Shown one piece after another: positions 1-46,574 of a stretch of 46,574 nucleotides of DNA (positions are counted from its first letter, which is position 1; the number at the start of each line of letters is the position of its first letter). The notes under the pieces were generated by a model. That model was not told the DNA's origin. It did no database searches and saw only the letters and a program-made list of their open reading frames with translations. The stretch covers positions 1-46,574 of the forward strand of contig JAPLZY010000009.1 in NCBI GenBank assembly GCA_026394775.1, read 5' to 3'. Position numbers and translations under genes: made by a program. This stretch comes from Candidatus Zambryskiibacteriota bacterium (GTDB lineage: Bacteria > Patescibacteriota > Minisyncoccia > Phycocordibacterales > DATDWN01).

Positions 1-75
1 GGTAACTGGTCTATCGTAGAGAGATACGTCAAGAACCAAGGGAAACACAATGAAAAGACGCTTACATTGTGGTAA
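1..75 (+). CDS. C-terminus of a probable IS200-like (Y1) transposase, cut by the window edge
   Basis: The first 25 codons are open in frame 1 and stop at TAA 73-75. They encode a tail with the pattern GNWSIVERYVKNQGK, which resembles the final helix of IS200/IS605 TnpA single-strand transposases (usually G-x-V/W-S-x-x-x-V-x-x-Y-I-x-N-Q). No catalytic HUH or Tyr residue lies inside the window, so the assignment rests on this short tail only. A terminator follows 34 bp downstream, consistent with a separate transcription unit from yidC. Another short DNA-binding protein cannot be excluded. Confidence 0.45.
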   Translation, partial: GNWSIVERYVKNQGKHNEKTLTLW

Positions 76-108
76 CATTGAAATACAAGTGGCATGAGGC
101 ATGCAATA

Positions 109-140
109 CCCTGCGGTCTCTGCCGCAGGGTTGTTTATTT
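109..140 (+). terminator. Rho-independent terminator after the transposase fragment
   Basis: CCCTGCGG (109-116) and CCGCAGGG (123-130) form a perfect 8-bp GC-rich stem with a 6-nt loop, followed by TTGTTTATTTT. It lies between the end of the IS200-like fragment and the yidC promoter. Confidence 0.85.
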
Positions 141-166
141 TGATTAAGTATTTAAATACATATACT
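140..166 (+). promoter_or_regulatory. Probable yidC promoter
   Basis: TATACT (161-166) matches a -10 box. TTGATT (140-145) could be a -35, but the 15-bp spacing is short. The predicted start site would lie only about 5 nt before the ATG at 178, and no Shine-Dalgarno sequence is visible there. Confidence 0.45.
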
Positions 167-177
167 ATTACTTCACT

Positions 178-906
178 ATGATTTCATCATTATTCAACAC
201 AATTTTTTATCAACCACTCTACAACGGCCTTATTTATCTCATGGATACACTTCCATTTTTTGATGCGGGAGTTATTGTGATTATATTTACAATTGTTGTA
301 AAGCTCATTATGTTCCCTCTTTCTATCAAAGCTACAAAGGCTCAAATGGAAATGAAGGATATTGAAAAAGATCTTGAGAGAATTAAAGAGCAATATCCAG
401 ATAAACAGGTGCAAACTCAAAAAACTATTGAGTTGTATAAAGAAAAAAATATAAACCCTTTTGCTGGATTTTTTGTACTCCTCCTTCAGCTCCCTATCAT
501 CATAGCCCTGTATCAGATCTTTCTTAAATCAGGTCTTCCTGTTATAAACATGGAACTTTTGTATTCTTTTGTATCTGCACCACTCTCTATCAGTATGAAC
601 TTTCTGGGACTTATAGATATTGCAGGTAAAAGTATCCCACTTGCTATTATCGCCGGTATATCGACATATTTTCAGATCGCTTATGCTACACCACCTGCAA
701 GCGAACCTGAACCAGGAAAAAAGCCTACAATGCAACAAGATGTTATGAAAATGATGCAGACTCAGATGAAATATGGCTTCCCTGTCCTCGTCACCTTTAT
801 TTCTTGGTCAGTGTCAGCTGCAGTTTCTATTTATTGGATTACCAGCAACCTCTTTACCATCGGTCAGGAATTATATATTCGTAAGAAAATTAGAATAACT
901 AAGTAA
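178..906 (+). CDS. yidC: YidC/Oxa1-family membrane protein insertase
   Basis: This 242-residue protein inserts and folds inner-membrane proteins, alone or with SecYEG. It begins directly with the conserved Oxa1 core: an N-terminal helix, a second membrane segment (about 30-50), a charged cytoplasmic hairpin with KATKAQMEMKDIEKDLERIKEQYP (about 50-90), then further membrane segments around 95-115, 135-160 and 195-225. It lacks the large periplasmic domain of proteobacterial YidC, as in Gram-positive and CPR homologues. In many bacteria yidC sits with rpmH and rnpA near the origin; here neither neighbour is present. It converges on the secretion operon and shares a bidirectional terminator with it. 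Confidence 0.93.
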   Translation: MISSLFNTIFYQPLYNGLIYLMDTLPFFDAGVIVIIFTIVVKLIMFPLSIKATKAQMEMKDIEKDLERIKEQYPDKQVQTQKTIELYKEKNINPFAGFFVLLLQLPIIIALYQIFLKSGLPVINMELLYSFVSAPLSISMNFLGLIDIAGKSIPLAIIAGISTYFQIAYATPPASEPEPGKKPTMQQDVMKMMQTQMKYGFPVLVTFISWSVSAAVSIYWITSNLFTIGQELYIRKKIRITK

Positions 907-907
907 G

Positions 908-938
908 AAAAAAGACTCACCATGGTGAGTCTTTTTTC
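908..938. terminator. Bidirectional terminator between yidC and the secretion operon
   Basis: The palindrome AAAAAAGACTCACC / GGTGAGTCTTTTTT spans 908-937 with an almost closed centre, giving a T-run on both strands. It can stop yidC transcription rightward and the long minus-strand operon leftward. Confidence 0.88.
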
Positions 939-2138
939 TTAATCTAACTTAACCGTCCACAAACTTCCATCTATTTTACTTTCAATAAGGAGTAAAGAAT
1001 CTGTTTTATTGATAGAAATAGTTGAAATATCGATACTTCTTCCCGCCAGGTCCTCAAGGTCAATAATTTTTTGAGCAATATTGTTTACGATATCGTATTC
1101 CCAGATATCATCTGAGTAAGACACCTCCCCTCGATACCAACTGTATAGAGAACCACCCCCAATATTGCTTTTTGGTACGGCACAATATACGAAAGATTTT
1201 GTAGAAGCCCATACACACTTTTCGGGAAATGTTTTTGGAGAGAGTTCGGTAGCACTACCAGTAAGCATATTAAAATTAAGAAGAGATGTGCTGTTTGAAT
1301 ACAAGACTGAAGCTTGGTTTGTGTTTGGAAGAGTTGAGAGGTTGAGTTCGTTTGAAAGCAGTGTATCTTTACTTCCTGTACCTGTGTTTATACGAAACAT
1401 CACTCCTACGGACGAACTGTGGGGTTTTGAGGTTAGAGATACTTGGGTATTGGACATAAACAAAGGAATAAACTCTTTAAGTGGTGATGACCAAATGAGT
1501 TTTTTGTTTGAACCGTCAGGTTTGGATACATACCCTTCACTCCCCGCCACCCTTCCTTCAAGTGTAAATATATTTTTTCCATCAGGTGAGACAGTAAAAG
1601 AGATAATAGATCGAGAAAGTATTGTACCTACAATGTTCTTTTCAACACCCTCACCAGTAAGCTTTCCATAAAAAGTCTCAATAGAATCGGTGTCTTTTAT
1701 ATATTGAGCTATAAAACCGGCACCACTTTCGGTAAATTCAGCTTTGTAGATCTGAGGAATTGTGGTGTTTGAGATACGAGTTGTCTTGTTTTCGTATGTA
1801 GGAACATCAAAGACATGACCTGTTGCTTTCTCTATATATCGTACAATATCCCCTGTCGTTGAAGCTATAAAAATACTTCCAGCTATCGGTTCGTTTGATA
1901 TCAAGCGAACTTTCTGCTCAAAAGCACCAAGAGGAACATCTGCGATAATAGGAGTGCTTGTTGAAAAAGGTACCTCTGTTACTACAGGTGTGTCTCCAAA
2001 TGGAAAGAGATTTCCAAAGAATGGTTTTTTCCCACCCGCAACACTCGCATCACCTGAGAGTAAAAAATAGTACGCCCCGAGAGCAACAACAAGAAGAATG
2101 AGAACAATAGCACTAATTTTGAGGGTTTTTTTTGTCAT
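939..2138 (-). CDS. Membrane-anchored beta-propeller-like protein, last gene of the secretion operon
   Basis: The 399-residue product has one N-terminal membrane helix (about 7-27, LKISAIVLILLVVALGAYYF) and a long extracytoplasmic region. That region has repeated beta-rich segments resembling WD40/TolB-like blades, for example SRSIISFTVSPDGKNIFTLE near 170-190 and the closing ISINKTDSLLLIESKIDGSLWTVKLD. No catalytic motif is visible. The gene is 2 bp downstream of the pilin-muramidase fusion, so it is probably translated from the same mRNA. A role as an envelope or assembly factor for the secretion-like machine is an inference from position. I do not recognise a named family. Confidence 0.8.
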   Translation of the reverse strand: MTKKTLKISAIVLILLVVALGAYYFLLSGDASVAGGKKPFFGNLFPFGDTPVVTEVPFSTSTPIIADVPLGAFEQKVRLISNEPIAGSIFIASTTGDIVRYIEKATGHVFDVPTYENKTTRISNTTIPQIYKAEFTESGAGFIAQYIKDTDSIETFYGKLTGEGVEKNIVGTILSRSIISFTVSPDGKNIFTLEGRVAGSEGYVSKPDGSNKKLIWSSPLKEFIPLFMSNTQVSLTSKPHSSSVGVMFRINTGTGSKDTLLSNELNLSTLPNTNQASVLYSNSTSLLNFNMLTGSATELSPKTFPEKCVWASTKSFVYCAVPKSNIGGGSLYSWYRGEVSYSDDIWEYDIVNNIAQKIIDLEDLAGRSIDISTISINKTDSLLLIESKIDGSLWTVKLD

Positions 2139-2140
2139 AA

Positions 2141-3004
2141 TTATATTCTATGTCTGTTTAACCAATCAGCAACAGCATCTACACCTTGTTGCCAGTTAGT
2201 AAATGTTCTTGTTCTACCATCATCCATGTTACCCACATTTCCAGGATTAAATGTAACAGCACCTTTACCTGCTGTGCCATATGAGCTGTCTACCTGCATC
2301 ATAGACATAAGTAAGATTGGGTTTACTCCGTATTTTCTGGATGATTCCAAAATCATAGCTCCTGTGAGTGGTGTACGGGGTGCTATTCTTCTAAGGTTTG
2401 AGGTTATGTTTGCCTCGGTTAGGTTGTTGTTAAGTTGTGCTGTAAGTTGATTGTATGTTTGCTCAACTACTTTTTCGTGGTTTGGAGCGGTTGCGTAGGT
2501 TCCTATGTTGTAACCTACAATTGGATAATTTTGAATACTAATACCGCCACTTCCTACAACCACAGAAACTCCTGGAACAAAGGGTACACTTATATCAATA
2601 CTAAATCCGTCTTCGGGTAATATTTTTGGGTTTATAGTTCGTATGATTGCATATGCAGAAATAATAAGAAAAAAACCAGTAAGTATTTCATAAATTTTCC
2701 CCTTATTTTCCATTTTTACAGAAGCACTGTCTGAAACTGCATACTGGAAGCCATAGAAACCTAAGTATAAAAAAGTGAGTGTGGCCCCGATACCAATTGC
2801 AAGACCTAAAAACCCACTTAAATATGAGTTTATATCAGCACAGTTTTTGCCACCGTTATCACTCCCTGTACATGGTTTTGTTGTACCAGGAAGAGGTGCG
2901 AGTACAACATACTCACCAGTGATAGGTTGAGGGCTTTGAGCAAAAACCACACTTCCGGTAAGAAATGTGAGGGTGTATAAAAAAGTTAATATATATTTTT
3001 TCAT
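2141..3004 (-). CDS. VirB2/TrbC-like pilin fused to a VirB1-like muramidase/glucosaminidase domain
   Basis: From the start at 3004 (287 residues) the protein has a signal peptide (1-23, ending VFA-Q) and a short Cys-containing loop. Two membrane helices at about 63-90 and 104-122 follow, the second running into IRTINPKIL, a pattern typical of CPR TrbC/VirB2-like pilins. The C-terminus (about 205-287) resembles a lysozyme-like or glucosaminidase domain: MILESSRKYGVNPILLMSMMQ, then YGTAGKGAVTFNPGNVGN and WQQGVDAVADWLNRH. An upstream in-frame ATG at 3046 lies inside the preceding gene; 3004 is preferred because it gives a clean signal peptide and follows the upstream stop by one base. The usual Glu in the MQLESSFGT-type motif is Asp239 here. 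Confidence 0.8.
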   Translation of the reverse strand: MKKYILTFLYTLTFLTGSVVFAQSPQPITGEYVVLAPLPGTTKPCTGSDNGGKNCADINSYLSGFLGLAIGIGATLTFLYLGFYGFQYAVSDSASVKMENKGKIYEILTGFFLIISAYAIIRTINPKILPEDGFSIDISVPFVPGVSVVVGSGGISIQNYPIVGYNIGTYATAPNHEKVVEQTYNQLTAQLNNNLTEANITSNLRRIAPRTPLTGAMILESSRKYGVNPILLMSMMQVDSSYGTAGKGAVTFNPGNVGNMDDGRTRTFTNWQQGVDAVADWLNRHRI

Positions 3005-3005
3005 A

Positions 3006-4034
3006 TTAGAATGTTTCTGTTGATGCAGACTCTTTTTTAAAATCAATCACCAATGATTTGGTGCTAAACTGTAAAATACGCTCTGTTTGCTCGATAGAAA
3101 GTGAAATATTTGATATACCGACGACATCCCCCACTCTTCTAAATGTTTTTGTGAGGCTATTGTCACCATCTACAATTTTGTTTCCGTTAATAGACCAACT
3201 AAAAGAAAGTATATCTGATGAAAATGCATTTGGTGTGCTAAAAAAGTATGGGATAGCCTGGATAACAATCTCTTTACTGCTTAGAGGTACCGTGGACTGA
3301 AAAGCTTTTTGATACTGTATTCCATAGAGAGGGTCATTTTTATAAAATAAAATACTCGGTTCTTGTGGTTCGAGAGATAATGTATTGAAAGAAGAAAGGC
3401 CTGTTTTTGGGTCTTCAGCCAATACGTCAATAGTGATTGGGCGAGAAATAATTGACCCAACAAGAGGGAGTGTATATTTTCCATAACCGCTTTGTTCGCC
3501 CAATATTGTGCCATTTTTAGTCCATGTGTAAGTTAGATTTTCTTTTGGTATTTCTTTTCCGTTTGACACGATATGAGGAAGTGCAACAAATATGATGTTA
3601 CTTTGGTGTGTAAACAAAGCTTTGCCTTTATAAAATGGTGGAGTATAAGTCCGAGCTTCCCATAAAATATCTAGTGATGTAGGTCGTATACTTACTGTTT
3701 TTGTAAATGCATCCACACCTGAGCTCACTTCTATACGTACTACTGTTTCTGAGCCGAGTTTACCTACCCGAGTTGTTATTTTTTTTACACCTACACCTTG
3801 GCTAACCAGTTTGTTGTTTACATACCAGCGTATATTTGATGAATTGAGGTCTATCGAATAGGATTCCATGGTCACATATACTTCTTGGTATGGCTCCGGG
3901 TTTTGAGGCAAAATACCAACAGAAACATCACTTGAAGAATTAAATTGAGCAAAAACTAGTGTGGTAAAAGTAAATGCGCCAATTACAAGGCATAGGTTTA
4001 TAGTATAAAAAATATATAAAAGACGAGAAATCAT
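3006..4034 (-). CDS. Secreted Ig/PKD-like protein of the secretion operon
   Basis: The 342-residue protein has an N-terminal hydrophobic signal (about 8-29, ending LVFAQ) and an otherwise beta-rich exported region. Three repeated segments look like Ig or PKD domains: NIRWYVNNKLVSQGVG, LTYTWTKNGTILGEQSG and LSFSWSINGNKIVDGD each give a W-x-(V/K/I)-N-G/N core at about 100-residue spacing. No enzyme motif is seen. It ends one base before the start of the pilin-muramidase gene, so the two are almost certainly cotranscribed. An extracellular structural or adhesion role for the machine is inferred from domain type and position. Confidence 0.75.
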   Translation of the reverse strand: MISRLLYIFYTINLCLVIGAFTFTTLVFAQFNSSSDVSVGILPQNPEPYQEVYVTMESYSIDLNSSNIRWYVNNKLVSQGVGVKKITTRVGKLGSETVVRIEVSSGVDAFTKTVSIRPTSLDILWEARTYTPPFYKGKALFTHQSNIIFVALPHIVSNGKEIPKENLTYTWTKNGTILGEQSGYGKYTLPLVGSIISRPITIDVLAEDPKTGLSSFNTLSLEPQEPSILFYKNDPLYGIQYQKAFQSTVPLSSKEIVIQAIPYFFSTPNAFSSDILSFSWSINGNKIVDGDNSLTKTFRRVGDVVGISNISLSIEQTERILQFSTKSLVIDFKKESASTETF

Positions 4035-4086
4035 TAGACATATTTTATCATAAAATGTATAGAAAACAGGTAGAGGTTGTTAACAG

Positions 4087-4533
4087 CTAGATCTGTTTTT
4101 TTGATTGAGTAACTATACTCGCAACTTTACCTCCAGGTAATTTTTGTAATTTCTCAGTAATTTTTGTGGTTGAAATAACATACCAAACAGCAGTGGTCCA
4201 TACAGGAAGTGCATTTGCAAAAGGAATTAATTCTGCAGTAAATCCTCCCCCCATCGCAGCAAGACGCTTTGGAGACATAAAACTTATTCCATGAAGGCTA
4301 AACCAGAACCAAAAAACTAGTCCAAAAAATATAGAAATAAACGTGTCAGCAACAGTACCTATTGCAAGGAAAAGAAGTAGTGCTTGAACACCGTCAACAA
4401 ACAAAGCTGTACCAGTCATCAGCCAAATAGTACCTTGAGGAAGCGAGCTTTTAGGCTCCTCAGGCACCTCTTTTTGTCGTTTAGGATCCCACCTATTTTG
4501 TTCCCGTCTTTGTTCTAGTTCTTGTTCGTCCAT
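4087..4533 (-). CDS. Small polytopic membrane protein of the secretion operon
   Basis: From the start at 4533 (148 residues, MDEQELEQRREQNRWDPKRQ) there is a charged cytoplasmic N-terminus. About three hydrophobic segments follow: TIWLMTGTALFVDGVQALLLFLAIGTVADTFISIFFGLVFWFWFSLHG, then a less hydrophobic stretch with PFANALPVWTTAVWYVIS. The C-terminus is basic. An upstream ATG at 4572 lies inside the 105-bp repeat and is disfavoured. The gene lies between the VirB4-like ATPase and the secreted Ig-like protein. I do not recognise the family; it could be a small membrane subunit of the machine. Confidence 0.65.
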   Translation of the reverse strand: MDEQELEQRREQNRWDPKRQKEVPEEPKSSLPQGTIWLMTGTALFVDGVQALLLFLAIGTVADTFISIFFGLVFWFWFSLHGISFMSPKRLAAMGGGFTAELIPFANALPVWTTAVWYVISTTKITEKLQKLPGGKVASIVTQSKKQI

Positions 4534-4560
4534 ATATAACCATAATGGTACAAGACTTTC

Positions 4561-4665
4561 ATATTTGAGCAAAGTTCTAGGCGGACTAGAAAAATAATTT
4601 GAGGCGTACTAATGTACGATGAGAATTATTTTTTGAAGTCCAACAACGAAATTTGCCAAATATGG
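4561..4665 (-). repeat. 105-bp palindromic element, copy 1, directly after the VirB4 stop
   Basis: Aligns without gaps to 18376-18480 with four differences in 105 bp. The ends are inverted (ATATTTGAGCAAA against ATATTTGGCAAAT on the other strand), the middle pairs GGACT with AGTCC and AAAATAATT with AATTATTTT, and the tip is CGTAC-TAAT-GTACG. It begins 8 bp after the VirB4 stop codon. Read in the gene's direction it is terminator-like, with an A/T-rich stem. Confidence 0.85.
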
Positions 4666-4672
4666 AAGTCTA

Positions 4673-7600
4673 TTACTGAGAGAGTAGATCACTTTTGGCT
4701 TTCTTGATAGCAAGAATTTGAGACGGATCAGAAGTAATAATCTGGTCTTCAGTGTACGAAGCAATTATTTTGATTGCCACATGTTTGAGTCCTGCAAAAA
4801 AGATTCCCTCCCCCACATCTGACTCGAGAAGTAGATATTTCTCTTCGTCTGTCAGGTTAAAAGTTTGTTGAAGTTTATCCATTGAAATCGCTGACTGTTT
4901 GAGGAGGATTTGGATTGAAGAGTTGGTAATAATAGGCATTCCATATGGAGATTTCAAAAAGTCGTCCACGTCTTGAGTGATGGTGGCAAGGCCAAGGAAA
5001 TATTTTCGTCCACGTTTTGCTAAAGACAAAAGGAATGAAGCGGTGTCTTCTGACTTCATCATCCACCATGCCTCGTCGATTACCAGAAGGCGCTTTCGCA
5101 GGTCTTTTCGGATCGCTGCCCAGATGTAATGCATAATAATATACATTGCGATAGGTTTGAGCTCGTCTTCCATATCACGTACAGAAAAGACAATAAACTT
5201 TTTGTTGATATCGATATTGGTTGGTCGGTTTATAAACCCGGCCCATGTTCCTTTGGTGTATTTTGTGAGGCGTTGTGCGAGAGAGTCCCCACCTTCCATA
5301 CCGGAGAGCACGAGTTCAAAGTCAGAAAGAAGTGGTGGTTCTACATTTTTAAAATCAGAGTCAGGTGTAATGTCTTTGAGAGCATATGTCTCGCTGATCG
5401 CTCGGTCGATAATAGCATCTTCTTCAGAGGTAAGACCGCCGAGCATGATACGGAAAAGTCCGACAAGGTTAATGATGTTACTTCGAAGAATACTTGCACT
5501 TGACTCACCTTCTCCCGGCATCGGTAGATCAAAAGGGTTGATATGATGCTCTGAGTTCAGGGATATCTTAAAGAAACGTCCACCCACCGCTTCTGCCATG
5601 TATTCATATTCATTTTCAGGGTCAATCACCATGACGTTGGTGTCGAACATAAGCGTACGAAGTATCTCGAGCTTTGTTGCATATGAGTTGTGAACAAACA
5701 TTCCCGCTGTTCCCGCTAAAAAGATTTCATTGTCTACTGTAAGGTCGTAGACATATTTGTCCGCAGTATTTTTTGTTTCTTTTATAGAAACAATCGGATC
5801 CCACATGAGGTCAGAGGAGCTCAAACGCTTGAGCATAGAAAGTATTCCTTTTACATGAGGTATAGACTCACTTATGTGTCGGTATGTTTCGTTTATGAAA
5901 TTTCCTGCATCACGAAGACTGTCGTATGAAGTACGATCAGGTAAGTTTTTACGAAAAGCACTGCCAAGTCCAGGAGCTTGTTGAATAATTAGAGAATCAA
6001 AGTCTAAAAAGCTTCCATGAATACTGTACATTGACTGCTCTATTGCATTACTCACTTTTTCACCAAGCACAACTTGTGAAAGAGTGAGTACATTAGCTAA
6101 TCCGACCTGACCTTTACGTTTTTTCATCCATGCCCAGCTTGAGCCAAGTGTGTCCCAGAGCTTTGCATTAAATTCTTTATTAGATTCACCAAGTCGAATA
6201 AGAGTCTCAATATCCGGTAATGCAGAAAGTGCTTTCATTGCAGGGGCTGCGCGTTCAAAGTGTGTAATACGTTCTTCAACAATGTGTATGAGTTTGGAGA
6301 GCTCTTCTCTTGAAGAATAATAAACACTTTGTGAAAGTGGAGAGAGGTTTGGAATATTATGGAGTTGGCTACCAAAATGCATACGAAGCTCAGCGATGAG
6401 GGGGGCAACATTTGGAATTATATCTACATTTGTATTTCCTTCTCTGTTGCAAATAGAAGCAAGGCTCTCTTGTTTGCGTCGAGTTGCAAACCCTATTTTT
6501 TCCAGGAAAGAATTCAAATCAGTTTGCCCGGATATTGCAAGTACCCAAAATGTTCTCCGTCCTCCAGTTTTTTTGTAAGTCACACTTCTTTTGCGCAGTC
6601 GAGCAACAATACCAAACCCAAGCAAGAGATAAGAAATTTCAGAAAGGAGCTGTTTTGATTTGGATGTTGCAGTGACCTGTAGACTATCTACCCCCCCATC
6701 TCCTTCAAAGTAGCTTCGCAGATATGCAGCCACGATTTCTTTTGGAAAATTAAACAGTGCAGGTGCGACATGTTTATCTTTAGATCGTCCACCCGCTTTA
6801 AGAGCGTACACAAGAGCAATAAAAGGACGATCTGAAATCACAATATCCTTTGGTGTTGGAAAATGGAGTACACCTAAAGCAGTGCAGGATTTTTGTATTA
6901 TATCTCGAACATCGAGATCCAGATTGGTGATTTTAATCGCATTGGGGTTTACAGTCCCTTCAGAGCTTATGTACCCAAGAAGAGTCCCCAAATCGCTCGT
7001 TGCTTTAATTATTGCAGGTAGCTTCCCTGCTCCACTAGCTGACATGATATGTAAGGAGTTCAACTGCTGATCAGTAAGCTTTACCTTCGCTTTTTTAATG
7101 AGTGTATTAAAATAAGCAAGCGGAATACGGCGTCCTTTTTTGTACATTGGTAAATATCGGTCATATTGGGAATCAATTGTCTCTCGAGAGTATGTTTTAT
7201 GTAGTTCTGTAACAATATTTGCCCCACCCACCACGTACATTCTTGCTTCATTTTTCAAAATATCAAGTAAGTTGAGTGCCGCGTGTGCATTTTCGGAAAA
7301 AGAAACAGTGCGAGGAAGCGGTATATACTCACCTATCTTTAACTCAGTACTTTTCGATACCACCACCTGTCCATCTCGTAATACAAGCATGTTGTGGTCT
7401 CCGGTAGTTGTTACTTCTCGTCCACTCTTAGTTTTGAAATGATAATACTCTCTTGGTGCATCTTTTCGTGCAGCGACAGTTACATCACTCCATGAGCCTT
7501 TGAGTTCTTTGTCGAAACTCCACACTTGAAATCCAGGATCGATTGCTCCTTCCATTTCATCAGCAAATTGCACACAACCTTTTTGTTTGATTGTTTTCTC

Positions 7601-8467
7601 TACGAGAGGGCCAATCTCTCGAAGCTCAATATGTCCATCTTTTCGAATAAGTACTGGCTCATTACCTCGTATGCTCTTACCCGATCCAGATTTAGCGAAG
7701 GTAATCGAGTTGTAGTTCTCCAAAGAGAAGCGGTCAAAGAGCACGAGAGATGAATTGTGTCTGTTAATACCATATAAAATACCTTTGTCTGAAGTAAGGT
7801 CGAAAGAAATAAAAGGAAAAAGACTCGAAAGTGGAGAAGAGTTGAGTTTGCTGTGTACTTCAAGCTGGTCTGTACCAAGTGGAAGAACTGCTTTAAATGC
7901 TTGTTCTTGTTGAAAAAGAGCAGGTTTTACATATACAAGCTTTGCTTCGAGGATTGATTTGATCTCGGACTCAATTTTGTCGAGCTCTGCATCGGAGTCT
8001 CCATACATAGTGATATAAAGACCTACATCAAAAAGTTTCTCTTGTGCTTGCTGGAGTTGGTCGCGCAAAGACTCGAGGTCTTGGTATGCGGTATCGAGCA
8101 TCGGGTTTCTCACCTGTCCTCGAGCTTCTCGTGCCATGATCTGACTCTGCACTTCGGCTACTTTTTTCTGAAATGTACGAAGAACATCCGAAGTTTCGAT
8201 CGGATGAATAAAAATAGCAATATCAAATACTTTGTCGAGGTTGATGATAGGTGAAAACCAGTTTTCACCTAAGAAACGAGGGTATGAGATGACAAAAAAG
8301 CTACGAAGTATTTTTTCACCCAAGTTAATCTCTTTTGGAGATATTTTGAGTGCACTTGGAGCAATAATATCCTGTAGCTCAAGAGTACCTGCTTGGTATA
8401 TTTCTTGAGGAATGATAGAAGAAATTTTTGGCTCTTCTTTTTTTTGTAAAAAATCAAATAATCCCAT
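4673..8467 (-). CDS. virB4: VirB4/TraC-family secretion ATPase interrupted by an intein in the P-loop
   Basis: The ORF encodes 1264 residues. Removing residues 265-927 leaves a 601-residue VirB4-like ATPase, a normal size for CPR homologues. The N-terminal domain (1-250) includes a coiled region near 95-150. The Walker A motif FAKSGSGK-S is split: K264 is followed by the intein and the motif resumes at S928 (SYATKLEILR). Then come VMVIDPENEY (945-954), Walker B LLVIDEAWW (1127-1135), the ATITQDVDDF Q-loop (1161-1170) and a C-terminal hexamerisation region. The protein would energise pilus or effector transport from the cytoplasmic face. It is in frame with no stop across the intein, so splicing is required for ATPase activity. 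Neighbours are PrgI, a TraC-like protein and a VirB6-like protein. Confidence 0.93.
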   Translation of the reverse strand: MGLFDFLQKKEEPKISSIIPQEIYQAGTLELQDIIAPSALKISPKEINLGEKILRSFFVISYPRFLGENWFSPIINLDKVFDIAIFIHPIETSDVLRTFQKKVAEVQSQIMAREARGQVRNPMLDTAYQDLESLRDQLQQAQEKLFDVGLYITMYGDSDAELDKIESEIKSILEAKLVYVKPALFQQEQAFKAVLPLGTDQLEVHSKLNSSPLSSLFPFISFDLTSDKGILYGINRHNSSLVLFDRFSLENYNSITFAKSGSGKSIRGNEPVLIRKDGHIELREIGPLVEKTIKQKGCVQFADEMEGAIDPGFQVWSFDKELKGSWSDVTVAARKDAPREYYHFKTKSGREVTTTGDHNMLVLRDGQVVVSKSTELKIGEYIPLPRTVSFSENAHAALNLLDILKNEARMYVVGGANIVTELHKTYSRETIDSQYDRYLPMYKKGRRIPLAYFNTLIKKAKVKLTDQQLNSLHIMSASGAGKLPAIIKATSDLGTLLGYISSEGTVNPNAIKITNLDLDVRDIIQKSCTALGVLHFPTPKDIVISDRPFIALVYALKAGGRSKDKHVAPALFNFPKEIVAAYLRSYFEGDGGVDSLQVTATSKSKQLLSEISYLLLGFGIVARLRKRSVTYKKTGGRRTFWVLAISGQTDLNSFLEKIGFATRRKQESLASICNREGNTNVDIIPNVAPLIAELRMHFGSQLHNIPNLSPLSQSVYYSSREELSKLIHIVEERITHFERAAPAMKALSALPDIETLIRLGESNKEFNAKLWDTLGSSWAWMKKRKGQVGLANVLTLSQVVLGEKVSNAIEQSMYSIHGSFLDFDSLIIQQAPGLGSAFRKNLPDRTSYDSLRDAGNFINETYRHISESIPHVKGILSMLKRLSSSDLMWDPIVSIKETKNTADKYVYDLTVDNEIFLAGTAGMFVHNSYATKLEILRTLMFDTNVMVIDPENEYEYMAEAVGGRFFKISLNSEHHINPFDLPMPGEGESSASILRSNIINLVGLFRIMLGGLTSEEDAIIDRAISETYALKDITPDSDFKNVEPPLLSDFELVLSGMEGGDSLAQRLTKYTKGTWAGFINRPTNIDINKKFIVFSVRDMEDELKPIAMYIIMHYIWAAIRKDLRKRLLVIDEAWWMMKSEDTASFLLSLAKRGRKYFLGLATITQDVDDFLKSPYGMPIITNSSIQILLKQSAISMDKLQQTFNLTDEEKYLLLESDVGEGIFFAGLKHVAIKIIASYTEDQIITSDPSQILAIKKAKSDLLSQ
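5687..7675 (-). mobile_element. Large LAGLIDADG intein within the VirB4 P-loop (663 residues)
   Basis: Boundaries are read directly. Residue 265 (Ser, intein position 1) follows GSGK and begins SIRGNEPVLIRKDG. The element ends VYDLTVDNEIFLAG...MFVHN at Asn927, followed by Ser928 as the +1 extein nucleophile. Splicing block B is TTTGDHNM (T355, H358). Blocks C and E of a DOD homing endonuclease are LGTLLGYISSEGTV (acid E503) and YLRSYFEGDGGVD (acid D590). C-terminal blocks F and G include the penultimate His926 and terminal Asn927. All splicing residues and both endonuclease acids are present, so it appears active. About 250 residues lie between the endonuclease and the C-terminal splicing region, longer than usual, and match no domain I recognise. 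Confidence 0.92.
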
Positions 8468-8471
8468 GATA

Positions 8472-9110
8472 TTATGTTATTTGTATTGGCTTTTCTGTCT
8501 CGCCCGGGTTAAATATCTTGTAAAACAATTCTACCACTTCTTCTGTCCCCAATCGTGCAGCACGCACCCCACAACGGACCAGTCCCTGCTCCACAATAGC
8601 CAATCTTTGCTCAACCTGAGTACGGTTTTCTTCAAAGTTCTCCATACGCTTTTTTACATCCGATTCATCATCTTTTTTACCAAAGAATCCTCCTGGGTTG
8701 ATACCCTTCCCTTGGATAAGTGCTGGTGAGTACGGCACTACCACAAAGAAACTTTTAGTCATTATGTTTGTGGATTCGGTAAATTTTCGGATAAACTCAA
8801 TGTACTCTTGGGTCTGAATCTTCATTAAGTCATTGGTTTGTTCTTTATATCTGTTTTCTAGAAGTGCAATATACGGCCTAATATCAAGGCGTCGTGACTG
8901 AATAAAAATCTGGACAGGAAAGTCGAGTGAGTTCAAGAAATCTTGAAATTGATACAAAATACCTTTTCTCTCATCTTCTGATTTAAGAGAAAAGTTTAAT
9001 GAAGATGCAAGCAAGATAGCTCGCATAGAGTTGTCCTTGAGAAGTATCACACCATCGCGTACTTCTTTGATCGGAACAAAATCTTGAGTTGCTTTAGAAG
9101 GAATAGGCAT
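8472..9110 (-). CDS. TraC-like/VirB4 N-terminal-domain-like protein
   Basis: From the start at 9110 (212 residues, MPIPSKATQDFVPIKEVRDGV) the protein has the alpha/beta pattern seen in the N-terminal region of TraC/VirB4 proteins: VILLKDNSMRAILLASSLNFSLKSEDE, FQDFLNSLDFPVQIFIQSRRLD and KSFFVVVPYS. Then comes a charged coiled segment (about 155-180) and VRAARLGTEEVVELFYKIFNP. The upstream ATG at 9128 leads only to six poorly supported residues. It ends 4 bp before the VirB4 start, so translation is probably coupled. It likely docks with the ATPase on the cytoplasmic side; that role is inferred. Confidence 0.82.
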   Translation of the reverse strand: MPIPSKATQDFVPIKEVRDGVILLKDNSMRAILLASSLNFSLKSEDERKGILYQFQDFLNSLDFPVQIFIQSRRLDIRPYIALLENRYKEQTNDLMKIQTQEYIEFIRKFTESTNIMTKSFFVVVPYSPALIQGKGINPGGFFGKKDDESDVKKRMENFEENRTQVEQRLAIVEQGLVRCGVRAARLGTEEVVELFYKIFNPGETEKPIQIT

Positions 9111-9133
9111 GGAATTATTGTAGCACAAAATTT

Positions 9134-9214
9134 AATTTCAAATTTCAAATTCTAAATTTCAAAACAAGTGCATTTGAGTCCACTTTAAAATTTCAAATTC
9201 TAAATTTGAAATTT
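9134..9214. repeat. AAATTTCAAATT palindromic repeats across the prgI stop codon
   Basis: AAATTTCAAATT (9188-9199) and AATTTGAAATTT (9203-9214) form a perfect inverted repeat whose 3-bp centre (9200-9202) is the TAG stop of the PrgI-like gene on the minus strand. A second, partial copy lies at about 9134-9163. The tract extends to the 3' side of the gene and ends before the next gene start. Confidence 0.75.
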
Positions 9215-9637
9215 ATCCCCTTTCTCCCCTCTAGTTATCGGATTTGAACTCTCATTAATATCGAGACTCCATGTAAGCTCTTTGAGCTTACTATCAGAAA
9301 GTCTTGGGACATATACTTGAGCAGGTGCTACAACGTCATTTTTTGTTTCTATAACACGGTCTCTTTTTTTCCATATATACAACTTTTCTCCCATGTAATA
9401 CATTATACCCGCCTCAAGGAGGTCAACAAACGGCTTATTATTGTGTTTGTAAAAAGCCAATGCGAGAGAAAGTGCTCCAACAGAGGCGATAACTATCACA
9501 GAAAATACGAGAGGCAAGAAATTATATGCCACTATAGACATACCCGCTCCCCCCGCAAGGTAGAGAAATTGCTTCAAGGTAAGTGGTCCTACTATTTTGT
9601 CTTCTATTTCGATAAATTGTGGAACTTGGAATCGCAT
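9200..9637 (-). CDS. PrgI-family (VirB3-like) membrane protein
   Basis: The 145-residue protein opens with MRFQVPQFIEIEDKIVGPLTLKQFLYLAGG, the diagnostic start of the PrgI family found beside VirB4 in conjugation-type systems. Two adjacent membrane helices (about 23-65) are followed by KPFVDLLEAGIMYYMGEKLYIWKKRD, the conserved cytoplasmic motif. The rest (about 96-145) is a soluble tail. PrgI/VirB3 proteins anchor the VirB4 ATPase at the membrane. The last codons merge into an AT-rich palindrome that includes the stop. Confidence 0.9.
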   Translation of the reverse strand: MRFQVPQFIEIEDKIVGPLTLKQFLYLAGGAGMSIVAYNFLPLVFSVIVIASVGALSLALAFYKHNNKPFVDLLEAGIMYYMGEKLYIWKKRDRVIETKNDVVAPAQVYVPRLSDSKLKELTWSLDINESSNPITRGEKGDKFQI

Positions 9638-9650
9638 AATTTAAATATAT

Positions 9651-9763
9651 ATACGAATATACGAATAATTCGAATCTACGAATGAATACGAATAGATGCA
9701 TTTATTCGTAACCATTCGTAAGTATTCAATTCGTATATTCGTATGTTTTCGCATATTAGTATG
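9651..9763. repeat. ACGAAT-rich long palindrome, copy 1
   Basis: A perfect 16-bp inverted repeat (ATACGAATATACGAAT on the left, its complement near 9732-9747) encloses further ACGAAT/ATTCGT units, so the roughly 100-bp tract can fold into one long hairpin. It lies directly after the stop of the minus-strand gene at 9764. Related tracts are at 31235-31326, 39659-39746 and, as a fragment, 44382-44414. Confidence 0.85.
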
Positions 9764-10474
9764 TTAATCTATTGGTTCTCTGTAAGGGTCTGTACTGTAG
9801 GTTCGAGTAGGTGGCGCATCAGTAGAAAAAGATGGTTTGGTTGGCTCTGTTAGCTTGTTTTGAATAAAAGAAGTGGGTTTTGTGGGTATAGGTATTGAAG
9901 GTGCAGCCGGTGTTTTAAAGCTGTATTGCTCTGTGCTTTGCACAGGCTTTTCTATCGGTTCTGCAGGTTTCGATTCCGTAACCTGATCTTCCAAAAGCCA
10001 ATGTGTTTGAGCTCTCTCCATTTCTTGTGGAGACTGTGTGTTTGAAAAAGATTCTATTTCTTCTCCTGGAAGATTTGGTGGGGGTATGTCGAGGGTATTT
10101 TCGGTCTCTAGTTTAAAAAACTCTGATGTATTTTTTGTAGAAGCTGAAATTGAAACATTGTTTTTACTTTGTTCTATCTGTTTAGTTATTGGAGCAATGA
10201 TTCGATTTTCTATTTCTTCTGCAATTTGGTCTGATAGTATTTTTGAAACACCGAGTTCAGTCTCAATGTTTATACTCAAATCTTCTTGTGGCTCCATTCC
10301 TACCAAAACAAATAAAACTTCAAAGCCAATATCCTTTACCTGGTCTTCAGAAAGTGAGTATTTTTTACCTATATCTCCTACCTTAGATTCCCAGCTTGCA
10401 CGAGAAATAATTTCACGTACGCGTGGAGGAAGTTTATCTAAGTATGATGCTATTTCTTGGATTACTTCGTTCAT
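9764..10474 (-). CDS. Conserved unknown protein of the secretion operon
   Basis: The 236-residue product has a helical N-terminal half (MNEVIQEIASYLDKLPPRVREIISRASWESKVGDIGKKYSLSEDQVKDIGFEVLFVLVGM, about 1-60, and a second helical region to about 110). A low-complexity Pro/Ser/Thr-rich tail (about 125-236) with many PP, KPT and TEP motifs follows. No membrane segment or enzyme motif is visible. The gene starts 5 bp after the VirB6-like gene and sits in the same operon. The acidic helical head and disordered tail fit a cytoplasmic accessory factor, but that is an inference. Confidence 0.7.
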   Translation of the reverse strand: MNEVIQEIASYLDKLPPRVREIISRASWESKVGDIGKKYSLSEDQVKDIGFEVLFVLVGMEPQEDLSINIETELGVSKILSDQIAEEIENRIIAPITKQIEQSKNNVSISASTKNTSEFFKLETENTLDIPPPNLPGEEIESFSNTQSPQEMERAQTHWLLEDQVTESKPAEPIEKPVQSTEQYSFKTPAAPSIPIPTKPTSFIQNKLTEPTKPSFSTDAPPTRTYSTDPYREPID

Positions 10475-10479
10475 GTGGG

Positions 10480-12825
10480 TTAAGGTGTTGAAGTTGGTGG
10501 AGGGGTGGGAGCTGCAGGGGTCACAGGATCAGGTGTGGTTGTCTTATCGTCAATTTCTTTTTGAGCCTTTAAGGCTTTCTTAAGAAGATCTTCCGGCTTT
10601 TCTTCTGCTTTTGCGAGTTTTTTTGCAGCTCGTGCACGTCTCTTACTGTATTCTCTATCAATTAAAACATTTGGAAGTCCGCTAAATAGGCCAGTCTTAC
10701 CTTCAACTCGCTTCGCATAAGCAAGGATATTTTTGTTTGATGTACTAGTAACTGCTTTTTCTTTACCACCGCCCTTAATGTTTCTCTCACTTCTTCCTCC
10801 TGCATCAGCAATAAGTTTTTCATACTCAGGAGAAATCCATGTGTTGTCAGTAAATTCTTTTGACTCAAGTTCAAGTTTAGTAAGAATTTCTGTTCTCTCA
10901 ATAGAGGTTAAGGCTTTTTTCTTTTGACTTACTTTTAATGCAAAGTCAGAAAGCTCGTTTATAAGAGTTGGAATCTTTTTTTCTTCTTCTGCTAAGTCGG
11001 CAGTTTCTGTGACTATAGACAGTCCAGCAAGTTTGCCAACCGCAATATCATCTTTAAGTTTTTTAATTTTAGCTTCAGTATCTTTTTTCGCTTGCTCAGC
11101 CAAATCTTTCTTTGTCCCAAGGTCTGCAATTTCAGACTCAAGTGTGGTAATACCAAGTCGAGTTTTTTCTTGCAGTAGTTCAGCCATAACTACGGTCTGA
11201 CGAGCGTCTTTTTTATCACTTTCAATGCTTGGATTAGCTTTAATTGCTTTCTCGTATTCATCTCGGAGCTCTTTGTTATTCTCTACCTGTGTTTCAGAAA
11301 TTTTAAACTGATCCGCACGTTCTTTGTCTTTCTTTGTCTGTTCTTTTAGTTTATCCTCGACATATCCCTTATATCCTTTTTGACCAGCACCTTTTCCAAA
11401 ACTACCAATTTTTCCTAATCCCCCTATGTCCCCTGTCGCCATTTCCATGGTTTTTGTATTTCGTGCATCAAAAGATGAAGCTGCAAGTTTGTTTCCTGCA
11501 AGAAGTTTAAAGCGTGCTACTTTGTCTCCTGCTGCAGCGCGATTTTGCAAATCAACATTATTTGCAACTGAGGATCCATATCTTCCTAATGTAGATCTTC
11601 CTGCCCACGCAGCACCTCCAAACACCGCTCCTCCTAAGTATGCCTGACCTTTGCCGAGCATATCGTTTGTCACCATTGATCCTTTTGTTGCAGCCTTTTT
11701 TGCTTCAATAAGAGACATGAGTAAAAGAGCAATCAGGATAATAAAATTAATAATTACGGATAGTGAATCAGAGTCTTTGATTGTAAAAGCTGTGCCAAGG
11801 CTTCCAGAGCTTTGGCTTGCAATTCCCCCTGGACCCATAAGGCGTAAGATAAGCCATGTGTAGAGCATATATAATGGTCCAAAAATAGCTTGTGCAGAAA
11901 GCGTACCCCAATATTTTTTTTGTAAGTCTTCGAGTCCAGGGATAGCAAGTGCTAAAAAAGCAAGTGGAGACATGATGAGTAGAACAATAAAAACGACAAA
12001 TCTCAGCACAAACAAGACACTAATAGCAAGAAAAACAAAACACGCAATAAGTATGAAGATAATAGTTCCTATATAAAATATAAGTAGTTTTCCGCTGTCG
12101 TCAAAACTGGTGTTAAGTGCATCGCTAGCACCACTTGCGTCAAAAGCCCCACTGAGTCCAAGCGGTGTCATTAGAGCGGTAGAAAAACCTGATTGAAGAT
12201 TGCCATTATTTACTGATGCACTAATAGAGTTATAAAATCCAAGAGTGGCTATGTTTGAAGCGTCGAGAACCACTTTAGTAAAAAAGAGACTGAAGTTTAC
12301 AAGAAGTGCTGCGGTAATAATTCCTACGATGACTTTTTTAACATCCGTACTTGAAGTTCCTAATACCATGCGAATGCCGTGGTACAGGAGAATAAATATA
12401 TAAGCCATGTTCCCTAGGTCTCGTATGGTTTTCCATACACCATTTATTGCTTTAATATTATCTATTTCTGATGAAAAATTGACCACTGTACGTATCATCA
12501 CTTGGTCAAGTAAAAGACCAGCGAGACCAAGTAGTCCCGCGACAATTTTCATTGTTGTAAAAAGGATTGGTCTGAGTAAAAGTGCCTGGAAGTCAAATGC
12601 TGTCCAAAAAGCGGTTGATGCAGCGTCTTTAGTGCCTTGTACAGGATCTATTTTAGGACTAGCTTCAGGAAACTGAGACTGACAAGCCTCAACATTAGTG
12701 CCTGATCTAATACATTCAGCATAGTTAGTAGGATCTGCAGCGTACCCGACAACAGGAATCATCCCAACACCCAAGAGTGAGAGAAAAAGAAGAGATATTC
12801 CTATTTTTTGTGCAACAAACTTCAT
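10480..12825 (-). CDS. VirB6/TrbL-like polytopic membrane channel subunit
   Basis: The 781-residue protein has a signal peptide (about 1-29, VVGYAA) and a Cys pair near 38-48. At least six membrane helices lie between about 80 and 380 (ILFTTMKIVAGLLGLAGLLLDQ, NMAYIFILLYHGIRMVLG, VKKVIVGIITAALLVNFSLFF, LLIFYIGTIIFILIACFVFLAISVLFVLRFVVFIVLLIMSPLAFLALAI, YMLYTWLILRLMG, VIINFIILIALLLMSL). This matches TrbL/VirB6 inner-membrane channel proteins. The C-terminal half (about 400-781) is soluble, charged and coiled-coil rich, ending in a Pro/Thr tail. It lies 8 bp after the upstream gene. Confidence 0.88.
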   Translation of the reverse strand: MKFVAQKIGISLLFLSLLGVGMIPVVGYAADPTNYAECIRSGTNVEACQSQFPEASPKIDPVQGTKDAASTAFWTAFDFQALLLRPILFTTMKIVAGLLGLAGLLLDQVMIRTVVNFSSEIDNIKAINGVWKTIRDLGNMAYIFILLYHGIRMVLGTSSTDVKKVIVGIITAALLVNFSLFFTKVVLDASNIATLGFYNSISASVNNGNLQSGFSTALMTPLGLSGAFDASGASDALNTSFDDSGKLLIFYIGTIIFILIACFVFLAISVLFVLRFVVFIVLLIMSPLAFLALAIPGLEDLQKKYWGTLSAQAIFGPLYMLYTWLILRLMGPGGIASQSSGSLGTAFTIKDSDSLSVIINFIILIALLLMSLIEAKKAATKGSMVTNDMLGKGQAYLGGAVFGGAAWAGRSTLGRYGSSVANNVDLQNRAAAGDKVARFKLLAGNKLAASSFDARNTKTMEMATGDIGGLGKIGSFGKGAGQKGYKGYVEDKLKEQTKKDKERADQFKISETQVENNKELRDEYEKAIKANPSIESDKKDARQTVVMAELLQEKTRLGITTLESEIADLGTKKDLAEQAKKDTEAKIKKLKDDIAVGKLAGLSIVTETADLAEEEKKIPTLINELSDFALKVSQKKKALTSIERTEILTKLELESKEFTDNTWISPEYEKLIADAGGRSERNIKGGGKEKAVTSTSNKNILAYAKRVEGKTGLFSGLPNVLIDREYSKRRARAAKKLAKAEEKPEDLLKKALKAQKEIDDKTTTPDPVTPAAPTPPPTSTP

Positions 12826-12833
12826 TATATTTA

Positions 12834-14270
12834 TTAGTTTTCAGGAGGATTGTTTTGGTTGTTTTCTGGTTGTGGACAACCTGTATCAGATCCACCGGAG
12901 CTTAACTGGCAGTCGTAGAGTGCTCTGTCGATCAGTGCTTGTCTACGTATGTCCGCTTCATTTGGTGGTGTATAAGGAGAAGTAGCTTGTCCACCAGTAA
13001 GAACTGGTTGAAACTGTGCAGGTACGGTACCTTCAATGGCTGCTCTTTCTGCTTGGAAGCTTGCTTCGGTTGATGACTGTTGGAGCTGGTTTAGGTAGCT
13101 ACTTTGTTCACCAGTTTGTGTCTTACTCAAACCTCGAAGACCTCCTTTGACACTATTGAATGTTCGTTCAACAAGTTGATTCATAAGTGCACTAACAACT
13201 TGGTTGATAGAGTTGGTAAGTTCAAGAGTTGTTTCACTGCTGTTGAGGGATTTTGTAAGTTTTTCAGAGATCACGCTTCCAGGAGTCACTGTTTGTTTGG
13301 TCACTGTACAGTCGTTAGGGTTTTCGTTTAAGTATGCTCTTGTTGCTGCCGCTACAGCAGGGTCGTTGTTTATGTTTGAGCCAAGCCCAACCGTATCAGT
13401 TCCAATTACGTTAGTGGGTAGGTTAAGAGGGTTGTCGTTAATGGCGAGTCCTGTCAGGGTAGTTCTTGCGCCCGGGGTAAGGCTTGGAGGAGCATTTAAT
13501 CCTCCAGGAAGTCTAACTTCAGCTCGAGTCTTACCTGGAGGACATACTTCATAGGAGAGAAAACCTTTACCTTGTAAGAGTTGTTTATCGTATTTTGTAT
13601 TTTCTATGCCCACTCGAAGAGAGAGCTGTTTAGATGCGTCTACATATGCCCCATAAGGGTTGTTCTGGTTTTCTTGGGTCATAGTGAGCCATGCGTCCCA
13701 ACCCCCCTTACTGAAATCTTTGGTAAAGTTTTCAAAGTTTGCTCCGATTCTTGAAAATGTACACTGAGAATTAAACTGGTCTTCCTGGAGGTAGTTTTTT
13801 ACAAGAGCAAGTCTAACTTGAGGTCGAAACGCAGAACAGAGCACGTTTAGTTTAGAACCTGGACCTAAAAAGTATTCAGCTGCTGTTCGGTCCCCTACAT
13901 CTTGGAAAAACTGCCCAGGGTCTGTAACGAATGCAGGGTTACCTTGAAACCCGGTGTTGATCCAATTTACAGTCTGAGCGGTCAGTTTACGGAGGATAGC
14001 TCGAGCAAAAGCTGTGGCAACTGTGTCGAGTACGTATGTCTTCATAAAATCTGCTACACCGGTCGATGCGCTAATTGAATCTGCCACTGCGCTTACGCCA
14101 CTTGAAGCAGCTGTAATAGTGCTTTGTACTACATTAGACCAGTCAAATACAGGCAAACCTGCATCTGTTTTTTTAGGAGGTATTGCAAAAAAAATGATCG
14201 GCACAAGAAGAAGTGTGATGAAAACACTTGACACTGTTTTTTTAAAGAAAAATGAGTTGCGTCTTTGCAT
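12834..14270 (-). CDS. Secreted conserved protein of the secretion operon
   Basis: The 478-residue protein has a signal peptide (about 12-34, VSSVFITLLLVPIIFFAIPP). Helical, alanine-rich regions follow (TITAASSGVSAVADSISASTGVADFMKTYVLDTVATAFARAILRKLTAQTVNWINTGF), then a Cys-containing middle, and a tail rich in Asn, Gln and Pro that may be disordered. A late helical stretch (about 330-400) reads LTNSINQVVSALMNQLVERTFNSVKGGLRGLSK. VirB5/TrbJ-like extracellular proteins also sit beside VirB6 genes and have helical bodies, so that role is possible, but no specific motif proves it. Confidence 0.72.
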   Translation of the reverse strand: MQRRNSFFFKKTVSSVFITLLLVPIIFFAIPPKKTDAGLPVFDWSNVVQSTITAASSGVSAVADSISASTGVADFMKTYVLDTVATAFARAILRKLTAQTVNWINTGFQGNPAFVTDPGQFFQDVGDRTAAEYFLGPGSKLNVLCSAFRPQVRLALVKNYLQEDQFNSQCTFSRIGANFENFTKDFSKGGWDAWLTMTQENQNNPYGAYVDASKQLSLRVGIENTKYDKQLLQGKGFLSYEVCPPGKTRAEVRLPGGLNAPPSLTPGARTTLTGLAINDNPLNLPTNVIGTDTVGLGSNINNDPAVAAATRAYLNENPNDCTVTKQTVTPGSVISEKLTKSLNSSETTLELTNSINQVVSALMNQLVERTFNSVKGGLRGLSKTQTGEQSSYLNQLQQSSTEASFQAERAAIEGTVPAQFQPVLTGGQATSPYTPPNEADIRRQALIDRALYDCQLSSGGSDTGCPQPENNQNNPPEN

Positions 14271-14351
14271 AAAATATAGCTCTTATTATATAAGATATGC
14301 TACTTATTTCATAGAACAAATCAGGTTTTCTGTTGAAAAGTATTTAAGAGA

Positions 14352-15260
14352 TTACTCTTTAAAATAGTTCTGCACAGCCTCATATCCTATTTTTAGAGTC
14401 AATGCGTTTTTTTTGTAGTGTGCATAGCCAATATAGCCCCTCATTGGGTCATCGATCATTTGGCGCATCTCTACGAGGTCTGTGTATACAGCCGAGAGTC
14501 CATTGAGGTAAATCATATGGTCTGGTGCAAGAGTTCTTGGTACCTTGAGTTTGAGTGTATCTGAAATAATGTTTTTGTACGCTGTTATGATTGGATCTAG
14601 TTCCTTAATGTCTGCTGGATTTTGACTTTCAAGGGTTTTTAACAAAATATCGATCTCATTTTTCTTGGATTTAGGTGAATTTTTTCGCAATGTGTATATA
14701 AAAGCGTCTAAATAGATGTTTTTTGATTCTGTGGTCTCGGGCACAACTATAATATCTTTTATATTATATTTTTTCGCGGCCGATTCTACAGGGATATTTT
14801 GCATTACAGACTCTGCTATTTGAAGAGCTGTTTCTGGAGTCACCTCTTGATTTCCTTTTTTAGCAAGTAGGTACTGGCTAAAAAAATTCCTCGATACCTG
14901 ACCCGTAAGAGTACTCTCTTCACCAGAAAGTGTGGTTGTTGTCAGCACATTTTGATTTTCGGTCGCAATATCATTTGGACCAGGCTTTTTTGGGTCTCTG
15001 TTTTGTGCAACTTCGTCACTGTCGGGCGCTCCATCTCCGTCTGTATCTTTCATATTTGGATCAGTTCCTATCAACTGCTCCTCCCAATCCTTCAAACCAT
15101 CCCCGTCTGTATCGGATTCTGGTTTTTTCTCTGTTTTATCTACTAAAGCAGCAATGTTTTGTGTTGCAGGGTTTGCGGATGTGCTTTTTACCACAATCCA
15201 AATAGAGAAAATAGCGCCAAAACAAATGATTAAAGTTACTAACACTTTTGTGTGTTTCAT
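14352..15260 (-). CDS. Membrane-anchored protein with calcium-binding (TSP3-type) repeats
   Basis: From the start at 15260 (302 residues, MKHTKVLVTLIICFGAIFSIWIVV) the protein has one N-terminal membrane anchor. An acidic loop near residues 48-95 follows, with two DxDxDGxxDxxE units (SDTDGDGLKDWEEQLIGTDP and KDTDGDGAPDSDEVAQNRDP), the thrombospondin type-3 or EF-like calcium pattern. The rest is helical. The longer ORF start at 15338 overlaps the divergent gene and its promoter and is rejected. It is the first gene of the minus-strand operon. A role in envelope anchoring of the machine is inferred. Confidence 0.78.
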   Translation of the reverse strand: MKHTKVLVTLIICFGAIFSIWIVVKSTSANPATQNIAALVDKTEKKPESDTDGDGLKDWEEQLIGTDPNMKDTDGDGAPDSDEVAQNRDPKKPGPNDIATENQNVLTTTTLSGEESTLTGQVSRNFFSQYLLAKKGNQEVTPETALQIAESVMQNIPVESAAKKYNIKDIIVVPETTESKNIYLDAFIYTLRKNSPKSKKNEIDILLKTLESQNPADIKELDPIITAYKNIISDTLKLKVPRTLAPDHMIYLNGLSAVYTDLVEMRQMIDDPMRGYIGYAHYKKNALTLKIGYEAVQNYFKE

Positions 15261-15270
15261 GATACAGATT

Positions 15271-15291
15271 AGTATAACACAATGGTATAAT
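15271..15291. promoter_or_regulatory. Divergent extended -10 promoters
   Basis: On the plus strand TGGTATAAT ends at 15291 and precedes the ATG at 15320. On the minus strand TGTTATACT (TATACT at 15277-15272) precedes the ATG at 15260 by about 10 nt. Both have the TGn extension; neither has a good -35 box. Confidence 0.6.
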
Positions 15292-15319
15292 AGAGCGGTA
15301 TTAACAGTAAAACTTTTAT

Positions 15320-17530
15320 ATGAAAAAAATAATCCCATACCTATTACTTACTTTATGTGCACTTATTCCATTTGTTTCTAGTGCTCAAACAACATCATTT
15401 GCTCGATGTACGGGCGAAGTGCGTACTGACCCAGATGCAGCACAGAACTGTGTGAATAATGCTATTGCACAAGGAAGAGCACTTGGGTACAACATTGATT
15501 GTAAGGTTGAAAAATTAGGGCTCGGAGGTTTTGTTGACCCTACTTCAAACCAGGATTATATTTTAAACGGTGTGTGTACAGTAAATGGCTCGACTGGACA
15601 CGGTGCATATCTTCTTGCAGGTTTTCAGGCAGCTCCGGGAAGTAATGCAGTAATACAGAGTATCAACCCAGGATGGGATATTTTAAAAGGAGAGCTTGCG
15701 TTTGAAGCGGCTTCTCGTATGTGTGGTGAAAATACATACTATGTAAATGGTGCGTATACTTGTACTAAACCCCCTCAGCCAGAACGACTTCCTGTTACTG
15801 GATCGACACGACTAACATCGAGTACATCTGGTTCTGCGGCTGCTCAGCAGGTGTATCAGGCGATTTTTGATACAAATCATTCACTTGTTCAAAATATACT
15901 CGGAAGATACGATAATTATGCAGGAACTATGCTCGCCCCCTCTCCAGGAACTAGGCAGGTAGACTCTCAGTGTTATGCTTTTAACAAAACAATCAATTCG
16001 GGTGACGCAGGTACAGATGTCCTCGCGCTCACTACAGCCCTCAAACAAGAAGGCTTTCTTTCAGATACAGGGTCACTATTTGATGTTGATGTTATGGTTG
16101 CTGTAAAAAGATTTCAAGAAAAACACGCCACTGAAATATTGACCATGCTCGGCCTTACTCAGGGTACCGGTGTTGTAGGTGACCGTACACGAGCGTATTT
16201 AAATACATTGTGTATCAAAATCCCTACATCAGGAGCTACATCTTCTGTCAGGGTGCCGACACCGCTTCCTGTTCCTACTACCCCAACAACTCCGTCATGT
16301 ACCCCAACAGTATCTCAAAATTCAGGTATTAAAAATGGCGCCTACCGCTACACCTTTACTCGAAATACCGATGGTAAATATGTGGTAACTCTCAATAACC
16401 CTGCATACAGCACTGTTTCGGATCAATACTACGTAAAACCAAACTATTCGTTCACTGTTAGTTCTGCGGCTGAACTAAACACTCAAAACCAAGGGCACTT
16501 CAACTATGCTTTGACCCTTCCGAATAATTCAGCAGGAATTGTTGAATATCAGAACCTTTTCGGGTCATTTAATAATGCGTACTATGAATGGGATAATATG
16601 GTTAAAGGTTTGTCTGCTTCAACGTGTACACCGACAACTCCCACAACACCTACGACACCCACTACACCTACAGCAGTGACACCAAATTTGGTTCGATTTG
16701 TTAAGGTTTCTGTTGCGGATTGGGATACCTTACCTCTTGCTCTGAGAGAAATAAGCGTATTAGGTAAAAATAATAGTGTTATAAGAGTAGCGTCAGTCAG
16801 TGCAACAGATTTTGACAGAGTCGGATTTCAGCCTCCTGCAAACTTGCTAGATGGTAATGAAAACACTATCTGGCGAGCAACAAAAAGTGTCTCAACTTGT
16901 GTAAACGGTACAAGTCCATGTGAGACAGACGGAGATCTTCAGGTTATTACACTTGACCTTGGCTCTGCTGTAGAGATTGAGTCTGTGAAGGTGGTAAACT
17001 ATGCGTTTACTGATACTCGAGTATTTGTTATTGAAGTAAGTCGGGATGGAAATACATACAGTCAGCTTACTGAAGTTCGTGCACGAGCTTCTGCCCCGAT
17101 CTCAGACAAGGGTGTGGTATTCGGTCAAATGATTTCTTTGACAACAAATAGCCCACTTCCTCTTTTGCCAAGTCAGAGTACTAATATTAATCCAGTAACA
17201 AATCAGTGTTATGTTTTCTCTGAAACGTTGAGACGTGGTGACTCAGGTTCTGGTGTGCTTGCGCTCAGTATACTCTTGAAAAAAGAAGGTTTCCTTCCAG
17301 ATACCACAATATTTTTCGATGAAGCGTTTAAGACAGCGGTTATACGATTCCAGGAAGAGCATGCGGATGAAATATTAAGACCTCTTGGGCTTACACAAGG
17401 TACAGGGCTTGTGGGTGAAAGTACACGATCATATCTCAACACACAATGTGTCGATTCTGCAGTAGTGGCACGACAAGCGACTGCCCCGAGTGTTCCATCG
17501 GCGCCAGCACCGCAAGGAGCAGCATATTAA
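15320..17530 (+). CDS. Secreted protein with two peptidoglycan-binding domains and a discoidin-like domain
   Basis: The 736-residue protein has a signal peptide (1-22, ending VSSAQ). The first PG-binding-1-like domain (about 217-298) includes GDAGTDVLALTTALKQEGFL, VAVKRFQEKH and GVVGDRTRAYLNTLC. A Thr/Pro linker (PTTPTTPTTPT) precedes an F5/8-type-C (discoidin) domain (about 456-590: LDGNENTIWRATKS, LQVITLDLGSAVEIESVKVVN). A second PG-binding domain (about 630-710) closely resembles the first. These modules suggest attachment to cell-wall glycan and to carbohydrate or host-surface ligands. It converges on rsmA, and their stop codons overlap by 4 bp. Confidence 0.86.
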   Translation: MKKIIPYLLLTLCALIPFVSSAQTTSFARCTGEVRTDPDAAQNCVNNAIAQGRALGYNIDCKVEKLGLGGFVDPTSNQDYILNGVCTVNGSTGHGAYLLAGFQAAPGSNAVIQSINPGWDILKGELAFEAASRMCGENTYYVNGAYTCTKPPQPERLPVTGSTRLTSSTSGSAAAQQVYQAIFDTNHSLVQNILGRYDNYAGTMLAPSPGTRQVDSQCYAFNKTINSGDAGTDVLALTTALKQEGFLSDTGSLFDVDVMVAVKRFQEKHATEILTMLGLTQGTGVVGDRTRAYLNTLCIKIPTSGATSSVRVPTPLPVPTTPTTPSCTPTVSQNSGIKNGAYRYTFTRNTDGKYVVTLNNPAYSTVSDQYYVKPNYSFTVSSAAELNTQNQGHFNYALTLPNNSAGIVEYQNLFGSFNNAYYEWDNMVKGLSASTCTPTTPTTPTTPTTPTAVTPNLVRFVKVSVADWDTLPLALREISVLGKNNSVIRVASVSATDFDRVGFQPPANLLDGNENTIWRATKSVSTCVNGTSPCETDGDLQVITLDLGSAVEIESVKVVNYAFTDTRVFVIEVSRDGNTYSQLTEVRARASAPISDKGVVFGQMISLTTNSPLPLLPSQSTNINPVTNQCYVFSETLRRGDSGSGVLALSILLKKEGFLPDTTIFFDEAFKTAVIRFQEEHADEILRPLGLTQGTGLVGESTRSYLNTQCVDSAVVARQATAPSVPSAPAPQGAAY

Positions 17531-18315
17531 GCAGTTTGAGAAATAAGTTTCTTTACAAGTTCTACCCACTGATCAATAGATAAATCCTCACCACGAACCT
17601 CAAGGGGTAAAGAAAGTTCGGTAAAGACACGTGAAAGAGTGTCTTTTTCGTATAGATCTTTCAGGTTTGAAATCAATATCTTCCTTTTGTGTCCCAGTCC
17701 TATTTTAACAATCTTAAAAAAATCATCCCTTTCTCCAGCTTCTAGTTTCTGACCCCCAACTTCTATATGTATGATTGCAGAATCTACGTTTGGTATTGGG
17801 AAAAATGAGCCGCGTTTAACTACAGAAACAAGTGAAGGTACGCCAAACACCTTAACTGAAAGAGAGAGTACGCCTTCTTTCTTGTCTTTCGCGACAATAC
17901 GTAGGGCAACTTCTTTTTGTACCAAAAGAGTCATGCTTGTTGGTTGTTTTTTGTGTTCCAAAAAGAGTCGCATGATCTCGCCTGTAATGTAGTATGGTAT
18001 GTTTGCAACTACAGAGTAGGGCCCTTTTATTATTTTTTCAATGTCGGTAGTTAGAATATCCCCTGGTGCTATAGTAAGTTGTTTATTCTCAATTTCTGCG
18101 TTAAAAGTTTCAGAAAGAAGAGGTATCATGCGTTCATCTTTTTCCACTACAACCACAGAGGCACCAGTCTTAAGGATCGCTTTCGTGAGGACACCTTTTC
18201 CTGGCCCTATTTCAAGTACCGTATCCCCTGTATGAGCACCAGAAGCTTCTACCATGTGATGCACCGCCGCTTCTGATGTGAGAAAATGTTGCCCGAGTGA
18301 CTTTTTAGCTTTCAT
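17527..18315 (-). CDS. rsmA: 16S rRNA dimethyladenosine transferase RsmA (KsgA)
   Basis: The 262-residue enzyme uses S-adenosylmethionine to dimethylate A1518 and A1519 in helix 45 of 16S rRNA during 30S assembly. Motifs in order are KKSLGQHFL (4-12), the SAM-binding LEIGPGKGVLTKAIL (34-48), VVVEKDERM (55-63), and the catalytic NIPYYITGEI motif (about 105-114). QKEVALRIVA and the C-terminal rRNA-binding part follow. Length is normal. A weak -10 lies just upstream, and a 105-bp palindromic element separates the gene from uvrD. Confidence 0.95.
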   Translation of the reverse strand: MKAKKSLGQHFLTSEAAVHHMVEASGAHTGDTVLEIGPGKGVLTKAILKTGASVVVVEKDERMIPLLSETFNAEIENKQLTIAPGDILTTDIEKIIKGPYSVVANIPYYITGEIMRLFLEHKKQPTSMTLLVQKEVALRIVAKDKKEGVLSLSVKVFGVPSLVSVVKRGSFFPIPNVDSAIIHIEVGGQKLEAGERDDFFKIVKIGLGHKRKILISNLKDLYEKDTLSRVFTELSLPLEVRGEDLSIDQWVELVKKLISQTA

Positions 18316-18375
18316 CTCAATACTCTATCATACTGTTAAAAACTTTTATGCATAGGTTTTGAAGTTAGTAACTCA

Positions 18376-18480
18376 ATATCTGAGCAAAGTTCTAGGTGGA
18401 CAAGAAAAATAATTTGAGGCGTACTAATGTACGATGAGAATTATTTTTTGAAGTCCAACAACGAAATTTGCCAGATATGG
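18376..18480 (-). repeat. 105-bp palindromic element, copy 2, directly after the uvrD stop
   Basis: Matches 4561-4665 at 101 of 105 positions. Two of the four differences are a compensatory pair in the terminal stem: T4565-A4659 in copy 1 is C18380-G18474 here. Sequence outside the shared 105 bp is also self-complementary (AGTAACTCA on the left against TGGGGTTACT on the right). It begins 10 bp after the uvrD stop codon, the same relation as copy 1 to VirB4. Confidence 0.85.
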
Positions 18481-18489
18481 GGTTACTAT

Positions 18490-20460
18490 TTAAAAATCAA
18501 TACTAAAATACCGCCCACCACCACCTCCCCTTGCCGGCCCCATCATACTTTTCTTTTCTTGATCTAAGAAATCTTCATTTATATCAGCAATAAACTGAGA
18601 CGGAGTATTGATTTGTTTAGAACCAAAAATAGTACGCATTTGAGCGAGTGTGAGGTAGAGTTTTTTCCGTGCCCGGGTTACTGCCACATAAAAAAGTCTT
18701 CGTTCTTCTTCACTTTCCTCCCCTTCTTTTTTCTTTTCACCAAAGCGCCTGTGAGGAAAGAGGTCTTCTTCCATTCCGGAAATAAACACATAATCAAATT
18801 CAAGTCCTTTTGAAGAGTGCACCGTCATGAGCTTCACACCTGTTGTTTCTTTTTTAAGTGAGTCCTGGTCTGACACAAGGGCTGCATCGGTAAGTAGCTG
18901 CTCGATACCCTCTTCTGGCAAGAGTTCGTCGTATCCTGTAGCAAGAGTTACCAGTTCCATTATGTTTTCAAGTCTTTCCTGGTCTTCGTCGTTACCTTTT
19001 GCATAAGCTTCTTGCATGCCTGAAATATCTACAATGTATCGCATTGATTCAGACACTTTATGAGTCAGCATAAAACCTTTAATGCGCACAAGCATTTCCT
19101 TAAACAATCTTATTTTCTCTTGAGTTTTAATTGGAAGTCCTGCTTCTTCCCCTGCTTCTATTTTATCAAGCGTAACTTTGCCGATACCTCGCGGAGGTAC
19201 GTTTATAATACGAGCTAAATCAAGGCTACTTTCTGGGTTTAAGGCTGATTTGATATACGAGAGCATATCCTTAATTTCTTTTCGTTCAAAGAATTTTGTT
19301 CCAAGCATCTGATACGGTACACCATATGCAAGAAATGCTTCTTCAAGAATTCGAGACTGGAAGTTGGCACGGAAAAGCACGGCTATTTCATCAGGTTTTA
19401 TTCCAGATTCAATAATTTCTTTACTCCTTTGGGCAATAAAGTGCGCTTCGTCAACTTCATTAAAACCTTCGTAGACGCTCACCTTCTCACCTTCTGTATT
19501 TTCAGTAAATAAGTTTTTAGGAATACGCCATTTGTTTTTAGAGATCACTTCGTTTGCCACCTTAAGGATCATTTTTGTAGAGCGGTAATTTTGTTCGAGA
19601 AGTACGACGTGTGCATGAGGATACTTTTTTTCAAATGAAAGCATGTTTTTAATCTCAGCCCCTCTCCACCCGTAGATTGATTGATCCACATCCCCAACCA
19701 CACAAAGATTTTGATTTTTATCAAGTAATATATCAATCAGTTTATGCTGTACTTTGTTAGTGTCTTGATATTCATCTACATGCACATACTGCCAAAGGTT
19801 TTGATAGTATGTTCGAATGTCAAGGTGTTTCTCAAGTAGCTCAAGGGATTTAAGGAGAAGGTCGTCAAAATCCAAAGCTTTTTCTTTTCGCAAAGTGTCT
19901 TCGTATATTTTCCATGCACGACCAGTGATGTCAGATGTAAAGTCGTAAGACTGTCTTGATACAAACTGCTCATACGAAACCCCAAGCCCTTTTTCACGAG
20001 AAATAATACCAGCCACTTTATCCAAATGCTCTTTTGGCTCTACATTGAGAGATTCAAGAGCTTTTTTGAGAGCTTTTTTTGAGTCTGTTTTGTCAAAAAT
20101 ACCAAAATGACGAGGGAGACCAAGCCGATCTGCCCATTGCTTGATCATAAAGACCCCAAGTGAGTGAAAAGTGCTCACAAAAGGTACTGCATTGTGGTTT
20201 TGCGCTTTAAGAACCGGGTCGGCCAAAAGAAGGTGCTCTACTCGCTCACGCATCTCTTTACCTGCTTTGTTTGTGAAGGTGATAGCTAGAATATTGTGAG
20301 GATGAATACCTTGTTTGATTAAGTGAAGGATTCTATGAGTGATGGTTTTTGTTTTCCCTGCACCCGCTCCTGCAATAATCAATACGGGACCTTCGGTAGC
20401 AAGCACAGCTATTTTTTGTTTGTCGTTAAGTCCTGAAAGATAGTCGGAAGTGGTGTTCAT
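18490..20460 (-). CDS. uvrD: UvrD/PcrA-type superfamily 1 DNA helicase
   Basis: From the ATG at 20460 (656 residues) this is a complete 3'-5' DNA helicase for nucleotide excision or mismatch repair and replication restart. Motifs: Q-motif LNDKQKIAV, Walker A IIAGAGAGKTKTI, motif Ia AITFTNKAGKEMRERV, motif II VDEYQDTN, motif III GDVDQSIYGWRGA, motif IV LLEQNYRST, motif V MTVHSSKGLEFDYVF, motif VI FYVAVTRARKKLYL. A GTG at 20469 would overlap the -10 box, so the ATG is preferred. The C-terminus is short and Gly-rich. TGCTATAGT, an extended -10, starts 13 bp upstream of the ATG, predicting a leaderless mRNA. Confidence 0.94.
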   Translation of the reverse strand: MNTTSDYLSGLNDKQKIAVLATEGPVLIIAGAGAGKTKTITHRILHLIKQGIHPHNILAITFTNKAGKEMRERVEHLLLADPVLKAQNHNAVPFVSTFHSLGVFMIKQWADRLGLPRHFGIFDKTDSKKALKKALESLNVEPKEHLDKVAGIISREKGLGVSYEQFVSRQSYDFTSDITGRAWKIYEDTLRKEKALDFDDLLLKSLELLEKHLDIRTYYQNLWQYVHVDEYQDTNKVQHKLIDILLDKNQNLCVVGDVDQSIYGWRGAEIKNMLSFEKKYPHAHVVLLEQNYRSTKMILKVANEVISKNKWRIPKNLFTENTEGEKVSVYEGFNEVDEAHFIAQRSKEIIESGIKPDEIAVLFRANFQSRILEEAFLAYGVPYQMLGTKFFERKEIKDMLSYIKSALNPESSLDLARIINVPPRGIGKVTLDKIEAGEEAGLPIKTQEKIRLFKEMLVRIKGFMLTHKVSESMRYIVDISGMQEAYAKGNDEDQERLENIMELVTLATGYDELLPEEGIEQLLTDAALVSDQDSLKKETTGVKLMTVHSSKGLEFDYVFISGMEEDLFPHRRFGEKKKEGEESEEERRLFYVAVTRARKKLYLTLAQMRTIFGSKQINTPSQFIADINEDFLDQEKKSMMGPARGGGGGRYFSIDF

Positions 20461-20512
20461 GTTGCTCACTATAGCATATCAGGGAGACCTTTTTTATGTG
20501 GATAGGACGCTA

Positions 20513-20592
20513 TTGACCATGGGGTGTAGATGAGTATAATAGATAAGTTGTTCAGAAATTCAGATACAAAAAATGGCTATACAAAGCCATTT
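20513..20592 (+). promoter_or_regulatory. Promoter and structured leader of the LysM/M23 gene
   Basis: TTGACC (20513-20518) and TATAAT (20535-20540) are separated by 16 bp, one of the best promoter matches in the window. The mRNA would have a leader of about 175 nt before the ATG at 20725, unlike the near-leaderless neighbours. An 8-bp hairpin AAATGGCT...AGCCATTT lies at about 20571-20592. No T-run follows, so it is not a simple terminator. Confidence 0.7.
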
Positions 20593-20724
20593 CCAGACAT
20601 ACAGAATTGAAACTAACCAAACCTTATTATAGGAAACTCACATGAGTCTCCGGGTCAAAATGGTCTAAAAAACAAAGTCGTTTCGAACATTCGAAAAGGC
20701 AGAGTTGGGTCACTTGGCTCTGAG

Positions 20725-21747
20725 ATGAACAAACAGGATCTCTCAAAACTTACTCTTAAGTTTATTTTTGTTGTGTGTGTAATGCTCCTACCTTTTGTTG
20801 CTGTTGCGAGCATTCGTTCTTTTGTGACAAGTATGTTCAAAGGTGCTTCTGCTGAACCTGAGCTTGCTCAGAATTCTCAAAACATGCCGCTTCTTCAAGC
20901 TGCTACTGCACCTCAAAATCAGCCGGTGGGTGGTGGTGAGATCGCCATTGTGGACGAAAGCTCACTTCTAGCAGAAAACTCAGGTGTAGCTGCATCTTCA
21001 AAAGAACATACTTCAGACCAGATTACTACATATATAGTACGAAAAGGAGATACTCTTTCAAGCATTGCTAAAATGTTTAATGTGACTACCAATACTATAG
21101 TGTGGTCAAACGATATTGCTGGAAACAAAGTGTCTCCGGGTGACCGTCTAGTAATCCTTCCTGTTTCAGGTGTACGTCATACAGTAAAGAAAGGAGATAC
21201 ACTTCAGTCAATTGCTAAAAAATATAAAGGTGACTTGGAAGAAATCGCTCAGTTTAACGATGTGTCAGTAGATTCTAAGCTTGCCGTGGGTGACATTGTT
21301 ATTATTCCAGATGGAGAAATGCTTTCTGGACACGAAACTCCTGGTAAATCCACTCCTGTTTCGACAAAGACACTGCAAAAATACTTGGCAGCACCAAAAC
21401 TCGATGGATATTACGCCCGACCTCTTATTGGGGGCATAAAAACCCAAGGAATTCATGGCCATAACGGAGTGGATATTGCCTCAACTTTTGGTTCAAGTAT
21501 TCTCGCGGCTGCTTCGGGTGAAGTGATTATTGCTAAAGGTAGTGGATACAATGGTGGATATGGCTCATATGTTGTTATTAAACACAGTAATGGAACACAA
21601 ACACTCTACGCTCACCTCTCAGGTGTTCAGGTTTCTGCGGGAGATATGGTGGATCAAGGTCAGGTGATCGGAAACATGGGATCGACGGGTAAGTCGACGG
21701 GGACGCATTTGCACTTTGAAGTACGTGGCGCCCGCAATCCTTTCTAA
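20725..21747 (+). CDS. Secreted LysM and M23-family peptidoglycan endopeptidase
   Basis: The 340-residue protein has a membrane or signal segment (about 10-28, FIFVVCVMLLPFVAVASI) and a linker. LysM domain 1 (about 100-147, YIVRKGDTLSSIAKMFNVTTNTIVWSN) is followed by LysM domain 2 (about 150-195, HTVKKGDTLQSIAKKYKGD). A lysostaphin-like M23 peptidase (about 245-340) follows: the zinc ligands fit GHNGVDIA and HLHFEVRG. It should cleave peptide cross-links in the cell wall, probably in division or remodelling. The sequence ends at NPF, slightly earlier than usual. The 30 codons before the ATG are also open, so the true N-terminus is uncertain. Confidence 0.9.
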   Translation: MNKQDLSKLTLKFIFVVCVMLLPFVAVASIRSFVTSMFKGASAEPELAQNSQNMPLLQAATAPQNQPVGGGEIAIVDESSLLAENSGVAASSKEHTSDQITTYIVRKGDTLSSIAKMFNVTTNTIVWSNDIAGNKVSPGDRLVILPVSGVRHTVKKGDTLQSIAKKYKGDLEEIAQFNDVSVDSKLAVGDIVIIPDGEMLSGHETPGKSTPVSTKTLQKYLAAPKLDGYYARPLIGGIKTQGIHGHNGVDIASTFGSSILAAASGEVIIAKGSGYNGGYGSYVVIKHSNGTQTLYAHLSGVQVSAGDMVDQGQVIGNMGSTGKSTGTHLHFEVRGARNPF

Positions 21748-21784
21748 AACTCCCAAATTTCACCAATCTCATCGTCTAAAATTT

Positions 21785-21830
21785 AAAAAGGTTCTCGTCG
21801 TACGACATGCACGCCTATGAGCCTTTTTTA
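21785..21830 (+). terminator. Terminator after the LysM/M23 gene
   Basis: AAAAAGGTTC (21785-21794) pairs with GAGCCTTTTT (21819-21828) with one G-U, followed by T-rich sequence. The loop contains a small GTCGTACGAC palindrome. Confidence 0.75.
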
Positions 21831-21840
21831 ATTTTATACG

Positions 21841-21910
21841 CGACTTTGGCGAAATTATGAAAGTTTTTAGAGATTTTCTCTAGTCCGCCTAGGATTTCAC
21901 TCAGATTTGA
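21841..21910 (+). repeat. Diverged copy 3 of the 105-bp palindromic element
   Basis: The motif TCTCTAGTCCGCCTAGGATT (21876-21895) matches, in opposite orientation, the arm of copies 1 and 2. The outer inverted arms are TTTGGCGAAAT and TTTCACTCAGA. The middle is shortened to a hairpin AGAGA...TCTCT near 21869-21881. Relative to the upstream gene it has the same orientation as the other two copies. Confidence 0.6.
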
Positions 21911-22021
21911 AACCTAGAGATTGGATTATATTTAGTTTTCAAATATTTTAAAATGGTTTCGTATTTCAGCGGTTTTTGTTGTCTAGTTTGTGTAAATATG
22001 TACTTTGTGACAGGAGTTTCA

Positions 22022-22315
22022 ATGAAAGTTTCAATGTTTTATCGTATCTCGGTTGTGGTCTGGATTCTTGTTGTTTTGGAGTCCCGATACTTTTTTTCCA
22101 GACCACTCACACCTTTAAACACTCTCGGTGGAGTTTTCATTCTGTTGGTAGTTCTGGGATCAAATCAGGCCCTTGGGGTATTTGTGACGTATCACAACTA
22201 CCCACAAGGTCTACAGAAGTGGAAAATTCTCTGGGGTGTACCGGGTTTTGTGGGTATTTACATGACCTGTGTTACAGCAGGTGCTGCACTCGCTCATTAC
22301 TTCCCCGCCAACTGA
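22022..22315 (+). CDS. Small membrane protein of unknown function
   Basis: From the ATG at 22022 (97 residues, MKVSMFYRISVVVWILVVLE) the protein has about three membrane helices: residues 5-20, 32-54 (LGGVFILLVVLGSNQALGVFVTY) and 70-92 (LWGVPGFVGIYMTCVTAGAAL). The start is set by AGGAG at 22012-22016, 5 nt before the ATG; the longer ORF start at 21953 lacks such a site. I do not recognise a family. It stands alone between two terminators. Confidence 0.65.
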   Translation: MKVSMFYRISVVVWILVVLESRYFFSRPLTPLNTLGGVFILLVVLGSNQALGVFVTYHNYPQGLQKWKILWGVPGFVGIYMTCVTAGAALAHYFPAN

Positions 22316-22321
22316 ATTTAA

Positions 22322-22352
22322 AAAGGCGCATCCTTTGTTGAATGCGCCTTTG
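22322..22352. terminator. Bidirectional terminator
   Basis: AAAGGCGCAT (22322-22331) and ATGCGCCTTT (22342-22351) form a perfect 10-bp stem between the plus-strand membrane protein and the minus-strand NifU-like gene. Confidence 0.85.
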
Positions 22353-22354
22353 TG

Positions 22355-22996
22355 TTAAACAGACCAGTTTCTCCACTCTTCGAAAAGATAGAAGTTGTAT
22401 TCTGGCACAGCTTTTTTGAGCTGTTTGAAGGAAATGAGTTCGGCGTTCGGGCATTTTTGGCAGCGTCCGACAAACCCGACATTAACTGCATTGGTATTGT
22501 CGACGCACGACACAATAATGTGTCCCCCGTCGGCGACGACGTGTTGGAGGGCGTGCAACTGTACCTTGCGGTACATAATACGTGTTGCTTCATCTGTTTC
22601 TGTGACGAGAGCGTAGCCCTCGTTTTCTTCTCCTGATCCATGTCCTCCGTCTACCAGGAGAGAACATCGAAGGGATCCAGGGAGAGTTGTGGGAACATTT
22701 GGCGCTCCACCAAAACGACCGTCTGATGTCACGAACCATTTTTTGTGGATGAGTCCACCAAAGCCGACGCGGTGGTTTTTCCACAGACGAGACGCTTCGA
22801 GGGTGTTCGGAAGATTTCCCCAAGGAAATGGTCTTCCAAGGTTGGCGGACAGTAGTTCGGTGTGTGTAGCCAAACGATATCCATCGATGATGTGTTCGGT
22901 TGGTGTTCGAAGCATCGAAAGATGCCCATCGCCAATGACAATCGAGTGGCTATTCTTGAGTGAATCAAGGACAGCTTGTTTTGTTTCTAAGGTCAT
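22355..22996 (-). CDS. Protein with a C-terminal NifU-like (CxxC) domain and an unknown N-terminal region
   Basis: From the start at 22996 (213 residues, MTLETKQAVLDSLKN) the C-terminal part (about 143-205) matches the NifU/NfuA C-terminal pattern: LQHVVADGGHIIVS, then VNVGFVGRCQKCPNAELISFKQLKKAVPEY. The Cys pair GRCQKCP is at the expected site for Fe-S cluster binding. The first 140 residues, rich in His, Gly and Trp (WGNLPNTLEASRLWKNHRVGFGGLIHKKWF and VDGGHGSGEENEGYAL), match no family I know. AGGAG lies 7 nt upstream of the chosen ATG; an ATG two codons earlier is too close to it. The gene is more GC-rich than its neighbours. Confidence 0.7.
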   Translation of the reverse strand: MTLETKQAVLDSLKNSHSIVIGDGHLSMLRTPTEHIIDGYRLATHTELLSANLGRPFPWGNLPNTLEASRLWKNHRVGFGGLIHKKWFVTSDGRFGGAPNVPTTLPGSLRCSLLVDGGHGSGEENEGYALVTETDEATRIMYRKVQLHALQHVVADGGHIIVSCVDNTNAVNVGFVGRCQKCPNAELISFKQLKKAVPEYNFYLFEEWRNWSV

Positions 22997-23063
22997 TCCC
23001 ATTCTCCTGTTGTGATATAAGAACAATAATGCTCTCTATAGAATAATATACTTATTTGCAATA

Positions 23064-23091
23064 TATAATATGCTGTTGTATTGTTACAACA
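23064..23091 (+). promoter_or_regulatory. -10 box and palindromic operator of the TrmB-like regulator
   Basis: TATAAT (23064-23069) is followed by TGTTGT-ATTGTT-ACAACA (23074-23091), a perfect 6+6 inverted repeat covering the expected transcription start. It sits just before the ATG at 23094 and also in the gap shared with the divergent NifU-like gene, so autoregulation and control of both genes are plausible. Confidence 0.5.
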
Positions 23092-23093
23092 AC

Positions 23094-23906
23094 ATGTACG
23101 ATGAACTCTTCCAAAGCCTTTCAGTATCTTCCGATGAAAGCAAACTTTATATTGCTATGCTTTCATCTGGCTCAATAACTGCTGGAGATTTAGCTAAACA
23201 GACAGGTTTTCCTCGACCTTCGGTCTATACAATTTTAAAACGCCTTGTTATTAAAGGTTTAGTGCTTGAATCAAGGAAAGACGGTAAAAAGATTTTTGTA
23301 CCAATTCACCCTGACCAAATCGTTGATCTTTTTGAAGCAAAGAAAAAAGAGCTTGAGCATTCAGAAAAAGAATTTAAGAGCTCACTTCCTGATCTCCGTT
23401 CCCTACTGAGCGGTTCCTATATATCTCCTAAACTTGAGATATTTGAATCTCGTGAAGGTTTGGAGCGGGTACTAAGGGATATGCTGTTGTACCGAGATAT
23501 TACAACAGAAGCAGTGTGGCCTATTCAAACAATGATTGATACGTTGTCCCCCGGCTTCTTTGATCGACATAATAGAGAGAGGATACAAAGAAATATTTTT
23601 ACCCGTGCTATTTGGCCAGAAAATCAAGTGGTTAACTTTAAAAAACATCCCTATCTGGGCTCAGGTAAGGATTTTAAACGAGAAATACGGATTGCTCCAG
23701 AGAATATGGATTTTTCTATGGGATACTGGATTTATGGAAATAAAGTTGCATTTCTTTCGTCACGAAAAGAAAGCTTCGGATTTATTATTGAAAGCGCTGA
23801 GCTAGCAAAGACCCTGCGTTCACAATTTGAAATTATCTGGAATCAGTCCGAAAAAGTTTCAATAAAAGAAAGTGATGTGCAAGATTTTTTACATTCACTT
23901 AGTTAA
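23094..23906 (+). CDS. TrmB-like transcriptional regulator
   Basis: From the ATG at 23094 (270 residues, MYDELFQSLSVSSDESKLYIAML) the protein has an N-terminal winged helix (about 5-75): ITAGDLAKQTGFPRPSVYTILKRLVIKGLV is the recognition part. A coiled linker (about 85-110) leads to a C-terminal ligand-binding domain (about 115-245) with KLEIFESREGLERVLRDML and the closing VAFLSSRKESFGFIIESAELAKTLRSQFEIIW. It resembles the regulator at 37801-38574 in layout. The ORF's first ATG (23070) would put the operator in coding sequence, so the later start is preferred. Confidence 0.85.
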   Translation: MYDELFQSLSVSSDESKLYIAMLSSGSITAGDLAKQTGFPRPSVYTILKRLVIKGLVLESRKDGKKIFVPIHPDQIVDLFEAKKKELEHSEKEFKSSLPDLRSLLSGSYISPKLEIFESREGLERVLRDMLLYRDITTEAVWPIQTMIDTLSPGFFDRHNRERIQRNIFTRAIWPENQVVNFKKHPYLGSGKDFKREIRIAPENMDFSMGYWIYGNKVAFLSSRKESFGFIIESAELAKTLRSQFEIIWNQSEKVSIKESDVQDFLHSLS

Positions 23907-25459
23907 ATTATCTGGTATGCCTTTGGGCGGTACTGAAGGGCTTCGAGTATGTGGTCTTGTGTGATGTCGGTACTTCCTGCGAGATCTGCGATTGTCTGTG
24001 CGGTTTTGATAATACGATGGTAGCTTCGAGCGGATAGGTCGTGTTTTTTGGCGGCGGTTTGGAGAATTTCTTTCGCGTCCGCTCTTAAATGGACCATTTC
24101 TACGAGCTGTTTGCCTGAAAGTTCACTGTTGAGTGCAATACCTTTTTCTGCGTATCTTTTTTGCTGTGTGTTTCGGGCACGCTGCACACGTTCTTTGATT
24201 GTTTGGGTACTTTCCCCTGTTCCTTTTTCTGTGAGCCGTTCGTGTAAAACCGTAGACACTTCTACCCAGAGGTCAACACGGTCTGCGATAGGTCCTGAAA
24301 GTTTGCGTTTGTATTTTTGAATATGAATCGGTGAGCAAATACATTCTTTTCCTTTTACTCCATAGAACCCACACGGGCAGGGGTTCATGGCGCCCACTAA
24401 GATAAATGAAGCGGGATATACCACACTTCCTTTTGCACGTGAGATACGCACCTTTCTTTCTTCGAGAGGTTCACGAAGAGTCTCGAGTACCTGCGTGCTA
24501 AACTCGGGCATTTCGTCTAAAAAAAGCACACCTCGGTGAGCAAGAGTGACTTCTCCTGGTCGTGGATTTGTACCTCCTCCAACTATTGATACATAAGATG
24601 CGGTGTGATGAGGAGAACGGAAAGGAGCACTTGTTACAAGATCCCCTCCTCCTGTGTGGATAGAATGTATCGAAGTGACTTCGAGCATGTCGTCAAATGA
24701 GAGTGCAGGAAGTAGCCCTTTGCATGCTTTGGCAAGCATTGTTTTTCCTGTGCCCGGTGGACCATACATGATTATGTTGTGTCCTCCTGCAGCAGCTATC
24801 TCGAGCGCTCGTTTTGCTGTTTCTTGTCCAACAATATCTTGCATATCCACATCATTTTTTGAAGTGCTTGCTGAAGGTGCGCTTACTTCGAGTGCTTTTA
24901 TTTCTACATGTTCAATCCCTGGCCATTTCTCTCCGTGACTGTTGGTGTGAATATGGGCAATGACTTCCCTGAGACTTTCTGCGGGGTAAAGTGTAATACC
25001 TGTAATGACTGAAGCTTCCGTACTGTTTTCTTTAGGGATAATACACGACTCAAACCCTCTTTTTTGAGCTTCTATAAGCATAGGGATAAGACCTTTTACT
25101 TTCCGGATACTCCCATCGAGTGAAAGCTCTCCGATACACACAACAGTTTTCATGTCGGCTGTAATATCTCCAGATGCGTACAGATAGCCAATAGCTATCC
25201 CTAGGTCAAATGCTGGACCTTCTTTTTTTACATCTGCAGGGGCTAAGGCCACCACCACTTTCTGGTTTTTGCTTTTTGGTGAAGTAAAACCTGTGTTTTT
25301 AATTGCTGATGAAACGCGGTCTTTGGACTCGTCTACTGCTTTTCCTGCCAAGCCAACTATAGAAAAAGAGTGGAGCCCCTTTGAGAGGTCCACTTCTATA
25401 GTCACTATTGAAGCATCAAGGAGATTTGTTTGGGCGCTGTAAATCTGAGAGATGCTCAT
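23903..25459 (-). CDS. comM: YifB/ComM-family Mg-chelatase-like AAA+ ATPase
   Basis: This 518-residue protein is full length. The N-terminal ChlI-like domain (1-160) has IVTIEVDLSKGLHSFSIVGLAGKAVDESKDRV. The AAA+ core has Walker A YGPPGTGKTMLA, FRSPHHTASYVSIVGGG, Walker B GVLFLDEMPEF, and sensor GAMNPCPCGFYG with a CPCG...CIC zinc-like cluster. The C-terminal lid contains LSARSYHRIIKTAQTIADLAGS. ComM promotes branch migration of DNA in natural transformation. The stop overlaps the TrmB gene stop by 4 bp on the opposite strand, and the start is 17 bp after the DksA-like gene, so these form an operon. Confidence 0.93.
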   Translation of the reverse strand: MSISQIYSAQTNLLDASIVTIEVDLSKGLHSFSIVGLAGKAVDESKDRVSSAIKNTGFTSPKSKNQKVVVALAPADVKKEGPAFDLGIAIGYLYASGDITADMKTVVCIGELSLDGSIRKVKGLIPMLIEAQKRGFESCIIPKENSTEASVITGITLYPAESLREVIAHIHTNSHGEKWPGIEHVEIKALEVSAPSASTSKNDVDMQDIVGQETAKRALEIAAAGGHNIIMYGPPGTGKTMLAKACKGLLPALSFDDMLEVTSIHSIHTGGGDLVTSAPFRSPHHTASYVSIVGGGTNPRPGEVTLAHRGVLFLDEMPEFSTQVLETLREPLEERKVRISRAKGSVVYPASFILVGAMNPCPCGFYGVKGKECICSPIHIQKYKRKLSGPIADRVDLWVEVSTVLHERLTEKGTGESTQTIKERVQRARNTQQKRYAEKGIALNSELSGKQLVEMVHLRADAKEILQTAAKKHDLSARSYHRIIKTAQTIADLAGSTDITQDHILEALQYRPKAYQII

Positions 25460-25476
25460 GGATTTTGATTACTCGA

Positions 25477-25839
25477 TTAGTCGTTCATGTGCGCTTTGCA
25501 AGTCCGTGCCGCCGGGTTTACTTCAAGCCTATCTTCTTCAATCGGTAAACCAGAAATTTCACAGATGCCGTAGTTTCCCATATCAATCTTTGCAAGAGCA
25601 TCTTTGAGTTCATTGAATCTAATCTCAAGTTGCTTCAAGATTGCAGAATTATTTTCATATACTTCAATACCTTCAGCAATCTCTGCATCTTCGGCAGTAT
25701 CTGTATTTACCTCACCTTCTTTTGCTTCCCAGTCTCCTGGGTTTGAAGGGTTTTTTCGGCCAACAGTCATAAGCTCAGCCTCAACCGCTTTTAATTCTTC
25801 TTCCAATTTTAGTTTAAAGTGTTCGGTGTTTATAGTCAT
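25477..25839 (-). CDS. TraR/DksA-like protein with a degenerate zinc finger
   Basis: The 120-residue protein has an N-terminal coiled hairpin (about 5-85) and ends with the DksA-type finger fold, here GNYGICEISGLPIEEDRLEVNPAARTCKAHMND. The usual CxxC...CxxC ligands are reduced to C-x-x-S and C-x-x-H, so zinc binding may be weak or absent. TraR/DksA proteins bind the secondary channel of RNA polymerase with ppGpp. TACAAT lies exactly 12 bp before the ATG, predicting leaderless mRNA. comM follows 17 bp downstream. Confidence 0.8.
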   Translation of the reverse strand: MTINTEHFKLKLEEELKAVEAELMTVGRKNPSNPGDWEAKEGEVNTDTAEDAEIAEGIEVYENNSAILKQLEIRFNELKDALAKIDMGNYGICEISGLPIEEDRLEVNPAARTCKAHMND

Positions 25840-25875
25840 GCTTCTATTGTACCTTGCTCTGTATTCCCTGGCAAT

Positions 25876-26826
25876 TTAACGTCTAAGTTGACTATTTAAA
25901 TATTTAGTGAGTATTGCTTCAAATATTTTTTCATTGCTTGTGATCACGAGTGTCTTTTTATCAATAAATCCATACAAAAGGAGGGCCGCACCATCTTGGT
26001 CTCTGATCACACGGACATCTTTGTTTTTATAGGTTTCATCAGTAAATACCGAAGGGTTTGTTTGCAGATAGTTTTCTAGTTTAGGGAAAAATGGACTTAA
26101 ATCTTTACCCATTCCACTTTCCCATTCAAGCATTCCTGAGTACACAATCCCAAAATCATCGGGCTCCAATATAACAAAAGGTTCGGCGGTGTCGTATGAA
26201 TATATACCTGCCATATAGGTATTTATGTTTCGTCGGAGTGCGTCGCTTGCACTTGGTGCAAGTGCTGTGACGAATGCCAATGTTTCTAGTTGTTTAGATT
26301 CAAGAACAAATTTTGTATAGAGGACTGTGTTTACAGGCGCACTCAAAAGACCTTTTTCTTGAAGAAGAGGTGGTGCAATCTCTCCGACATCTGCTTTTTG
26401 TATTTGAATATCTTTTTTCTGAGTGTAAGGGATCAGTGTCCGCTCGATATCCACAGCAGAAATAGTGTTTGGTGTTTTTTGAGAATTTAAGAAATAGATT
26501 CCTCCGAGCACCACACCACCAATGATGAATAAGAATACACCGAGGAGTATTTTTAAAGATGCGCCTGTTGAAGATGGTTTTTCTGTATACAGAGGTTCGT
26601 TGCGTTCGATTTTCTTTTTTTGTTCAGCAAGAACAATGGTTGCAATAGTTTCTTTTTTTTCTTCAATATGTCCCTGCATATCACCTTGAAAAGTACGCAA
26701 TGTTTTGAGTTCTGGGTTGGGAACATATCCTTTTGTATCTTCAACACGTCGAGTGCTTTTCTCTTGGGCTTGGATACTGTCTACTATAGATTGAAGACTA
26801 TTTTTCTGCAAAGGTTCATCTTTCAT
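25876..26826 (-). CDS. Single-pass membrane protein, unknown function
   Basis: The 316-residue product has an N-terminal cytoplasmic region (1-88), charged and helical. One membrane helix follows at about 90-113 (LKILLGVFLFIIGGVVLGGIYFL), then a soluble outer domain of about 200 residues. The outer domain has IERTLIPYTQKKDIQIQKAD, VNTVLYTKFVLESKQLETLAFVTALAPSASDALRRNI, EPFVILEPDDFGIVYSGMLEWESGMGKDLSPFF and KKTLVITSNEKIFEAILTKYL. I do not recognise a named family. It stands alone, 37 bp upstream of the DksA-like gene on the same strand. Confidence 0.72.
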   Translation of the reverse strand: MKDEPLQKNSLQSIVDSIQAQEKSTRRVEDTKGYVPNPELKTLRTFQGDMQGHIEEKKETIATIVLAEQKKKIERNEPLYTEKPSSTGASLKILLGVFLFIIGGVVLGGIYFLNSQKTPNTISAVDIERTLIPYTQKKDIQIQKADVGEIAPPLLQEKGLLSAPVNTVLYTKFVLESKQLETLAFVTALAPSASDALRRNINTYMAGIYSYDTAEPFVILEPDDFGIVYSGMLEWESGMGKDLSPFFPKLENYLQTNPSVFTDETYKNKDVRVIRDQDGAALLLYGFIDKKTLVITSNEKIFEAILTKYLNSQLRR

Positions 26827-26857
26827 TTACATATAGTATATCAGGAAATTTGGGTAT

Positions 26858-27105
26858 AAAAAAAGTGCATCGTCTCCAGGGGGAAGTGTGATGCACCTAT
26901 GAATTTAGGTAGGGATATTCCCCACCTTCCTCATCAGAAATTTACAAAAGGGCGGTTGGACGCGGTTGCCGCCCCTTGTGCCAAGATACCCCAGGAAGGA
27001 AGGAGATGGGTTGGTATCCTGGCAAGCTTGTTCTGGAAAGTGTGGTTTGGCCCATGCCACACTTTCCGTGGTGAGGTGGCGTGTAGGTTAGTACGCACCA
27101 TCTTC
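26858..27105 (-). ncRNA. Candidate structured non-coding RNA (six hairpins, own promoter and terminator)
   Basis: Read on the minus strand, this 248-nt segment has five strong helices in a row and a weaker one: 27099-27075 (7 bp with a bulge), 27067-27035 (perfect 11 bp, GGAAAGTGTGG/CCACACTTTCC), 27024-26979 (12 bp), 26979-26944 (11 bp), 26927-26907 (8 bp), and 26896-26865 (GTGCATC/GATGCAC, 7 bp) followed by seven T. In three helices a mismatch on the plus strand (A opposite C) is a G-U pair on the minus strand, so the minus strand is the RNA. No coding potential fits, and it lacks the hallmarks I know of tmRNA, SRP and RNase P RNA. Family unknown. Confidence 0.7.
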
Positions 27106-27112
27106 TACGTAT

Positions 27113-27141
27113 ACATTACGTCTGTTACTCCCCACTGTCAA
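27113..27141 (-). promoter_or_regulatory. Promoter for the candidate ncRNA
   Basis: On the minus strand a perfect TTGACA (27141-27136), inside the 3' end of the NYN gene, is followed after 17 bp by TAATGT (27118-27113), a weak -10. The predicted start is near 27105, just before the first hairpin. Confidence 0.5.
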
Positions 27142-27703
27142 CTCCTTTTTGTGGAAAGTTTGGTTTGTTAAATCTCCCCCGTCTTTTTTCTTGTCGATAG
27201 CCGATTAGATATTTGGCTGGGTTTTGGTCGAGGTCTATAAAGTCATCTACTGCTTCAACAAGCTTAGATGAAGAAGATTTTCCAAATGAGATCGCTTCCA
27301 CCTGGCACCCTTGGTTTGTACGCAAATATTCAGCAAGTGGCACAAAGTCACCGTCTCCTGTGACCAGTATTACTGCGTCGAGTTTTGGCGCGAGTTTAAT
27401 AGCGTCAACCGCCATCCCCACATCCCAATCCCCCTTTTTAGCCCCACCGGAAAATATTTGGAGATTTTTTGTTTTAGTTTCAATACCGATTTTCTCAAGC
27501 GCATCGAAAAAGCTTTTTTCTTCACCGCTTTCTGTAGTGATTACATATGCGACCGCGCGGATCAGTGAACGGCCAGCAAGACCATCTTTGACCACTTGGT
27601 CAAAGTTTACCTTGCATCCGTAGAGATTTTTAGCGGTGTGATAGAGGTTTTGGGTATCTATAAAAATTCCAACTCGTTGATTCTTGTGTTTAATGACTGA
27701 CAT
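27125..27703 (-). CDS. NYN-domain (LabA/DUF88, PIN-like) RNase family protein
   Basis: The 192-residue protein has the NYN fold motifs: VGIFIDTQNLYHTAKNLYG (about 11-29, acidic D16 and N19), KKGDWDVGMAVDAIKLAP (about 89-106) and AVILVTGDGDFVPLAEYLR (about 111-129). It then has IDLDQNPAKYLIGYRQEKRRGRF at the C-terminus. The conserved acids are present, so metal-dependent RNase activity is plausible. It sits immediately upstream of the candidate ncRNA, whose -35 lies within its last codons, so the RNA may also be cotranscribed as a 3' segment. Confidence 0.88.
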   Translation of the reverse strand: MSVIKHKNQRVGIFIDTQNLYHTAKNLYGCKVNFDQVVKDGLAGRSLIRAVAYVITTESGEEKSFFDALEKIGIETKTKNLQIFSGGAKKGDWDVGMAVDAIKLAPKLDAVILVTGDGDFVPLAEYLRTNQGCQVEAISFGKSSSSKLVEAVDDFIDLDQNPAKYLIGYRQEKRRGRFNKPNFPQKGVDSGE

Positions 27704-27770
27704 ATAAAATATATTAAATAGTTAACTAATGTATGAAAAAATAGAACAGGTTAAGTATAGCATGAGCCTC

Positions 27771-27985
27771 AATACTATTTTAAAACAACACGTATATTCG
27801 CCTGGTGGCGAATTACTATGCTCGCCAATCAAGAAAATAATCAACTTCTGACGGCTACCTTCTCGCAAACTCCTCGTTGAGTACAACTTCGTCAAACAGT
27901 GCTTCAGGTCACACCGTCCCACCTGAGTACAGGTGACAGTCGTTATTTTCTAATTGGCTGTGCAATGTTGTTTTAAAATAGTATT
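27771..27985. repeat. 215-bp MITE-like element with perfect 20-bp inverted ends
   Basis: AATACTATTTTAAAACAACA (27771-27790) is the exact complement of 27966-27985. Inner sequence is also partly inverted (GCCAATCAAGAAAATAA against GCCAATTAGAAAATAA on the other strand), and smaller hairpins ATTCGCC-TGGT-GGCGAAT and ACCTG-AGTA-CAGGT lie within. It has no ORF. It lies between the XRE gene's 3' end and the NYN gene's 5' end. No clear target duplication is seen. Confidence 0.75.
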
Positions 27986-28007
27986 TTCGTCTTGATGATA
28001 ATTCAAA

Positions 28008-28044
28008 AAGCAAAAAGCGCCGTACCGGTTGGTCGTGCGCCTGT
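28008..28044 (-). terminator. Probable terminator of the XRE gene
   Basis: On the minus strand GCGC (28040-28037) pairs with GCGC (28020-28017), with an inner ACC/GGT pairing, followed by TTTTTGCTTTTT. The stem is imperfect. Confidence 0.5.
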
Positions 28045-28053
28045 ATCTTCGTT

Positions 28054-28428
28054 TTACATAATTTTCTCGCACACAACTTCCCAGCCGGCCCCAAGTGAAT
28101 TGACTGCTTCACGGATTGCCTCTAGGTGCTTCAGTACCTCTCGCATCTGCTCTTCGGAAACAGATGAAAATTGTTTGGTGACAAGAATTTTGGCATATAC
28201 TTGAGTAGGGCCCGGGTAATTAGCGACCTGTTCAGTCATGTCAATACCCTTCTCACGGAAGAATGTATCTAAGACCGTACGCTCACGATCTTTCAGTGGG
28301 CGTTGCCCGAGTTCAATGTTGGAGTAAACACGGGTACTTACTCCAAGGGCTTTCGCCATGTCCCTTTGTCTTAAATTCAGCAGCTCTACACGAATATGTG
28401 CAAGAACAGCACTTTCATTAGCTGGCAC
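28054..28428 (-). CDS. XRE-family helix-turn-helix regulator
   Basis: The 124-residue protein begins with GTG at 28428, which lies a few bases after a purine-rich AGGAG/AAGGA stretch. The N-terminal HTH (about 10-65) is HIRVELLNLRQRDMAKALGVSTRVYSNIELGQRPLKDRERTVLDTFF: the MAKALGVSTRVYSNIE part is the helix-turn-helix. The C-terminal half (66-124) is unknown but helical (EEQMREVLKHLEAIREAVNSLG). A small palindrome in its promoter fits autoregulation. Confidence 0.8.
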   Translation of the reverse strand: MPANESAVLAHIRVELLNLRQRDMAKALGVSTRVYSNIELGQRPLKDRERTVLDTFFREKGIDMTEQVANYPGPTQVYAKILVTKQFSSVSEEQMREVLKHLEAIREAVNSLGAGWEVVCEKIM

Positions 28429-28449
28429 TATCCTTTCTCCTGAGGCAAT

Positions 28450-28476
28450 ACTGTACTACTTTTGAGTAAAAGTCAA
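28450..28476 (-). promoter_or_regulatory. Promoter and operator of the XRE gene
   Basis: On the minus strand TTGACT (28476-28471) and TACAGT (28455-28450) are 15 bp apart. ACTTTT-ACTC-AAAAGT (28473-28458) forms a 6+6 inverted repeat inside the spacer, a typical repressor site. Confidence 0.5.
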
Positions 28477-28479
28477 TAC

Positions 28480-28512
28480 AACAAAAAACCAGACTCGCGT
28501 CTGATTTTTTGG
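28480..28512. terminator. Terminator after rpsO
   Basis: On the minus strand the hairpin CAGAC-GCGA-GTCTG is flanked by A-runs and T-runs (AAAAAAT before, GTTTTTTG after). It lies 3 bp after the rpsO stop and before the promoter of the next minus-strand gene. Confidence 0.75.
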
Positions 28513-28514
28513 AA

Positions 28515-28781
28515 TTACTTCTTTAGGCCGAGTTTCTTGATAAGAGTTGCGTATCGCTTTGGAGACTTTTTCTCGAGGTATTTCATCTGAGTCTTTCGAT
28601 CAGCTACCATCTGGAGAAGTCCTCGTCGTGAGTGGTTGTCTTTATTGTTTTTCTTAAGGTGTGAAGCAAGTTCGTCGATTCTTTTTGAGAGAATAGAAAC
28701 CTGGACCTCTGGAGAGCCAGTGTCTGTGTCGTGAATCTTTACCGCATCTATTACCTTAGCCTTTTTTGTCTTTGTAAGCAT
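28515..28781 (-). CDS. rpsO: 30S ribosomal protein S15
   Basis: The 88-residue protein is complete. It shows the S15 signature: DTDTGSPEVQVSILSKRIDELASHLKKNNKDNHSRRGLLQMVADRKTQMKYLEKKSPKRY, which binds 16S rRNA at helix 22 and bridges to 50S. It stands alone, without the usual pnp partner, but in CPR genomes rpsO is often separated. It ends with a good terminator. Confidence 0.97.
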   Translation of the reverse strand: MLTKTKKAKVIDAVKIHDTDTGSPEVQVSILSKRIDELASHLKKNNKDNHSRRGLLQMVADRKTQMKYLEKKSPKRYATLIKKLGLKK

Positions 28782-28870
28782 TGTTGCTACAAGATATCAC
28801 AGTATTCATTATATTGCAAGGGCTTTATCACCGATAGGTGTATTGCTCTTGGAAGGCCTTAAAAGACCCA

Positions 28871-28879
28871 TGGTATACT
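28871..28879 (+). promoter_or_regulatory. Extended -10 promoter of the Xer recombinase
   Basis: TGGTATACT (28871-28879) ends 9 bp before the ATG at 28889, predicting a leader of only a few bases. Confidence 0.55.
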
Positions 28880-28888
28880 AATGGTTAT

Positions 28889-29905
28889 ATGTCATCTCTC
28901 AAAGCTCTTAAACAACAGTTTCTTGAATATATTGAGATAGAAAAAGGACGGTCTTTAAATACGGTTGAAAATTATGACCGCTATCTTACGCGCTTTTTGA
29001 AATTCATTAAACACGACTCTCCCGCAGATATCACTGACAGTACTATTCGAGAGTTTCGACTCTGGCTCAACCGACAGTCAAACCTACCATGGAAAAGTCT
29101 TGATAAAGACGGAAAGCCTTTGAAAAACCGCGACAAAGGAGAAACATTGTCTAAGAAAACTCAAAATTATTATCTCATTGCCCTTCGAGCGTTCCTTAAA
29201 TATTTGGCTCGTGAAGGAGTAAAGTCTGTGTCCCCAGAGCGTATTGAGCTTGCAAAAGTGAGTGAGCGATCGCTTGACCTTATTACAGGTGCTGAGCTGA
29301 CACGTCTTCGTGAAGCGCCCAAAGGCACAGGTCTTAAGGTGTTGCGAGACAAAGCTATTATGGAGCTTCTTTTTTCGACAGGGCTTCGTGTGTCTGAGCT
29401 CTGTGCGCTGACTGCTGATATAGACCTAAGTTCTGATGAGCTTTCAATTCGAGGGAAAGGAGGAAAGGTTCGTGTTGTTTTTATTTCAGATGAGGCAAAA
29501 AAACATGTAAAAGCATATTTGCTTGCTCGAAAGGACATGGAAGAAGCTTTGTTTGTGCGAATTGGTGTTGAAGGAACAGGGAAAAATACAATGGCTAAAC
29601 CCCGCGAGTCCAAGAGCGGGGTCGCCCGATCCGCCAAGGGCGGATTTAGGGAATCGAGCGCACTCAACCGCCACTCAGTAGAACGGATCATCAGACACTA
29701 TGCGACCAAAGCAGGTCTTTCAAAAAAAGTCACTCCGCATACGATGCGTCACCTGTTTGCTACTGACCTACTTTCAAATGGTGCAGATATTCGCTCAGTG
29801 CAAGCGCTGCTCGGACATTCAAGTATTATTACGACTCAGATATATACACATGTAACTGACAAGCATCTACGAGACATCCATAAGAAATTCCATAGCAAAA
29901 AGTGA
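28889..29905 (+). CDS. XerC/XerD-type tyrosine recombinase with an in-frame insertion
   Basis: From the ATG at 28889 (338 residues, MSSLKALKQQFLEYIEIEKGRS) the protein has an N-terminal SAM-like core-binding domain (about 1-110) and a catalytic domain with FSTGLRVSEL (catalytic Arg), GKGGKVRVVFI (beta hairpin with Lys), HTMRHLFATDLL (His/Arg), LGHSSIITTQIYTHV (His and nucleophile Tyr). All catalytic residues are present, so it should resolve chromosome dimers at dif. About 25 extra residues (TGKNTMAKPRESKSGVARSAKGGFRES) near 230-260 are encoded by GC-rich palindromes. The longer ORF start at 28838 precedes the -10 and is rejected. A dif site was not identified. Confidence 0.92.
   Translation: MSSLKALKQQFLEYIEIEKGRSLNTVENYDRYLTRFLKFIKHDSPADITDSTIREFRLWLNRQSNLPWKSLDKDGKPLKNRDKGETLSKKTQNYYLIALRAFLKYLAREGVKSVSPERIELAKVSERSLDLITGAELTRLREAPKGTGLKVLRDKAIMELLFSTGLRVSELCALTADIDLSSDELSIRGKGGKVRVVFISDEAKKHVKAYLLARKDMEEALFVRIGVEGTGKNTMAKPRESKSGVARSAKGGFRESSALNRHSVERIIRHYATKAGLSKKVTPHTMRHLFATDLLSNGADIRSVQALLGHSSIITTQIYTHVTDKHLRDIHKKFHSKK
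29599..29650 (+). repeat. GC-rich double hairpin inserted in frame in the Xer gene
   Basis: CCCCGC (29600-29605) pairs with GCGGGG (29616-29621), and ATCCGCC (29629-29635) with GGCGGAT (29639-29645). The DNA is much more GC-rich than the gene around it, and the encoded peptide is charged and non-conserved. Confidence 0.7.
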
Positions 29906-29949
29906 TTCTGACACGGCTCTGGTCTTTTTCACCAATCTTATCATACCGC

Positions 29950-30040
29950 GATCCTTACAGGATCAGTACACCTTGTCGATCTTTTGATTACAAAAGCTCT
30001 GACAAGGTCTTGCGAAAGCATATGATGCTTTCTCACTTGG
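29950..30040 (+). repeat. Three-hairpin element, copy A
   Basis: Three helices: GATCC-TTACA-GGATC (29950-29964); ACCTTGTC...GACAAGGT (about 29970-30008) enclosing CTTTTG-ATTA-CAAAAG; and AAGCAT...ATGCTT (about 30016-30030). It ends in TCTCAC. It lies 45 bp after the Xer stop. Copies B and C at 34928 and 43117 share loops but differ in stems. Confidence 0.75.
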
Positions 30041-30067
30041 TAAAAAATTCTCAGAGTGTGGTAATAT
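30037..30067 (+). promoter_or_regulatory. Promoter of exonuclease III
   Basis: TGGTAATAT (30059-30067), an extended -10, is 9 bp before the ATG at 30077. TTGGTA at 30037 is a possible -35 with a long spacing of 19. Confidence 0.45.
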
Positions 30068-30076
30068 CTTTTAGTA

Positions 30077-30847
30077 ATGAAAATCATCTCATGGAACGTA
30101 AACGGGGCGCGAGCGGTTCACAAAAAAGGTAATTGGCAGTGGCTTATTGATCAAAACCCTGATATTTTCTGCTTGCAGGAAACAAAGTCTGAGGCACATC
30201 AGTTACCTGACGAAGTTCGTTCTCCTGTCGGCTATTTTTCATATTTCAATTCATCTAAAATGCGCAAAGGCTATAGTGGAGTAGCGATTTATTCAAAGAT
30301 AGAGCCAAATAAAGTGGAGTACGGCATGGGTATAGAAGAAATGGACCAAGAAGGTCGCCTTGTTGTGGCTTATTTTGATGACTTTGTGCTATTGAACTGT
30401 TATTTTCCAAATGGTGGAGGAGGGCCAGTGCGTCTAGAGTACAAGCTAAAGTTCTACACTCACTTCCTTGAGTTTATTTTGAAACTGCGTAAGAAAGGTA
30501 TGCAGGTTATTTTTTGTGGAGATGTAAATACGGCTCATATGTCAGTTGACCTGGCTCGTCCAAAAGAAAATGAAAAGAATACAGGCTTTTTACCTGAAGA
30601 ACGTGCATGGATAGGTGCTGTGATAAACGCAGGTTTTGTTGATGTGTGGAGAAATAAAAACATAGATGTAAAAGATGCGTATACCTACTGGGATATGAAA
30701 ACATTTGCACGTTCACGAAATGTGGGCTGGAGAATCGACTATTTTTTTGTAGACCAAACACTTCTCTCGTATGTTAAAAACGTATTGATACATAAGGATA
30801 TTTTAGGATCTGACCACTGCCCTCTTCAATTGGACATCGATCTTTAA
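30077..30847 (+). CDS. xthA: Exodeoxyribonuclease III (AP endonuclease)
   Basis: This 256-residue, full-length enzyme cleaves abasic sites and trims 3' blocked ends in base-excision repair. Motifs: ISWNVNGARA (Asn7), DIFCLQETKS (catalytic Glu near 34), GYSGVAIYSK, YFPNGGGG, FCGDVNTAH (Asp and Asn near 150), ERAWIG, WRIDYFFV (Asp) and GSDHCPLQLDIDL (the Asp-His pair). All catalytic residues are present. It is a single-gene unit. Confidence 0.96.
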   Translation: MKIISWNVNGARAVHKKGNWQWLIDQNPDIFCLQETKSEAHQLPDEVRSPVGYFSYFNSSKMRKGYSGVAIYSKIEPNKVEYGMGIEEMDQEGRLVVAYFDDFVLLNCYFPNGGGGPVRLEYKLKFYTHFLEFILKLRKKGMQVIFCGDVNTAHMSVDLARPKENEKNTGFLPEERAWIGAVINAGFVDVWRNKNIDVKDAYTYWDMKTFARSRNVGWRIDYFFVDQTLLSYVKNVLIHKDILGSDHCPLQLDIDL

Positions 30848-30890
30848 CATAAAAGACAGAAGATAAAATAGTTATCCACAGCATAGTCCT

Positions 30891-30919
30891 TTACATGACT
30901 TTTATATGTCTGTTATAGT
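30891..30919 (+). promoter_or_regulatory. Promoter of a small ORF
   Basis: TTACAT (30891-30896), 17-bp spacer, TATAGT (30914-30919) with TGt before it (extended -10). Predicted start near 30926, ahead of the ATG at 30940. Confidence 0.6.
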
Positions 30920-30939
30920 AATTCCAGAACGGGATCAGC

Positions 30940-31125
30940 ATGTCTTTAAGACAAAACAATTCCGTCGAGTTTGCGAGTTCTTTCACATTGTGCGTTTGTA
31001 CGTTTTGGATCCTACTATGGATCCCAACTTTGGGAACGGCCGTTCCCTCCCCTAGAAGTCTTCTTGGTTGGATAGGTGCAAGAGATATATTATCTACAAC
31101 TATCTACTATATTTTTTGGATTTGA
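30940..31125 (+). CDS. Possible small membrane or secreted protein (61 residues)
   Basis: The ORF encodes MSLRQNNSVEFASSFTLC, then a hydrophobic segment (about 15-35, TLCVCTFWILLWIPTLGTAV), followed by a short polar part and a second hydrophobic end. A convincing promoter is upstream and a terminator at 31171-31217 downstream, so a transcript is likely. The ribosome site GGGAT is weak, and no family is known. It may be a small gene or a non-coding transcript. Confidence 0.4.
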   Translation: MSLRQNNSVEFASSFTLCVCTFWILLWIPTLGTAVPSPRSLLGWIGARDILSTTIYYIFWI

Positions 31126-31170
31126 GATATTATCGAACCCTAAATCCTGCTGAGAAATACTTCTTTTAGC

Positions 31171-31217
31171 CGCTCCGCCGTGACTGCGACAGTCTCCGCG
31201 TTGAGCGGTTTTTTGTA
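31171..31217 (+). terminator. Terminator after the small ORF
   Basis: CCGCTC (near 31173) and GAGCGG (near 31204) close a stem with inner CGC...GCG and GACTG-CGA-CAGTC, followed by TTTTTT. Confidence 0.8.
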
Positions 31218-31234
31218 TATAAATGTAGATAAAC

Positions 31235-31326
31235 ATACGAATATGCGAATAAATACACATCTACGAATAGCTACGAATGAATTCACTCGTAGCTATTCGT
31301 AAGTTTTCAATTCGTATATTCATATT
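31235..31326. repeat. ACGAAT-rich long palindrome, copy 2
   Basis: The 40-bp core (31262-31301) matches the core at 39679-39718 except for one base. The outer arms ATACGAATAT and ATATTCATAT extend the hairpin to about 90 bp. The tract ends 2 bp from the cca stop codon. Confidence 0.85.
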
Positions 31327-31328
31327 GC

Positions 31329-32795
31329 TTACTTTACTCTGTGATCCTTTCGTATTTGAGATATTTCTTTTAGATCAACCTCTTCTTTTATTTGCTTTCC
31401 TTGCTCACCTAGCTTTTTTAATTCACTTTCATTCATGTTATAGAGCTCGATAGAGCGGTTTTCTAAGTATTCTGTTGTGTTTTTAGTCGGGTCTTCAAGT
31501 ACTTCTTCCAAAAGTGCATGAAGTGCATATCCTATCTTTGGTCCAGGTGTGCCACGTGTAACCTCAATCAATCTCTTACCATCAATCTTCAGCATTCCCA
31601 CTGTAATTGGATCACGGAGTGCTTCATCGATCATTGCATGATATTTACGGAGACGGTATGGGTCTTCTTTAGGTCTACCGGTCCCTATACGGTCGCAGAT
31701 GCGTACATTCATCAAATCCCATATATTATCTCGTCCTACATTTACGATCATTCTACGGACCGCAGAGAGGCTTATTTGCTCTGTGTCAGAAAAGAACATA
31801 TGCCATCGCACCATTGTCACCACTTTATCAATTAGTTTGTTTGGATATTTCAAATCATTCAGTATCTTTCGTGTTACACGTGAACCGACCACCTCGTGAC
31901 CATAAAATGTCCATGTATTTTGCTCTTTCCCCCATCGGCGTGTTTCAGGCTTGGAAATATCATGAAACAGTGCAGTCAGACGAATATCAAGTGGCCAGTT
32001 TTTGTCTGCCGCAGTCTGGAGGCTTCGAAGTAAATGTTCCCACACATCGTATGAGTGAGCTCTGTTTTGCTCTACTCCAATAGTTTTTTCGAGTTCAGGG
32101 ACAATATACTGAAGTAGACTTAGTTTTTTGAGTATGAGAAGGCCATTCATTGGCTGTTGTGACATAAGTATCTTACTAAACTCATCGCGGATCCTTTCTT
32201 TAGAGATTTTCTCGAGTAAATGTCCGTGTTTAAGTATAGCTTCCTCTGTTTCACGTGAAAGAGTGAAGCCGAGTTCCACATGAAACCGCACAGCACGCAT
32301 AATACGGAGTGCATCTTCGGTGAGTCGGTCGCTCGGTTCCCCTACAGTTCTAAGTATTCCCGAAGCAATATCTTCTTGTCCTTTAAATTCATCAACAAGA
32401 TGTCCTTGAGATACAGAATACGCAAGTGCGTTTATCGTAAAGTCTCTTCGCTTCAGATCATCCGTTAGATTTTGTGAAAATGTTACTGTATCAGGCCGTC
32501 TGCTGTCAGAATACTCAGATTCAATACGGTACGGAGTAACCTCGATGGTTTTTAATGTAGGGTCCTCTGTTTCATCAGAGACTACTCCTACTGTACCAAA
32601 GCTGTTTTCGTAAAAAGTGTGCGGAAACAGTGAAAGAATCTCTTCGGGTGTTGCATTTGTGGTCACGTCCCAGTCTTTTGGCTTTGCTCCTCGAATAAGG
32701 TCTCGGACGCAACCTCCAACCAAAAAAGCCTCAAAACCAGCTGTTTCGAGCGTTTCTGTTACACGTGAGACTTCGAGAGGGATGGTGAAGTTCAT
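31329..32795 (-). CDS. cca: tRNA nucleotidyltransferase (CCA-adding enzyme, HD domain)
   Basis: From the ATG at 32795 (488 residues, MNFTIPLEVSRVTETLE) the class II nucleotidyltransferase head has LVGGCVRDLIRGAKPKDWDVTTNA (GG and DxD carboxylates) and KRRDFTINALAY. The RNA-binding neck has DALRIMRAVRF. An HD domain follows: LTALFHDISKPETR. The enzyme adds or repairs the CCA end of tRNAs. Three of the four tRNAs here have no encoded CCA, so the activity is needed. TGCTATGCT, an extended -10, starts 13 bp before the ATG. Confidence 0.93.
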   Translation of the reverse strand: MNFTIPLEVSRVTETLETAGFEAFLVGGCVRDLIRGAKPKDWDVTTNATPEEILSLFPHTFYENSFGTVGVVSDETEDPTLKTIEVTPYRIESEYSDSRRPDTVTFSQNLTDDLKRRDFTINALAYSVSQGHLVDEFKGQEDIASGILRTVGEPSDRLTEDALRIMRAVRFHVELGFTLSRETEEAILKHGHLLEKISKERIRDEFSKILMSQQPMNGLLILKKLSLLQYIVPELEKTIGVEQNRAHSYDVWEHLLRSLQTAADKNWPLDIRLTALFHDISKPETRRWGKEQNTWTFYGHEVVGSRVTRKILNDLKYPNKLIDKVVTMVRWHMFFSDTEQISLSAVRRMIVNVGRDNIWDLMNVRICDRIGTGRPKEDPYRLRKYHAMIDEALRDPITVGMLKIDGKRLIEVTRGTPGPKIGYALHALLEEVLEDPTKNTTEYLENRSIELYNMNESELKKLGEQGKQIKEEVDLKEISQIRKDHRVK

Positions 32796-32875
32796 AAATA
32801 AAAGCATAGCATATATTTAGGCTTATTTAACCATAAAATGGATTATTTTAATAAATCATAGTATAGTAAAACTTC

Positions 32876-32947
32876 GCTCCCGTAGCTTAATGGATAAAGT
32901 ATCGGTCTTCGGAACCGTGGATGTGGGTTCGATTCCTGCCGGGAGCA
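32876..32947 (+). tRNA. tRNA-Arg (anticodon TCG)
   Basis: Acceptor GCTCCCG (32876-32882) pairs with CGGGAGC (32940-32946). The anticodon loop CTTCGGA gives TCG, decoding CGN arginine codons. The T arm contains GTTCGATTCC. The discriminator is A; CCA is not encoded. Confidence 0.93.
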
Positions 32948-32985
32948 CAGTGTTGATAACTAATGATTATTTTTTCGAACCGAGC

Positions 32986-32994
32986 TGGTATACT
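32986..32994 (+). promoter_or_regulatory. Extended -10 promoter of the HTH-LAGLIDADG gene
   Basis: TGGTATACT (TATACT at 32989-32994) starts exactly 12 bp before the ATG at 33001, so the mRNA should start at or next to the ATG. Confidence 0.6.
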
Positions 32995-33000
32995 TATGTA

Positions 33001-33660
33001 ATGAGAAAAGATAAAGAGAAAGCGGTTGAATTAAGGTTATCAGGGAAAAGTTACAATGAAATAAAAGATATTCTAAAAATATCCAAATCAACGCTCTCTG
33101 AGTGGTTTAAGGTGATGCCAGAATCAGAGAATATTAGACAAAAGCTTGTTGCTGATCGAAAAGAAAATGATTTACTTGTTCTAAAAAAGGTAAATAATAA
33201 AAGAAGCCTCTACTTAGATGCTTTATACGAAAAAGCTAGAAGTGATGCGGTTATAGAGTACGAAATACACAGTAAAACCGCTTTGTTTATCGCAGGTTTG
33301 GGGCTGTACTATGGTGAAGGTAATAAAGCATCTAAATATGCAGTAAGTATTTCAAACTCGGACTATAGAGTTTTAGCTATTTTCCGGAATTTTCTTATAC
33401 GAGTTTGTAATATTTCTCCAGGTGTTATAAAATCATGGTTGCTTCTTTACCCTGATCTCAACGAAGAGATATGTAAAGAACATTGGATTAATAAAGTACA
33501 TTTAGGTAGAGATAGTTTTATGAAAAGTACCTGCATACAAGGTCGTCATAAAACTAGAAGGGTTTCTTATGGGATTTGCACTATTGGTTTAGGAAGTAGA
33601 GTGTTGAAAAACAAAATACTTGTCTGGCTTGATTTAATGGCTCAAAACATGGGTAAATAG
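33001..33660 (+). CDS. Helix-turn-helix protein with a LAGLIDADG-like motif
   Basis: From the ATG at 33001 (219 residues, MRKDKEKAVELRLSGKSYNEI) the N-terminal part (8-36) is a resolvase-type HTH: LRLSGKSYNEIKDILKISKSTLSEWFK. The middle has FIAGLGLYYGEGNK (about 96-109), a single LAGLIDADG-like helix with acidic Glu, followed by SISNSDYRVLAIFRNFL. One motif implies a homodimer. The gene lies between tRNA-Arg and tRNA-Gly. It could be a homing endonuclease or a DNA-binding regulator derived from one. The ORF start inside the tRNA at 32890 is rejected. Confidence 0.78.
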   Translation: MRKDKEKAVELRLSGKSYNEIKDILKISKSTLSEWFKVMPESENIRQKLVADRKENDLLVLKKVNNKRSLYLDALYEKARSDAVIEYEIHSKTALFIAGLGLYYGEGNKASKYAVSISNSDYRVLAIFRNFLIRVCNISPGVIKSWLLLYPDLNEEICKEHWINKVHLGRDSFMKSTCIQGRHKTRRVSYGICTIGLGSRVLKNKILVWLDLMAQNMGK

Positions 33661-33665
33661 AATAT

Positions 33666-33739
33666 GCGGCCATAATTTAGTGGTAGAATACGGACTTGCC
33701 AAGTCTGAGATGGGGGTTCGATTCCCCCTGGCCGCACCA
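33666..33739 (+). tRNA. tRNA-Gly (anticodon GCC), CCA encoded
   Basis: GCGGCCA (33666-33672) pairs with TGGCCGC (33729-33735). The anticodon loop TTGCCAA reads GCC. GGTTCGATTCC in the T arm. The 3' end ACCA (33736-33739) is encoded, unlike in the other tRNAs of the window. Confidence 0.95.
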
Positions 33740-33745
33740 AATAAT

Positions 33746-33773
33746 GAAAAACCAGCTTCACGGCTGGTTTTTC
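33746..33773 (+). terminator. Terminator after tRNA-Gly
   Basis: GAAAAACCAGC (33746-33756) and GCTGGTTTTTC (33763-33773) form an 11-bp stem with a 6-nt loop. Confidence 0.88.
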
Positions 33774-34189
33774 ATTTGTGTGATTTTGTCCTTGTTTTTA
33801 GGACTTTTTACCACAATAAGACTTTCTGTGAGACACTCTCCCTTTATTAAAGCCATTTTTTCCTAATATATGTTGAAAACTGTGGATAAGTCTGTGGACA
33901 TGTGTATTAGGGACAGTCTTTGACGCCTGTCAAAATATAGGACTTCGTGACTGAAAGGCTCAAAATATGGCTTTGAATAAAGAAAATCGTGTACTTTATC
34001 ATTTTATTTCCCAATTAAACTCCCAGTAATCAATGTTACATAAGTAACATTGATACGCCTTACACGTGCTACATGTGCAATCAAGATAATACGCCAGTAT
34101 ATTCTTTTGAGAAGCGAATTTTGTGCACCGAGTGTTGAGCGAAGAAATACCGAGTCTAGTAAGACGAGGTGCCACGTGTAACATGGGTG
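33774..34189. other. Long intergenic region without a recognisable gene; one perfect inverted repeat
   Basis: About 400 bp with no supported ORF. It contains ATCAATGTTAC-ATAA-GTAACATTGAT (34029-34054), an 11-bp perfect inverted repeat with no T-run, so more like a protein site than a terminator. The 14-mer GTGCCACGTGTAAC occurs at 34169-34182, overlapping the expected -35 region of the yraN promoter. Confidence 0.6.
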
Positions 34190-34195
34190 TATAAT
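34190..34195 (+). promoter_or_regulatory. -10 box of yraN
   Basis: TATAAT starts exactly 12 bp before the ATG at 34202. No -35 consensus is seen; instead CACGTG (34173-34178) lies there. Confidence 0.6.
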
Positions 34196-34201
34196 ATAAG
34201 T

Positions 34202-34630
34202 ATGAAAGAAAAAGCTCCGCCTAAGTTACGTACCAAAACCCAGAAACAGATAGTGGGAGCGATTGGGGAAGATGCGGTGTGTGTATATTTGAAGCGAAAA
34301 GGGTATACAGTCACAGATCGTAACTATTTGAAAAAGTGGGGGGAGCTTGATGTTGTTGCTCGCAAAGGCGCTAAAATCTACTTTGTAGAGGTAAAAAGCG
34401 TTTCGCGACCCTTTGATGATGTGCCACGTGTAACATCTGAGAGTGGTTATAGGCCTGAGGATAATATGCATCCATGGAAGTTAAAGAGGCTCTCGCGTAT
34501 CATTCAGTCCTATCTCTTGGACAAAAATGTCCCTGATGAAGTAGAGTGGCAGTTTGATGTAGCGACGGTCTATGTAGACCAAGCTAAAAGACTTTGTAGG
34601 GTAAAAATGTTGGAAGATGTAATACTTTAA
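34202..34630 (+). CDS. YraN/UPF0102-family nuclease-like protein
   Basis: From the ATG at 34202 (142 residues, MKEKAPPKLRTKTQKQIVGAIGEDAVCVYL) it shows the family pattern: G-x-x-G-E-x-x-A-x-x-Y-L, GYTVTDRNYLKKWGELDVVARKGAKIYFVEVKSVS (the GELD...EVK motif of PD-(D/E)xK nucleases), and W-x-FDVATVYV near the C-terminus. The role is unknown, probably DNA processing. A longer GTG start at 34169 would overlap the promoter. Confidence 0.86.
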   Translation: MKEKAPPKLRTKTQKQIVGAIGEDAVCVYLKRKGYTVTDRNYLKKWGELDVVARKGAKIYFVEVKSVSRPFDDVPRVTSESGYRPEDNMHPWKLKRLSRIIQSYLLDKNVPDEVEWQFDVATVYVDQAKRLCRVKMLEDVIL

Positions 34631-34680
34631 ATTGTAATTTGATGGTTTTATGGTAGACTGGTTTGGTATTAAGTTTTTAC

Positions 34681-34720
34681 CACGGGGTGTGGTGTGAACT
34701 GCTAACCTGATTGTTTTGGG
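34681..34720 (+). pseudogene. 5' half of a tRNA-Pro-like sequence
   Basis: CGGGGTGTGGTGT followed by GAACTGCTAACCTGATTGTTTTGG resembles the first half of the intact tRNA-Pro at 34760 but diverges in the D and anticodon arms, and no 3' partner follows directly. It leads into the left arm of an inverted repeat. Confidence 0.6.
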
Positions 34721-34877
34721 GGTAAAATTTAATTTGTTTTTTAAGATTAAGAATAACGTCGGGGTGTGGTGTAACGGCTAACATGCTTGATTTGGGATCA
34801 AGTGACTCCGGGTTCGAATCCCGGCACCCCGACGTTGGTCTGAATCTTTAAATTAAAAAACAAATTAAATTTTACCC
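34720..34877. repeat. 25-bp perfect inverted repeat flanking tRNA-Pro
   Basis: GGGTAAAATTTAATTTG plus TTTTTTAA (34720-34744) is exactly complementary to 34853-34877. Between the arms, AACGTC/GACGTT extends the tRNA acceptor stem outward, so arms and tRNA form one large inverted structure. Confidence 0.85.
34760..34832 (+). tRNA. tRNA-Pro (anticodon TGG)
   Basis: Acceptor CGGGGTG (34760-34766) pairs with CACCCCG (34825-34831). The anticodon stem CTTGA/TCAAG holds loop TTTGGGA, reading TGG. The T arm is CCGGG-TTCGAAT-CCCGG. CCA is not encoded. Confidence 0.94.
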
Positions 34878-34900
34878 AGAAGCGTTTTACGCTTCTGTGG

Positions 34901-35027
34901 CCCGAAGGGAGGTGACTCCGGGTTCGACTCCTTACAGGAGCTGTACACCTTGTTGATCTTTTGATTACAAAAGCTCTAGCAAGGTCTTGCGAAGTGAGGT
35001 CGCTCACTTCTCACCCGGCACCCCGAC
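34901..35027 (+). pseudogene. Duplicate tRNA-Pro 3' half interrupted by the three-hairpin element
   Basis: GTGACTCCGGGTTCGA (about 34912-34927) repeats 16 nt of the intact tRNA-Pro, and CCCGGCACCCCGAC (35014-35027) repeats its last 14 nt. Between them lies the whole three-hairpin element (34928-35013), so the duplicate tRNA is broken exactly within the T loop. A hairpin CAGAAGCG-TTTTA-CGCTTCTG precedes it at about 34878-34898. Confidence 0.75.
34928..35016 (+). repeat. Three-hairpin element, copy B
   Basis: CTCC-TTACA-GGAG; ACCTTGTT...AGCAAGGT enclosing CTTTTG-ATTA-CAAAAG; GAAGTGAG-GTCG-CTCACTTC; ends TCTCAC. Compared with copy A the first and third stems have changed on both arms with pairing kept. 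A U-G pair in the second stem favours the plus strand as RNA. Confidence 0.78.
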
Positions 35028-35049
35028 TGAGTTTTTAACTATATTAGAA

Positions 35050-35349
35050 ATGTTCAAGCGAACTATCGAAGACTTTACGTGTGAGTATTGTGGGAAAAAG
35101 GTGGTAGGGAATGGTTTTACCAATCATTGTCCGCAGTGTTTGTGGTCTAAACATGTAGATGTTGACCCTGGAGACCGGCTAGCCGAATGTGAGGGACTGA
35201 TGCGTCCAACTGAGATACAAAAGAAGGGAAGTGAGTATGCTATTATCCAAGTGTGTGAAAAATGTGGCTTTACTCGAGCGAATAAGGCACAGAAGGAAGA
35301 TAGTTTTGATGCATTAACTCAGATACAGTCAGAAAAACAGTTTAGCTAG
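35050..35349 (+). CDS. RNHCP-domain zinc-binding protein
   Basis: From the ATG at 35050 (99 residues) the sequence fits the RNHCP family: FTCEYCGKKV, FTNHCPQCLWSKHVDVDPGDRLAECEGLMRP, then VCEKCGFTRANKAQKEDSFDAL. The paired Cys motifs suggest two zinc sites. Function is unknown; a nucleic-acid role is possible. TATATT lies 10 bp before the ATG, so the start used by the longer ORF (34987) is rejected. Confidence 0.88.
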   Translation: MFKRTIEDFTCEYCGKKVVGNGFTNHCPQCLWSKHVDVDPGDRLAECEGLMRPTEIQKKGSEYAIIQVCEKCGFTRANKAQKEDSFDALTQIQSEKQFS

Positions 35350-35350
35350 A

Positions 35351-35388
35351 TTGACCTATTCATATCTAAAGTATATACTTTGGATATG
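35351..35388 (+). promoter_or_regulatory. Promoter and palindromic operator of the relB-yafQ pair
   Basis: TTGACC (35351-35356), 17-bp spacer, TATACT (35374-35379), ATG at 35386. A 28-bp palindrome, CATATC-t-AAAGTATATACTTT-g-GATATG (35361-35388), covers the -10 box and start codon with one mismatched pair. Confidence 0.8.
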
Positions 35389-35664
35389 AAAACAATGATT
35401 AACATCAAGACTGATAAAGATATTAAGTTAAAGGCTCAGAAAGTTGCGGAAGATTTAGGTTTGCCTCTAGGTACTATTTTAAATGCGTATTTAAGGGAGC
35501 TTATTCGAACAAAGGAAGCTCATTTTGGAGGTGCACCTCGAATGTCAGATGCTTTAGAGCGGTTAGTTGCTATTGTAGAGAAGGATATTAAAAACAAAAA
35601 AAATTTCTCTCCTGTATTTTCAAATGGAGCAGATATGGATAAGTACCTCGACAATTTATCATAA
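35386..35664 (+). CDS. RelB/DinJ-family antitoxin
   Basis: From the ATG at 35386 (92 residues) the N-terminal part MKTMINIKTDKDIKLKAQKVAEDLGLPLGTILNAYLRELIRTKE is a ribbon-helix-helix DNA-binding domain. The C-terminal part (about 50-92) is the disordered, toxin-neutralising tail. The toxin follows 5 bp downstream. The antitoxin should repress its own promoter at the palindrome that covers the -10 box. Its mRNA is predicted to be leaderless. Confidence 0.9.
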   Translation: MKTMINIKTDKDIKLKAQKVAEDLGLPLGTILNAYLRELIRTKEAHFGGAPRMSDALERLVAIVEKDIKNKKNFSPVFSNGADMDKYLDNLS

Positions 35665-35669
35665 GTCCT

Positions 35670-35930
35670 ATGAATGCAACTCCGCATAAAAATTTTCTAA
35701 AGAAATATATAAAATTGCGTCCAGGAGAGAAACAAAAATTTAAAGAACGAAGGGATCTTTTTCTAAATGATCCTTTTAACCCTATACTTAATAATCATGC
35801 ACTCGAAGGAAAGTATAAGGGGTATCGAAGTATCAATATTGGAGGGGACTTACGAGTAGTGTATAGACTGGTAGCAGATGATATTGCTTTATTTGTGACT
35901 ATCGATACTCATAGCAACTTGTATAAATAA
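35670..35930 (+). CDS. YafQ/RelE-family mRNA interferase toxin
   Basis: The 86-residue protein fits the YafQ/RelE fold: KNFLKKYIKLRPGEKQKFKERRDLFLNDPFNPILNNHALEGKYKGYRSINIGGDLRVVYRLVADDIALFVTIDTHSNLY. The final THSxLY motif and Arg in LRVVYR are typical. It would cleave mRNA on the ribosome until bound by the antitoxin. The pair is 5 bp apart. Confidence 0.9.
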   Translation: MNATPHKNFLKKYIKLRPGEKQKFKERRDLFLNDPFNPILNNHALEGKYKGYRSINIGGDLRVVYRLVADDIALFVTIDTHSNLYK

Positions 35931-35938
35931 ATCAAGAG

Positions 35939-37069
35939 TTACTTTTTCAAAATCACATCACTGAGTGTTTTGGTGAGACCTGGGGCTATGTCTGCATTAA
36001 ATGTTGTGGCAAATGAAGCGCTATTCGAAGCAATTGAAGAGATGGTAGTGTTTGCATTTTTGATCAGGTCTCTGTTGATATAGGAAAGTGTAATCGCTCT
36101 AAGTTCACGTGCTCCTGTGGTATCTCCATCTGAGCTTGTAGAGATAAGGCCGATAAGGCTACCGGTGTTGTTGACCACAGCACCTCCTGAAGAACCTTTT
36201 TGGGCAACAACACTTCCGCCAAGGGAGATGAGGTCTACAGTGTTGTCTCCAAAGGTATAGCGGTCAGATACGTTTATTATCGCACTACTTTGATATAACC
36301 CTTGGACAATACTCTGTCCACCTAAAAATCCAGCAGGGTATGAGACGAGTACAGCAGGTGTGCCTATTTCTGTAAATTCAATTAAGTCTGGAGATATAAA
36401 AGAAAATGAAGGGGGGAGAGGAGTTTTGTCTGTACGACCAGTGATACGCAAAAAAGCGTAGTCGTATTCACCTGTTCCTTTAGGGCTTGCAAGTAAAATA
36501 TCTTTTTTATGCTCAGCTATCCATCGTGGTGAGATATACGCCAACTCTGCTGTGTATGCTGGGTACGCTGGGTTTCCAGTGCGTATAGTGCAAGAAATAA
36601 AATCTTTTTTATTATTAAAATCTTTAAGGAGGAAATATTGAGCAACATGGGCATTGGTGAGGATCAAGCCATCACTACTTACGATAATACCGCTTCCAGT
36701 GATCGGGGAAAGGGCTCCGCTTGATTGTGTTGTGCAGAGAATATTAACCACTGCTTTACGAGCAGTTTCGTTGATGGTTTCAAAGGGGATAGTTGGTTTT
36801 GTGGCTACTGGAGTGATAGTAATCGGCGTTACTACAGGTTCTTTTTTTGGAATTGAAGATGCTTTTGGGAGCGGTTTTATTGCAGGTTTGGTAGCTTTTG
36901 GGGTGGTGATTGCTACTGGTTTGACCAATGCTTTGTCTGGGGCGCTTTGTGAGTTGGTGGCTACGGGGTTTTCTGTGTTCGGCAAAACCACAGGCGCTTC
37001 GGTTGAAGTTTGGATTCCAAATATAAGCCCGAGAAAAAGTATGATTTTTGTAATCAAGTTGAGAATCAT
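35939..37069 (-). CDS. Secreted trypsin-like serine protease
   Basis: The 376-residue protein has a signal peptide or anchor (1-20, ILNLITKIILFLGLIFGIQT). A Pro/Lys/Thr-rich linker (about 25-95) leads to a trypsin-like (S1C/DegP-type) domain: GSGIIVSSDGLILTNAHVA (catalytic His), YDYAFLRI (Asp), AQKGSSGGAVVNNTGSLIGLIS (Ser). No PDZ domain follows. TATAAT is exactly 12 bp before the ATG. It probably cleaves envelope or external proteins. The gene converges on the toxin gene. Confidence 0.88.
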   Translation of the reverse strand: MILNLITKIILFLGLIFGIQTSTEAPVVLPNTENPVATNSQSAPDKALVKPVAITTPKATKPAIKPLPKASSIPKKEPVVTPITITPVATKPTIPFETINETARKAVVNILCTTQSSGALSPITGSGIIVSSDGLILTNAHVAQYFLLKDFNNKKDFISCTIRTGNPAYPAYTAELAYISPRWIAEHKKDILLASPKGTGEYDYAFLRITGRTDKTPLPPSFSFISPDLIEFTEIGTPAVLVSYPAGFLGGQSIVQGLYQSSAIINVSDRYTFGDNTVDLISLGGSVVAQKGSSGGAVVNNTGSLIGLISTSSDGDTTGARELRAITLSYINRDLIKNANTTISSIASNSASFATTFNADIAPGLTKTLSDVILKK

Positions 37070-37166
37070 AGCTGTATTATATAACTATTTTCAATTGCCG
37101 AATACATTTTTTTTTGATAGGATAATGGAGCTTACATAAGTAGAAGTTTCCATAAGGGGACTTGAC

Positions 37167-37237
37167 GCGGGATTAGTTTAGTGGTAGAATGACGCACTTC
37201 CAATGCGTAGACGGGAATTCGATTTTCCCATCCCGCA
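37167..37237 (+). tRNA. tRNA-Gly (anticodon TCC)
   Basis: GCGGGAT (37167-37173) pairs with ATCCCGC (37230-37236). The anticodon stem CGCAC/GCGTA-like holds TTCCAAT, reading TCC. GAATTCGATTTTCC is a slightly unusual T arm. Discriminator A; CCA not encoded. Confidence 0.92.
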
Positions 37238-37238
37238 C

Positions 37239-37278
37239 AAATAGTAAAAAACCGGCTTTTGCCGGTTTTTTACTATTT
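37239..37278 (+). terminator. Terminator after tRNA-Gly(TCC)
   Basis: An 18-bp perfect stem with TTTT loop: AAATAGTAAAAAACCGGC (37239-37256) against 37261-37278. Confidence 0.9.
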
Positions 37279-37494
37279 GACAGGGATGGAGCAAGAGTGC
37301 CTGCGCGCTCTTACGTGAGAATTGGACTGACCGCAGCTATGTTTTTCTACCAAGAAAAACAAGCGAGGTGGGGCCAGCAGAAATTTGTGAGCGACGGCGA
37401 GCAAATTATCTGGGCTGCGATTCTCCTGTCCTTAGCTAAGCATAGACTTGATTTTTAATCTAGATAATGTTAAGTTCACTTCGGAGACAGATCA
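37279..37494 (+). other. Gap with a possible degenerate coding remnant
   Basis: Codons from 37279 to 37458 are open and translate to a run containing RIGLTAAMFFYQEKQARW and SDGEQIIWAAILLSLA, GC-richer than the surroundings. No start or ribosome site exists inside; the open frame begins in tRNA-Gly and its terminator. I do not call a gene. The rest (37459-37494) holds the ribosome site of the next gene. Confidence 0.4.
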
Positions 37495-37707
37495 ATGGAA
37501 CTAACTAAGGAAGAAGAACTTTGGGTATTAAAGAGAAGAGTGCTTGAGCTGAAAGGAGATAGGTTCGCTAGGCTCAGAGCACAAAACAACAAGGGTCTGC
37601 CGGGGCATGCGGTATGTCCTCGGTGTGAGGTTGAAAGCGAAGAGTGGGGGCAGACTCGGATTTGCCCACACTGTTCTAATAAGGGCTCTGATCCACAATA
37701 CGACTAA
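37495..37707 (+). CDS. Small zinc-ribbon protein
   Basis: The 70-residue protein has a helical N-terminus (MELTKEEELWVLKRRVLELKGDRFARLRAQ) and a C-terminal zinc ribbon VCPRCEVESEEWGQTRICPHCSNKG (two CxxC pairs, about 40-65). GGAG lies 9 bp before the ATG, and a terminator follows at 37721. Function unknown. Confidence 0.68.
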   Translation: MELTKEEELWVLKRRVLELKGDRFARLRAQNNKGLPGHAVCPRCEVESEEWGQTRICPHCSNKGSDPQYD

Positions 37708-37720
37708 AGTATGAATTCGG

Positions 37721-37744
37721 GGACTAATGCATGTTAGTCCTTTT
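37721..37744 (+). terminator. Terminator after the zinc-ribbon gene
   Basis: GGACTAA-TGCATG-TTAGTCC (37721-37740) followed by TTTT. Confidence 0.78.
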
Positions 37745-37768
37745 AACGTAAATATACTTTAACGATAG

Positions 37769-37802
37769 AACAAATAACACCTCAGTTGAGGTGTTATTTG
37801 TT
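37769..37802. terminator. Terminator of the second TrmB-like gene
   Basis: A perfect 16-bp stem with a 2-nt centre (37769-37784 and 37787-37802), overlapping the last bases of the minus-strand gene. Confidence 0.82.
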
Positions 37803-38574
37803 ATTTATTTTTCAAACTTTTCGCCCCAATCCACGCCAGCTCAAATGTTTTCTTCATTGCATCAGCAATTTCAGCACTTTCTATAATAATACCCAGTTGT
37901 TCTCTCCAGGATGCAATCATTACTGTATCATTATAAATGTTTATTTCGGGGTGAAAACTAAATGTTTCTGTCGGTACTAAAACAGATTCTCGTTTCTCTT
38001 TTGTATCAAAGGCTTGCAGATTTCTTGCTTCAGGTGAATCAGGAAAAATTGCTCGGATTGATATCCCTTTTTCGGCTCTTCTTTTGTAATACGAAGGAAA
38101 ATAGTGGGGAAGGGTTTTGTGGACATCGTCGACACTTGCGTACGCAAGAATTTCTTCCTTAGATGCCAAAGTATCCTCGTACACTTTCTCTAATCCTTCT
38201 TTTCCTTCATAAAAAAGTATTTTAGGACGGTTGTCTTTGTTATGCATAGAAGTAAGTTCAGGAATCACTTTCTGCGCTTCTTTAATATACACCTCGTAAT
38301 CCTCCTTCTTTTTTGTAAGAAGTTTTTCTATATGTTCAGGAGATTGTGCAATGTATTCTTGTTTCGGCTCTTTACCAGAGACTTTTACCATTTCTTTTGC
38401 TTCAAGAGAGGTGAGTACGTGGTACCCGCTCGGGCGATTGATACCAGCTTTTCTAGCTATTTGTGTAACTGTACCTTTCCCAAGTTCAAGAAGCGCCAAA
38501 TACACTAAAACTTCTTTATGGCTGAAGCCGATAAACTCAAGAGTTTTAATAAGAGAGTAATGTTCATTATTCAT
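37801..38574 (-). CDS. TrmB-like transcriptional regulator, second copy
   Basis: This 257-residue protein has the same layout as the regulator at 23094: an N-terminal winged helix (HYSLIKTLEFIGFSHKEVLVYLALLELGKGTVTQIARKAGINRPSGYHVLTSLEAKEMV), a coiled linker (about 80-105), and a C-terminal domain with ILFYEGKEGLEKVYEDTL and VMIASWREQLGIIIESAEIADAMKKTFELAW. The two are paralogues by motif order, but the ligand is unknown. On the minus strand TTGACA (38609-38604), 17 bp, TAAGCT is exactly 12 bp before the ATG. Confidence 0.87.
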   Translation of the reverse strand: MNNEHYSLIKTLEFIGFSHKEVLVYLALLELGKGTVTQIARKAGINRPSGYHVLTSLEAKEMVKVSGKEPKQEYIAQSPEHIEKLLTKKKEDYEVYIKEAQKVIPELTSMHNKDNRPKILFYEGKEGLEKVYEDTLASKEEILAYASVDDVHKTLPHYFPSYYKRRAEKGISIRAIFPDSPEARNLQAFDTKEKRESVLVPTETFSFHPEINIYNDTVMIASWREQLGIIIESAEIADAMKKTFELAWIGAKSLKNK

Positions 38575-38580
38575 AATAAT

Positions 38581-38609
38581 AGCTTATTATAAAGCTTAAA
38601 ATTTGTCAA
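38581..38609 (-). promoter_or_regulatory. Promoter and inverted repeat upstream of the TrmB-like gene
   Basis: TTGACA (38609-38604) is a perfect -35. AGCTT-TATAAT-AAGCT (minus strand, 38596-38581) is an inverted repeat overlapping the -10 region, a plausible autoregulatory site. Confidence 0.5.
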
Positions 38610-38687
38610 TAACTATCAACAAAATATTTAATATTCTATTACACCTATATAAATATAAGTATTATGGATTAAATTTGATTATATATA

Positions 38688-38731
38688 TTGACAATAAATA
38701 TAATAATGATACAGTGAGTTGTAGAAGGAGG
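38688..38731 (+). promoter_or_regulatory. Promoter and strong ribosome site of the HTH gene
   Basis: TTGACA (38688-38693), 16-bp spacer, TACAGT (38710-38715). AAGGAGG (38725-38731) lies 8 bp before the ATG, the strongest Shine-Dalgarno in the window. Confidence 0.7.
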
Positions 38732-38739
38732 AGATTTTA

Positions 38740-39216
38740 ATGGCAAATGATAGTGCCCAAAAACTCCGGTTCGGTAAGGTGAGGGGGCATAACCGTCTCT
38801 CGCAAAAAGAAGAGATTGAAATTGCACAAAAAAAACTCACTGAAATAGAAAGAGAGCTCAGTTCAATGTTAATGCTAGTCGCAACGAAAAGTTTTGGAGA
38901 AGTTGTGGCTAGTCTAAATCAACAACGATTAAACTCACTTGTGTGGGTTTACACTGAGCTTCAGGGGGTGAAGATTGCCAATAATATTCATATAGCTGCA
39001 ATGAGAATTGGTTTACGGACCATACTTGCTATTGCAGATAAAGCCGCCCTCAATGCTTCATTCTTGGGAAAGCTTCTCAACTGTGAATCAGGTGGTGGGT
39101 GGAACATAAGCCAGGTTGTAAGGATAGCAACTGCGATAGGAATAGATCCTCGAACAATGCTACTCTCAGATCTCACTGAGCTGATTAATGAGGAGGATAA
39201 GAAATATAAAAAATAG
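38740..39216 (+). CDS. Probable XRE-like DNA-binding protein
   Basis: The 158-residue protein has a charged helical N-terminal half (LSQKEEIEIAQKKLTEIERELSSMLMLVATKSFGEVVASLNQQRLNSL). A C-terminal HTH-like region (about 100-150) reads LAIADKAALNASFLGKLLNCESGGGWNISQVVRIATAIGIDPRTMLLSDL. It resembles the lambda-repressor/XRE fold. It is divergent from the TrmB-like gene and has a strong ribosome site. Function unknown. Confidence 0.7.
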   Translation: MANDSAQKLRFGKVRGHNRLSQKEEIEIAQKKLTEIERELSSMLMLVATKSFGEVVASLNQQRLNSLVWVYTELQGVKIANNIHIAAMRIGLRTILAIADKAALNASFLGKLLNCESGGGWNISQVVRIATAIGIDPRTMLLSDLTELINEEDKKYKK

Positions 39217-39229
39217 ATTTTCTTTTACA

Positions 39230-39255
39230 AAAAAGCACCATTTCTGGTGCTTTTT
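39230..39255. terminator. Bidirectional terminator
   Basis: AAAAAGCACCA-TTTC-TGGTGCTTTTT between convergent genes. Confidence 0.88.
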
Positions 39256-39288
39256 CGCTATTCTCTAGAGAATACTACTATTTCAATA

Positions 39289-39561
39289 TTACTTTACCGC
39301 ATCCTTCAAACCCTTAGCTGCTCGAAACTTAGGCACTTTCATAGCAGGAACAGAGATAGCTTCACCTGTTCGTGGGTTTCGAGCCTGTCGTGCTGCTCGA
39401 GTCTTTGTTGAAAAGATACCAAGACCTGCGATAGATACTTCACCACCTTTTTTCAAAGTATTCACAATACCGTCGATCATAATATCCACTATCTTTTCAG
39501 CCTGTACTTTAGTACCGCCGAGCTCTGCGTATACTGCTTCTACCATTGATGCTTTATTCAT
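39289..39561 (-). CDS. hup: HU-family nucleoid protein
   Basis: The 90-residue protein is a full HU: MNKASMVEAVYAELGGTKVQAEKIVDIMIDGIVNTLKKGGEVSIAGLGIFSTKTRAARQARNPRTGEAISVPAMKVPKFRAAKGLKDAVK. The GLGIF turn and the RNPRTGE arm with Pro are conserved. It binds and bends DNA. It stands alone, and an ACGAAT palindrome separates it from RNase Y. Confidence 0.96.
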   Translation of the reverse strand: MNKASMVEAVYAELGGTKVQAEKIVDIMIDGIVNTLKKGGEVSIAGLGIFSTKTRAARQARNPRTGEAISVPAMKVPKFRAAKGLKDAVK

Positions 39562-39658
39562 GAATGTTGTAAACTAAATTTATAATCTCTCGAAATACCC
39601 TATCTACTATATTCTTATTATATACCAAGGCTTTTCGAGCGCAAGGGGTTGACTACAA

Positions 39659-39746
39659 TACGAAAATTATGCGAACTATACGAATAGCTACGAATGAATT
39701 CATTCGTAGCTATTCGTAGATTTGTATTATTCGTTAATTCGTATGT
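39659..39746. repeat. ACGAAT-rich long palindrome, copy 3
   Basis: The core 39679-39718 is a perfect 40-bp palindrome (TACGAATAGCTACGAATGAA and its complement). The tract ends at the RNase Y stop codon. Confidence 0.9.
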
Positions 39747-41276
39747 TTACCTCGCGTACTCAATCGTTCTACTCTCACGAATCACATTAACCTTAATCTC
39801 TCCCGGATATTTCAATTCATTTTCGATTCGTGTTGCTATGTCTCGTGCAAGTTTCTTTGCCTCTAGGTCAGTTACATTTTCAGGAGTCACAAAAACCCTT
39901 ATTTCTCGGCCTGCTTGGAGAGCATATGCTTTTTCCACACCTTTACATGATGTTGCAATACCTTCAAGTTCTCCGAGTCGTTTCAAATAGTTTTCTACGG
40001 AGTCACGGCGTGCGCCAGGGCGACTTCCAGAGATCGCATCAGCTGACTGGACGATGATAGACTCCACTGTTTCATATGGGTATTCTTCATGATGTGCCTG
40101 CATTGCTTTGATCACAGCTTCATCCACATTAAATTTCTGAAGAATTCGTCGGCCGATTTCCACATGTGTCCCAGCTACTTCATGGTCGAGCGCTTTTCCG
40201 ATATCGTGCAAGAGTGCACCTGCTTTAGCCACTTGAACATTTGCACCGAGCTCTGCGGCGAGCATGCCTGCAATATGAGTCATTTCTATGGAGTGAGCTA
40301 AGACGTTTTGTCCGTAGCTCGTACGGAAATGGAGCCGACCGAGGATCGCTACTACCTTGGGGTCAAGATTCAAGATCCCACATTCGTACACCGCTTCTTC
40401 ACCTTTTTCTTTAATCACTTTGTTGATATCCTCTTGTGCTTTTTGCACCATTTCCTCGATTTTTGCAGGCTGGATTCGGCCATCAGCGATCAATTTTTCG
40501 AGCGCCATTTTTGCAACCTGACGTCGTACTGGGTCAAAAGATGAGATAGTGATAGAGCCGGGGGTATCATCCACTATTACTTCCACACCACTCATTCGTT
40601 CAAATGCTTTGATATTTCTACCTTCTTTTCCGATAATCTTACCCTTGATCTCATCTGAAGCGATAGGAACACTGGTGGTGAGCATGTCGACTGAAACTGA
40701 GTTGGCAAGGCGTTGTATAGAAGTCGCCAAAATATCCTGAGCTTTTTTCAAGAGTTGTTCTTCGCCATTTCGCTCAAGCTTTTGCATACGCGCTAAAATA
40801 TCCGCTTCGTATGCGCGTTCAGTACTTTCTAAGATTTCTTTCTTTGCTTCTTCAGGAGAAAGGCGAGCAACTCGTTCAAGTTCGGCCTGGCGCTCTTCTT
40901 TTAGTTTGTCTGCTTTGTCTCTGATTTCCTTTACTTCAGTGATCTTTTCTTTGATCATGTCCACTTCAGAGTCAATATCGATCTGACGCTTGTCGAGCAT
41001 CTCCTCTTTTTTAATGAGGCGATCTTCAGTCTTTTTAGCTTTTTCTTCTTTTTCTTTGACCTCTATTCGAACTTCTTCACTTATTTTATTCGCTTTACGT
41101 TCCGCTTCTTCAATAATCTCTTTTTCTCTGTTCTTTGCTGCAAGTTCCATTTCTTTAAGTTCGAGCTCCATTGAGCCGCGTTTTCCAAGAGAAATGATCA
41201 GACGCAGGTAGTATCCTAAACCAAGCCCTATCATGGATGCGAGAGCCACGAGGAGCGCTACTATTTTTAATGACAT
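39747..41276 (-). CDS. rny: Ribonuclease Y
   Basis: The 509-residue protein has an N-terminal membrane anchor (about 3-26, IVALLVALASMIGLGLGYYL) and a coiled coil (about 35-175). A KH domain (GKIIGKEGRNIKAFERMSGVEVIVDDTP) and an HD domain (HSIEMTHIAGMLAAELG, LLHDIGKALDHEV, AHHEEYP) follow. The signature C-terminal part (RPGARRDSVENYLKRLGELEGIA) is present. RNase Y starts mRNA decay at the membrane. Length and motifs are normal. Confidence 0.96.
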   Translation of the reverse strand: MSLKIVALLVALASMIGLGLGYYLRLIISLGKRGSMELELKEMELAAKNREKEIIEEAERKANKISEEVRIEVKEKEEKAKKTEDRLIKKEEMLDKRQIDIDSEVDMIKEKITEVKEIRDKADKLKEERQAELERVARLSPEEAKKEILESTERAYEADILARMQKLERNGEEQLLKKAQDILATSIQRLANSVSVDMLTTSVPIASDEIKGKIIGKEGRNIKAFERMSGVEVIVDDTPGSITISSFDPVRRQVAKMALEKLIADGRIQPAKIEEMVQKAQEDINKVIKEKGEEAVYECGILNLDPKVVAILGRLHFRTSYGQNVLAHSIEMTHIAGMLAAELGANVQVAKAGALLHDIGKALDHEVAGTHVEIGRRILQKFNVDEAVIKAMQAHHEEYPYETVESIIVQSADAISGSRPGARRDSVENYLKRLGELEGIATSCKGVEKAYALQAGREIRVFVTPENVTDLEAKKLARDIATRIENELKYPGEIKVNVIRESRTIEYAR

Positions 41277-41457
41277 ATATACGCACGGTAACGACCATCT
41301 TACACAGAAGCCTAAAAGAATATGATTTCAGGGACAAGTGGGTACATTCAGAGTTTCAGTCAAGGCGGGAAGAGTAAAACAGTCAATTACACAAATTTAA
41401 ATGGGTAATGCCTACACAATATAATATAATTTTATTTTTGTCCAATTTGAGCCGAAA

Positions 41458-41487
41458 AACCACCACCCGTGGCCTTTGGTGGTGGTT
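41458..41487 (-). terminator. Terminator of the small gene before RNase Y
   Basis: AACCACCACC (41458-41467) pairs with GGTGGTGGTT (41478-41487). On the minus strand it is followed by a T-run. Between it and rny lies a gap (41277-41457) with no supported gene. Confidence 0.8.
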
Positions 41488-41691
41488 CTAGAGTAGGTCT
41501 CGTCCAAGTGTTGAGATGTGGGGAGGTGCTATAAGGCTTGCGGTCGCTTGATTCATTGTCCAAACGCGTATACCATCAACAACCTCCATTTTAAATCCAG
41601 TCTGAGTAAGAATATTATCAATCTCAGACAAGCTACCTGAGTAAAAAAATAGGGTTCTTTTACCAGGATTTTCAATCTGTAATATAAGCAC
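41488..41691 (-). CDS. Small protein of unknown function
   Basis: The 67-residue product starts with GTG, with AGGAAGG about 9 bp upstream, and ends in a good terminator. The sequence (FFYSGSLSEIDNILTQTGFKMEVVDGIRVWTMNQA) has alternating beta/alpha patterns and no membrane segment. It lies 34 bp after clpP on the same strand. Family unknown. Confidence 0.55.
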   Translation of the reverse strand: MLILQIENPGKRTLFFYSGSLSEIDNILTQTGFKMEVVDGIRVWTMNQATASLIAPPHISTLGRDLL

Positions 41692-41725
41692 AGGTACATT
41701 CCTTCCTAAAATCTAGCATATCTTT

Positions 41726-42298
41726 TTACAGCACTTTGTCAATAATTCCGTATTTTTTTGCCTCTTCTGCTGACATGTAGAAGTTTCGATCAGCATCTTT
41801 TTCAATCTTAGATAGTGTCTGACCAGTATTTTTAGCAAGCATTTTATAGAGAGTTTCGCGTATTTTGAGTATGTTTTTTGCTGTAATCTCAATATCTGAG
41901 GCCTGACCTCCCATACCATCAAGTAGTGGTTGATGAATCATTATTTCAGAGTTTGGTAGAGCAAAACGCTTACCTTTTTCTCCAGCAGACAGGATCATTG
42001 CGCCCATTGATGCAGCCAGGCCGACACAAACTGTGGAAATACTGTTTTTCACGTGATTCATCGTGTCAATAACCGCTAGACCAGCAGTAACAGACCCTCC
42101 AGGAGAGTTTATGTAAATAGAAATGTCCTTTTTTGGGTCTTCAGATTGTAAGAAAAGAAGCTGGGCAATGACGAGGTTTGCCACATGGTCGTCGATCGGA
42201 CCACCGAGAAAGATAATATTGTCCTTAAGGAGGCGTGAATATATGTCGTATGCACGTTCGCCGTTGGTTGTTTTTTCAATTACTGTAGGGATAAGCAT
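41726..42298 (-). CDS. clpP: ATP-dependent Clp protease proteolytic subunit, Asn at the triad Asp position
   Basis: This 190-residue subunit forms the Clp protease barrel with ClpX/ClpA-type ATPases. Serine is in [14 protein letters not shown] (S97) and histidine in EIMIHQP (H122). Where most ClpP have TDRDNFMSAEEA, this one has [12 protein letters not shown], so the catalytic Asp aligns with N172. Listeria monocytogenes ClpP1 is known to use a Ser-His-Asn triad, so activity may be altered rather than lost. The rest of the protein is normal, and no propeptide is present. Confidence 0.95.
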
Positions 42299-42365
42299 GT
42301 GTGTGGTTGATTGTTGATATGTTAACTATTATAGCAAAAGAAAAAAATTACACCAGGACTTTTAC

Positions 42366-42388
42366 TTTATCTAAAAATATCGCATAAT
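42366..42388 (+). promoter_or_regulatory. Promoter of rsmE
   Basis: CATAAT (42383-42388) starts exactly 12 bp before the ATG at 42395. TTTACT lies about 16 bp farther upstream. Confidence 0.5.
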
Positions 42389-42394
42389 CAATAG

Positions 42395-43096
42395 ATGCGA
42401 CTTCATCGATTTTATATTACAGACACAATAGAAGAAAAAAGTGTCATTATTACAAACAGAGACTTGATCCATCAGTGGAGAAAGGTATTTCGATACAATG
42501 TCGGTAGTCAGGTGATTGTATTTAATGGAAGTGGGGTAGACTGTCGGTCGACTATTATGAAAATGTCTGCGTCCGAAGCAGAGCTTTCTGTGCTTGAAAC
42601 AAAAGAAACTCCACCGTCTGGGAAAAATATGTGGCTCTGTCTTTCTTTGATCAAGAAAGACAACTTTGAGCTGGTGGTGCAAAAAGCAGTGGAGCTTGGT
42701 GTAAACAATATCGTACCGATTATTTCCGAGCGAAGTGAGAAAAAGAAAATAAACACAGAGCGTTTGGAGAAAATAATCCTTGAGGCTACTGAGCAGTCAG
42801 GAAGAGGGGAATTGTTGAAAGTTCATCCACTTATGACACAGAGTGAGTTGTTGGAAAGTGAAGTGTTGCCACAAGAGAAAATTTTTTTTCATCCAGGGTA
42901 TCCGCCAATACAAGAATATCTCTCGTCCAATAATACTCAGTATTCATATGCATATTTTGTAGGCCCAGAAGGAGGATTTAGTGAGGAAGAAATTGCACTC
43001 TTTAAAACATATAATGTTTCTGGTTTTTCTTTAGGTCCTCTTATTTTAAGAGCAGAAACAGCAGCGATAGCGGCATCAGCACTATTTTTATTATAA
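42395..43096 (+). CDS. rsmE: 16S rRNA m3U1498 methyltransferase RsmE
   Basis: The 233-residue protein has an N-terminal PUA-like part (HRFYITDTIEEKSVIITNRDLIHQWRKVFRYNVGSQVIVFNG) and a SPOUT methyltransferase domain. The latter has LIKKDNFELVVQKAVELGVNNIVPIISERSE, RLEKIILEATEQSGRGELLKV and YFVGPEGGFSEEEIALFKTYNVSGFSLGPLILRAETAAIAA. Motifs are complete, including the GPEGGFS and LGPLILRAETA trefoil-knot loops. A three-hairpin element follows the stop codon. Confidence 0.95.
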   Translation: MRLHRFYITDTIEEKSVIITNRDLIHQWRKVFRYNVGSQVIVFNGSGVDCRSTIMKMSASEAELSVLETKETPPSGKNMWLCLSLIKKDNFELVVQKAVELGVNNIVPIISERSEKKKINTERLEKIILEATEQSGRGELLKVHPLMTQSELLESEVLPQEKIFFHPGYPPIQEYLSSNNTQYSYAYFVGPEGGFSEEEIALFKTYNVSGFSLGPLILRAETAAIAASALFLL

Positions 43097-43116
43097 AGGG
43101 TATTAAACCTTTTCCA

Positions 43117-43197
43117 CTCCCTACAGGAGCAGTACACCTTGATTACCTGAGTACAGATAATCAAGGTCTTGCGAAGTGAGGTCACTCACTTCTCACC
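43117..43197 (+). repeat. Three-hairpin element, copy C
   Basis: CTCC-CTACA-GGAG; ACCTTGATTA...TAATCAAGGT (10 bp, longer than in A and B); GAAGTGAG-GTCA-CTCACTTC; ends TCTCAC. It starts about 20 bp after the rsmE stop. The inner CTTTTG hairpin of A and B is replaced. Confidence 0.78.
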
Positions 43198-43205
43198 TCA
43201 GTTCA

Positions 43206-43285
43206 AAAATACAAAAGAATACTTTTGTATTTTGCTCACCTTACGTCGTGAATAAAAAAACCGCAATGACTGCGGTGTTTTTTTG
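43206..43285. terminator. Two terminator-like hairpins between rsmE and tig
   Basis: AAAATACAAAAG-AATA-CTTTTGTATTTT (about 43206-43233) and AAAAAAACCGCA-ATGAC-TGCGGTGTTTTTTT (about 43255-43284). The second works on both strands for convergent rsmE and tig. Confidence 0.82.
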
Positions 43286-43287
43286 CT

Positions 43288-44358
43288 TTACTTTTGTTCC
43301 TCCAAAAATTTAAATACAAGGTCATTTGCGAGGAATGTCTCGACATACATGCGCACACGGAAACGTTCAGCGTCTTTATACTCTGAGAGGATTTTGTTCA
43401 TTTCTTGTTTCACCACCTCCTCTTCAGGTTTAATGCCTTCATCACGCGCCACAGTGTTGAGGATGATTTGAGATTTTGCTCGCTTTATCGCCGTATCTTT
43501 CCATTCTGTCTTTAAGTCACTTTCTGTTTTTTTGATATGCGCTAAATAGTCTTCAAATTTGATATTTGATTGGGCAAGGTCGTCTTGAAACTGAGCTTTC
43601 ATTTTTTCAAGCTCTCCATCGACAATAACCTGAGGAATTTCTATTGTAGATGCGGTAATAATCTCTTCGAGTACCTGAGTTCGTTTTTTATCTTTTGCTT
43701 TAAAAGTTTTTTCTTTAAGTAAATTTTCTTTTATCCGACTTGTGAGGTCTTCTACTGAAGCAAAGCCACCGATCTCAGAGAGAAAATCCTCATTAACTTC
43801 CGGGAGATGTTCGTCCGTAATCTCGCCATGAGAGTGGTCGTGTTCATCTAGTCCTTCGGCTTCATGCATTTTTGCATGAGCTACATTGGCACGGAGTTTT
43901 TGTATAACATCGTTTACTTCTTTTTCGGTCACTTCAACAGCTTCTTCAGTGCTGAATATTTTTTTTGCGATTTTTGTGTAGTCCCCAAGTTTCACTTCGG
44001 GCATCAGTGCGGTTTTGATTTTAAATCCAAGAGGGTTTCCAAGACCAATTTTAGTGATAATAACTTCTGGTTTACCGATCGGGTCGATCTTGAGTTCAGA
44101 AATAATGTCAGGGTAGACTGCTTCGAGCGCCATTTCCCCAGCTTCTTCAAGGATTTTAATATCTCCAATCTCAGAAATAACTAGATTTTCTGGAGCATTT
44201 CCTTTGCGAAAACCAGGGAGAGTGATCTCTTTCTTCAAAGAATCGATTGCTTGCTTACGCATCGAGCCCATTTTCTCAGAAGTAATTTCACCTGTTATCT
44301 CCACCTCTTGTAGGGGGAGTCGAGTAAGATTTAGGTTTGTATAGTCTTTTTTTGACAT
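43288..44358 (-). CDS. tig: Trigger factor without the PPIase domain
   Basis: The 356-residue ribosome-associated chaperone has the N-terminal ribosome-binding domain (about 1-115) with TLPGFRKGNAPENLV (the GFRxGxxP signature). The C-terminal substrate-binding arms begin near NEDFLSEIGGFASVEDLTSRIKENLLKEKTFKAKDKKR and run to FKFLEEQK. The FKBP-type PPIase domain normally between them is missing; a short His/acid-rich linker (AKMHEAEGLDEHDHSHGEI) replaces it. Most bacterial trigger factors have about 430 residues. It should still bind nascent chains. Confidence 0.93.
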   Translation of the reverse strand: MSKKDYTNLNLTRLPLQEVEITGEITSEKMGSMRKQAIDSLKKEITLPGFRKGNAPENLVISEIGDIKILEEAGEMALEAVYPDIISELKIDPIGKPEVIITKIGLGNPLGFKIKTALMPEVKLGDYTKIAKKIFSTEEAVEVTEKEVNDVIQKLRANVAHAKMHEAEGLDEHDHSHGEITDEHLPEVNEDFLSEIGGFASVEDLTSRIKENLLKEKTFKAKDKKRTQVLEEIITASTIEIPQVIVDGELEKMKAQFQDDLAQSNIKFEDYLAHIKKTESDLKTEWKDTAIKRAKSQIILNTVARDEGIKPEEEVVKQEMNKILSEYKDAERFRVRMYVETFLANDLVFKFLEEQK

Positions 44359-44381
44359 TTTAAATAAATATATGGGTTAGT

Positions 44382-44414
44382 GAATATACGAATGATACGA
44401 ATTTTTACGAATAA
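44382..44414. repeat. Fragment of an ACGAAT-rich repeat
   Basis: Three ACGAAT units without the opposite arm, just upstream of the trigger factor start. Confidence 0.6.
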
Positions 44415-44432
44415 TGCAAATATTTTTTCATG

Positions 44433-44460
44433 CAAAAACTCCTCTTTCGAGGAGCTTTTG
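44433..44460. terminator. Terminator between the envelope pair and tig
   Basis: CTCCTC-TTTC-GAGGAG with A and T runs on both sides. Confidence 0.82.
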
Positions 44461-44479
44461 TCTGAGAGTAAACTGAGAT

Positions 44480-44803
44480 TTACTGTAATTCGGCACCAAG
44501 TCCTGAAGTCTGAGTTGCTTGTAGTTCAGCTTCGAGAGATGCAGTATCGTCTTGTGCGCTTACTGCTTGGATCACAGCTGCTTCCTGTGAAGCCACTTGT
44601 TCCTGGTTCATAAGAGCAGTTGCTTCCTTCTGGTTATTGATTCGTTTGCCCCAGAAATATAAACCACCGAGGATAATAAGAGCAATGATTATCACAGTGC
44701 CTACAATACCACTCGTAGATGATTTTTTTGATTCATCAGGCATCATTGGTGCAGGGTTTGTATCCATTGGTACTGAGGTTGTGTTTTGTGTTTCGTTTTC
44801 CAT
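44480..44803 (-). CDS. Small single-pass membrane protein
   Basis: The 107-residue protein has a Pro/Met/Thr-rich N-terminal part, one membrane helix (about 32-52, SGIVGTVIIIALIILGGLYFWG) and an Ala/Gln/Glu-rich tail likely to form a helix. It lies 8 bp after the 269-residue exported protein, so they form an operon. Function unknown. Confidence 0.7.
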   Translation of the reverse strand: MENETQNTTSVPMDTNPAPMMPDESKKSSTSGIVGTVIIIALIILGGLYFWGKRINNQKEATALMNQEQVASQEAAVIQAVSAQDDTASLEAELQATQTSGLGAELQ

Positions 44804-44811
44804 AGTTAATA

Positions 44812-45621
44812 TTAGTTAGTTATTGTGGTTGTTGTTGCTTGAACATTCATACCCTTAAAACTTTTCAACGCCTTCTCAATTGCCTTATGTGCACCTTTGA
44901 TATCTTCTTCCACTGCTTTTGCTTGTGTTTTTAGAGTAGCTGCTGTGCTTGATGAAATTGTACTATCTGTGGGAACAACAAGAGCATCTACTTTTACTTT
45001 TGCACTTGCAAGAAATGTTTTCGCTTCTGCTGAAGCAGCTACCGCTACTGTCACATCACCACCTTTTTCTTGAATTTTTGTAATACGTGAATCAAGCTTT
45101 GCTACTATCTTCTCAAGACGAGTAATGGTTGCATTGAGGCGTGTAACGACAATCTTAACCATTGTTTCAATACGAGCATTACCTCTTTTTTCTTTAGCTT
45201 CGTCACGAAAATCCTCTCGTTTTTCTTTTGTTTCTTCTCTAAATTCTTTTCGATCCTCCCGTGCACCCTCACGAAATTCTTTTCGCATTGCAGGTGTGGT
45301 AGATGCGGTGCTTGATGCCATCATCTTTCGGTCCTCTTTTATCCCTTCGTACATAGCTTTACGATCCTCACTGATACCTTTTTGCATATCTTTTCGATCG
45401 CCCCTGATTTCTTTGTTAACTTCCTGCATAGTTGTTCGGAGTTCTGGCTTCAGTGGTCGTACGAGTGGTTTTCGCATGGCACCACCTTCGCTAGTTTCCG
45501 TAGAGGCAGTAACTTCCACATTTGTAGCGGCTGCTGTACCTGTTTCTTGTGCATACACTGCTGGCGCAAGCAACGTCAGTGCTACAAGTGCGATTATGTT
45601 TACGTATAAATGTTTTTTCAT
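44812..45621 (-). CDS. Exported protein with a charged Arg/Asp/Lys/Glu repeat
   Basis: The 269-residue product has a signal peptide (1-24, ending VYAQ) and an extended helix with repeats such as REDRKEFREETKEKREDFRDEAKEKRG (about 112-145). A helical region (IETMVKIVVTRLNATITRLEKIVAKLDSRITKIQEK) and an Ala/Thr-rich C-terminal part (about 175-269) follow. The regularly alternating charged residues suggest a long surface helix. Function unknown. Confidence 0.72.
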   Translation of the reverse strand: MKKHLYVNIIALVALTLLAPAVYAQETGTAAATNVEVTASTETSEGGAMRKPLVRPLKPELRTTMQEVNKEIRGDRKDMQKGISEDRKAMYEGIKEDRKMMASSTASTTPAMRKEFREGAREDRKEFREETKEKREDFRDEAKEKRGNARIETMVKIVVTRLNATITRLEKIVAKLDSRITKIQEKGGDVTVAVAASAEAKTFLASAKVKVDALVVPTDSTISSSTAATLKTQAKAVEEDIKGAHKAIEKALKSFKGMNVQATTTTITN

Positions 45622-45681
45622 ATAAATTTAGTTTAATTTTATAGATACAGCGGTCACTATATCCGTCCTGCCATTATATCA

Positions 45682-45717
45682 AAAAATCCTACACTTATGT
45701 AAGTAAGGTAGGATTTT
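45682..45717 (-). terminator. Terminator of ppa
   Basis: On the minus strand AAAATCCTAC (45717-45708) pairs with GTAGGATTTTT (45692-45682), followed by T. Confidence 0.78.
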
Positions 45718-45739
45718 CTGTGGATTAACGCAGATTAAA

Positions 45740-46324
45740 TTACTCGAAGTTTTTGAGGTAAATTTCATTGTAACGCTCTTCACATTCAACAATCACCTTC
45801 AGGGCTTCATTTTTATCAAAAAAGCCTTTAGTTATACCAGTTCCTGGTTTTTTGAGGTATTTGATATGCTCCCAGAAGTAGGTAGTTTCTTTTTTAAACT
45901 GATCACCGATGTCTTCAATTGACTGAATATGGTCACTTCGACGGTCATCAGCGAGTACTGCAATAATTTTATCATCAATTTCACCTGCATCTTCAAATTT
46001 CATAACACCAATGATACGAGCTTCTACAAGGCAGTTTGGAATGAGAGGCTCTAAAAGGTTAACAATACAGATATCGAGGGGGTCATTATCGTAGTCCCAT
46101 GTGTGCGGGATTGCTCCATACGCAAAAGGGTAGGCAAGAGAGGAATATCCTACACGGTCGAGCTTGAGCTGGCCTGTTTCGGTAATAATCTCATATTTAC
46201 TGATTGTTCCAGGGTTTATTTCAACAACTGTGTTTACAATATCGGTCTTATCTTCTACAAGGGCAGGGAGTACATGCAACAAGTTAAGCATGTATTTTGA
46301 TGGTTTGTGGTTTATATTTGCCAT
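45740..46324 (-). CDS. ppa: Inorganic pyrophosphatase
   Basis: From the ATG at 46324 (194 residues, MANINHKPSKYMLNLLHVLPAL) this family I pyrophosphatase has INPGTISKYEIITETGQLKLDRVGYS, AYPFAYGAIPHTWDYDNDPLDICIV (metal site DxDxPxD-like) and KFEDAGEIDDKIIAV (acidic ligands). It hydrolyses pyrophosphate, driving nucleotide polymerisation. A longer start at 46360 adds 12 unsupported residues. Confidence 0.94.
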   Translation of the reverse strand: MANINHKPSKYMLNLLHVLPALVEDKTDIVNTVVEINPGTISKYEIITETGQLKLDRVGYSSLAYPFAYGAIPHTWDYDNDPLDICIVNLLEPLIPNCLVEARIIGVMKFEDAGEIDDKIIAVLADDRRSDHIQSIEDIGDQFKKETTYFWEHIKYLKKPGTGITKGFFDKNEALKVIVECEERYNEIYLKNFE

Positions 46325-46387
46325 ATAATGAGTCTTATTAAGGGTTAATATGGCAATCATACAGGAAAAAAAGTCTGATCGAAAGAG

Positions 46388-46416
46388 TTGACAAGTAAGT
46401 TTATATGGTGTATTAT
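46388..46416 (+). promoter_or_regulatory. Strong promoter facing the IS30-like gene
   Basis: TTGACA (46388-46393), 17-bp spacer, TATTAT (46411-46416) on the plus strand. No plus-strand gene follows before the window edge; it points into the 3' end of the transposase gene. Confidence 0.6.
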
Positions 46417-46441
46417 ATAGAAGTACAGTTCAAACCTCTAG

Positions 46442-46574
46442 TTACCCCTCAAGTAGGACAGATTGAATATTTACATAATAACTCATTGGAGTTCTAAACC
46501 CAAGCACTTCTCTCGGTCGGTCATTGAGAAAGGAAAGTATTTCCTGCATTTCTTCCTCACTGACGGTACTAATA
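46442..46574 (-). CDS. C-terminus of an IS30-family transposase, cut by the window edge
   Basis: The minus strand is open from 46574 to the TAA at 46444-46442 and encodes the tail SEEEMQEILSFLNDRPREVLGFRTPMSYY. The LN-x-RPR-x-x-LG-x-x-TP motif is the end of the rve integrase core in IS30-type transposases. The catalytic part lies beyond the window. Its neighbour is ppa. Confidence 0.8.
   Translation of the reverse strand, partial: ISTVSEEEMQEILSFLNDRPREVLGFRTPMSYYVNIQSVLLEG

Follow-up and report, generated by a model that had tools for sequence, protein, structure and literature searches.

The element and its copies in the window

The window, that is, the whole stretch of 46,574 nucleotides analyzed here, contains a palindromic sequence that is placed directly after stop codons. 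The question raised by this locus is whether such a sequence is a mobile element that came to rest at the ends of genes or a functional part of the genes that it adjoins. The preliminary description had considered both, namely a MITE that became a standard 3' end and a functional 3' UTR structure.

The 105-nt core at 4561-4665 and 18376-18480, which had been presented as a repeat with four differences, was found again with an identity of 96%. The four differences include one compensatory pair; the T-A to C-G swap claimed before is present in the ATTTG/CAAAT stem of the two copies. Copy 1 (type A) extends from 4553 to 4672 on the plus strand. Its outer stem, AGACTTTC/GGAAGTCT, is variable, and its interior contains the conserved internal loop CTAGG/AACAACG and the apical hairpin CGTAC-TAAT-GTACG. 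The stem adjoins the stop codon (TAA, 4673-4675, minus strand) of a virB4-like gene (4673-8467, minus strand, assigned with Pfam), and an additional in-frame TAG overlaps the base of the stem. Copy 2 (type A, 18368-18487, plus strand) shares 96% of the core with copy 1 and has its own outer stem, TAGTAAC/GTTACTA. It lies beside the stop codon (18490-18492, minus strand) of uvrD (18490-20469, minus strand, assigned with Pfam). As had been described, the 105-nt repeats lie 8-10 bp from the minus-strand stop codons of virB4 and uvrD. In RNA folding, copies 1 and 2 were more stable than their shuffles (z = -8.3 and -9.0, respectively).

A third, diverged copy had been placed at 21841-21910, near the gene for a LysM/M23 peptidase (20725-21747, plus strand, assigned with Pfam). 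This copy does exist and ends on the stop codon of that gene, but its location is different. Copy 3 is an intact element of type B at 21746-21866 on the minus strand, with the loop GTCGCG/GACGATGAGATT. Its right end overlaps the LysM/M23 stop codon (21745-21747, plus strand), which lies within the outer stem. The E values of copy 3 were 4.7e-18 and 9.2e-10 with the covariance models R2 and R1 described below. The region 21841-21910 consists of the edge of copy 3 plus a 38-nt end fragment; this fragment, the left end of a type A element of which the right half is missing, adjoins copy 3 at 21875-21912 on the minus strand.

Several other features were seen in the window. The virB4-like gene at 4673-8467 contains an intein with a LAGLIDADG domain (PF14890, PF14528). 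A second dispersed structured repeat (GTGAGAAGTGA..TCACTTCGCAAGACCTTG..CAAGGTGTAC..CCTGTAAGG) is present at 29952-30016, 34929-35015 and 43162-43197, partly beside a tRNA-like T-arm. One copy of it is inserted in the apical loop of the studied element at locus L018, and two other genomes have it in the typA leader (L306, L311). A third, palindromic repeat with TACGAAT units is found at 9646-9749, 31217-31306 and 39674-39752; a sequence similar to it (L146) stands after uvrD in another genus (G009).

Structure of the element and its asymmetry between strands

The element is a non-coding single hairpin of about 121 nt with terminal inverted repeats. On the plus strand, the order of its parts is a variable outer stem, a GCAAA/TTTGC stem, a conserved internal loop and a short GGAC/GTCC stem, followed in the inner part by an A/T-rich stem, a UGAG/UGAG loop and the apical CGTAC/GTACG hairpin. 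The internal loop is CTAGG/AACAACG, with the variants CGAGG/AACAAAG and CGCGAA/GACAAAG, and in type B it is GCGTA/GACGAT.

Two-sided (compensatory) changes were found at 39 of the 40 base pairs in an alignment of 89 copies. In the same copies 93.4% of the cells were paired, whereas the figure was 70.0% for shuffles and did not exceed 50.2% for slid partners. Because the alignment had been built to fit an earlier structure, the counts lean toward that structure; since both kinds of control fall so far below the observed value, pairing by chance is unlikely.

We then compared the stability of the two strands. The plus strand was more stable than its complement in 91 of the 92 copies from genomes of the same family (mean, -49.4 vs -38.1 kcal/mol); the orientation of a copy was assigned by the search model built from plus strands, but the energy difference is independent of this model. 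Among distant copies, the plus strand was more stable in 44 of 48. The outer pair at k=-6 is a conserved T.G pair, with GU in 37 copies and AC in 5. The stability asymmetry of 91/92 and the conserved T.G pair indicate that the structure is kept on one strand. For most copies, this more stable strand is the one antisense to the abutted gene.

Copy number and taxonomic distribution

A nucleotide search gave about 20 copies in the genome of the window (753 kb in 32 contigs), which is that of a Zambryskibacteria-like Patescibacterium. R1, a covariance model made from 19 copies found in this genome, gave 42 matches in it, that is, about 35-37 distinct copies without reverse-strand echoes, and the two weakest of them are uncertain. 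The element is present in every one of the 17 family genomes, at 5-46 copies per genome. R2, a covariance model made from 89 copies, was used for wider sampling with a cut-off of E<=1e-6. Copies were detected in 45 of 148 sampled genomes of the order, 21 of 142 of the class and 10 of 192 of the phylum; these counts include the window's genome, and the phylum sample also includes two of its own class.

Matches to a 20-base pattern of the element had Candidatus Zambryskibacteria, UBA910 and a Parcubacteria bin as hosts, and an exact search with a 20-base pattern gave no match in viral contigs. Against the 4,227 families of Rfam, only sub-threshold matches were obtained and none reached the gathering score. 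We found no published description of this hairpin family in the open-licence literature, although this is weak evidence of absence.

Position relative to genes

In nearly all cases the copies are oriented alike with respect to the gene end that they adjoin, and most often this end is the stop codon. In the family genomes, 55 of 92 copies have the right end of the stem between -15 and +10 bp from a stop codon that belongs to an opposite-strand gene, with genes called by a simple codon-usage caller and not taken from curated annotation. Random intergenic placement would give 1.9% (p about 3e-70, a value to be read with the partial dependence of related copies in mind). For the left end, on the other hand, such a position is found in only 4 of the 92. 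Of 10 copies standing between convergent genes, 9 have the right end closer to a gene than the left end. The same rule was seen in G121, in other families and in other classes. Thus, as a statement of position, the expression "standard 3' end" of the preliminary description is borne out by this abutment in one orientation. That description had also named random orientation to genes and unconserved pairing as observations that would count against it; we looked for both, and neither was found.

A smaller class of copies is in the sense orientation. In the 14 sense copies between codirectional genes, the right end is mostly 0-51 bp before the start codon. The leader of typA has a sense copy in 8 of 15 genomes, belonging to four genera, and the stem ends 3-7 nt before the ATG; the arm sequences of these copies are very different.

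The genes abutted by the element also recur. Across families, secY, ychF, pilB, lysS, M23 and secF were found repeatedly, and so were rplB, translation GTPases (lepA/tuf type), ftsX and rpsL; except for those confirmed with Pfam, these names were read by eye from the protein sequences. The recurrence at the same genes reflects either long retention or repeated insertion at favored genes, and the recurrence across families could reflect vertical inheritance of a functional element instead of mobility.

Most copies occupy dispersed single sites and do not form arrays. Head-to-tail tandem copies in the same orientation, 4-6 bp apart, were seen at L324, L325 and L326 (G159) and at 353049 and 353175 in G121.

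Ends and arms

The complementary flanks specific to each copy, which had been described for copies 1 and 2, proved to be general. That is, in 71 copies the positions k=-5 to k=-1 form Watson-Crick pairs in 83-99% of copies. The arm columns k=-3 and k=-1 carry only 0.2-0.5 bits and yet are paired in 83-94% of copies, and the pairing falls to background at k>=3. The left end has the consensus TARRANTTTC and the right end GGAANTYYTA. It follows from the right consensus that a gene read into this end meets TAA or TAG within the stem.

Copies 1 and 2 have different arms on a core shared at 96%, which means that a copy does not simply receive its arms along with the core. We looked for a target-site duplication, and the direct repeats at the flanks were not above those of shuffled pairs. 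TA was present on both sides in 17 cases against 10 expected, but the complementarity of the arms would itself raise this count. The complementary arm might come from snap-back copying of the target, as is suggested by C22:12127, at which the arm extends into the last codons. The empty sites of G001 are too diverged to serve as proof of such copying.

Gain of copies and replacement of cores

Orthologues of uvrD are present in 13 and those of virB4 in 14 family genomes, and the element stands at these sites in the window's genome alone. Neither of the two type A copies of the window is present at the orthologous site in G001, and many further type A copies are missing from G001 as well; this comparison was made at about 70-80% nucleotide identity, which is too diverged to give an exact insertion junction. 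The absence of both close copies from the sites of relatives indicates that the repeat family spreads, and mobility is thus supported by presence and absence at sites, which show gain of copies rather than transposition as such. The sites at infB, ftsZ, pilB, lepA (C26:17291), typA and a few more genes are occupied in G001 as well. At pilB, G000 and G001 have an identical outer stem and different cores, and the core of G000 is of the type abundant in G000. This comparison shows that the core of an element can be replaced. At one convergent gene pair, G000 has the element (C27:4408-4528), and G001 has a plain terminator-like hairpin (L166, about 9074-9123).

Taken together, the interpretation of the preliminary description is partly supported. 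As to the MITE, the mobile part of the claim agrees with a genomic copy number of about 35 and with the absence of the close copies from the sites of relatives, but the target-site duplication does not appear.

Comparison with known systems and other explanations

Correia elements are grouped with similar bacterial MITEs. The element resembles the ERIC/RU-1 and RU-2-like MITEs (PMC2229807, PMC2759123), which are also non-coding imperfect palindromes of about 100-170 bp with lineage-specific insertions. Unlike all of these MITEs, it gave no target duplication, its ends are hypervariable but self-complementary, its polarity toward gene ends is strong, its fold is asymmetric between strands, and we found no such family described in its host group. 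REP, BIME and REPIN sequences with RAYT are likewise short palindromic extragenic repeats with many copies, often 3' of genes. In contrast to them, the element is a single hairpin of about 121 nt with conserved internal loops, a fixed polarity and a stop codon inside the stem, and it has neither the GTAG/CGTC tag of REP (PMC3733652) nor a link to a Y1 transposase. Because the test for target duplication failed for MITEs, and the test for tag and transposase failed for REP, the element is filed under neither, although its behavior is like that of bacterial MITEs and of REP-type repeats.

A different possibility is that the element is a cis-acting RNA of the abutted gene, such as a 3' UTR stabilizer, a processing site, a terminator or, at typA and infB, a leader controlling translation, which spread through its usefulness. 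The anchoring to stop codons, the return of the same genes across families, the strong covariation and the stem ending just before the ATG in 8 of 15 typA leaders agree with this idea, and in the typA and infB leaders the sense element stands as structured cis-regulatory leaders of translation genes do. Unlike such leaders, it has no Rfam match and is antisense at 3' ends in most copies, and so the mRNA mostly carries the strand that folds more weakly. Moreover, copy 1 has no terminator-like U-run, and copies 1 and 2 are recent gains without a counterpart in relatives. We therefore regard this explanation as unlikely, though worth keeping in mind. The account of an mRNA 3' UTR is weakened by the strand result, and the "functional 3' UTR structure" proposed earlier does not hold as stated, since the better-folding strand is mostly antisense to the abutted mRNA and a sizeable sense class stands in 5' leaders such as that of typA. 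At typA and infB, the element may still have a leader function.

The polarity might also come from replication and not from genes, if copies survived only with the weaker hairpin on the lagging-strand template. In G121, which is one contig with a clear GC-skew switch, 17 of 17 copies follow the replichore, and the copies listed for G199 are all on one strand. However, the genes of G121 are strongly co-oriented with replication, so that the two causes cannot be told apart there; within 17 kb of the window, copies 1 and 2 (plus) and copy 3 (minus) each follow their own gene, and the tight distance to the stop codon would be left unexplained. We consider this quite improbable. Movement of a REP/REPIN-type repeat by a Y1 transposase (RAYT or IS200-like) is slightly more doubtful still. 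The element is palindromic and extragenic with tens of copies, and the window's genome does encode Y1 transposases, but their genes carry unrelated hairpins, no Y1 transposase match was obtained in G005, G006 and G008, which have 24-46 copies, and the end consensus has no GTAG-like tag on an element of about 121 nt instead of 20-40 nt. The Y1 transposases are thus disfavored as the mobilizer, both by the other hairpins at their genes and by their absence from copy-rich genomes. At L032 (G000:C8) and L031 (G000:C16), a RAYT-like and an IS200-like gene have their own flanking hairpins, CCCCAAGGCC-GGCCTTGGGG and a separate one, which are unrelated to the element. Integron attC sites are hairpins directly after stop codons with a fixed polarity, in which the gene-antisense strand folds. 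The element resembles them in these three respects. Even so, it has no R/L boxes, the conserved AAC/GTT core boxes (RYYYAAC/GTTRRRY) being absent from its ends by column statistics; it occupies dispersed single sites and not cassette arrays; and at conserved housekeeping genes it was acquired on its own, without the gene, these genes staying in place with or without it. An attC-like recombination site is therefore highly improbable, and identity with attC is rejected on account of the ends and the absent cassettes.

Proposed explanation and its meaning

We think that the element belongs to a mobile, strand-asymmetric palindromic repeat family which has a fixed polarity toward gene ends and is often retained at core genes; we give this reading a probability of about 0.6. 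Copies are gained at new sites, as is seen in the lineage-specific copies, and a core can be replaced by the type abundant in the genome, as is seen at pilB. The right end adjoins one or the other terminus of a coding sequence, and the polarity is fixed. In most cases this terminus is the stop codon, and the gene is read in the direction of the element; in fewer cases it is the start codon, which then follows closely after the right end, and the gene is read in the direction leading away from the element. The plus strand, as RNA or as single-stranded DNA, may be the form recognized by whatever moves or uses the element. Insertion or survival may be favored at gene ends, probably because the base of the stem tolerates or regenerates a TAA or TAG stop. 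A role at the gene boundary may be the reason why some copies at core genes persist, such as those in the typA and infB leaders and those at the 3' ends of secY, lepA, ychF, pilB and M23. No ORF-bearing parent element with both ends was found in G001, G121 or the window, and the search gave no transposase tied to the element.

We also considered a stronger form of this reading. In this form, the elements are a novel class of strand-specific hairpins directed at the borders of coding sequences. Such a hairpin would take up the host gene's stop codon into its terminal stem and itself write the arm complementary to it, and it would persist at core genes as a boundary module throughout a bacterial class. 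The core genes named for it are those of translation GTPases, secY, lysS and pilB. We regard this form as rather improbable.

Patescibacteria have very small genomes with scant intergenic space, and yet tens of long structured repeats stand at the ends of their essential genes. The covariance model provides an annotation for many intergenic regions of Patescibacteria that are otherwise blank. The family is also a testable system for asking how repeats reach gene ends with one polarity and whether they become parts of gene boundaries.

Follow-up and report, generated by a model that had tools for sequence, protein, structure and literature searches.

Our results point to an RNA gene in a 298-nt gap of the window, that is, of the whole 46,574-nt stretch of DNA analysed (contig C28 of G000, a 753-kb CPR genome); the gap is flanked by a gene for an NYN-domain protein and one for a putative membrane protein. 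The segment held in this gap would be an independently transcribed, intrinsically terminated minus-strand ncRNA gene of an undescribed family, coding for a stable trans-acting small RNA and occupying an ancestral site, a reading to which we give a probability of about one half. The segment has no detectable relatives and similarly folded spacers abound, so it is a modest lead; its main interest is as an element that keeps its position while changing fast and being dispensable. The features on which the argument draws are as follows.

27125..27703, minus strand: NYN-domain protein, upstream neighbour (Pfam PF01936, E 1.8e-35)
27136..27141, minus strand: -35 box TTGACA, 6/6 consensus, within the NYN ORF (sequence)
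27113..27118, minus strand: -10 candidate TAATGT, 3/6 consensus, 17-nt spacer (sequence)
26858..27105, minus strand: candidate structured ncRNA, 248 nt, six hairpins (fold, z -5.0)
27077..27100, minus strand: hairpin 1 (predicted fold)
27035..27067, minus strand: hairpin 2, 11-bp stem (predicted fold)
26979..27024, minus strand: hairpin 3, 15-bp stem (predicted fold)
26994-27006, minus strand: hairpin-3 loop, 13 nt, pyrimidine only, UCUCCUUCCUUCC (predicted fold)
26947..26977, minus strand: hairpin 4, 9-bp stem, 13-nt loop CAACCGCGUCCAA (predicted fold)
26907..26927, minus strand: hairpin 5, 9-bp stem (predicted fold)
26858..26898, minus strand: intrinsic terminator, 9-bp stem (hairpin 26863-26898) followed by T7 (sequence and fold)
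26929..27076, minus strand: possible helix CCUCA (27072-27076) / UGAGG (26929-26933), enclosing hairpins 2-4 as a junction
26835..26843, minus strand: extended -10 box TGATATACT of the membrane-protein gene, between terminator and ATG (sequence)
25876..26826, minus strand: conserved putative membrane protein, 316 aa, downstream neighbour (ORF)

Fold, promoter and strand of the segment

A sequence-only reading of this DNA had described six consecutive helices in 26858-27105 and a terminal hairpin with seven T, and both were recovered here: all six hairpins are present in the minus-strand fold, the last of them being the stem at 26863-26898 that precedes the T7 run. The minimum free energy (MFE) of this fold, -93.7 kcal/mol (z = -5.0), was reached in none of 200 shuffles. 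The CCUCA/UGAGG helix may in addition close hairpins 2-4 into a junction; pairing as good was obtained in 4% of shuffles of the unpaired bases. A pseudoknot between the hairpin-3 loop and the GAGGAAGG stretch is conceivable by eye, yet it was rejected as it is not the top pairing among the unpaired stretches.

The promoter proposed in that reading, TTGACA-17-TAATGT, is borne out in part. Both boxes and the spacer are present, and the -35 box does fall inside the NYN gene, but the -10 box is weak, with 3/6 consensus positions, and the promoter scan gave no call there. The strand had been considered fixed by A-C mismatches of the plus strand that become G-U pairs on the minus strand, and these positions are real (26911/26923, 26984/27019 and 26949/26975). 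However, the MFE is the same for either strand (minus -93.7, plus -93.8) and each strand has six G-U pairs, 63 of the ~75 pairs being common to both; it is thus the terminator, and not the G-U pairs, that gives the strand. The minus strand is favoured by the T-run and by the fold z-score, which is -5.0 on this strand against -2.7 on the plus strand.

Known RNA families and the genomic background

No known family was recognised when the segment was scanned with the covariance models of Rfam 15 at the gathering score. The best match below threshold, CcsR1 (RF02791), scored 18.6 bits (E 0.036) against a cut-off of 65.3 bits, and the sub-threshold matches are at chance level. The earlier view that the segment is not RNase P, tmRNA or SRP RNA also held, with no Rfam match to any of them and no tmRNA found by ARAGORN, either in the window or in 672 of the 753 kb of G000. 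Bacterial class A RNase P RNA is likewise G+C-rich and structured, with a similar composition, but RF00010 has no match within the window and the RNase P RNA of this genome is encoded on another contig (C26:10164-10630). A search of 21 genomes (G000 and 20 relatives) gave no bacterial small SRP RNA (RF00169), and the segment was considered as the missing RNA; it is no candidate, because RF00169 does not match it and it is missing in close relatives. To our knowledge, CPR bacteria are largely unexplored for small RNAs, and the literature on these RNAs yielded nothing on the NYN - membrane-protein locus. As for ribosomal RNA, the 16S rRNA gene of G000 (contig C8:75816-78255) carries intron-like insertions, being interrupted by an insertion of ~700 nt, and the 3' end expected directly past the second part of the gene was not found there.

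The segment had also been described as far more GC-rich and structured than other gaps, and here the two halves of the claim part. Among 138 gaps of 200-900 nt taken from 672 of the 753 kb of the genome, its gap ranks 4th by G+C, near the one that holds the RNase P RNA, but only 58th by folding excess. The gaps with a stronger folding excess are mostly multi-copy repeats, and when folds were scanned along the full window, 37201-37400 and other regions surpassed the segment. Folding energy alone is therefore weak evidence here, since structured spacers, most of them dispersed repeats, abound in the genome, and z-scores by themselves are poor indicators of RNA genes in these genomes, where many spacers are hairpin-rich repeats. 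Two such elements lie in the window. The first, at 27745-28000 just upstream of the NYN gene, is a large palindromic element (z -8.1) with perfect terminal arms of 20 bp, and related copies in G000 and many relatives mark it as a dispersed repeat. The second, at 37250-37445, adjoins a tRNA-Gly gene and is strongly structured, with a terminator-like hairpin; parts of it recur in G000 and many related genomes, as expected of a dispersed repeat.

This background raises the possibility that the segment is hairpin-rich intergenic filler without gene function, for example a decayed relic of the palindromic repeats of the genome. Long gaps commonly fold as strongly or more, dispersed repeats account for both structured gaps nearby, the congeneric sister species has a short gap and, as described below, homologues were not found among the genomes searched. 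On the other hand, the segment is single-copy in its genome and resembles none of its repeats, it lies in one of the most G+C-rich of all gaps, and it has a perfect -35 box ahead of it and a terminator at its end. The same site also carries a structured, terminated element in six further species, and in four of these the element has a covarying core. We consider filler a real possibility, if a somewhat unlikely one.

Elements at the same site in relatives

Conservation in relatives, by which the sequence-only reading was to be checked, did not appear at the level of the RNA itself. Searches with blastn gave no homologue in 98 relatives and none in phages or plasmids, and a single-sequence covariance model built from hairpins 2-4 gave none in 397 genomes of the order; at the same site in other species, too, no homologue in sequence or structure was found. 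What is kept throughout the family is the gene order NYN - gap - membrane protein, and in 7 of the 13 family genomes compared, G000 included, a structured, terminated element lies between these two genes. The six other carriers (G002, G003, G007, G008, G009 and G011) have it on the same strand, with lengths of 131-214 nt, G+C of 0.45-0.56 and z-scores of -2.4 to -6.7, and in most of them a TTGAC-type promoter precedes it.

The elements of G002, G007, G009 and G011 (191-214 nt, G+C 0.50-0.56) are like the window RNA in site, strand, possession of their own promoter and terminator, and strength of fold, though the -10 box of the window RNA is weak. They differ from it in having a common core, made of a stem, an AA/GA internal loop and a GGG...CCC stem, then GUUCUUU; this core is absent from the window and its genome. 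All 15 pairs of the core are kept in the four elements and 11 are changed on both sides, counts that lean towards structure because the alignment was trimmed by hand (one base per arm removed from G009 and a bulge from G011, with apical loops and linkers also shortened). A covariance model of this core, R1, found in the 397 genomes only those four species and two further matches, in G283 and G139, which were rejected as terminator-like hairpins.

In a tree made from the NYN and membrane proteins the carriers are scattered: G007 and G009 stand by G008 and G013, G002 by G006, G011 by G010 and G000 by G001, and G013, G006, G010 and G001 have no element in the NYN - membrane-protein gap. The distribution is patchy even inside one genus-level clade, and the only other species of the genus of G000, from an assembly that is 81% complete, has a short gap with no RNA at the site. 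Since the four core carriers span the g2 part of the tree, the RNA would be ancestral in g2 with later losses, and the simplest account is that the g2 ancestor had the element, which would then have been lost repeatedly. Position alone suggests that the window RNA is orthologous to the elements of the relatives. The ancestor of the Zambryskibacteria family probably already had an RNA gene between the NYN and membrane-protein genes; this RNA would evolve very fast and be lost time and again, and such a history would make it dispensable.

The same comparison bears on the neighbouring genes. The idea that the RNA and the putative NYN RNase are functionally linked found no support, because NYN, unlike the RNA, is present nearly throughout the order (37 of 41 relatives, most of them lacking an RNA of this kind). 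The closest named record of the NYN protein comes from the Patescibacteria MAG UBA910 and the next ones mostly from Candidatus Zambryskibacteria. In relatives the genes are ordered rpsO-NYN-pnp or rpsO-NYN-membrane-pnp; in G000, tblastn found no pnp in 672 of the 753 kb. It is conceivable, though we find it rather doubtful, that a clade-specific RNA gene sits in the rpsO-NYN-(pnp) RNA-metabolism locus of Zambryskibacteria and acts through its RNA as partner or substrate of the adjoining RNA-processing proteins, fast evolution having left only its position, promoter, terminator and high degree of structure. The segment could also be the structured 3' end of the NYN mRNA, protecting or regulating that transcript and perhaps serving as a substrate of the NYN RNase, and indeed the NYN ORF contains the -35 box, and the segment comes right after the NYN stop on the same strand. 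Yet that -35 box is a perfect TTGACA, and the near-consensus promoter of G002 and G007, TTGACA-17-TATTAT, is located wholly downstream of the NYN stop. That nearly every genome of the order has NYN, in most cases with no RNA of this kind, argues against this reading as well, and we regard it as very unlikely.

On the other side of the segment, the terminator ends ~30 nt ahead of the ATG of the membrane-protein gene and the order of the elements is conserved, as would be expected if the segment were a regulatory leader (attenuator or riboswitch) acting by terminator read-through. However, the stretch from terminator to ATG contains the extended -10 box, and boxes like it are found in relatives both with and without the RNA. 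The membrane-protein gene, which has orthologues in 35 of 41 relatives and whose 316-aa product matched no Pfam family, is not accompanied by the element in at least six relatives, and no riboswitch family matched the segment. Because this gene has its own -10 box by the ATG regardless of the RNA, we do not take the RNA as its leader and hold that role to be quite unlikely.

Possible mode of action and coding capacity

A separate RNA gene therefore remains our preferred reading. Transcription of the segment would begin at its own promoter and end at the intrinsic terminator; stiff G+C-rich stems would resist RNases, making the RNA stable, and would present the 13-nt loops of hairpins 3 and 4, which, being exposed, would base-pair with transcripts or bind a protein. 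Our confidence in this proposed mode of action, in which a stable small RNA acts in trans, is low. If the segment is transcribed, a 753-kb genome would hold a structured RNA of no known family, and the locus would be a site at which an RNA gene is replaced or lost again and again within a bacterial family.

The hairpin-3 loop is the most distinctive part of the predicted fold, as a loop composed only of pyrimidines has a chance of ~0.0004 for one loop. It exposes an anti-Shine-Dalgarno word that was as accessible in 2 of 150 shuffles. CcsR1, a Rhodobacter sRNA with CCUCCUCCC loops, has stacked hairpins and a pyrimidine-rich loop as the segment does; its loops differ from the UCUCCUUCCUUCC of hairpin 3, and a loop of the CcsR1 type is present in only 3 of the 7 elements at the NYN - membrane-protein gap. 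Action of the CcsR type on Shine-Dalgarno sites was rejected as a general mechanism, for even though the exposed loop is present, such sites are near background in this genome (30 of 578 starts, compared with 21 after shuffling; 1/30 in the window). A genome that hardly uses Shine-Dalgarno sites makes anti-Shine-Dalgarno action unlikely. In several genes of G000 a -10-like box is found no more than ~10 nt from the ATG, and this together with the near-background Shine-Dalgarno frequency suggests that leaderless transcription is common in this genome. In a duplex search of all loops against the 578 start regions, the hairpin-3 loop gave 32 hits, compared with a shuffle mean of 20.2 and a maximum of 33. 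The target excess for this loop is at most weak, and target enrichment clearly above shuffles was not found at these 578 regions.

The segment also contains an ORF of 55 codons (26934-27101, minus strand) whose ATG at 27101 lies 4 nt past the predicted transcription start, so that it might be a leaderless gene for a small protein. Most genes of the genome are without a Shine-Dalgarno site, and the RNA is likewise spanned by an ORF in G003 (43 codons) and in G009 (64 codons), each beginning no more than 5 nt from the predicted start. ORFs as long are nevertheless found in 8-26% of shuffles, with 26% for the one of 55 codons, the peptides look mutually unrelated, and the window peptide had no relative in 98 genomes save for a chance match of 23 residues. 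In addition, four other elements are without such an ORF, and the core in g2 keeps its pairs while its apical lengths vary freely. Taken together, these observations make a small-protein gene very improbable.

Examination of the pnp loci of related genomes gave a side result. A hairpin located ~40 nt upstream of the polynucleotide phosphorylase gene pnp at many loci is conserved in Paceibacteria, with a stem, UAG/CUA, an internal loop and a second stem. Compensatory changes were seen at 10 of its 14 pairs in an alignment of 22 sequences from 22 related genomes (L077, L079, L084, L121, L138, L141, L142, L145-L147, L150, L152, L155-L157, L159, L160, L163, L168, L169, L172 and L173). This hairpin has no Rfam match and is absent from G000; it is a candidate for a new family of autoregulatory leaders and probably a better lead than the segment RNA.

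Follow-up and report, generated by a model that had tools for sequence, protein, structure and literature searches.

Genomic context of the element

The window analyzed here is the whole stretch of 46,574 nucleotides, in which three copies of a three-hairpin element (A, B, and C) lie on the plus strand. An initial annotation, made from the letters alone, had located these copies and their orientation, and both were confirmed by the sequence and by a covariance model built on nine copies from the same genome. Copy A lies between a gene for an Xer-like tyrosine recombinase (a search of the genome for such recombinases gave 1 match, this one) and one for an exonuclease III-like protein. Copy C is flanked by an RNA methyltransferase gene and an open reading frame (ORF) of the minus strand. 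The spans of the three copies given below are those placed by the model.

28838..29905, plus strand: Xer-like tyrosine recombinase gene, upstream of copy A (Pfam PF00589, 1.2e-37)
29916..30056, plus strand: palindrome hosting copy A, a degenerate family X member (arms approximately 29916-29942 and 30036-30056; outer stem in the fold)
29950..30040, plus strand: copy A, three-hairpin element (sequence; model match 106.4 bits)
29950-29955/29959-29964: first hairpin (H1) of copy A
29970-29977/30001-30008: second hairpin (H2) of copy A, with an inner hairpin
30014-30021/30025-30032: third hairpin (H3) of copy A
30031-30036: TCTCAC end of copy A
30077..30847, plus strand: exonuclease III-like (xthA-like) gene, downstream of copy A (Pfam PF03372)
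34927..35018, plus strand: copy B, within a ghost tRNA-Pro T-loop (model match 101.6 bits)
42395-43096, plus strand: RNA methyltransferase gene flanking copy C (Pfam PF04452)
43116..43200, plus strand: copy C, a variant with a short H2 (model match 77.8 bits)
43288-44358, minus strand: unassigned ORF on the other flank of copy C (ORF list)

The xthA gene directly follows xer in 13 of the 15 family genomes fetched, and none of the 13 relatives with adjoining genes carries the element between the two. Five of these relatives have xer-xthA gaps of only 20-36 bp, compared with 172 bp here (gap lengths were viewed for 10 of the 13 gaps), and the sole model match in the relatives' xer-xthA loci (L287) lies beyond xthA. 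The palindrome that hosts copy A belongs to X, a second palindromic family with conserved internal loops; a search of the genome with one pattern gave 8 X copies. The three-hairpin element is present inside two of them (copy A and L301) and absent from the other six (L302-L307). L303 resembles an empty version of L301, and the element occupies the apical hairpin of X. In two relatives (L293 and L298), the stretch between xer and xthA also contains, by eye, X-like palindromes devoid of the element.

Structure and covariation of the family

The element measures approximately 85-115 bp and consists of three consecutive hairpins with a TCTCA end. Its conserved loops and junctions comprise a TAC triloop, GTACACC, TCTTGCGAA, and a bulged base in H2, and TTAC is conserved in H1. 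CTCA is found near the element end in 88 of 97 copies and is missing from the remaining 9; in 75 of the 88 copies having it, the next letters are CC or CT.

In the 753-kb genome, the genome-wide search with the covariance model returned 14 matches below an E value of 1e-7, copies A, B, and C included, and a 14-base core word occurs 9 times versus 0 for its reversed control. The initial annotation had described stems that differ on both arms with pairing kept, and the stems that it named and their double changes are indeed present. Across the nine founder copies, 95.6% of cells pair, double changes occur at 13 of 28 pairs versus 5.8 in shuffles, and sliding the stem partners destroys pairing. 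The core-word count against the reversed control, together with the double changes against the shuffles, thus argues that the element is not a product of chance.

A larger set combined 80 fetched matches from relatives, mostly the strongest, with the nine own copies, giving 97 matches from 89 sources. In these 97 copies, 93.7% of cells pair, double changes occur at 28 of 28 pairs, and both-side changes number 486 cells versus 116 when shuffled, in an alignment that was fitted to the structure and whose structure counts lean towards the model. The conserved structure proposed from the first three copies is supported by numerous additional copies that covary strongly, and the data point to mobile DNA and not to an RNA element of 3' ends.

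Taxonomic distribution

Further copies were found in relatives: of 61 genomes that comprise its own, close relatives, and others at the level of the order, 43 contain the element. All 17 genomes of its own family carry it, and the highest load among the 61 genomes is 30 matches in one genome. In a phylum-wide sample searched at an E value of 1e-4, it was detected in 6 of the 12 genomes belonging to its order and in 0 of the 274 taken from elsewhere in the phylum. Among the matches listed, the named records are almost all from Ca. Paceibacterota (for example, Nomura-, Zambryski-, Kaiser-, Taylor-, Lloyd-, and Vogelbacteria), and a match in Phocaeicola (L177) failed the covariance model. Viral contigs gave two pattern matches, neither of which matched the model at an E value of 0.001, and a phage origin was rejected on this ground. 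No description of the three-hairpin element was found in the titles and abstract openings of the literature searched.

Insertion in tRNA and rRNA copies

Copy B belongs to a composite locus built around tRNA-Pro, with the following features.

34683..34720, plus strand: ghost tRNA-Pro, positions 1-37 (BLAST of the intact tRNA against its own locus)
34720..34877, plus strand: long inverted repeat with the intact tRNA-Pro at its tip (arms 34720-34744 and 34853-34877; sequence, DNA fold)
34760..34833, plus strand: intact tRNA-Pro (TGG) (ARAGORN; Rfam)
34912..34931, plus strand: ghost tRNA-Pro, positions 43-62, left flank of copy B (BLAST)
35014..35027, plus strand: ghost tRNA-Pro, positions 61-74, right flank of copy B (BLAST)

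The ghost is a broken tRNA-Pro copy whose T-loop holds copy B, between parts 43-62 and 61-74, and the intact tRNA-Pro with its inverted repeat is nested inside this same ghost (34683-35027). The locus folds as a cloverleaf in a cloverleaf (DNA fold z = -10.4). The same pattern was found for tRNA-Ile at another locus (L132, 40-535; z = -11.4), where the intact tRNA lies in the D-loop of a ghost whose anticodon loop and T-loop each bear one element. More generally, an intact tRNA lies at most 300 nt away from 19 of 59 copies, compared with 420 of 9232 random positions. Copies of 5S rRNA that the element interrupts, beside an intact 5S, were also found, at L118 and, by eye, at L064. At L133, two partial tRNA-Ala copies, each adjoining an element, lie near an intact tRNA-Ala. 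A group I intron-like match under the gathering score was seen near an element copy at L060 (500-690).

Insertion in or beside protein-coding genes

In-frame insertions within genes were judged convincing for 3 of 178 distinct copies, among 27 open frames listed. Two of them are found inside mnmA in two genomes (L152 and L198), with an insert of 32 residues, and the interrupted proteins match Pfam tRNA_Me_trans at 3.5e-70 and 1.7e-69, respectively; the third lies inside topA in the other orientation (L088; Topoisom_bac 2.3e-49). The elements of L152 and L198 agree at 94 of 96 bases, and their coding flanks at 322 of 390 and 305 of 390, with 107 of the 153 flank differences at third codon positions. 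The element in mnmA is more conserved than would be expected of a decaying parasite. Relatives of mnmA in viral contigs are distant.

In related species, the element shares one site behind rplK (L157, L170, and L204), directly behind the stop codon and on the opposite strand, as read from the gene in L157 and from homologous flanks in L170 and L204. Persistence at the rplK and mnmA sites hints at a constraint beyond that of a neutral parasite. In the three rplK-site copies, H3 is made from the gene's own last codons.

Flanking repeats and target duplication

Outer inverted repeats above the 99th percentile of the controls accompany 25 of 97 copies versus 3 of 285 controls, and direct repeats scoring at least 14 surround 35 of 166 copies versus 4 of 330 control pairs. 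Recurrence was assessed after repeated rows had been merged into 178 distinct copies, 171 of them with enough flank. The first 16 nt past the element recur in the copy's own left flank in 11 of these 171 copies (0 of 852 control pairs), and 7 of the 171 repeat the end of the left flank on the right side, again against 0 of 852 control pairs; the start of the right flank has no nearby recurrence in 160 of 171. Duplication length ranges from 25 to 211 nt in the 11 recurrence cases, and the native sequence starts with CCC or CTC in 7 of them. At L260, the start of msrA is present on both sides of the element, in stretches of approximately 70 bp, and an intact msrA remains. The start of a GH1 gene is likewise doubled at L261, where the two copies have diverged. 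At L211 and L260, the target and the element start share 7-9 nt. One genome holds near-identical element copies with different flanks.

DNA palindrome or RNA

G-T cells account for 12 of 2159 cells in the element stems (0.56%, five noisy columns having been left out of the count), compared with 163 of 2751 (5.9%) in 127 tRNAs from the same loci, a control that was made with ARAGORN, cannot show A-C pairs, and so controls for G-T only. A-C cells number 22 of 2159 in the element stems, and G-T is no commoner than A-C. A single T-G column is conserved (18 of 65 cells), and it is the column of the U-G pair in copy B that the initial annotation had taken as support for a plus-strand RNA. The pair itself exists, but such an RNA does not follow from it, as T-G is very rare elsewhere. 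The orientation of copies was assessed in loci of at least 2500 bases with genes on both sides, where 59 copies less 12 overlapping an ORF left 47 intergenic ones. Codirectional gaps hold 15 of these in sense and 13 in antisense orientation, and 15 lie in convergent and 4 in divergent gaps; the control gaps comprise 76 codirectional, 19 convergent, and 25 divergent ones. Copies A and C do lie just after plus-strand stop codons (29905 and 43096), but this placement is local and does not extend to a family-wide rule.

Given a roughly tenfold scarcity of G-T pairs relative to tRNAs and an unbiased orientation, the stems behave like DNA palindromes. The reading of the first three copies as plus-strand RNA at the 3' ends of genes is therefore not supported, and a 3' untranslated region or terminator RNA is rejected on the same two observations. 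A functional tRNA intron was also rejected: removing the element and joining the flanks restored no new tRNA in any of the 97 copies with six boundary choices each, and the tRNAs seen after joining were, from their coordinates, either beside the element or artefacts of wrapping the joined piece.

Alternative explanations and proposed mechanism

A structured RNA in many copies, whether a trans-acting gene or a cis element at mRNA ends, would covary because it is functional, and the conserved loops and junctions, the strong covariation, the long persistence at some sites, and the enrichment of convergent gaps (15 of 47 versus 19 of 120) would all suit it. We nevertheless regard this explanation as improbable given the tenfold scarcity of G-T pairs and the balance of 15 sense against 13 antisense copies. 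Furthermore, Rfam gave no element match above the gathering score, the element is inserted in ghost tRNAs, 5S copies, and coding genes, and the relatives lack copy A. A REP/RAYT or IS200/IS605-derived repeat mobilized by a Y1 transposase would agree with the single-stranded DNA (ssDNA) hairpin character and with the conserved TTAC in H1. Y1_Tnp is present in 32 of 43 element-bearing genomes, against only 7 of 18 that lack the element. However, this association is weak and has many exceptions: 11 of the 43 element-bearing genomes are free of Y1_Tnp, including G047 (17 copies), G054 (14), and G008 (13), and the element is absent from G043, which has 6 Y1, and from G035, which has 4. The ends of the genome's own IS200-like gene locus also look different, and an origin of this kind appears very improbable. 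RVT_1 occurs in 21 of the 43 element-bearing genomes and in 7 of the 18 others and was not found in G012, which holds 30 element copies (genome 86% complete), and Phage_integrase is present in 58 of 61 genomes, mostly in one copy. Neither tracks the element, and a reverse transcriptase and a tyrosine recombinase were thus rejected as movers. This co-occurrence test, in which draft genomes can hide genes, yielded no mover, and none of Y1_Tnp, RVT_1, and Phage_integrase is required by it. At L011 (own genome, C8:71746), a RAYT-like gene has G+C-rich palindromes beside and inside it.

We estimate at roughly 60% the probability that the family is a non-autonomous mobile palindromic DNA element of one Ca. 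Paceibacterota order, which enters hairpin loops or abuts sequence starting with CY. Because the candidate movers are not required, a folded ssDNA intermediate is preferred, and the element would move as such a copy. We infer that template switching during replication, or a putative enzyme acting on ssDNA, would link this copy to its target; insertion of this kind would account for target duplications that are both direct and inverted and of variable length. Recognition or copying of the folded DNA form may be what keeps the stems perfectly paired. The hairpins of the family could instead be mere hot spots of template switching, with copies and duplications arising from error-prone repair in the absence of any dedicated mobility. 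Such an origin is in line with duplications that vary from 25 to 211 nt (11 cases) and are both tandem or direct and inverted, with the 7-9 nt common to target and element start at L211 and L260, and with the lack of a transposase association; yet the highly conserved loops and ends and the CC or CT after CTCA (75 of 88) suggest specific recognition, and we consider it unlikely. Returning to the mobile DNA element, a broader proposal may be made tentatively, namely, a transposase-free "copy-and-spare" process in which several families of folded ssDNA hairpins would template-switch into hairpin loops. The same event would duplicate the target directly or inverted and spare an intact tRNA, rRNA, or gene start, and repeated rounds would build cloverleaf-in-cloverleaf loci.

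These observations show that tiny Paceibacteria genomes carry nested palindromic DNA families, whose members break up tRNA, rRNA, and gene copies and spare a working one. They offer a tractable case of repeats that spread without a visible transposase, of palindromic elements entering proteins, and of paired stem changes at the DNA level. They also warn that strong covariation by itself is no proof of a functional RNA.

Comparison with known repeat systems

The element is a real family of a known broad kind, the palindromic mobile repeats, and its nesting and target duplication are unusual. Passages of two reports (PMC10969869, PMC6649704) describe Rickettsia palindromic elements (RPEs) as short palindromic repeats that occur in many copies in small genomes and are tolerated in frame within protein genes as an extra peptide. 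The present element, too, is short, palindromic, multicopy, and in frame in genes (mnmA and topA), and RPEs are, on the best reading of this comparison, probably the closest known system in behavior. It differs from them in consisting of three consecutive hairpins, in its occurrence in another phylum, in its nesting in the loops of other palindromes and ghost tRNAs, and in its flanking target duplications.

REPs are small, 20-40 bp, according to the abstract of one report (PMC3733652). The present element resembles the REP/BIME/RAYT systems in being palindromic, mostly extragenic, and sometimes arranged in inverted pairs (L102 and L132), but it is larger and does not track a Y1 transposase. 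A GTAG or CGTC tag is absent from its ends, as judged by eye in the alignment, and its three hairpins extend over approximately 91 positions. With MITEs and PATEs it shares the character of a small non-autonomous repeat with secondary structure. In contrast to these, no terminal inverted repeats of an autonomous partner were seen, its own ends are by eye not mutual inverted repeats, and its duplications are long and variable (25-211 nt) instead of short and fixed.

Intervening sequences of 23S rRNA are hairpin insertions that stand in place of loops in structured RNAs. The element is likewise a hairpin insert in the loop of a structured RNA, but it is found in duplicated ghost copies of tRNAs and 5S rRNA, in both orientations, and in intergenic palindromes.

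Follow-up and report, generated by a model that had tools for sequence, protein, structure and literature searches.

The tRNA-Pro locus at positions 34683–35026 (+ strand) of the window is one nested object, in which a tRNA-Pro lies within an interrupted outer tRNA-Pro. The window is the whole stretch of 46,574 nucleotides that was analysed, contig 28 of a source genome of 752,968 bases in 32 contigs. The nested arrangement is observed directly in its anatomy, its junctions, its covariation and its recurrence across tRNA-Pro isoacceptors. The reading that we prefer, and to which we give about an even chance, is that an intron-like structured cassette, probably mobile, enters tRNA-Pro anticodon loops with a replacement tRNA. 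The mobility of the cassette, its transcription, its processing and its benefit or function are what we infer from the nucleotide sequence.

Anatomy of the composite locus

The outer tRNA-Pro is split into three parts (Table 1). It stops after tRNA position 37 and picks up at position 41, with an insert of 189 nt that contains arm 5, the intact tRNA-Pro(UGG), arm 3, hairpin A, GTGG and hairpin B in this order. The inner tRNA has a complete cloverleaf with its anticodon; it is called by ARAGORN and scores 66.6 bits against Rfam RF00005. It is the only full-length match in the source genome, the second match being the outer 5' half. The inverted arms around it (34720–34752 and 34845–34877) are 33 nt long and 91% complementary, and 25 perfect pairs are read from the sequence in their core, as the first-pass annotation had described. 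The decayed 5' half that it placed on the left matches tRNA nucleotides 1–37 at 87%, and the duplicated 3' end that it placed on the right is identical at 19 of 20 positions (34912–34931) and at 14 of 14 (35014–35027). These pieces are real, but they are not separate halves beside an intact gene; both belong to one outer tRNA-Pro. Hairpins A and B (34878–34909) were not part of that description. The RNA fold of the 345-nt locus has an energy of -157.5 kcal/mol (z -11), and none of 100 shuffles is as low; the fold is not a product of chance.

The inner tRNA gene encodes no CCA. A gene related to CCA tRNA nucleotidyltransferase lies 2 kb away, with a best NCBIfam match of 278.6 bits against a cut-off of 290 and with Pfam domains as well. 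In 12 of the 15 loci read, a promoter-like extended -10 motif is located 5' of the outer half; two loci have it in arm 5. Its mostly upstream position suggests one precursor transcript.

Table 1. Features of the composite tRNA-Pro locus and its neighbours in the window
Feature	Position	Strand	Remarks
UPF0102 (YraN-like) gene	34169–34630	+	upstream neighbour, conserved
Extended -10, promoter-like TGGTAGACT	34654–34659	+	motif; 5' of outer 5' half only
Outer tRNA-Pro 5' half	34683–34720	+	acceptor strand, decayed D arm, anticodon loop through position 37
Cassette arm 5	34721–34759	+	perfect 25-bp core 34720–34744
Inner tRNA-Pro(UGG), intact	34760–34832	+	ARAGORN and Rfam RF00005
Cassette arm 3	34833–34877	+	perfect core 34853–34877
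Hairpin A	34878–34896	+	8 bp, 3-nt loop
Linker GTGG	34897–34900	+	GNGG in 15/15 loci
Hairpin B	34901–34909	+	CCC-GAA-GGG
Outer tRNA-Pro 3' half, part 1	34910–34927	+	position 41 to T loop
Dispersed three-hairpin element, 86 nt	34928–35013	+	within outer T loop
Outer tRNA-Pro 3' half, part 2	35014–35026	+	T-stem strand, acceptor strand, A73
RNHCP-domain gene	35050–35349	+	downstream neighbour

The hairpin element in the T loop of the outer copy is bordered by the intact T-stem strands CCGGG and CCCGG. That it entered a tRNA-derived sequence, as first proposed, is borne out by relatives (UBA910, C7867-006 and Tobar) whose outer 3' halves have an uninterrupted T loop; the empty site of UBA910 may be secondary, because its outer half also has the 3' flank of the inner copy. 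The 86-nt insert is one of a dispersed family that has three copies in the window, and a query with the locus gives about a dozen further places in its own genome and many in relatives. At three nested loci the element lies within the outer T loop, forward in the window and reverse at both loci of genome G110, while Campbellbacteria has a longer hairpin array at the same place with the same first hairpin. The other copies that were read are outside tRNA sequence and without T-arm flanks. Given about a dozen copies over 753 kb and a loop of 7 nt, chance does not account for the three T-loop matches, and the element likely prefers the outer T loop, or a pseudo-tRNA.

Some further repeats and reading frames are seen in the window. 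One element copy (29952–30035) is about 47 nt downstream of an Xer-like tyrosine recombinase gene (28838–29905). A 29-nt inverted repeat (90%; 37228–37289) includes in one arm the 3' end of tRNA-Gly (37167–37238). Long dispersed palindromes of the TACGAATAGCTACGAATGAATTC type are located at 9681, 31262 and 39679, and a 105-nt repeat of 96% identity at 4561–4665 and 18376–18480. A RelB-like and YafQ-like toxin-antitoxin pair (35380–35930) is directly downstream of the RNHCP gene, and a 256-aa reading frame (32876–33660) that begins inside tRNA-Arg has no Pfam match and a weak NCBIfam match to IS1. In a genome of another class (L139, G793; ~1360–1680), a partial 3' copy of tRNA-Gly lies near the intact gene, and its T loop appears split by a hairpin array, like that of the outer Pro half.

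Recurrence and conservation of the nested arrangement

The first-pass annotation took the locus for a single rearrangement; instead, the nested arrangement with its covarying structure is found again in many genomes. The same anatomy is read in 15 loci, including the window, and in three decayed or partial ones (G028, G560 and G603), together from at least 11 tool-labelled families. The inserts of the 15 loci are 132–200 nt long with their parts in identical order. A pattern of a GGTTCRA-type tRNA and the hairpin A motif, open to any such tRNA and not to tRNA-Pro alone, matches 7 of 397 genomes of the order, while the reversed-pattern control matches none. All seven tRNAs are tRNA-Pro(UGG). 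A like pattern matches the window genome alone among 383 genomes of the class. Scanning the contigs of named genomes gives 23 stretches. Nine of them have the 8-bp hairpin and a nested tRNA-Pro (Paceibacterota Tobar13m-G46, Campbellbacteria CG22, Umea_bin-06831, Zambryskibacteria RIFOXYD1, C4_MAG_00080, Parcubacteria C7867-006, Nomurabacteria Kiruna_bin-09228, UBA910 and Taylorbacteria RYN_386); the other 14 have neither, with stems of at most 5 bp.

Covariance model R1, built on hairpins A and B, matches 25 of the 397 order genomes at E ≤ 0.01, and 12 of these matches are strong (E < 1e-5), with G110 (two loci), G057, G106 and G028 newly found. All 12 strong matches were read and, among the 13 weaker ones, that in G314 alone, which is a plain palindrome. 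Among 324 genomes of the class that do not belong to the order, a second model, R2, gives G560, G603 and G508. In 286 genomes from beyond the class R2 finds no nested locus; both models are derived from nested loci, and distant versions can escape them. Eleven loci were read among the class and phylum model matches, with L135, L136 and L137 left out. The perfect-stem hairpin A motif, searched in 46 genomes, is confined to nested loci and occurs once per locus. The single match of a viral scan (L128, on a viral contig) is an ordinary tRNA-Pro with an imperfect hairpin and was judged false, and a phage collection compared with the locus at distant-blastn sensitivity gives no match.

The inner anticodons are UGG, CGG or GGG, that is, the cassette is found in tRNA-Pro genes of all three anticodons. 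G110 has two cassettes, one within a CGG gene and one within a UGG gene. In G057 another outer 5' half and another complementary arm pair (13 of 14 pairs, by reading) lie beyond the first nest, and the locus reads as three tRNAs, each inside the next, apparently nested twice. The outer 3' half is present twice in G560. In G603 the cassette lies within a broken tRNA-Pro and its arm has only a 4-nt loop where an inner tRNA would be, and an intact tRNA-Pro(CGG) lies just downstream. G106 was considered as a heterotypic nest of outer UGG and inner CGG. This candidate was weakened, because the locus adjoins tRNA-Ala(CGC) as other CGG loci do and a CGG gene in decay may account for its outer copy.

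All 15 loci have an intact inner tRNA. The outer acceptor strand or 3' half is broken in several (Taylorbacteria, C4_MAG, Kiruna and Campbellbacteria), and Tobar and C7867-006 have intact outer halves. The two copies are near-identical in Tobar (37/37 and 33/33) and in G110a (36/36 in the 5' half), and clearly divergent in G110b, on contig 20 (28/36 in the 5' half), and in Kiruna (27/38). In UBA910 (L064/L084) the same 12–13 nt follow the outer 3' half and the inner tRNA, a shared flank that suggests gene conversion between the copies.

The arm sequences are unrelated between loci and complementary within each locus. In a 15 × 15 table of swapped arms, the own partner pairs best in every row and every column, with a mean of -21.8 kcal/mol for own and -5.2 kcal/mol for swapped arms. 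In the shuffle test of an earlier 10-locus table the weakest locus was Zambryski, matched by 37 of 1000 shuffles. The 30-nt flanks of 85 other tRNAs pair with an average of -8.5 kcal/mol, compared with -19.0 kcal/mol for the 15 nested ones; the strongest of these controls (-32.8 kcal/mol) is L129, itself nested (G560). Hairpin A has 100% paired cells across the 15 loci of alignment A2, which takes in the decayed G028 and leaves out G508, and shows double-sided changes at six of eight pairs (five of eight in the first ten loci). Double-sided changes that keep the structure also separate the sister genomes G000 and UBA910. G508 keeps seven of the eight pairs. The GNGG linker is present in 15/15 loci, where the script that placed hairpin A required it. 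The stems of hairpin B range from CCC/GGG to AAATTT-type; in alignment A1 this hairpin is misaligned in UBA910, Zambryski and Umea, and the pair counts there are underestimates.

As placed, the 5' junction follows position 37 in 14 of the 15 loci and is unclear in G508. The outer half restarts with nucleotides matching 41–43 of its own stem in most loci, and 38–40 are missing; the 3' junctions are less clear in G110b and G508. Three pairs of the outer anticodon stem are often retained; by reading, the stem is no more than partly complementary in the window, Umea and G106.

Genomic neighbourhood and known systems

Relatives with the same arrangement and no empty site had been named as the case against the first-pass reading. 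That case does not hold, because orthologous tRNA-Pro loci without the interruption exist: an uninterrupted tRNA-Pro(UGG) lies within about 1 kb of YraN (UPF0102) at seven loci (G007, G008, G016, G018, G024, G029 and G030). A nested locus lies equally close to YraN in the window, G001, G002, G005, G009, G028, G033, G110, G270 and G560. G006, with a plain tRNA before RNHCP, was left out of the empty sites since its contig ends inside the tRNA. In L063 (G005) and L066 (G033), unlike in the other genomes, the tRNA locus has the reverse orientation with respect to YraN.

No transposase, integrase or reverse transcriptase was found to accompany the cassette. The Y1 transposase PF01797, which an IS200/IS605-derived element would require in its host genome, is present in 10 of 14 nested-locus genomes and absent in G002, G005, G026 and G110, so a Y1/IS200 transposase was rejected as a necessary partner. 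The features of a MITE or DNA transposon are not seen either: the arms differ between loci, three target nucleotides are lost, and no target-site duplication is seen. No cassette copies are seen outside tRNA-Pro, and there is one cassette per tRNA gene. As far as these loci can tell, such one-per-gene, tRNA-Pro-only occurrence would not support ordinary transposition. A known RNA family was also rejected; Rfam searches (cmscan at gathering thresholds on the window, E ≤ 5 on four nested loci) gave only tRNA and chance matches.

The cassette sits one nucleotide 3' of the anticodon, as do archaeal and eukaryotic tRNA introns (bulge-helix-bulge, 37/38), and thus at the archaeal-type position. Unlike these introns, it is bacterial, holds a whole tRNA with hairpins, and lacks three exon nucleotides. 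The outer tRNA is usually not functional, and the likeness is one of insertion point. The group I introns of bacterial tRNAs are likewise structured inserts in the anticodon loop. However, the cassette is ~60–129 nt without its inner tRNA, no intron family is found in the Rfam covariance search, and the outer 5' half ends in G in 15/15 loci, whereas the 5' exon of a group I intron ends in U. Twintrons are introns within introns, and G057 resembles them as an insertion nested in an earlier insertion, but here there is no known intron class and the cargo is a tRNA. REP/RPE-type elements are dispersed palindromic repeats. The T-loop element is similarly a short dispersed hairpin repeat able to sit in a gene; it differs in its three-hairpin anatomy and in that 4 of 14 cassette genomes lack a Y1 transposase. 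A disrupted tRNA-Thr is described in Caldiarchaeum subterraneum, where the authors connect the disruption and tRNA fragments with a mobile element that favours a single tRNA family (PMC3293823). The disruption of a tRNA is common to both cases; there it involves a large integrated element and classical introns, and the passages on it mention no nested intact tRNA. The nested tRNA system is new in the sense that keyword searches of open-access papers gave none with a tRNA nested in a bacterial tRNA gene in its title or the opening of its abstract.

Competing explanations and meaning

In the preferred reading, the cassette would have entered the anticodon loop of a native tRNA-Pro(UGG) gene behind position 37, at the cost of nucleotides 38–40. 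Because the arms pair, the spare tRNA would form a domain of its own on a stem that takes the place of the outer anticodon arm. The outer halves could still meet as a pseudo-tRNA. Transcription would start from the single promoter-like site 5' of the outer half, and ordinary tRNA processing would cut the inner tRNA from the precursor, with CCA added later. Decoding would fall to the inner copy while the outer copy decays, and the insertion would be tolerated because the cassette has its own replacement tRNA on board. The cassette would be mobile, or repeatedly inserted, in tRNA-Pro genes. The outer pseudo-tRNA would become a harmless landing site, and the dispersed hairpin element would then enter its T loop. 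A wider form of this proposal, which we hold tentatively and put somewhat below an even chance, is a Paceibacteria RNA-structured mobile element homing to the anticodon loop of any tRNA-Pro with a working tRNA-Pro as cargo. Since it carries that cargo, the element could insert into its own cargo and produce Russian-doll tRNA genes.

Mobility is not the only way to read these loci. The inner and outer tRNAs that are near-identical in several genomes would fit local duplication or gene conversion no less than a cargo of foreign origin, and as the UGG insertions are mostly in the same orthologous gene, repeated insertion is hard to separate from ancient inheritance and loss. The strongest competitor, possible although we think it rather unlikely, is a host RNA device, an old and vertically inherited structured precursor in which maturation of the inner tRNA-Pro is controlled or protected by the outer tRNA-like fold together with the arms and both hairpins. 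Patchiness would then reflect loss by recombination between the repeated halves, and the similarity of inner and outer copies would reflect gene conversion. The structure-keeping double-sided changes, also between G000 and UBA910, agree with such a device, as do the YraN-adjacent locus common to 10 nested genomes of several families, the promoter-like site solely 5' of the outer half in most loci, and the conversion signature on the UBA910 outer half. It is harder to reconcile with the destroyed outer acceptor or 3' halves of Taylorbacteria, C4_MAG, Kiruna and others, with strong model matches in just 12 of 397 order genomes, with separate cassettes in CGG and GGG genes, and with the double nesting, which is difficult to derive from a single ancestral device.

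Removal of the cassette by a ribozyme or enzymes would make it a spliced intron that carries the inner tRNA as cargo, and the outer precursor would yield a second functional tRNA-Pro. Position 37/38 is where tRNA introns canonically lie, the outer anticodon stem often retains three pairs, and the outer halves of Tobar and C7867-006 are intact; however, with nucleotides 38–40 missing, no Rfam intron match found, and the outer tRNA clearly disrupted in most loci, the window with its T-loop insert among them, we regard splicing as improbable. We grade a local replication accident just as low. Here template switching or recombination would have duplicated the tRNA and made quasi-palindromes, with no selection or mobility, and repeated template switching would keep the arms complementary. 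Arm complementarity can indeed come from template switching rather than selection, the copies are near-identical in some genomes, and hairpin repeats are abundant in these genomes. But the 8-bp hairpin A, GNGG, hairpin B and the junctions are common to many families, which makes independent accidents unlikely; the hairpin A, linker and junctions shared between loci favour a common structured element. The duplicated tRNA 3' half had led the first-pass annotation to an integrase att site, which would imply a decayed island. A duplicated tRNA end is present, but the inner tRNA and the outer 3' half are 77 nt apart, no genes are found between them and there is no island. The window recombinase is Xer-like and about 4.8 kb away, the 5' half is duplicated too, and the internal hairpins are fixed, so that an att site is very improbable.

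Annotation tools report the inner copy only, which calls for caution with such loci. If the preferred reading is true, a tiny element survives entering an essential single-copy gene by carrying that gene inside itself, and bacteria would have tRNA interruptions at the intron position that are neither group I nor, on the features compared, of the archaeal type. Were the structure a host device instead, its covarying fold, with a tRNA enclosed in a tRNA-like shell, would still amount to a novel type of tRNA precursor. How split and interrupted tRNA genes arose would become a testable question in bacteria.
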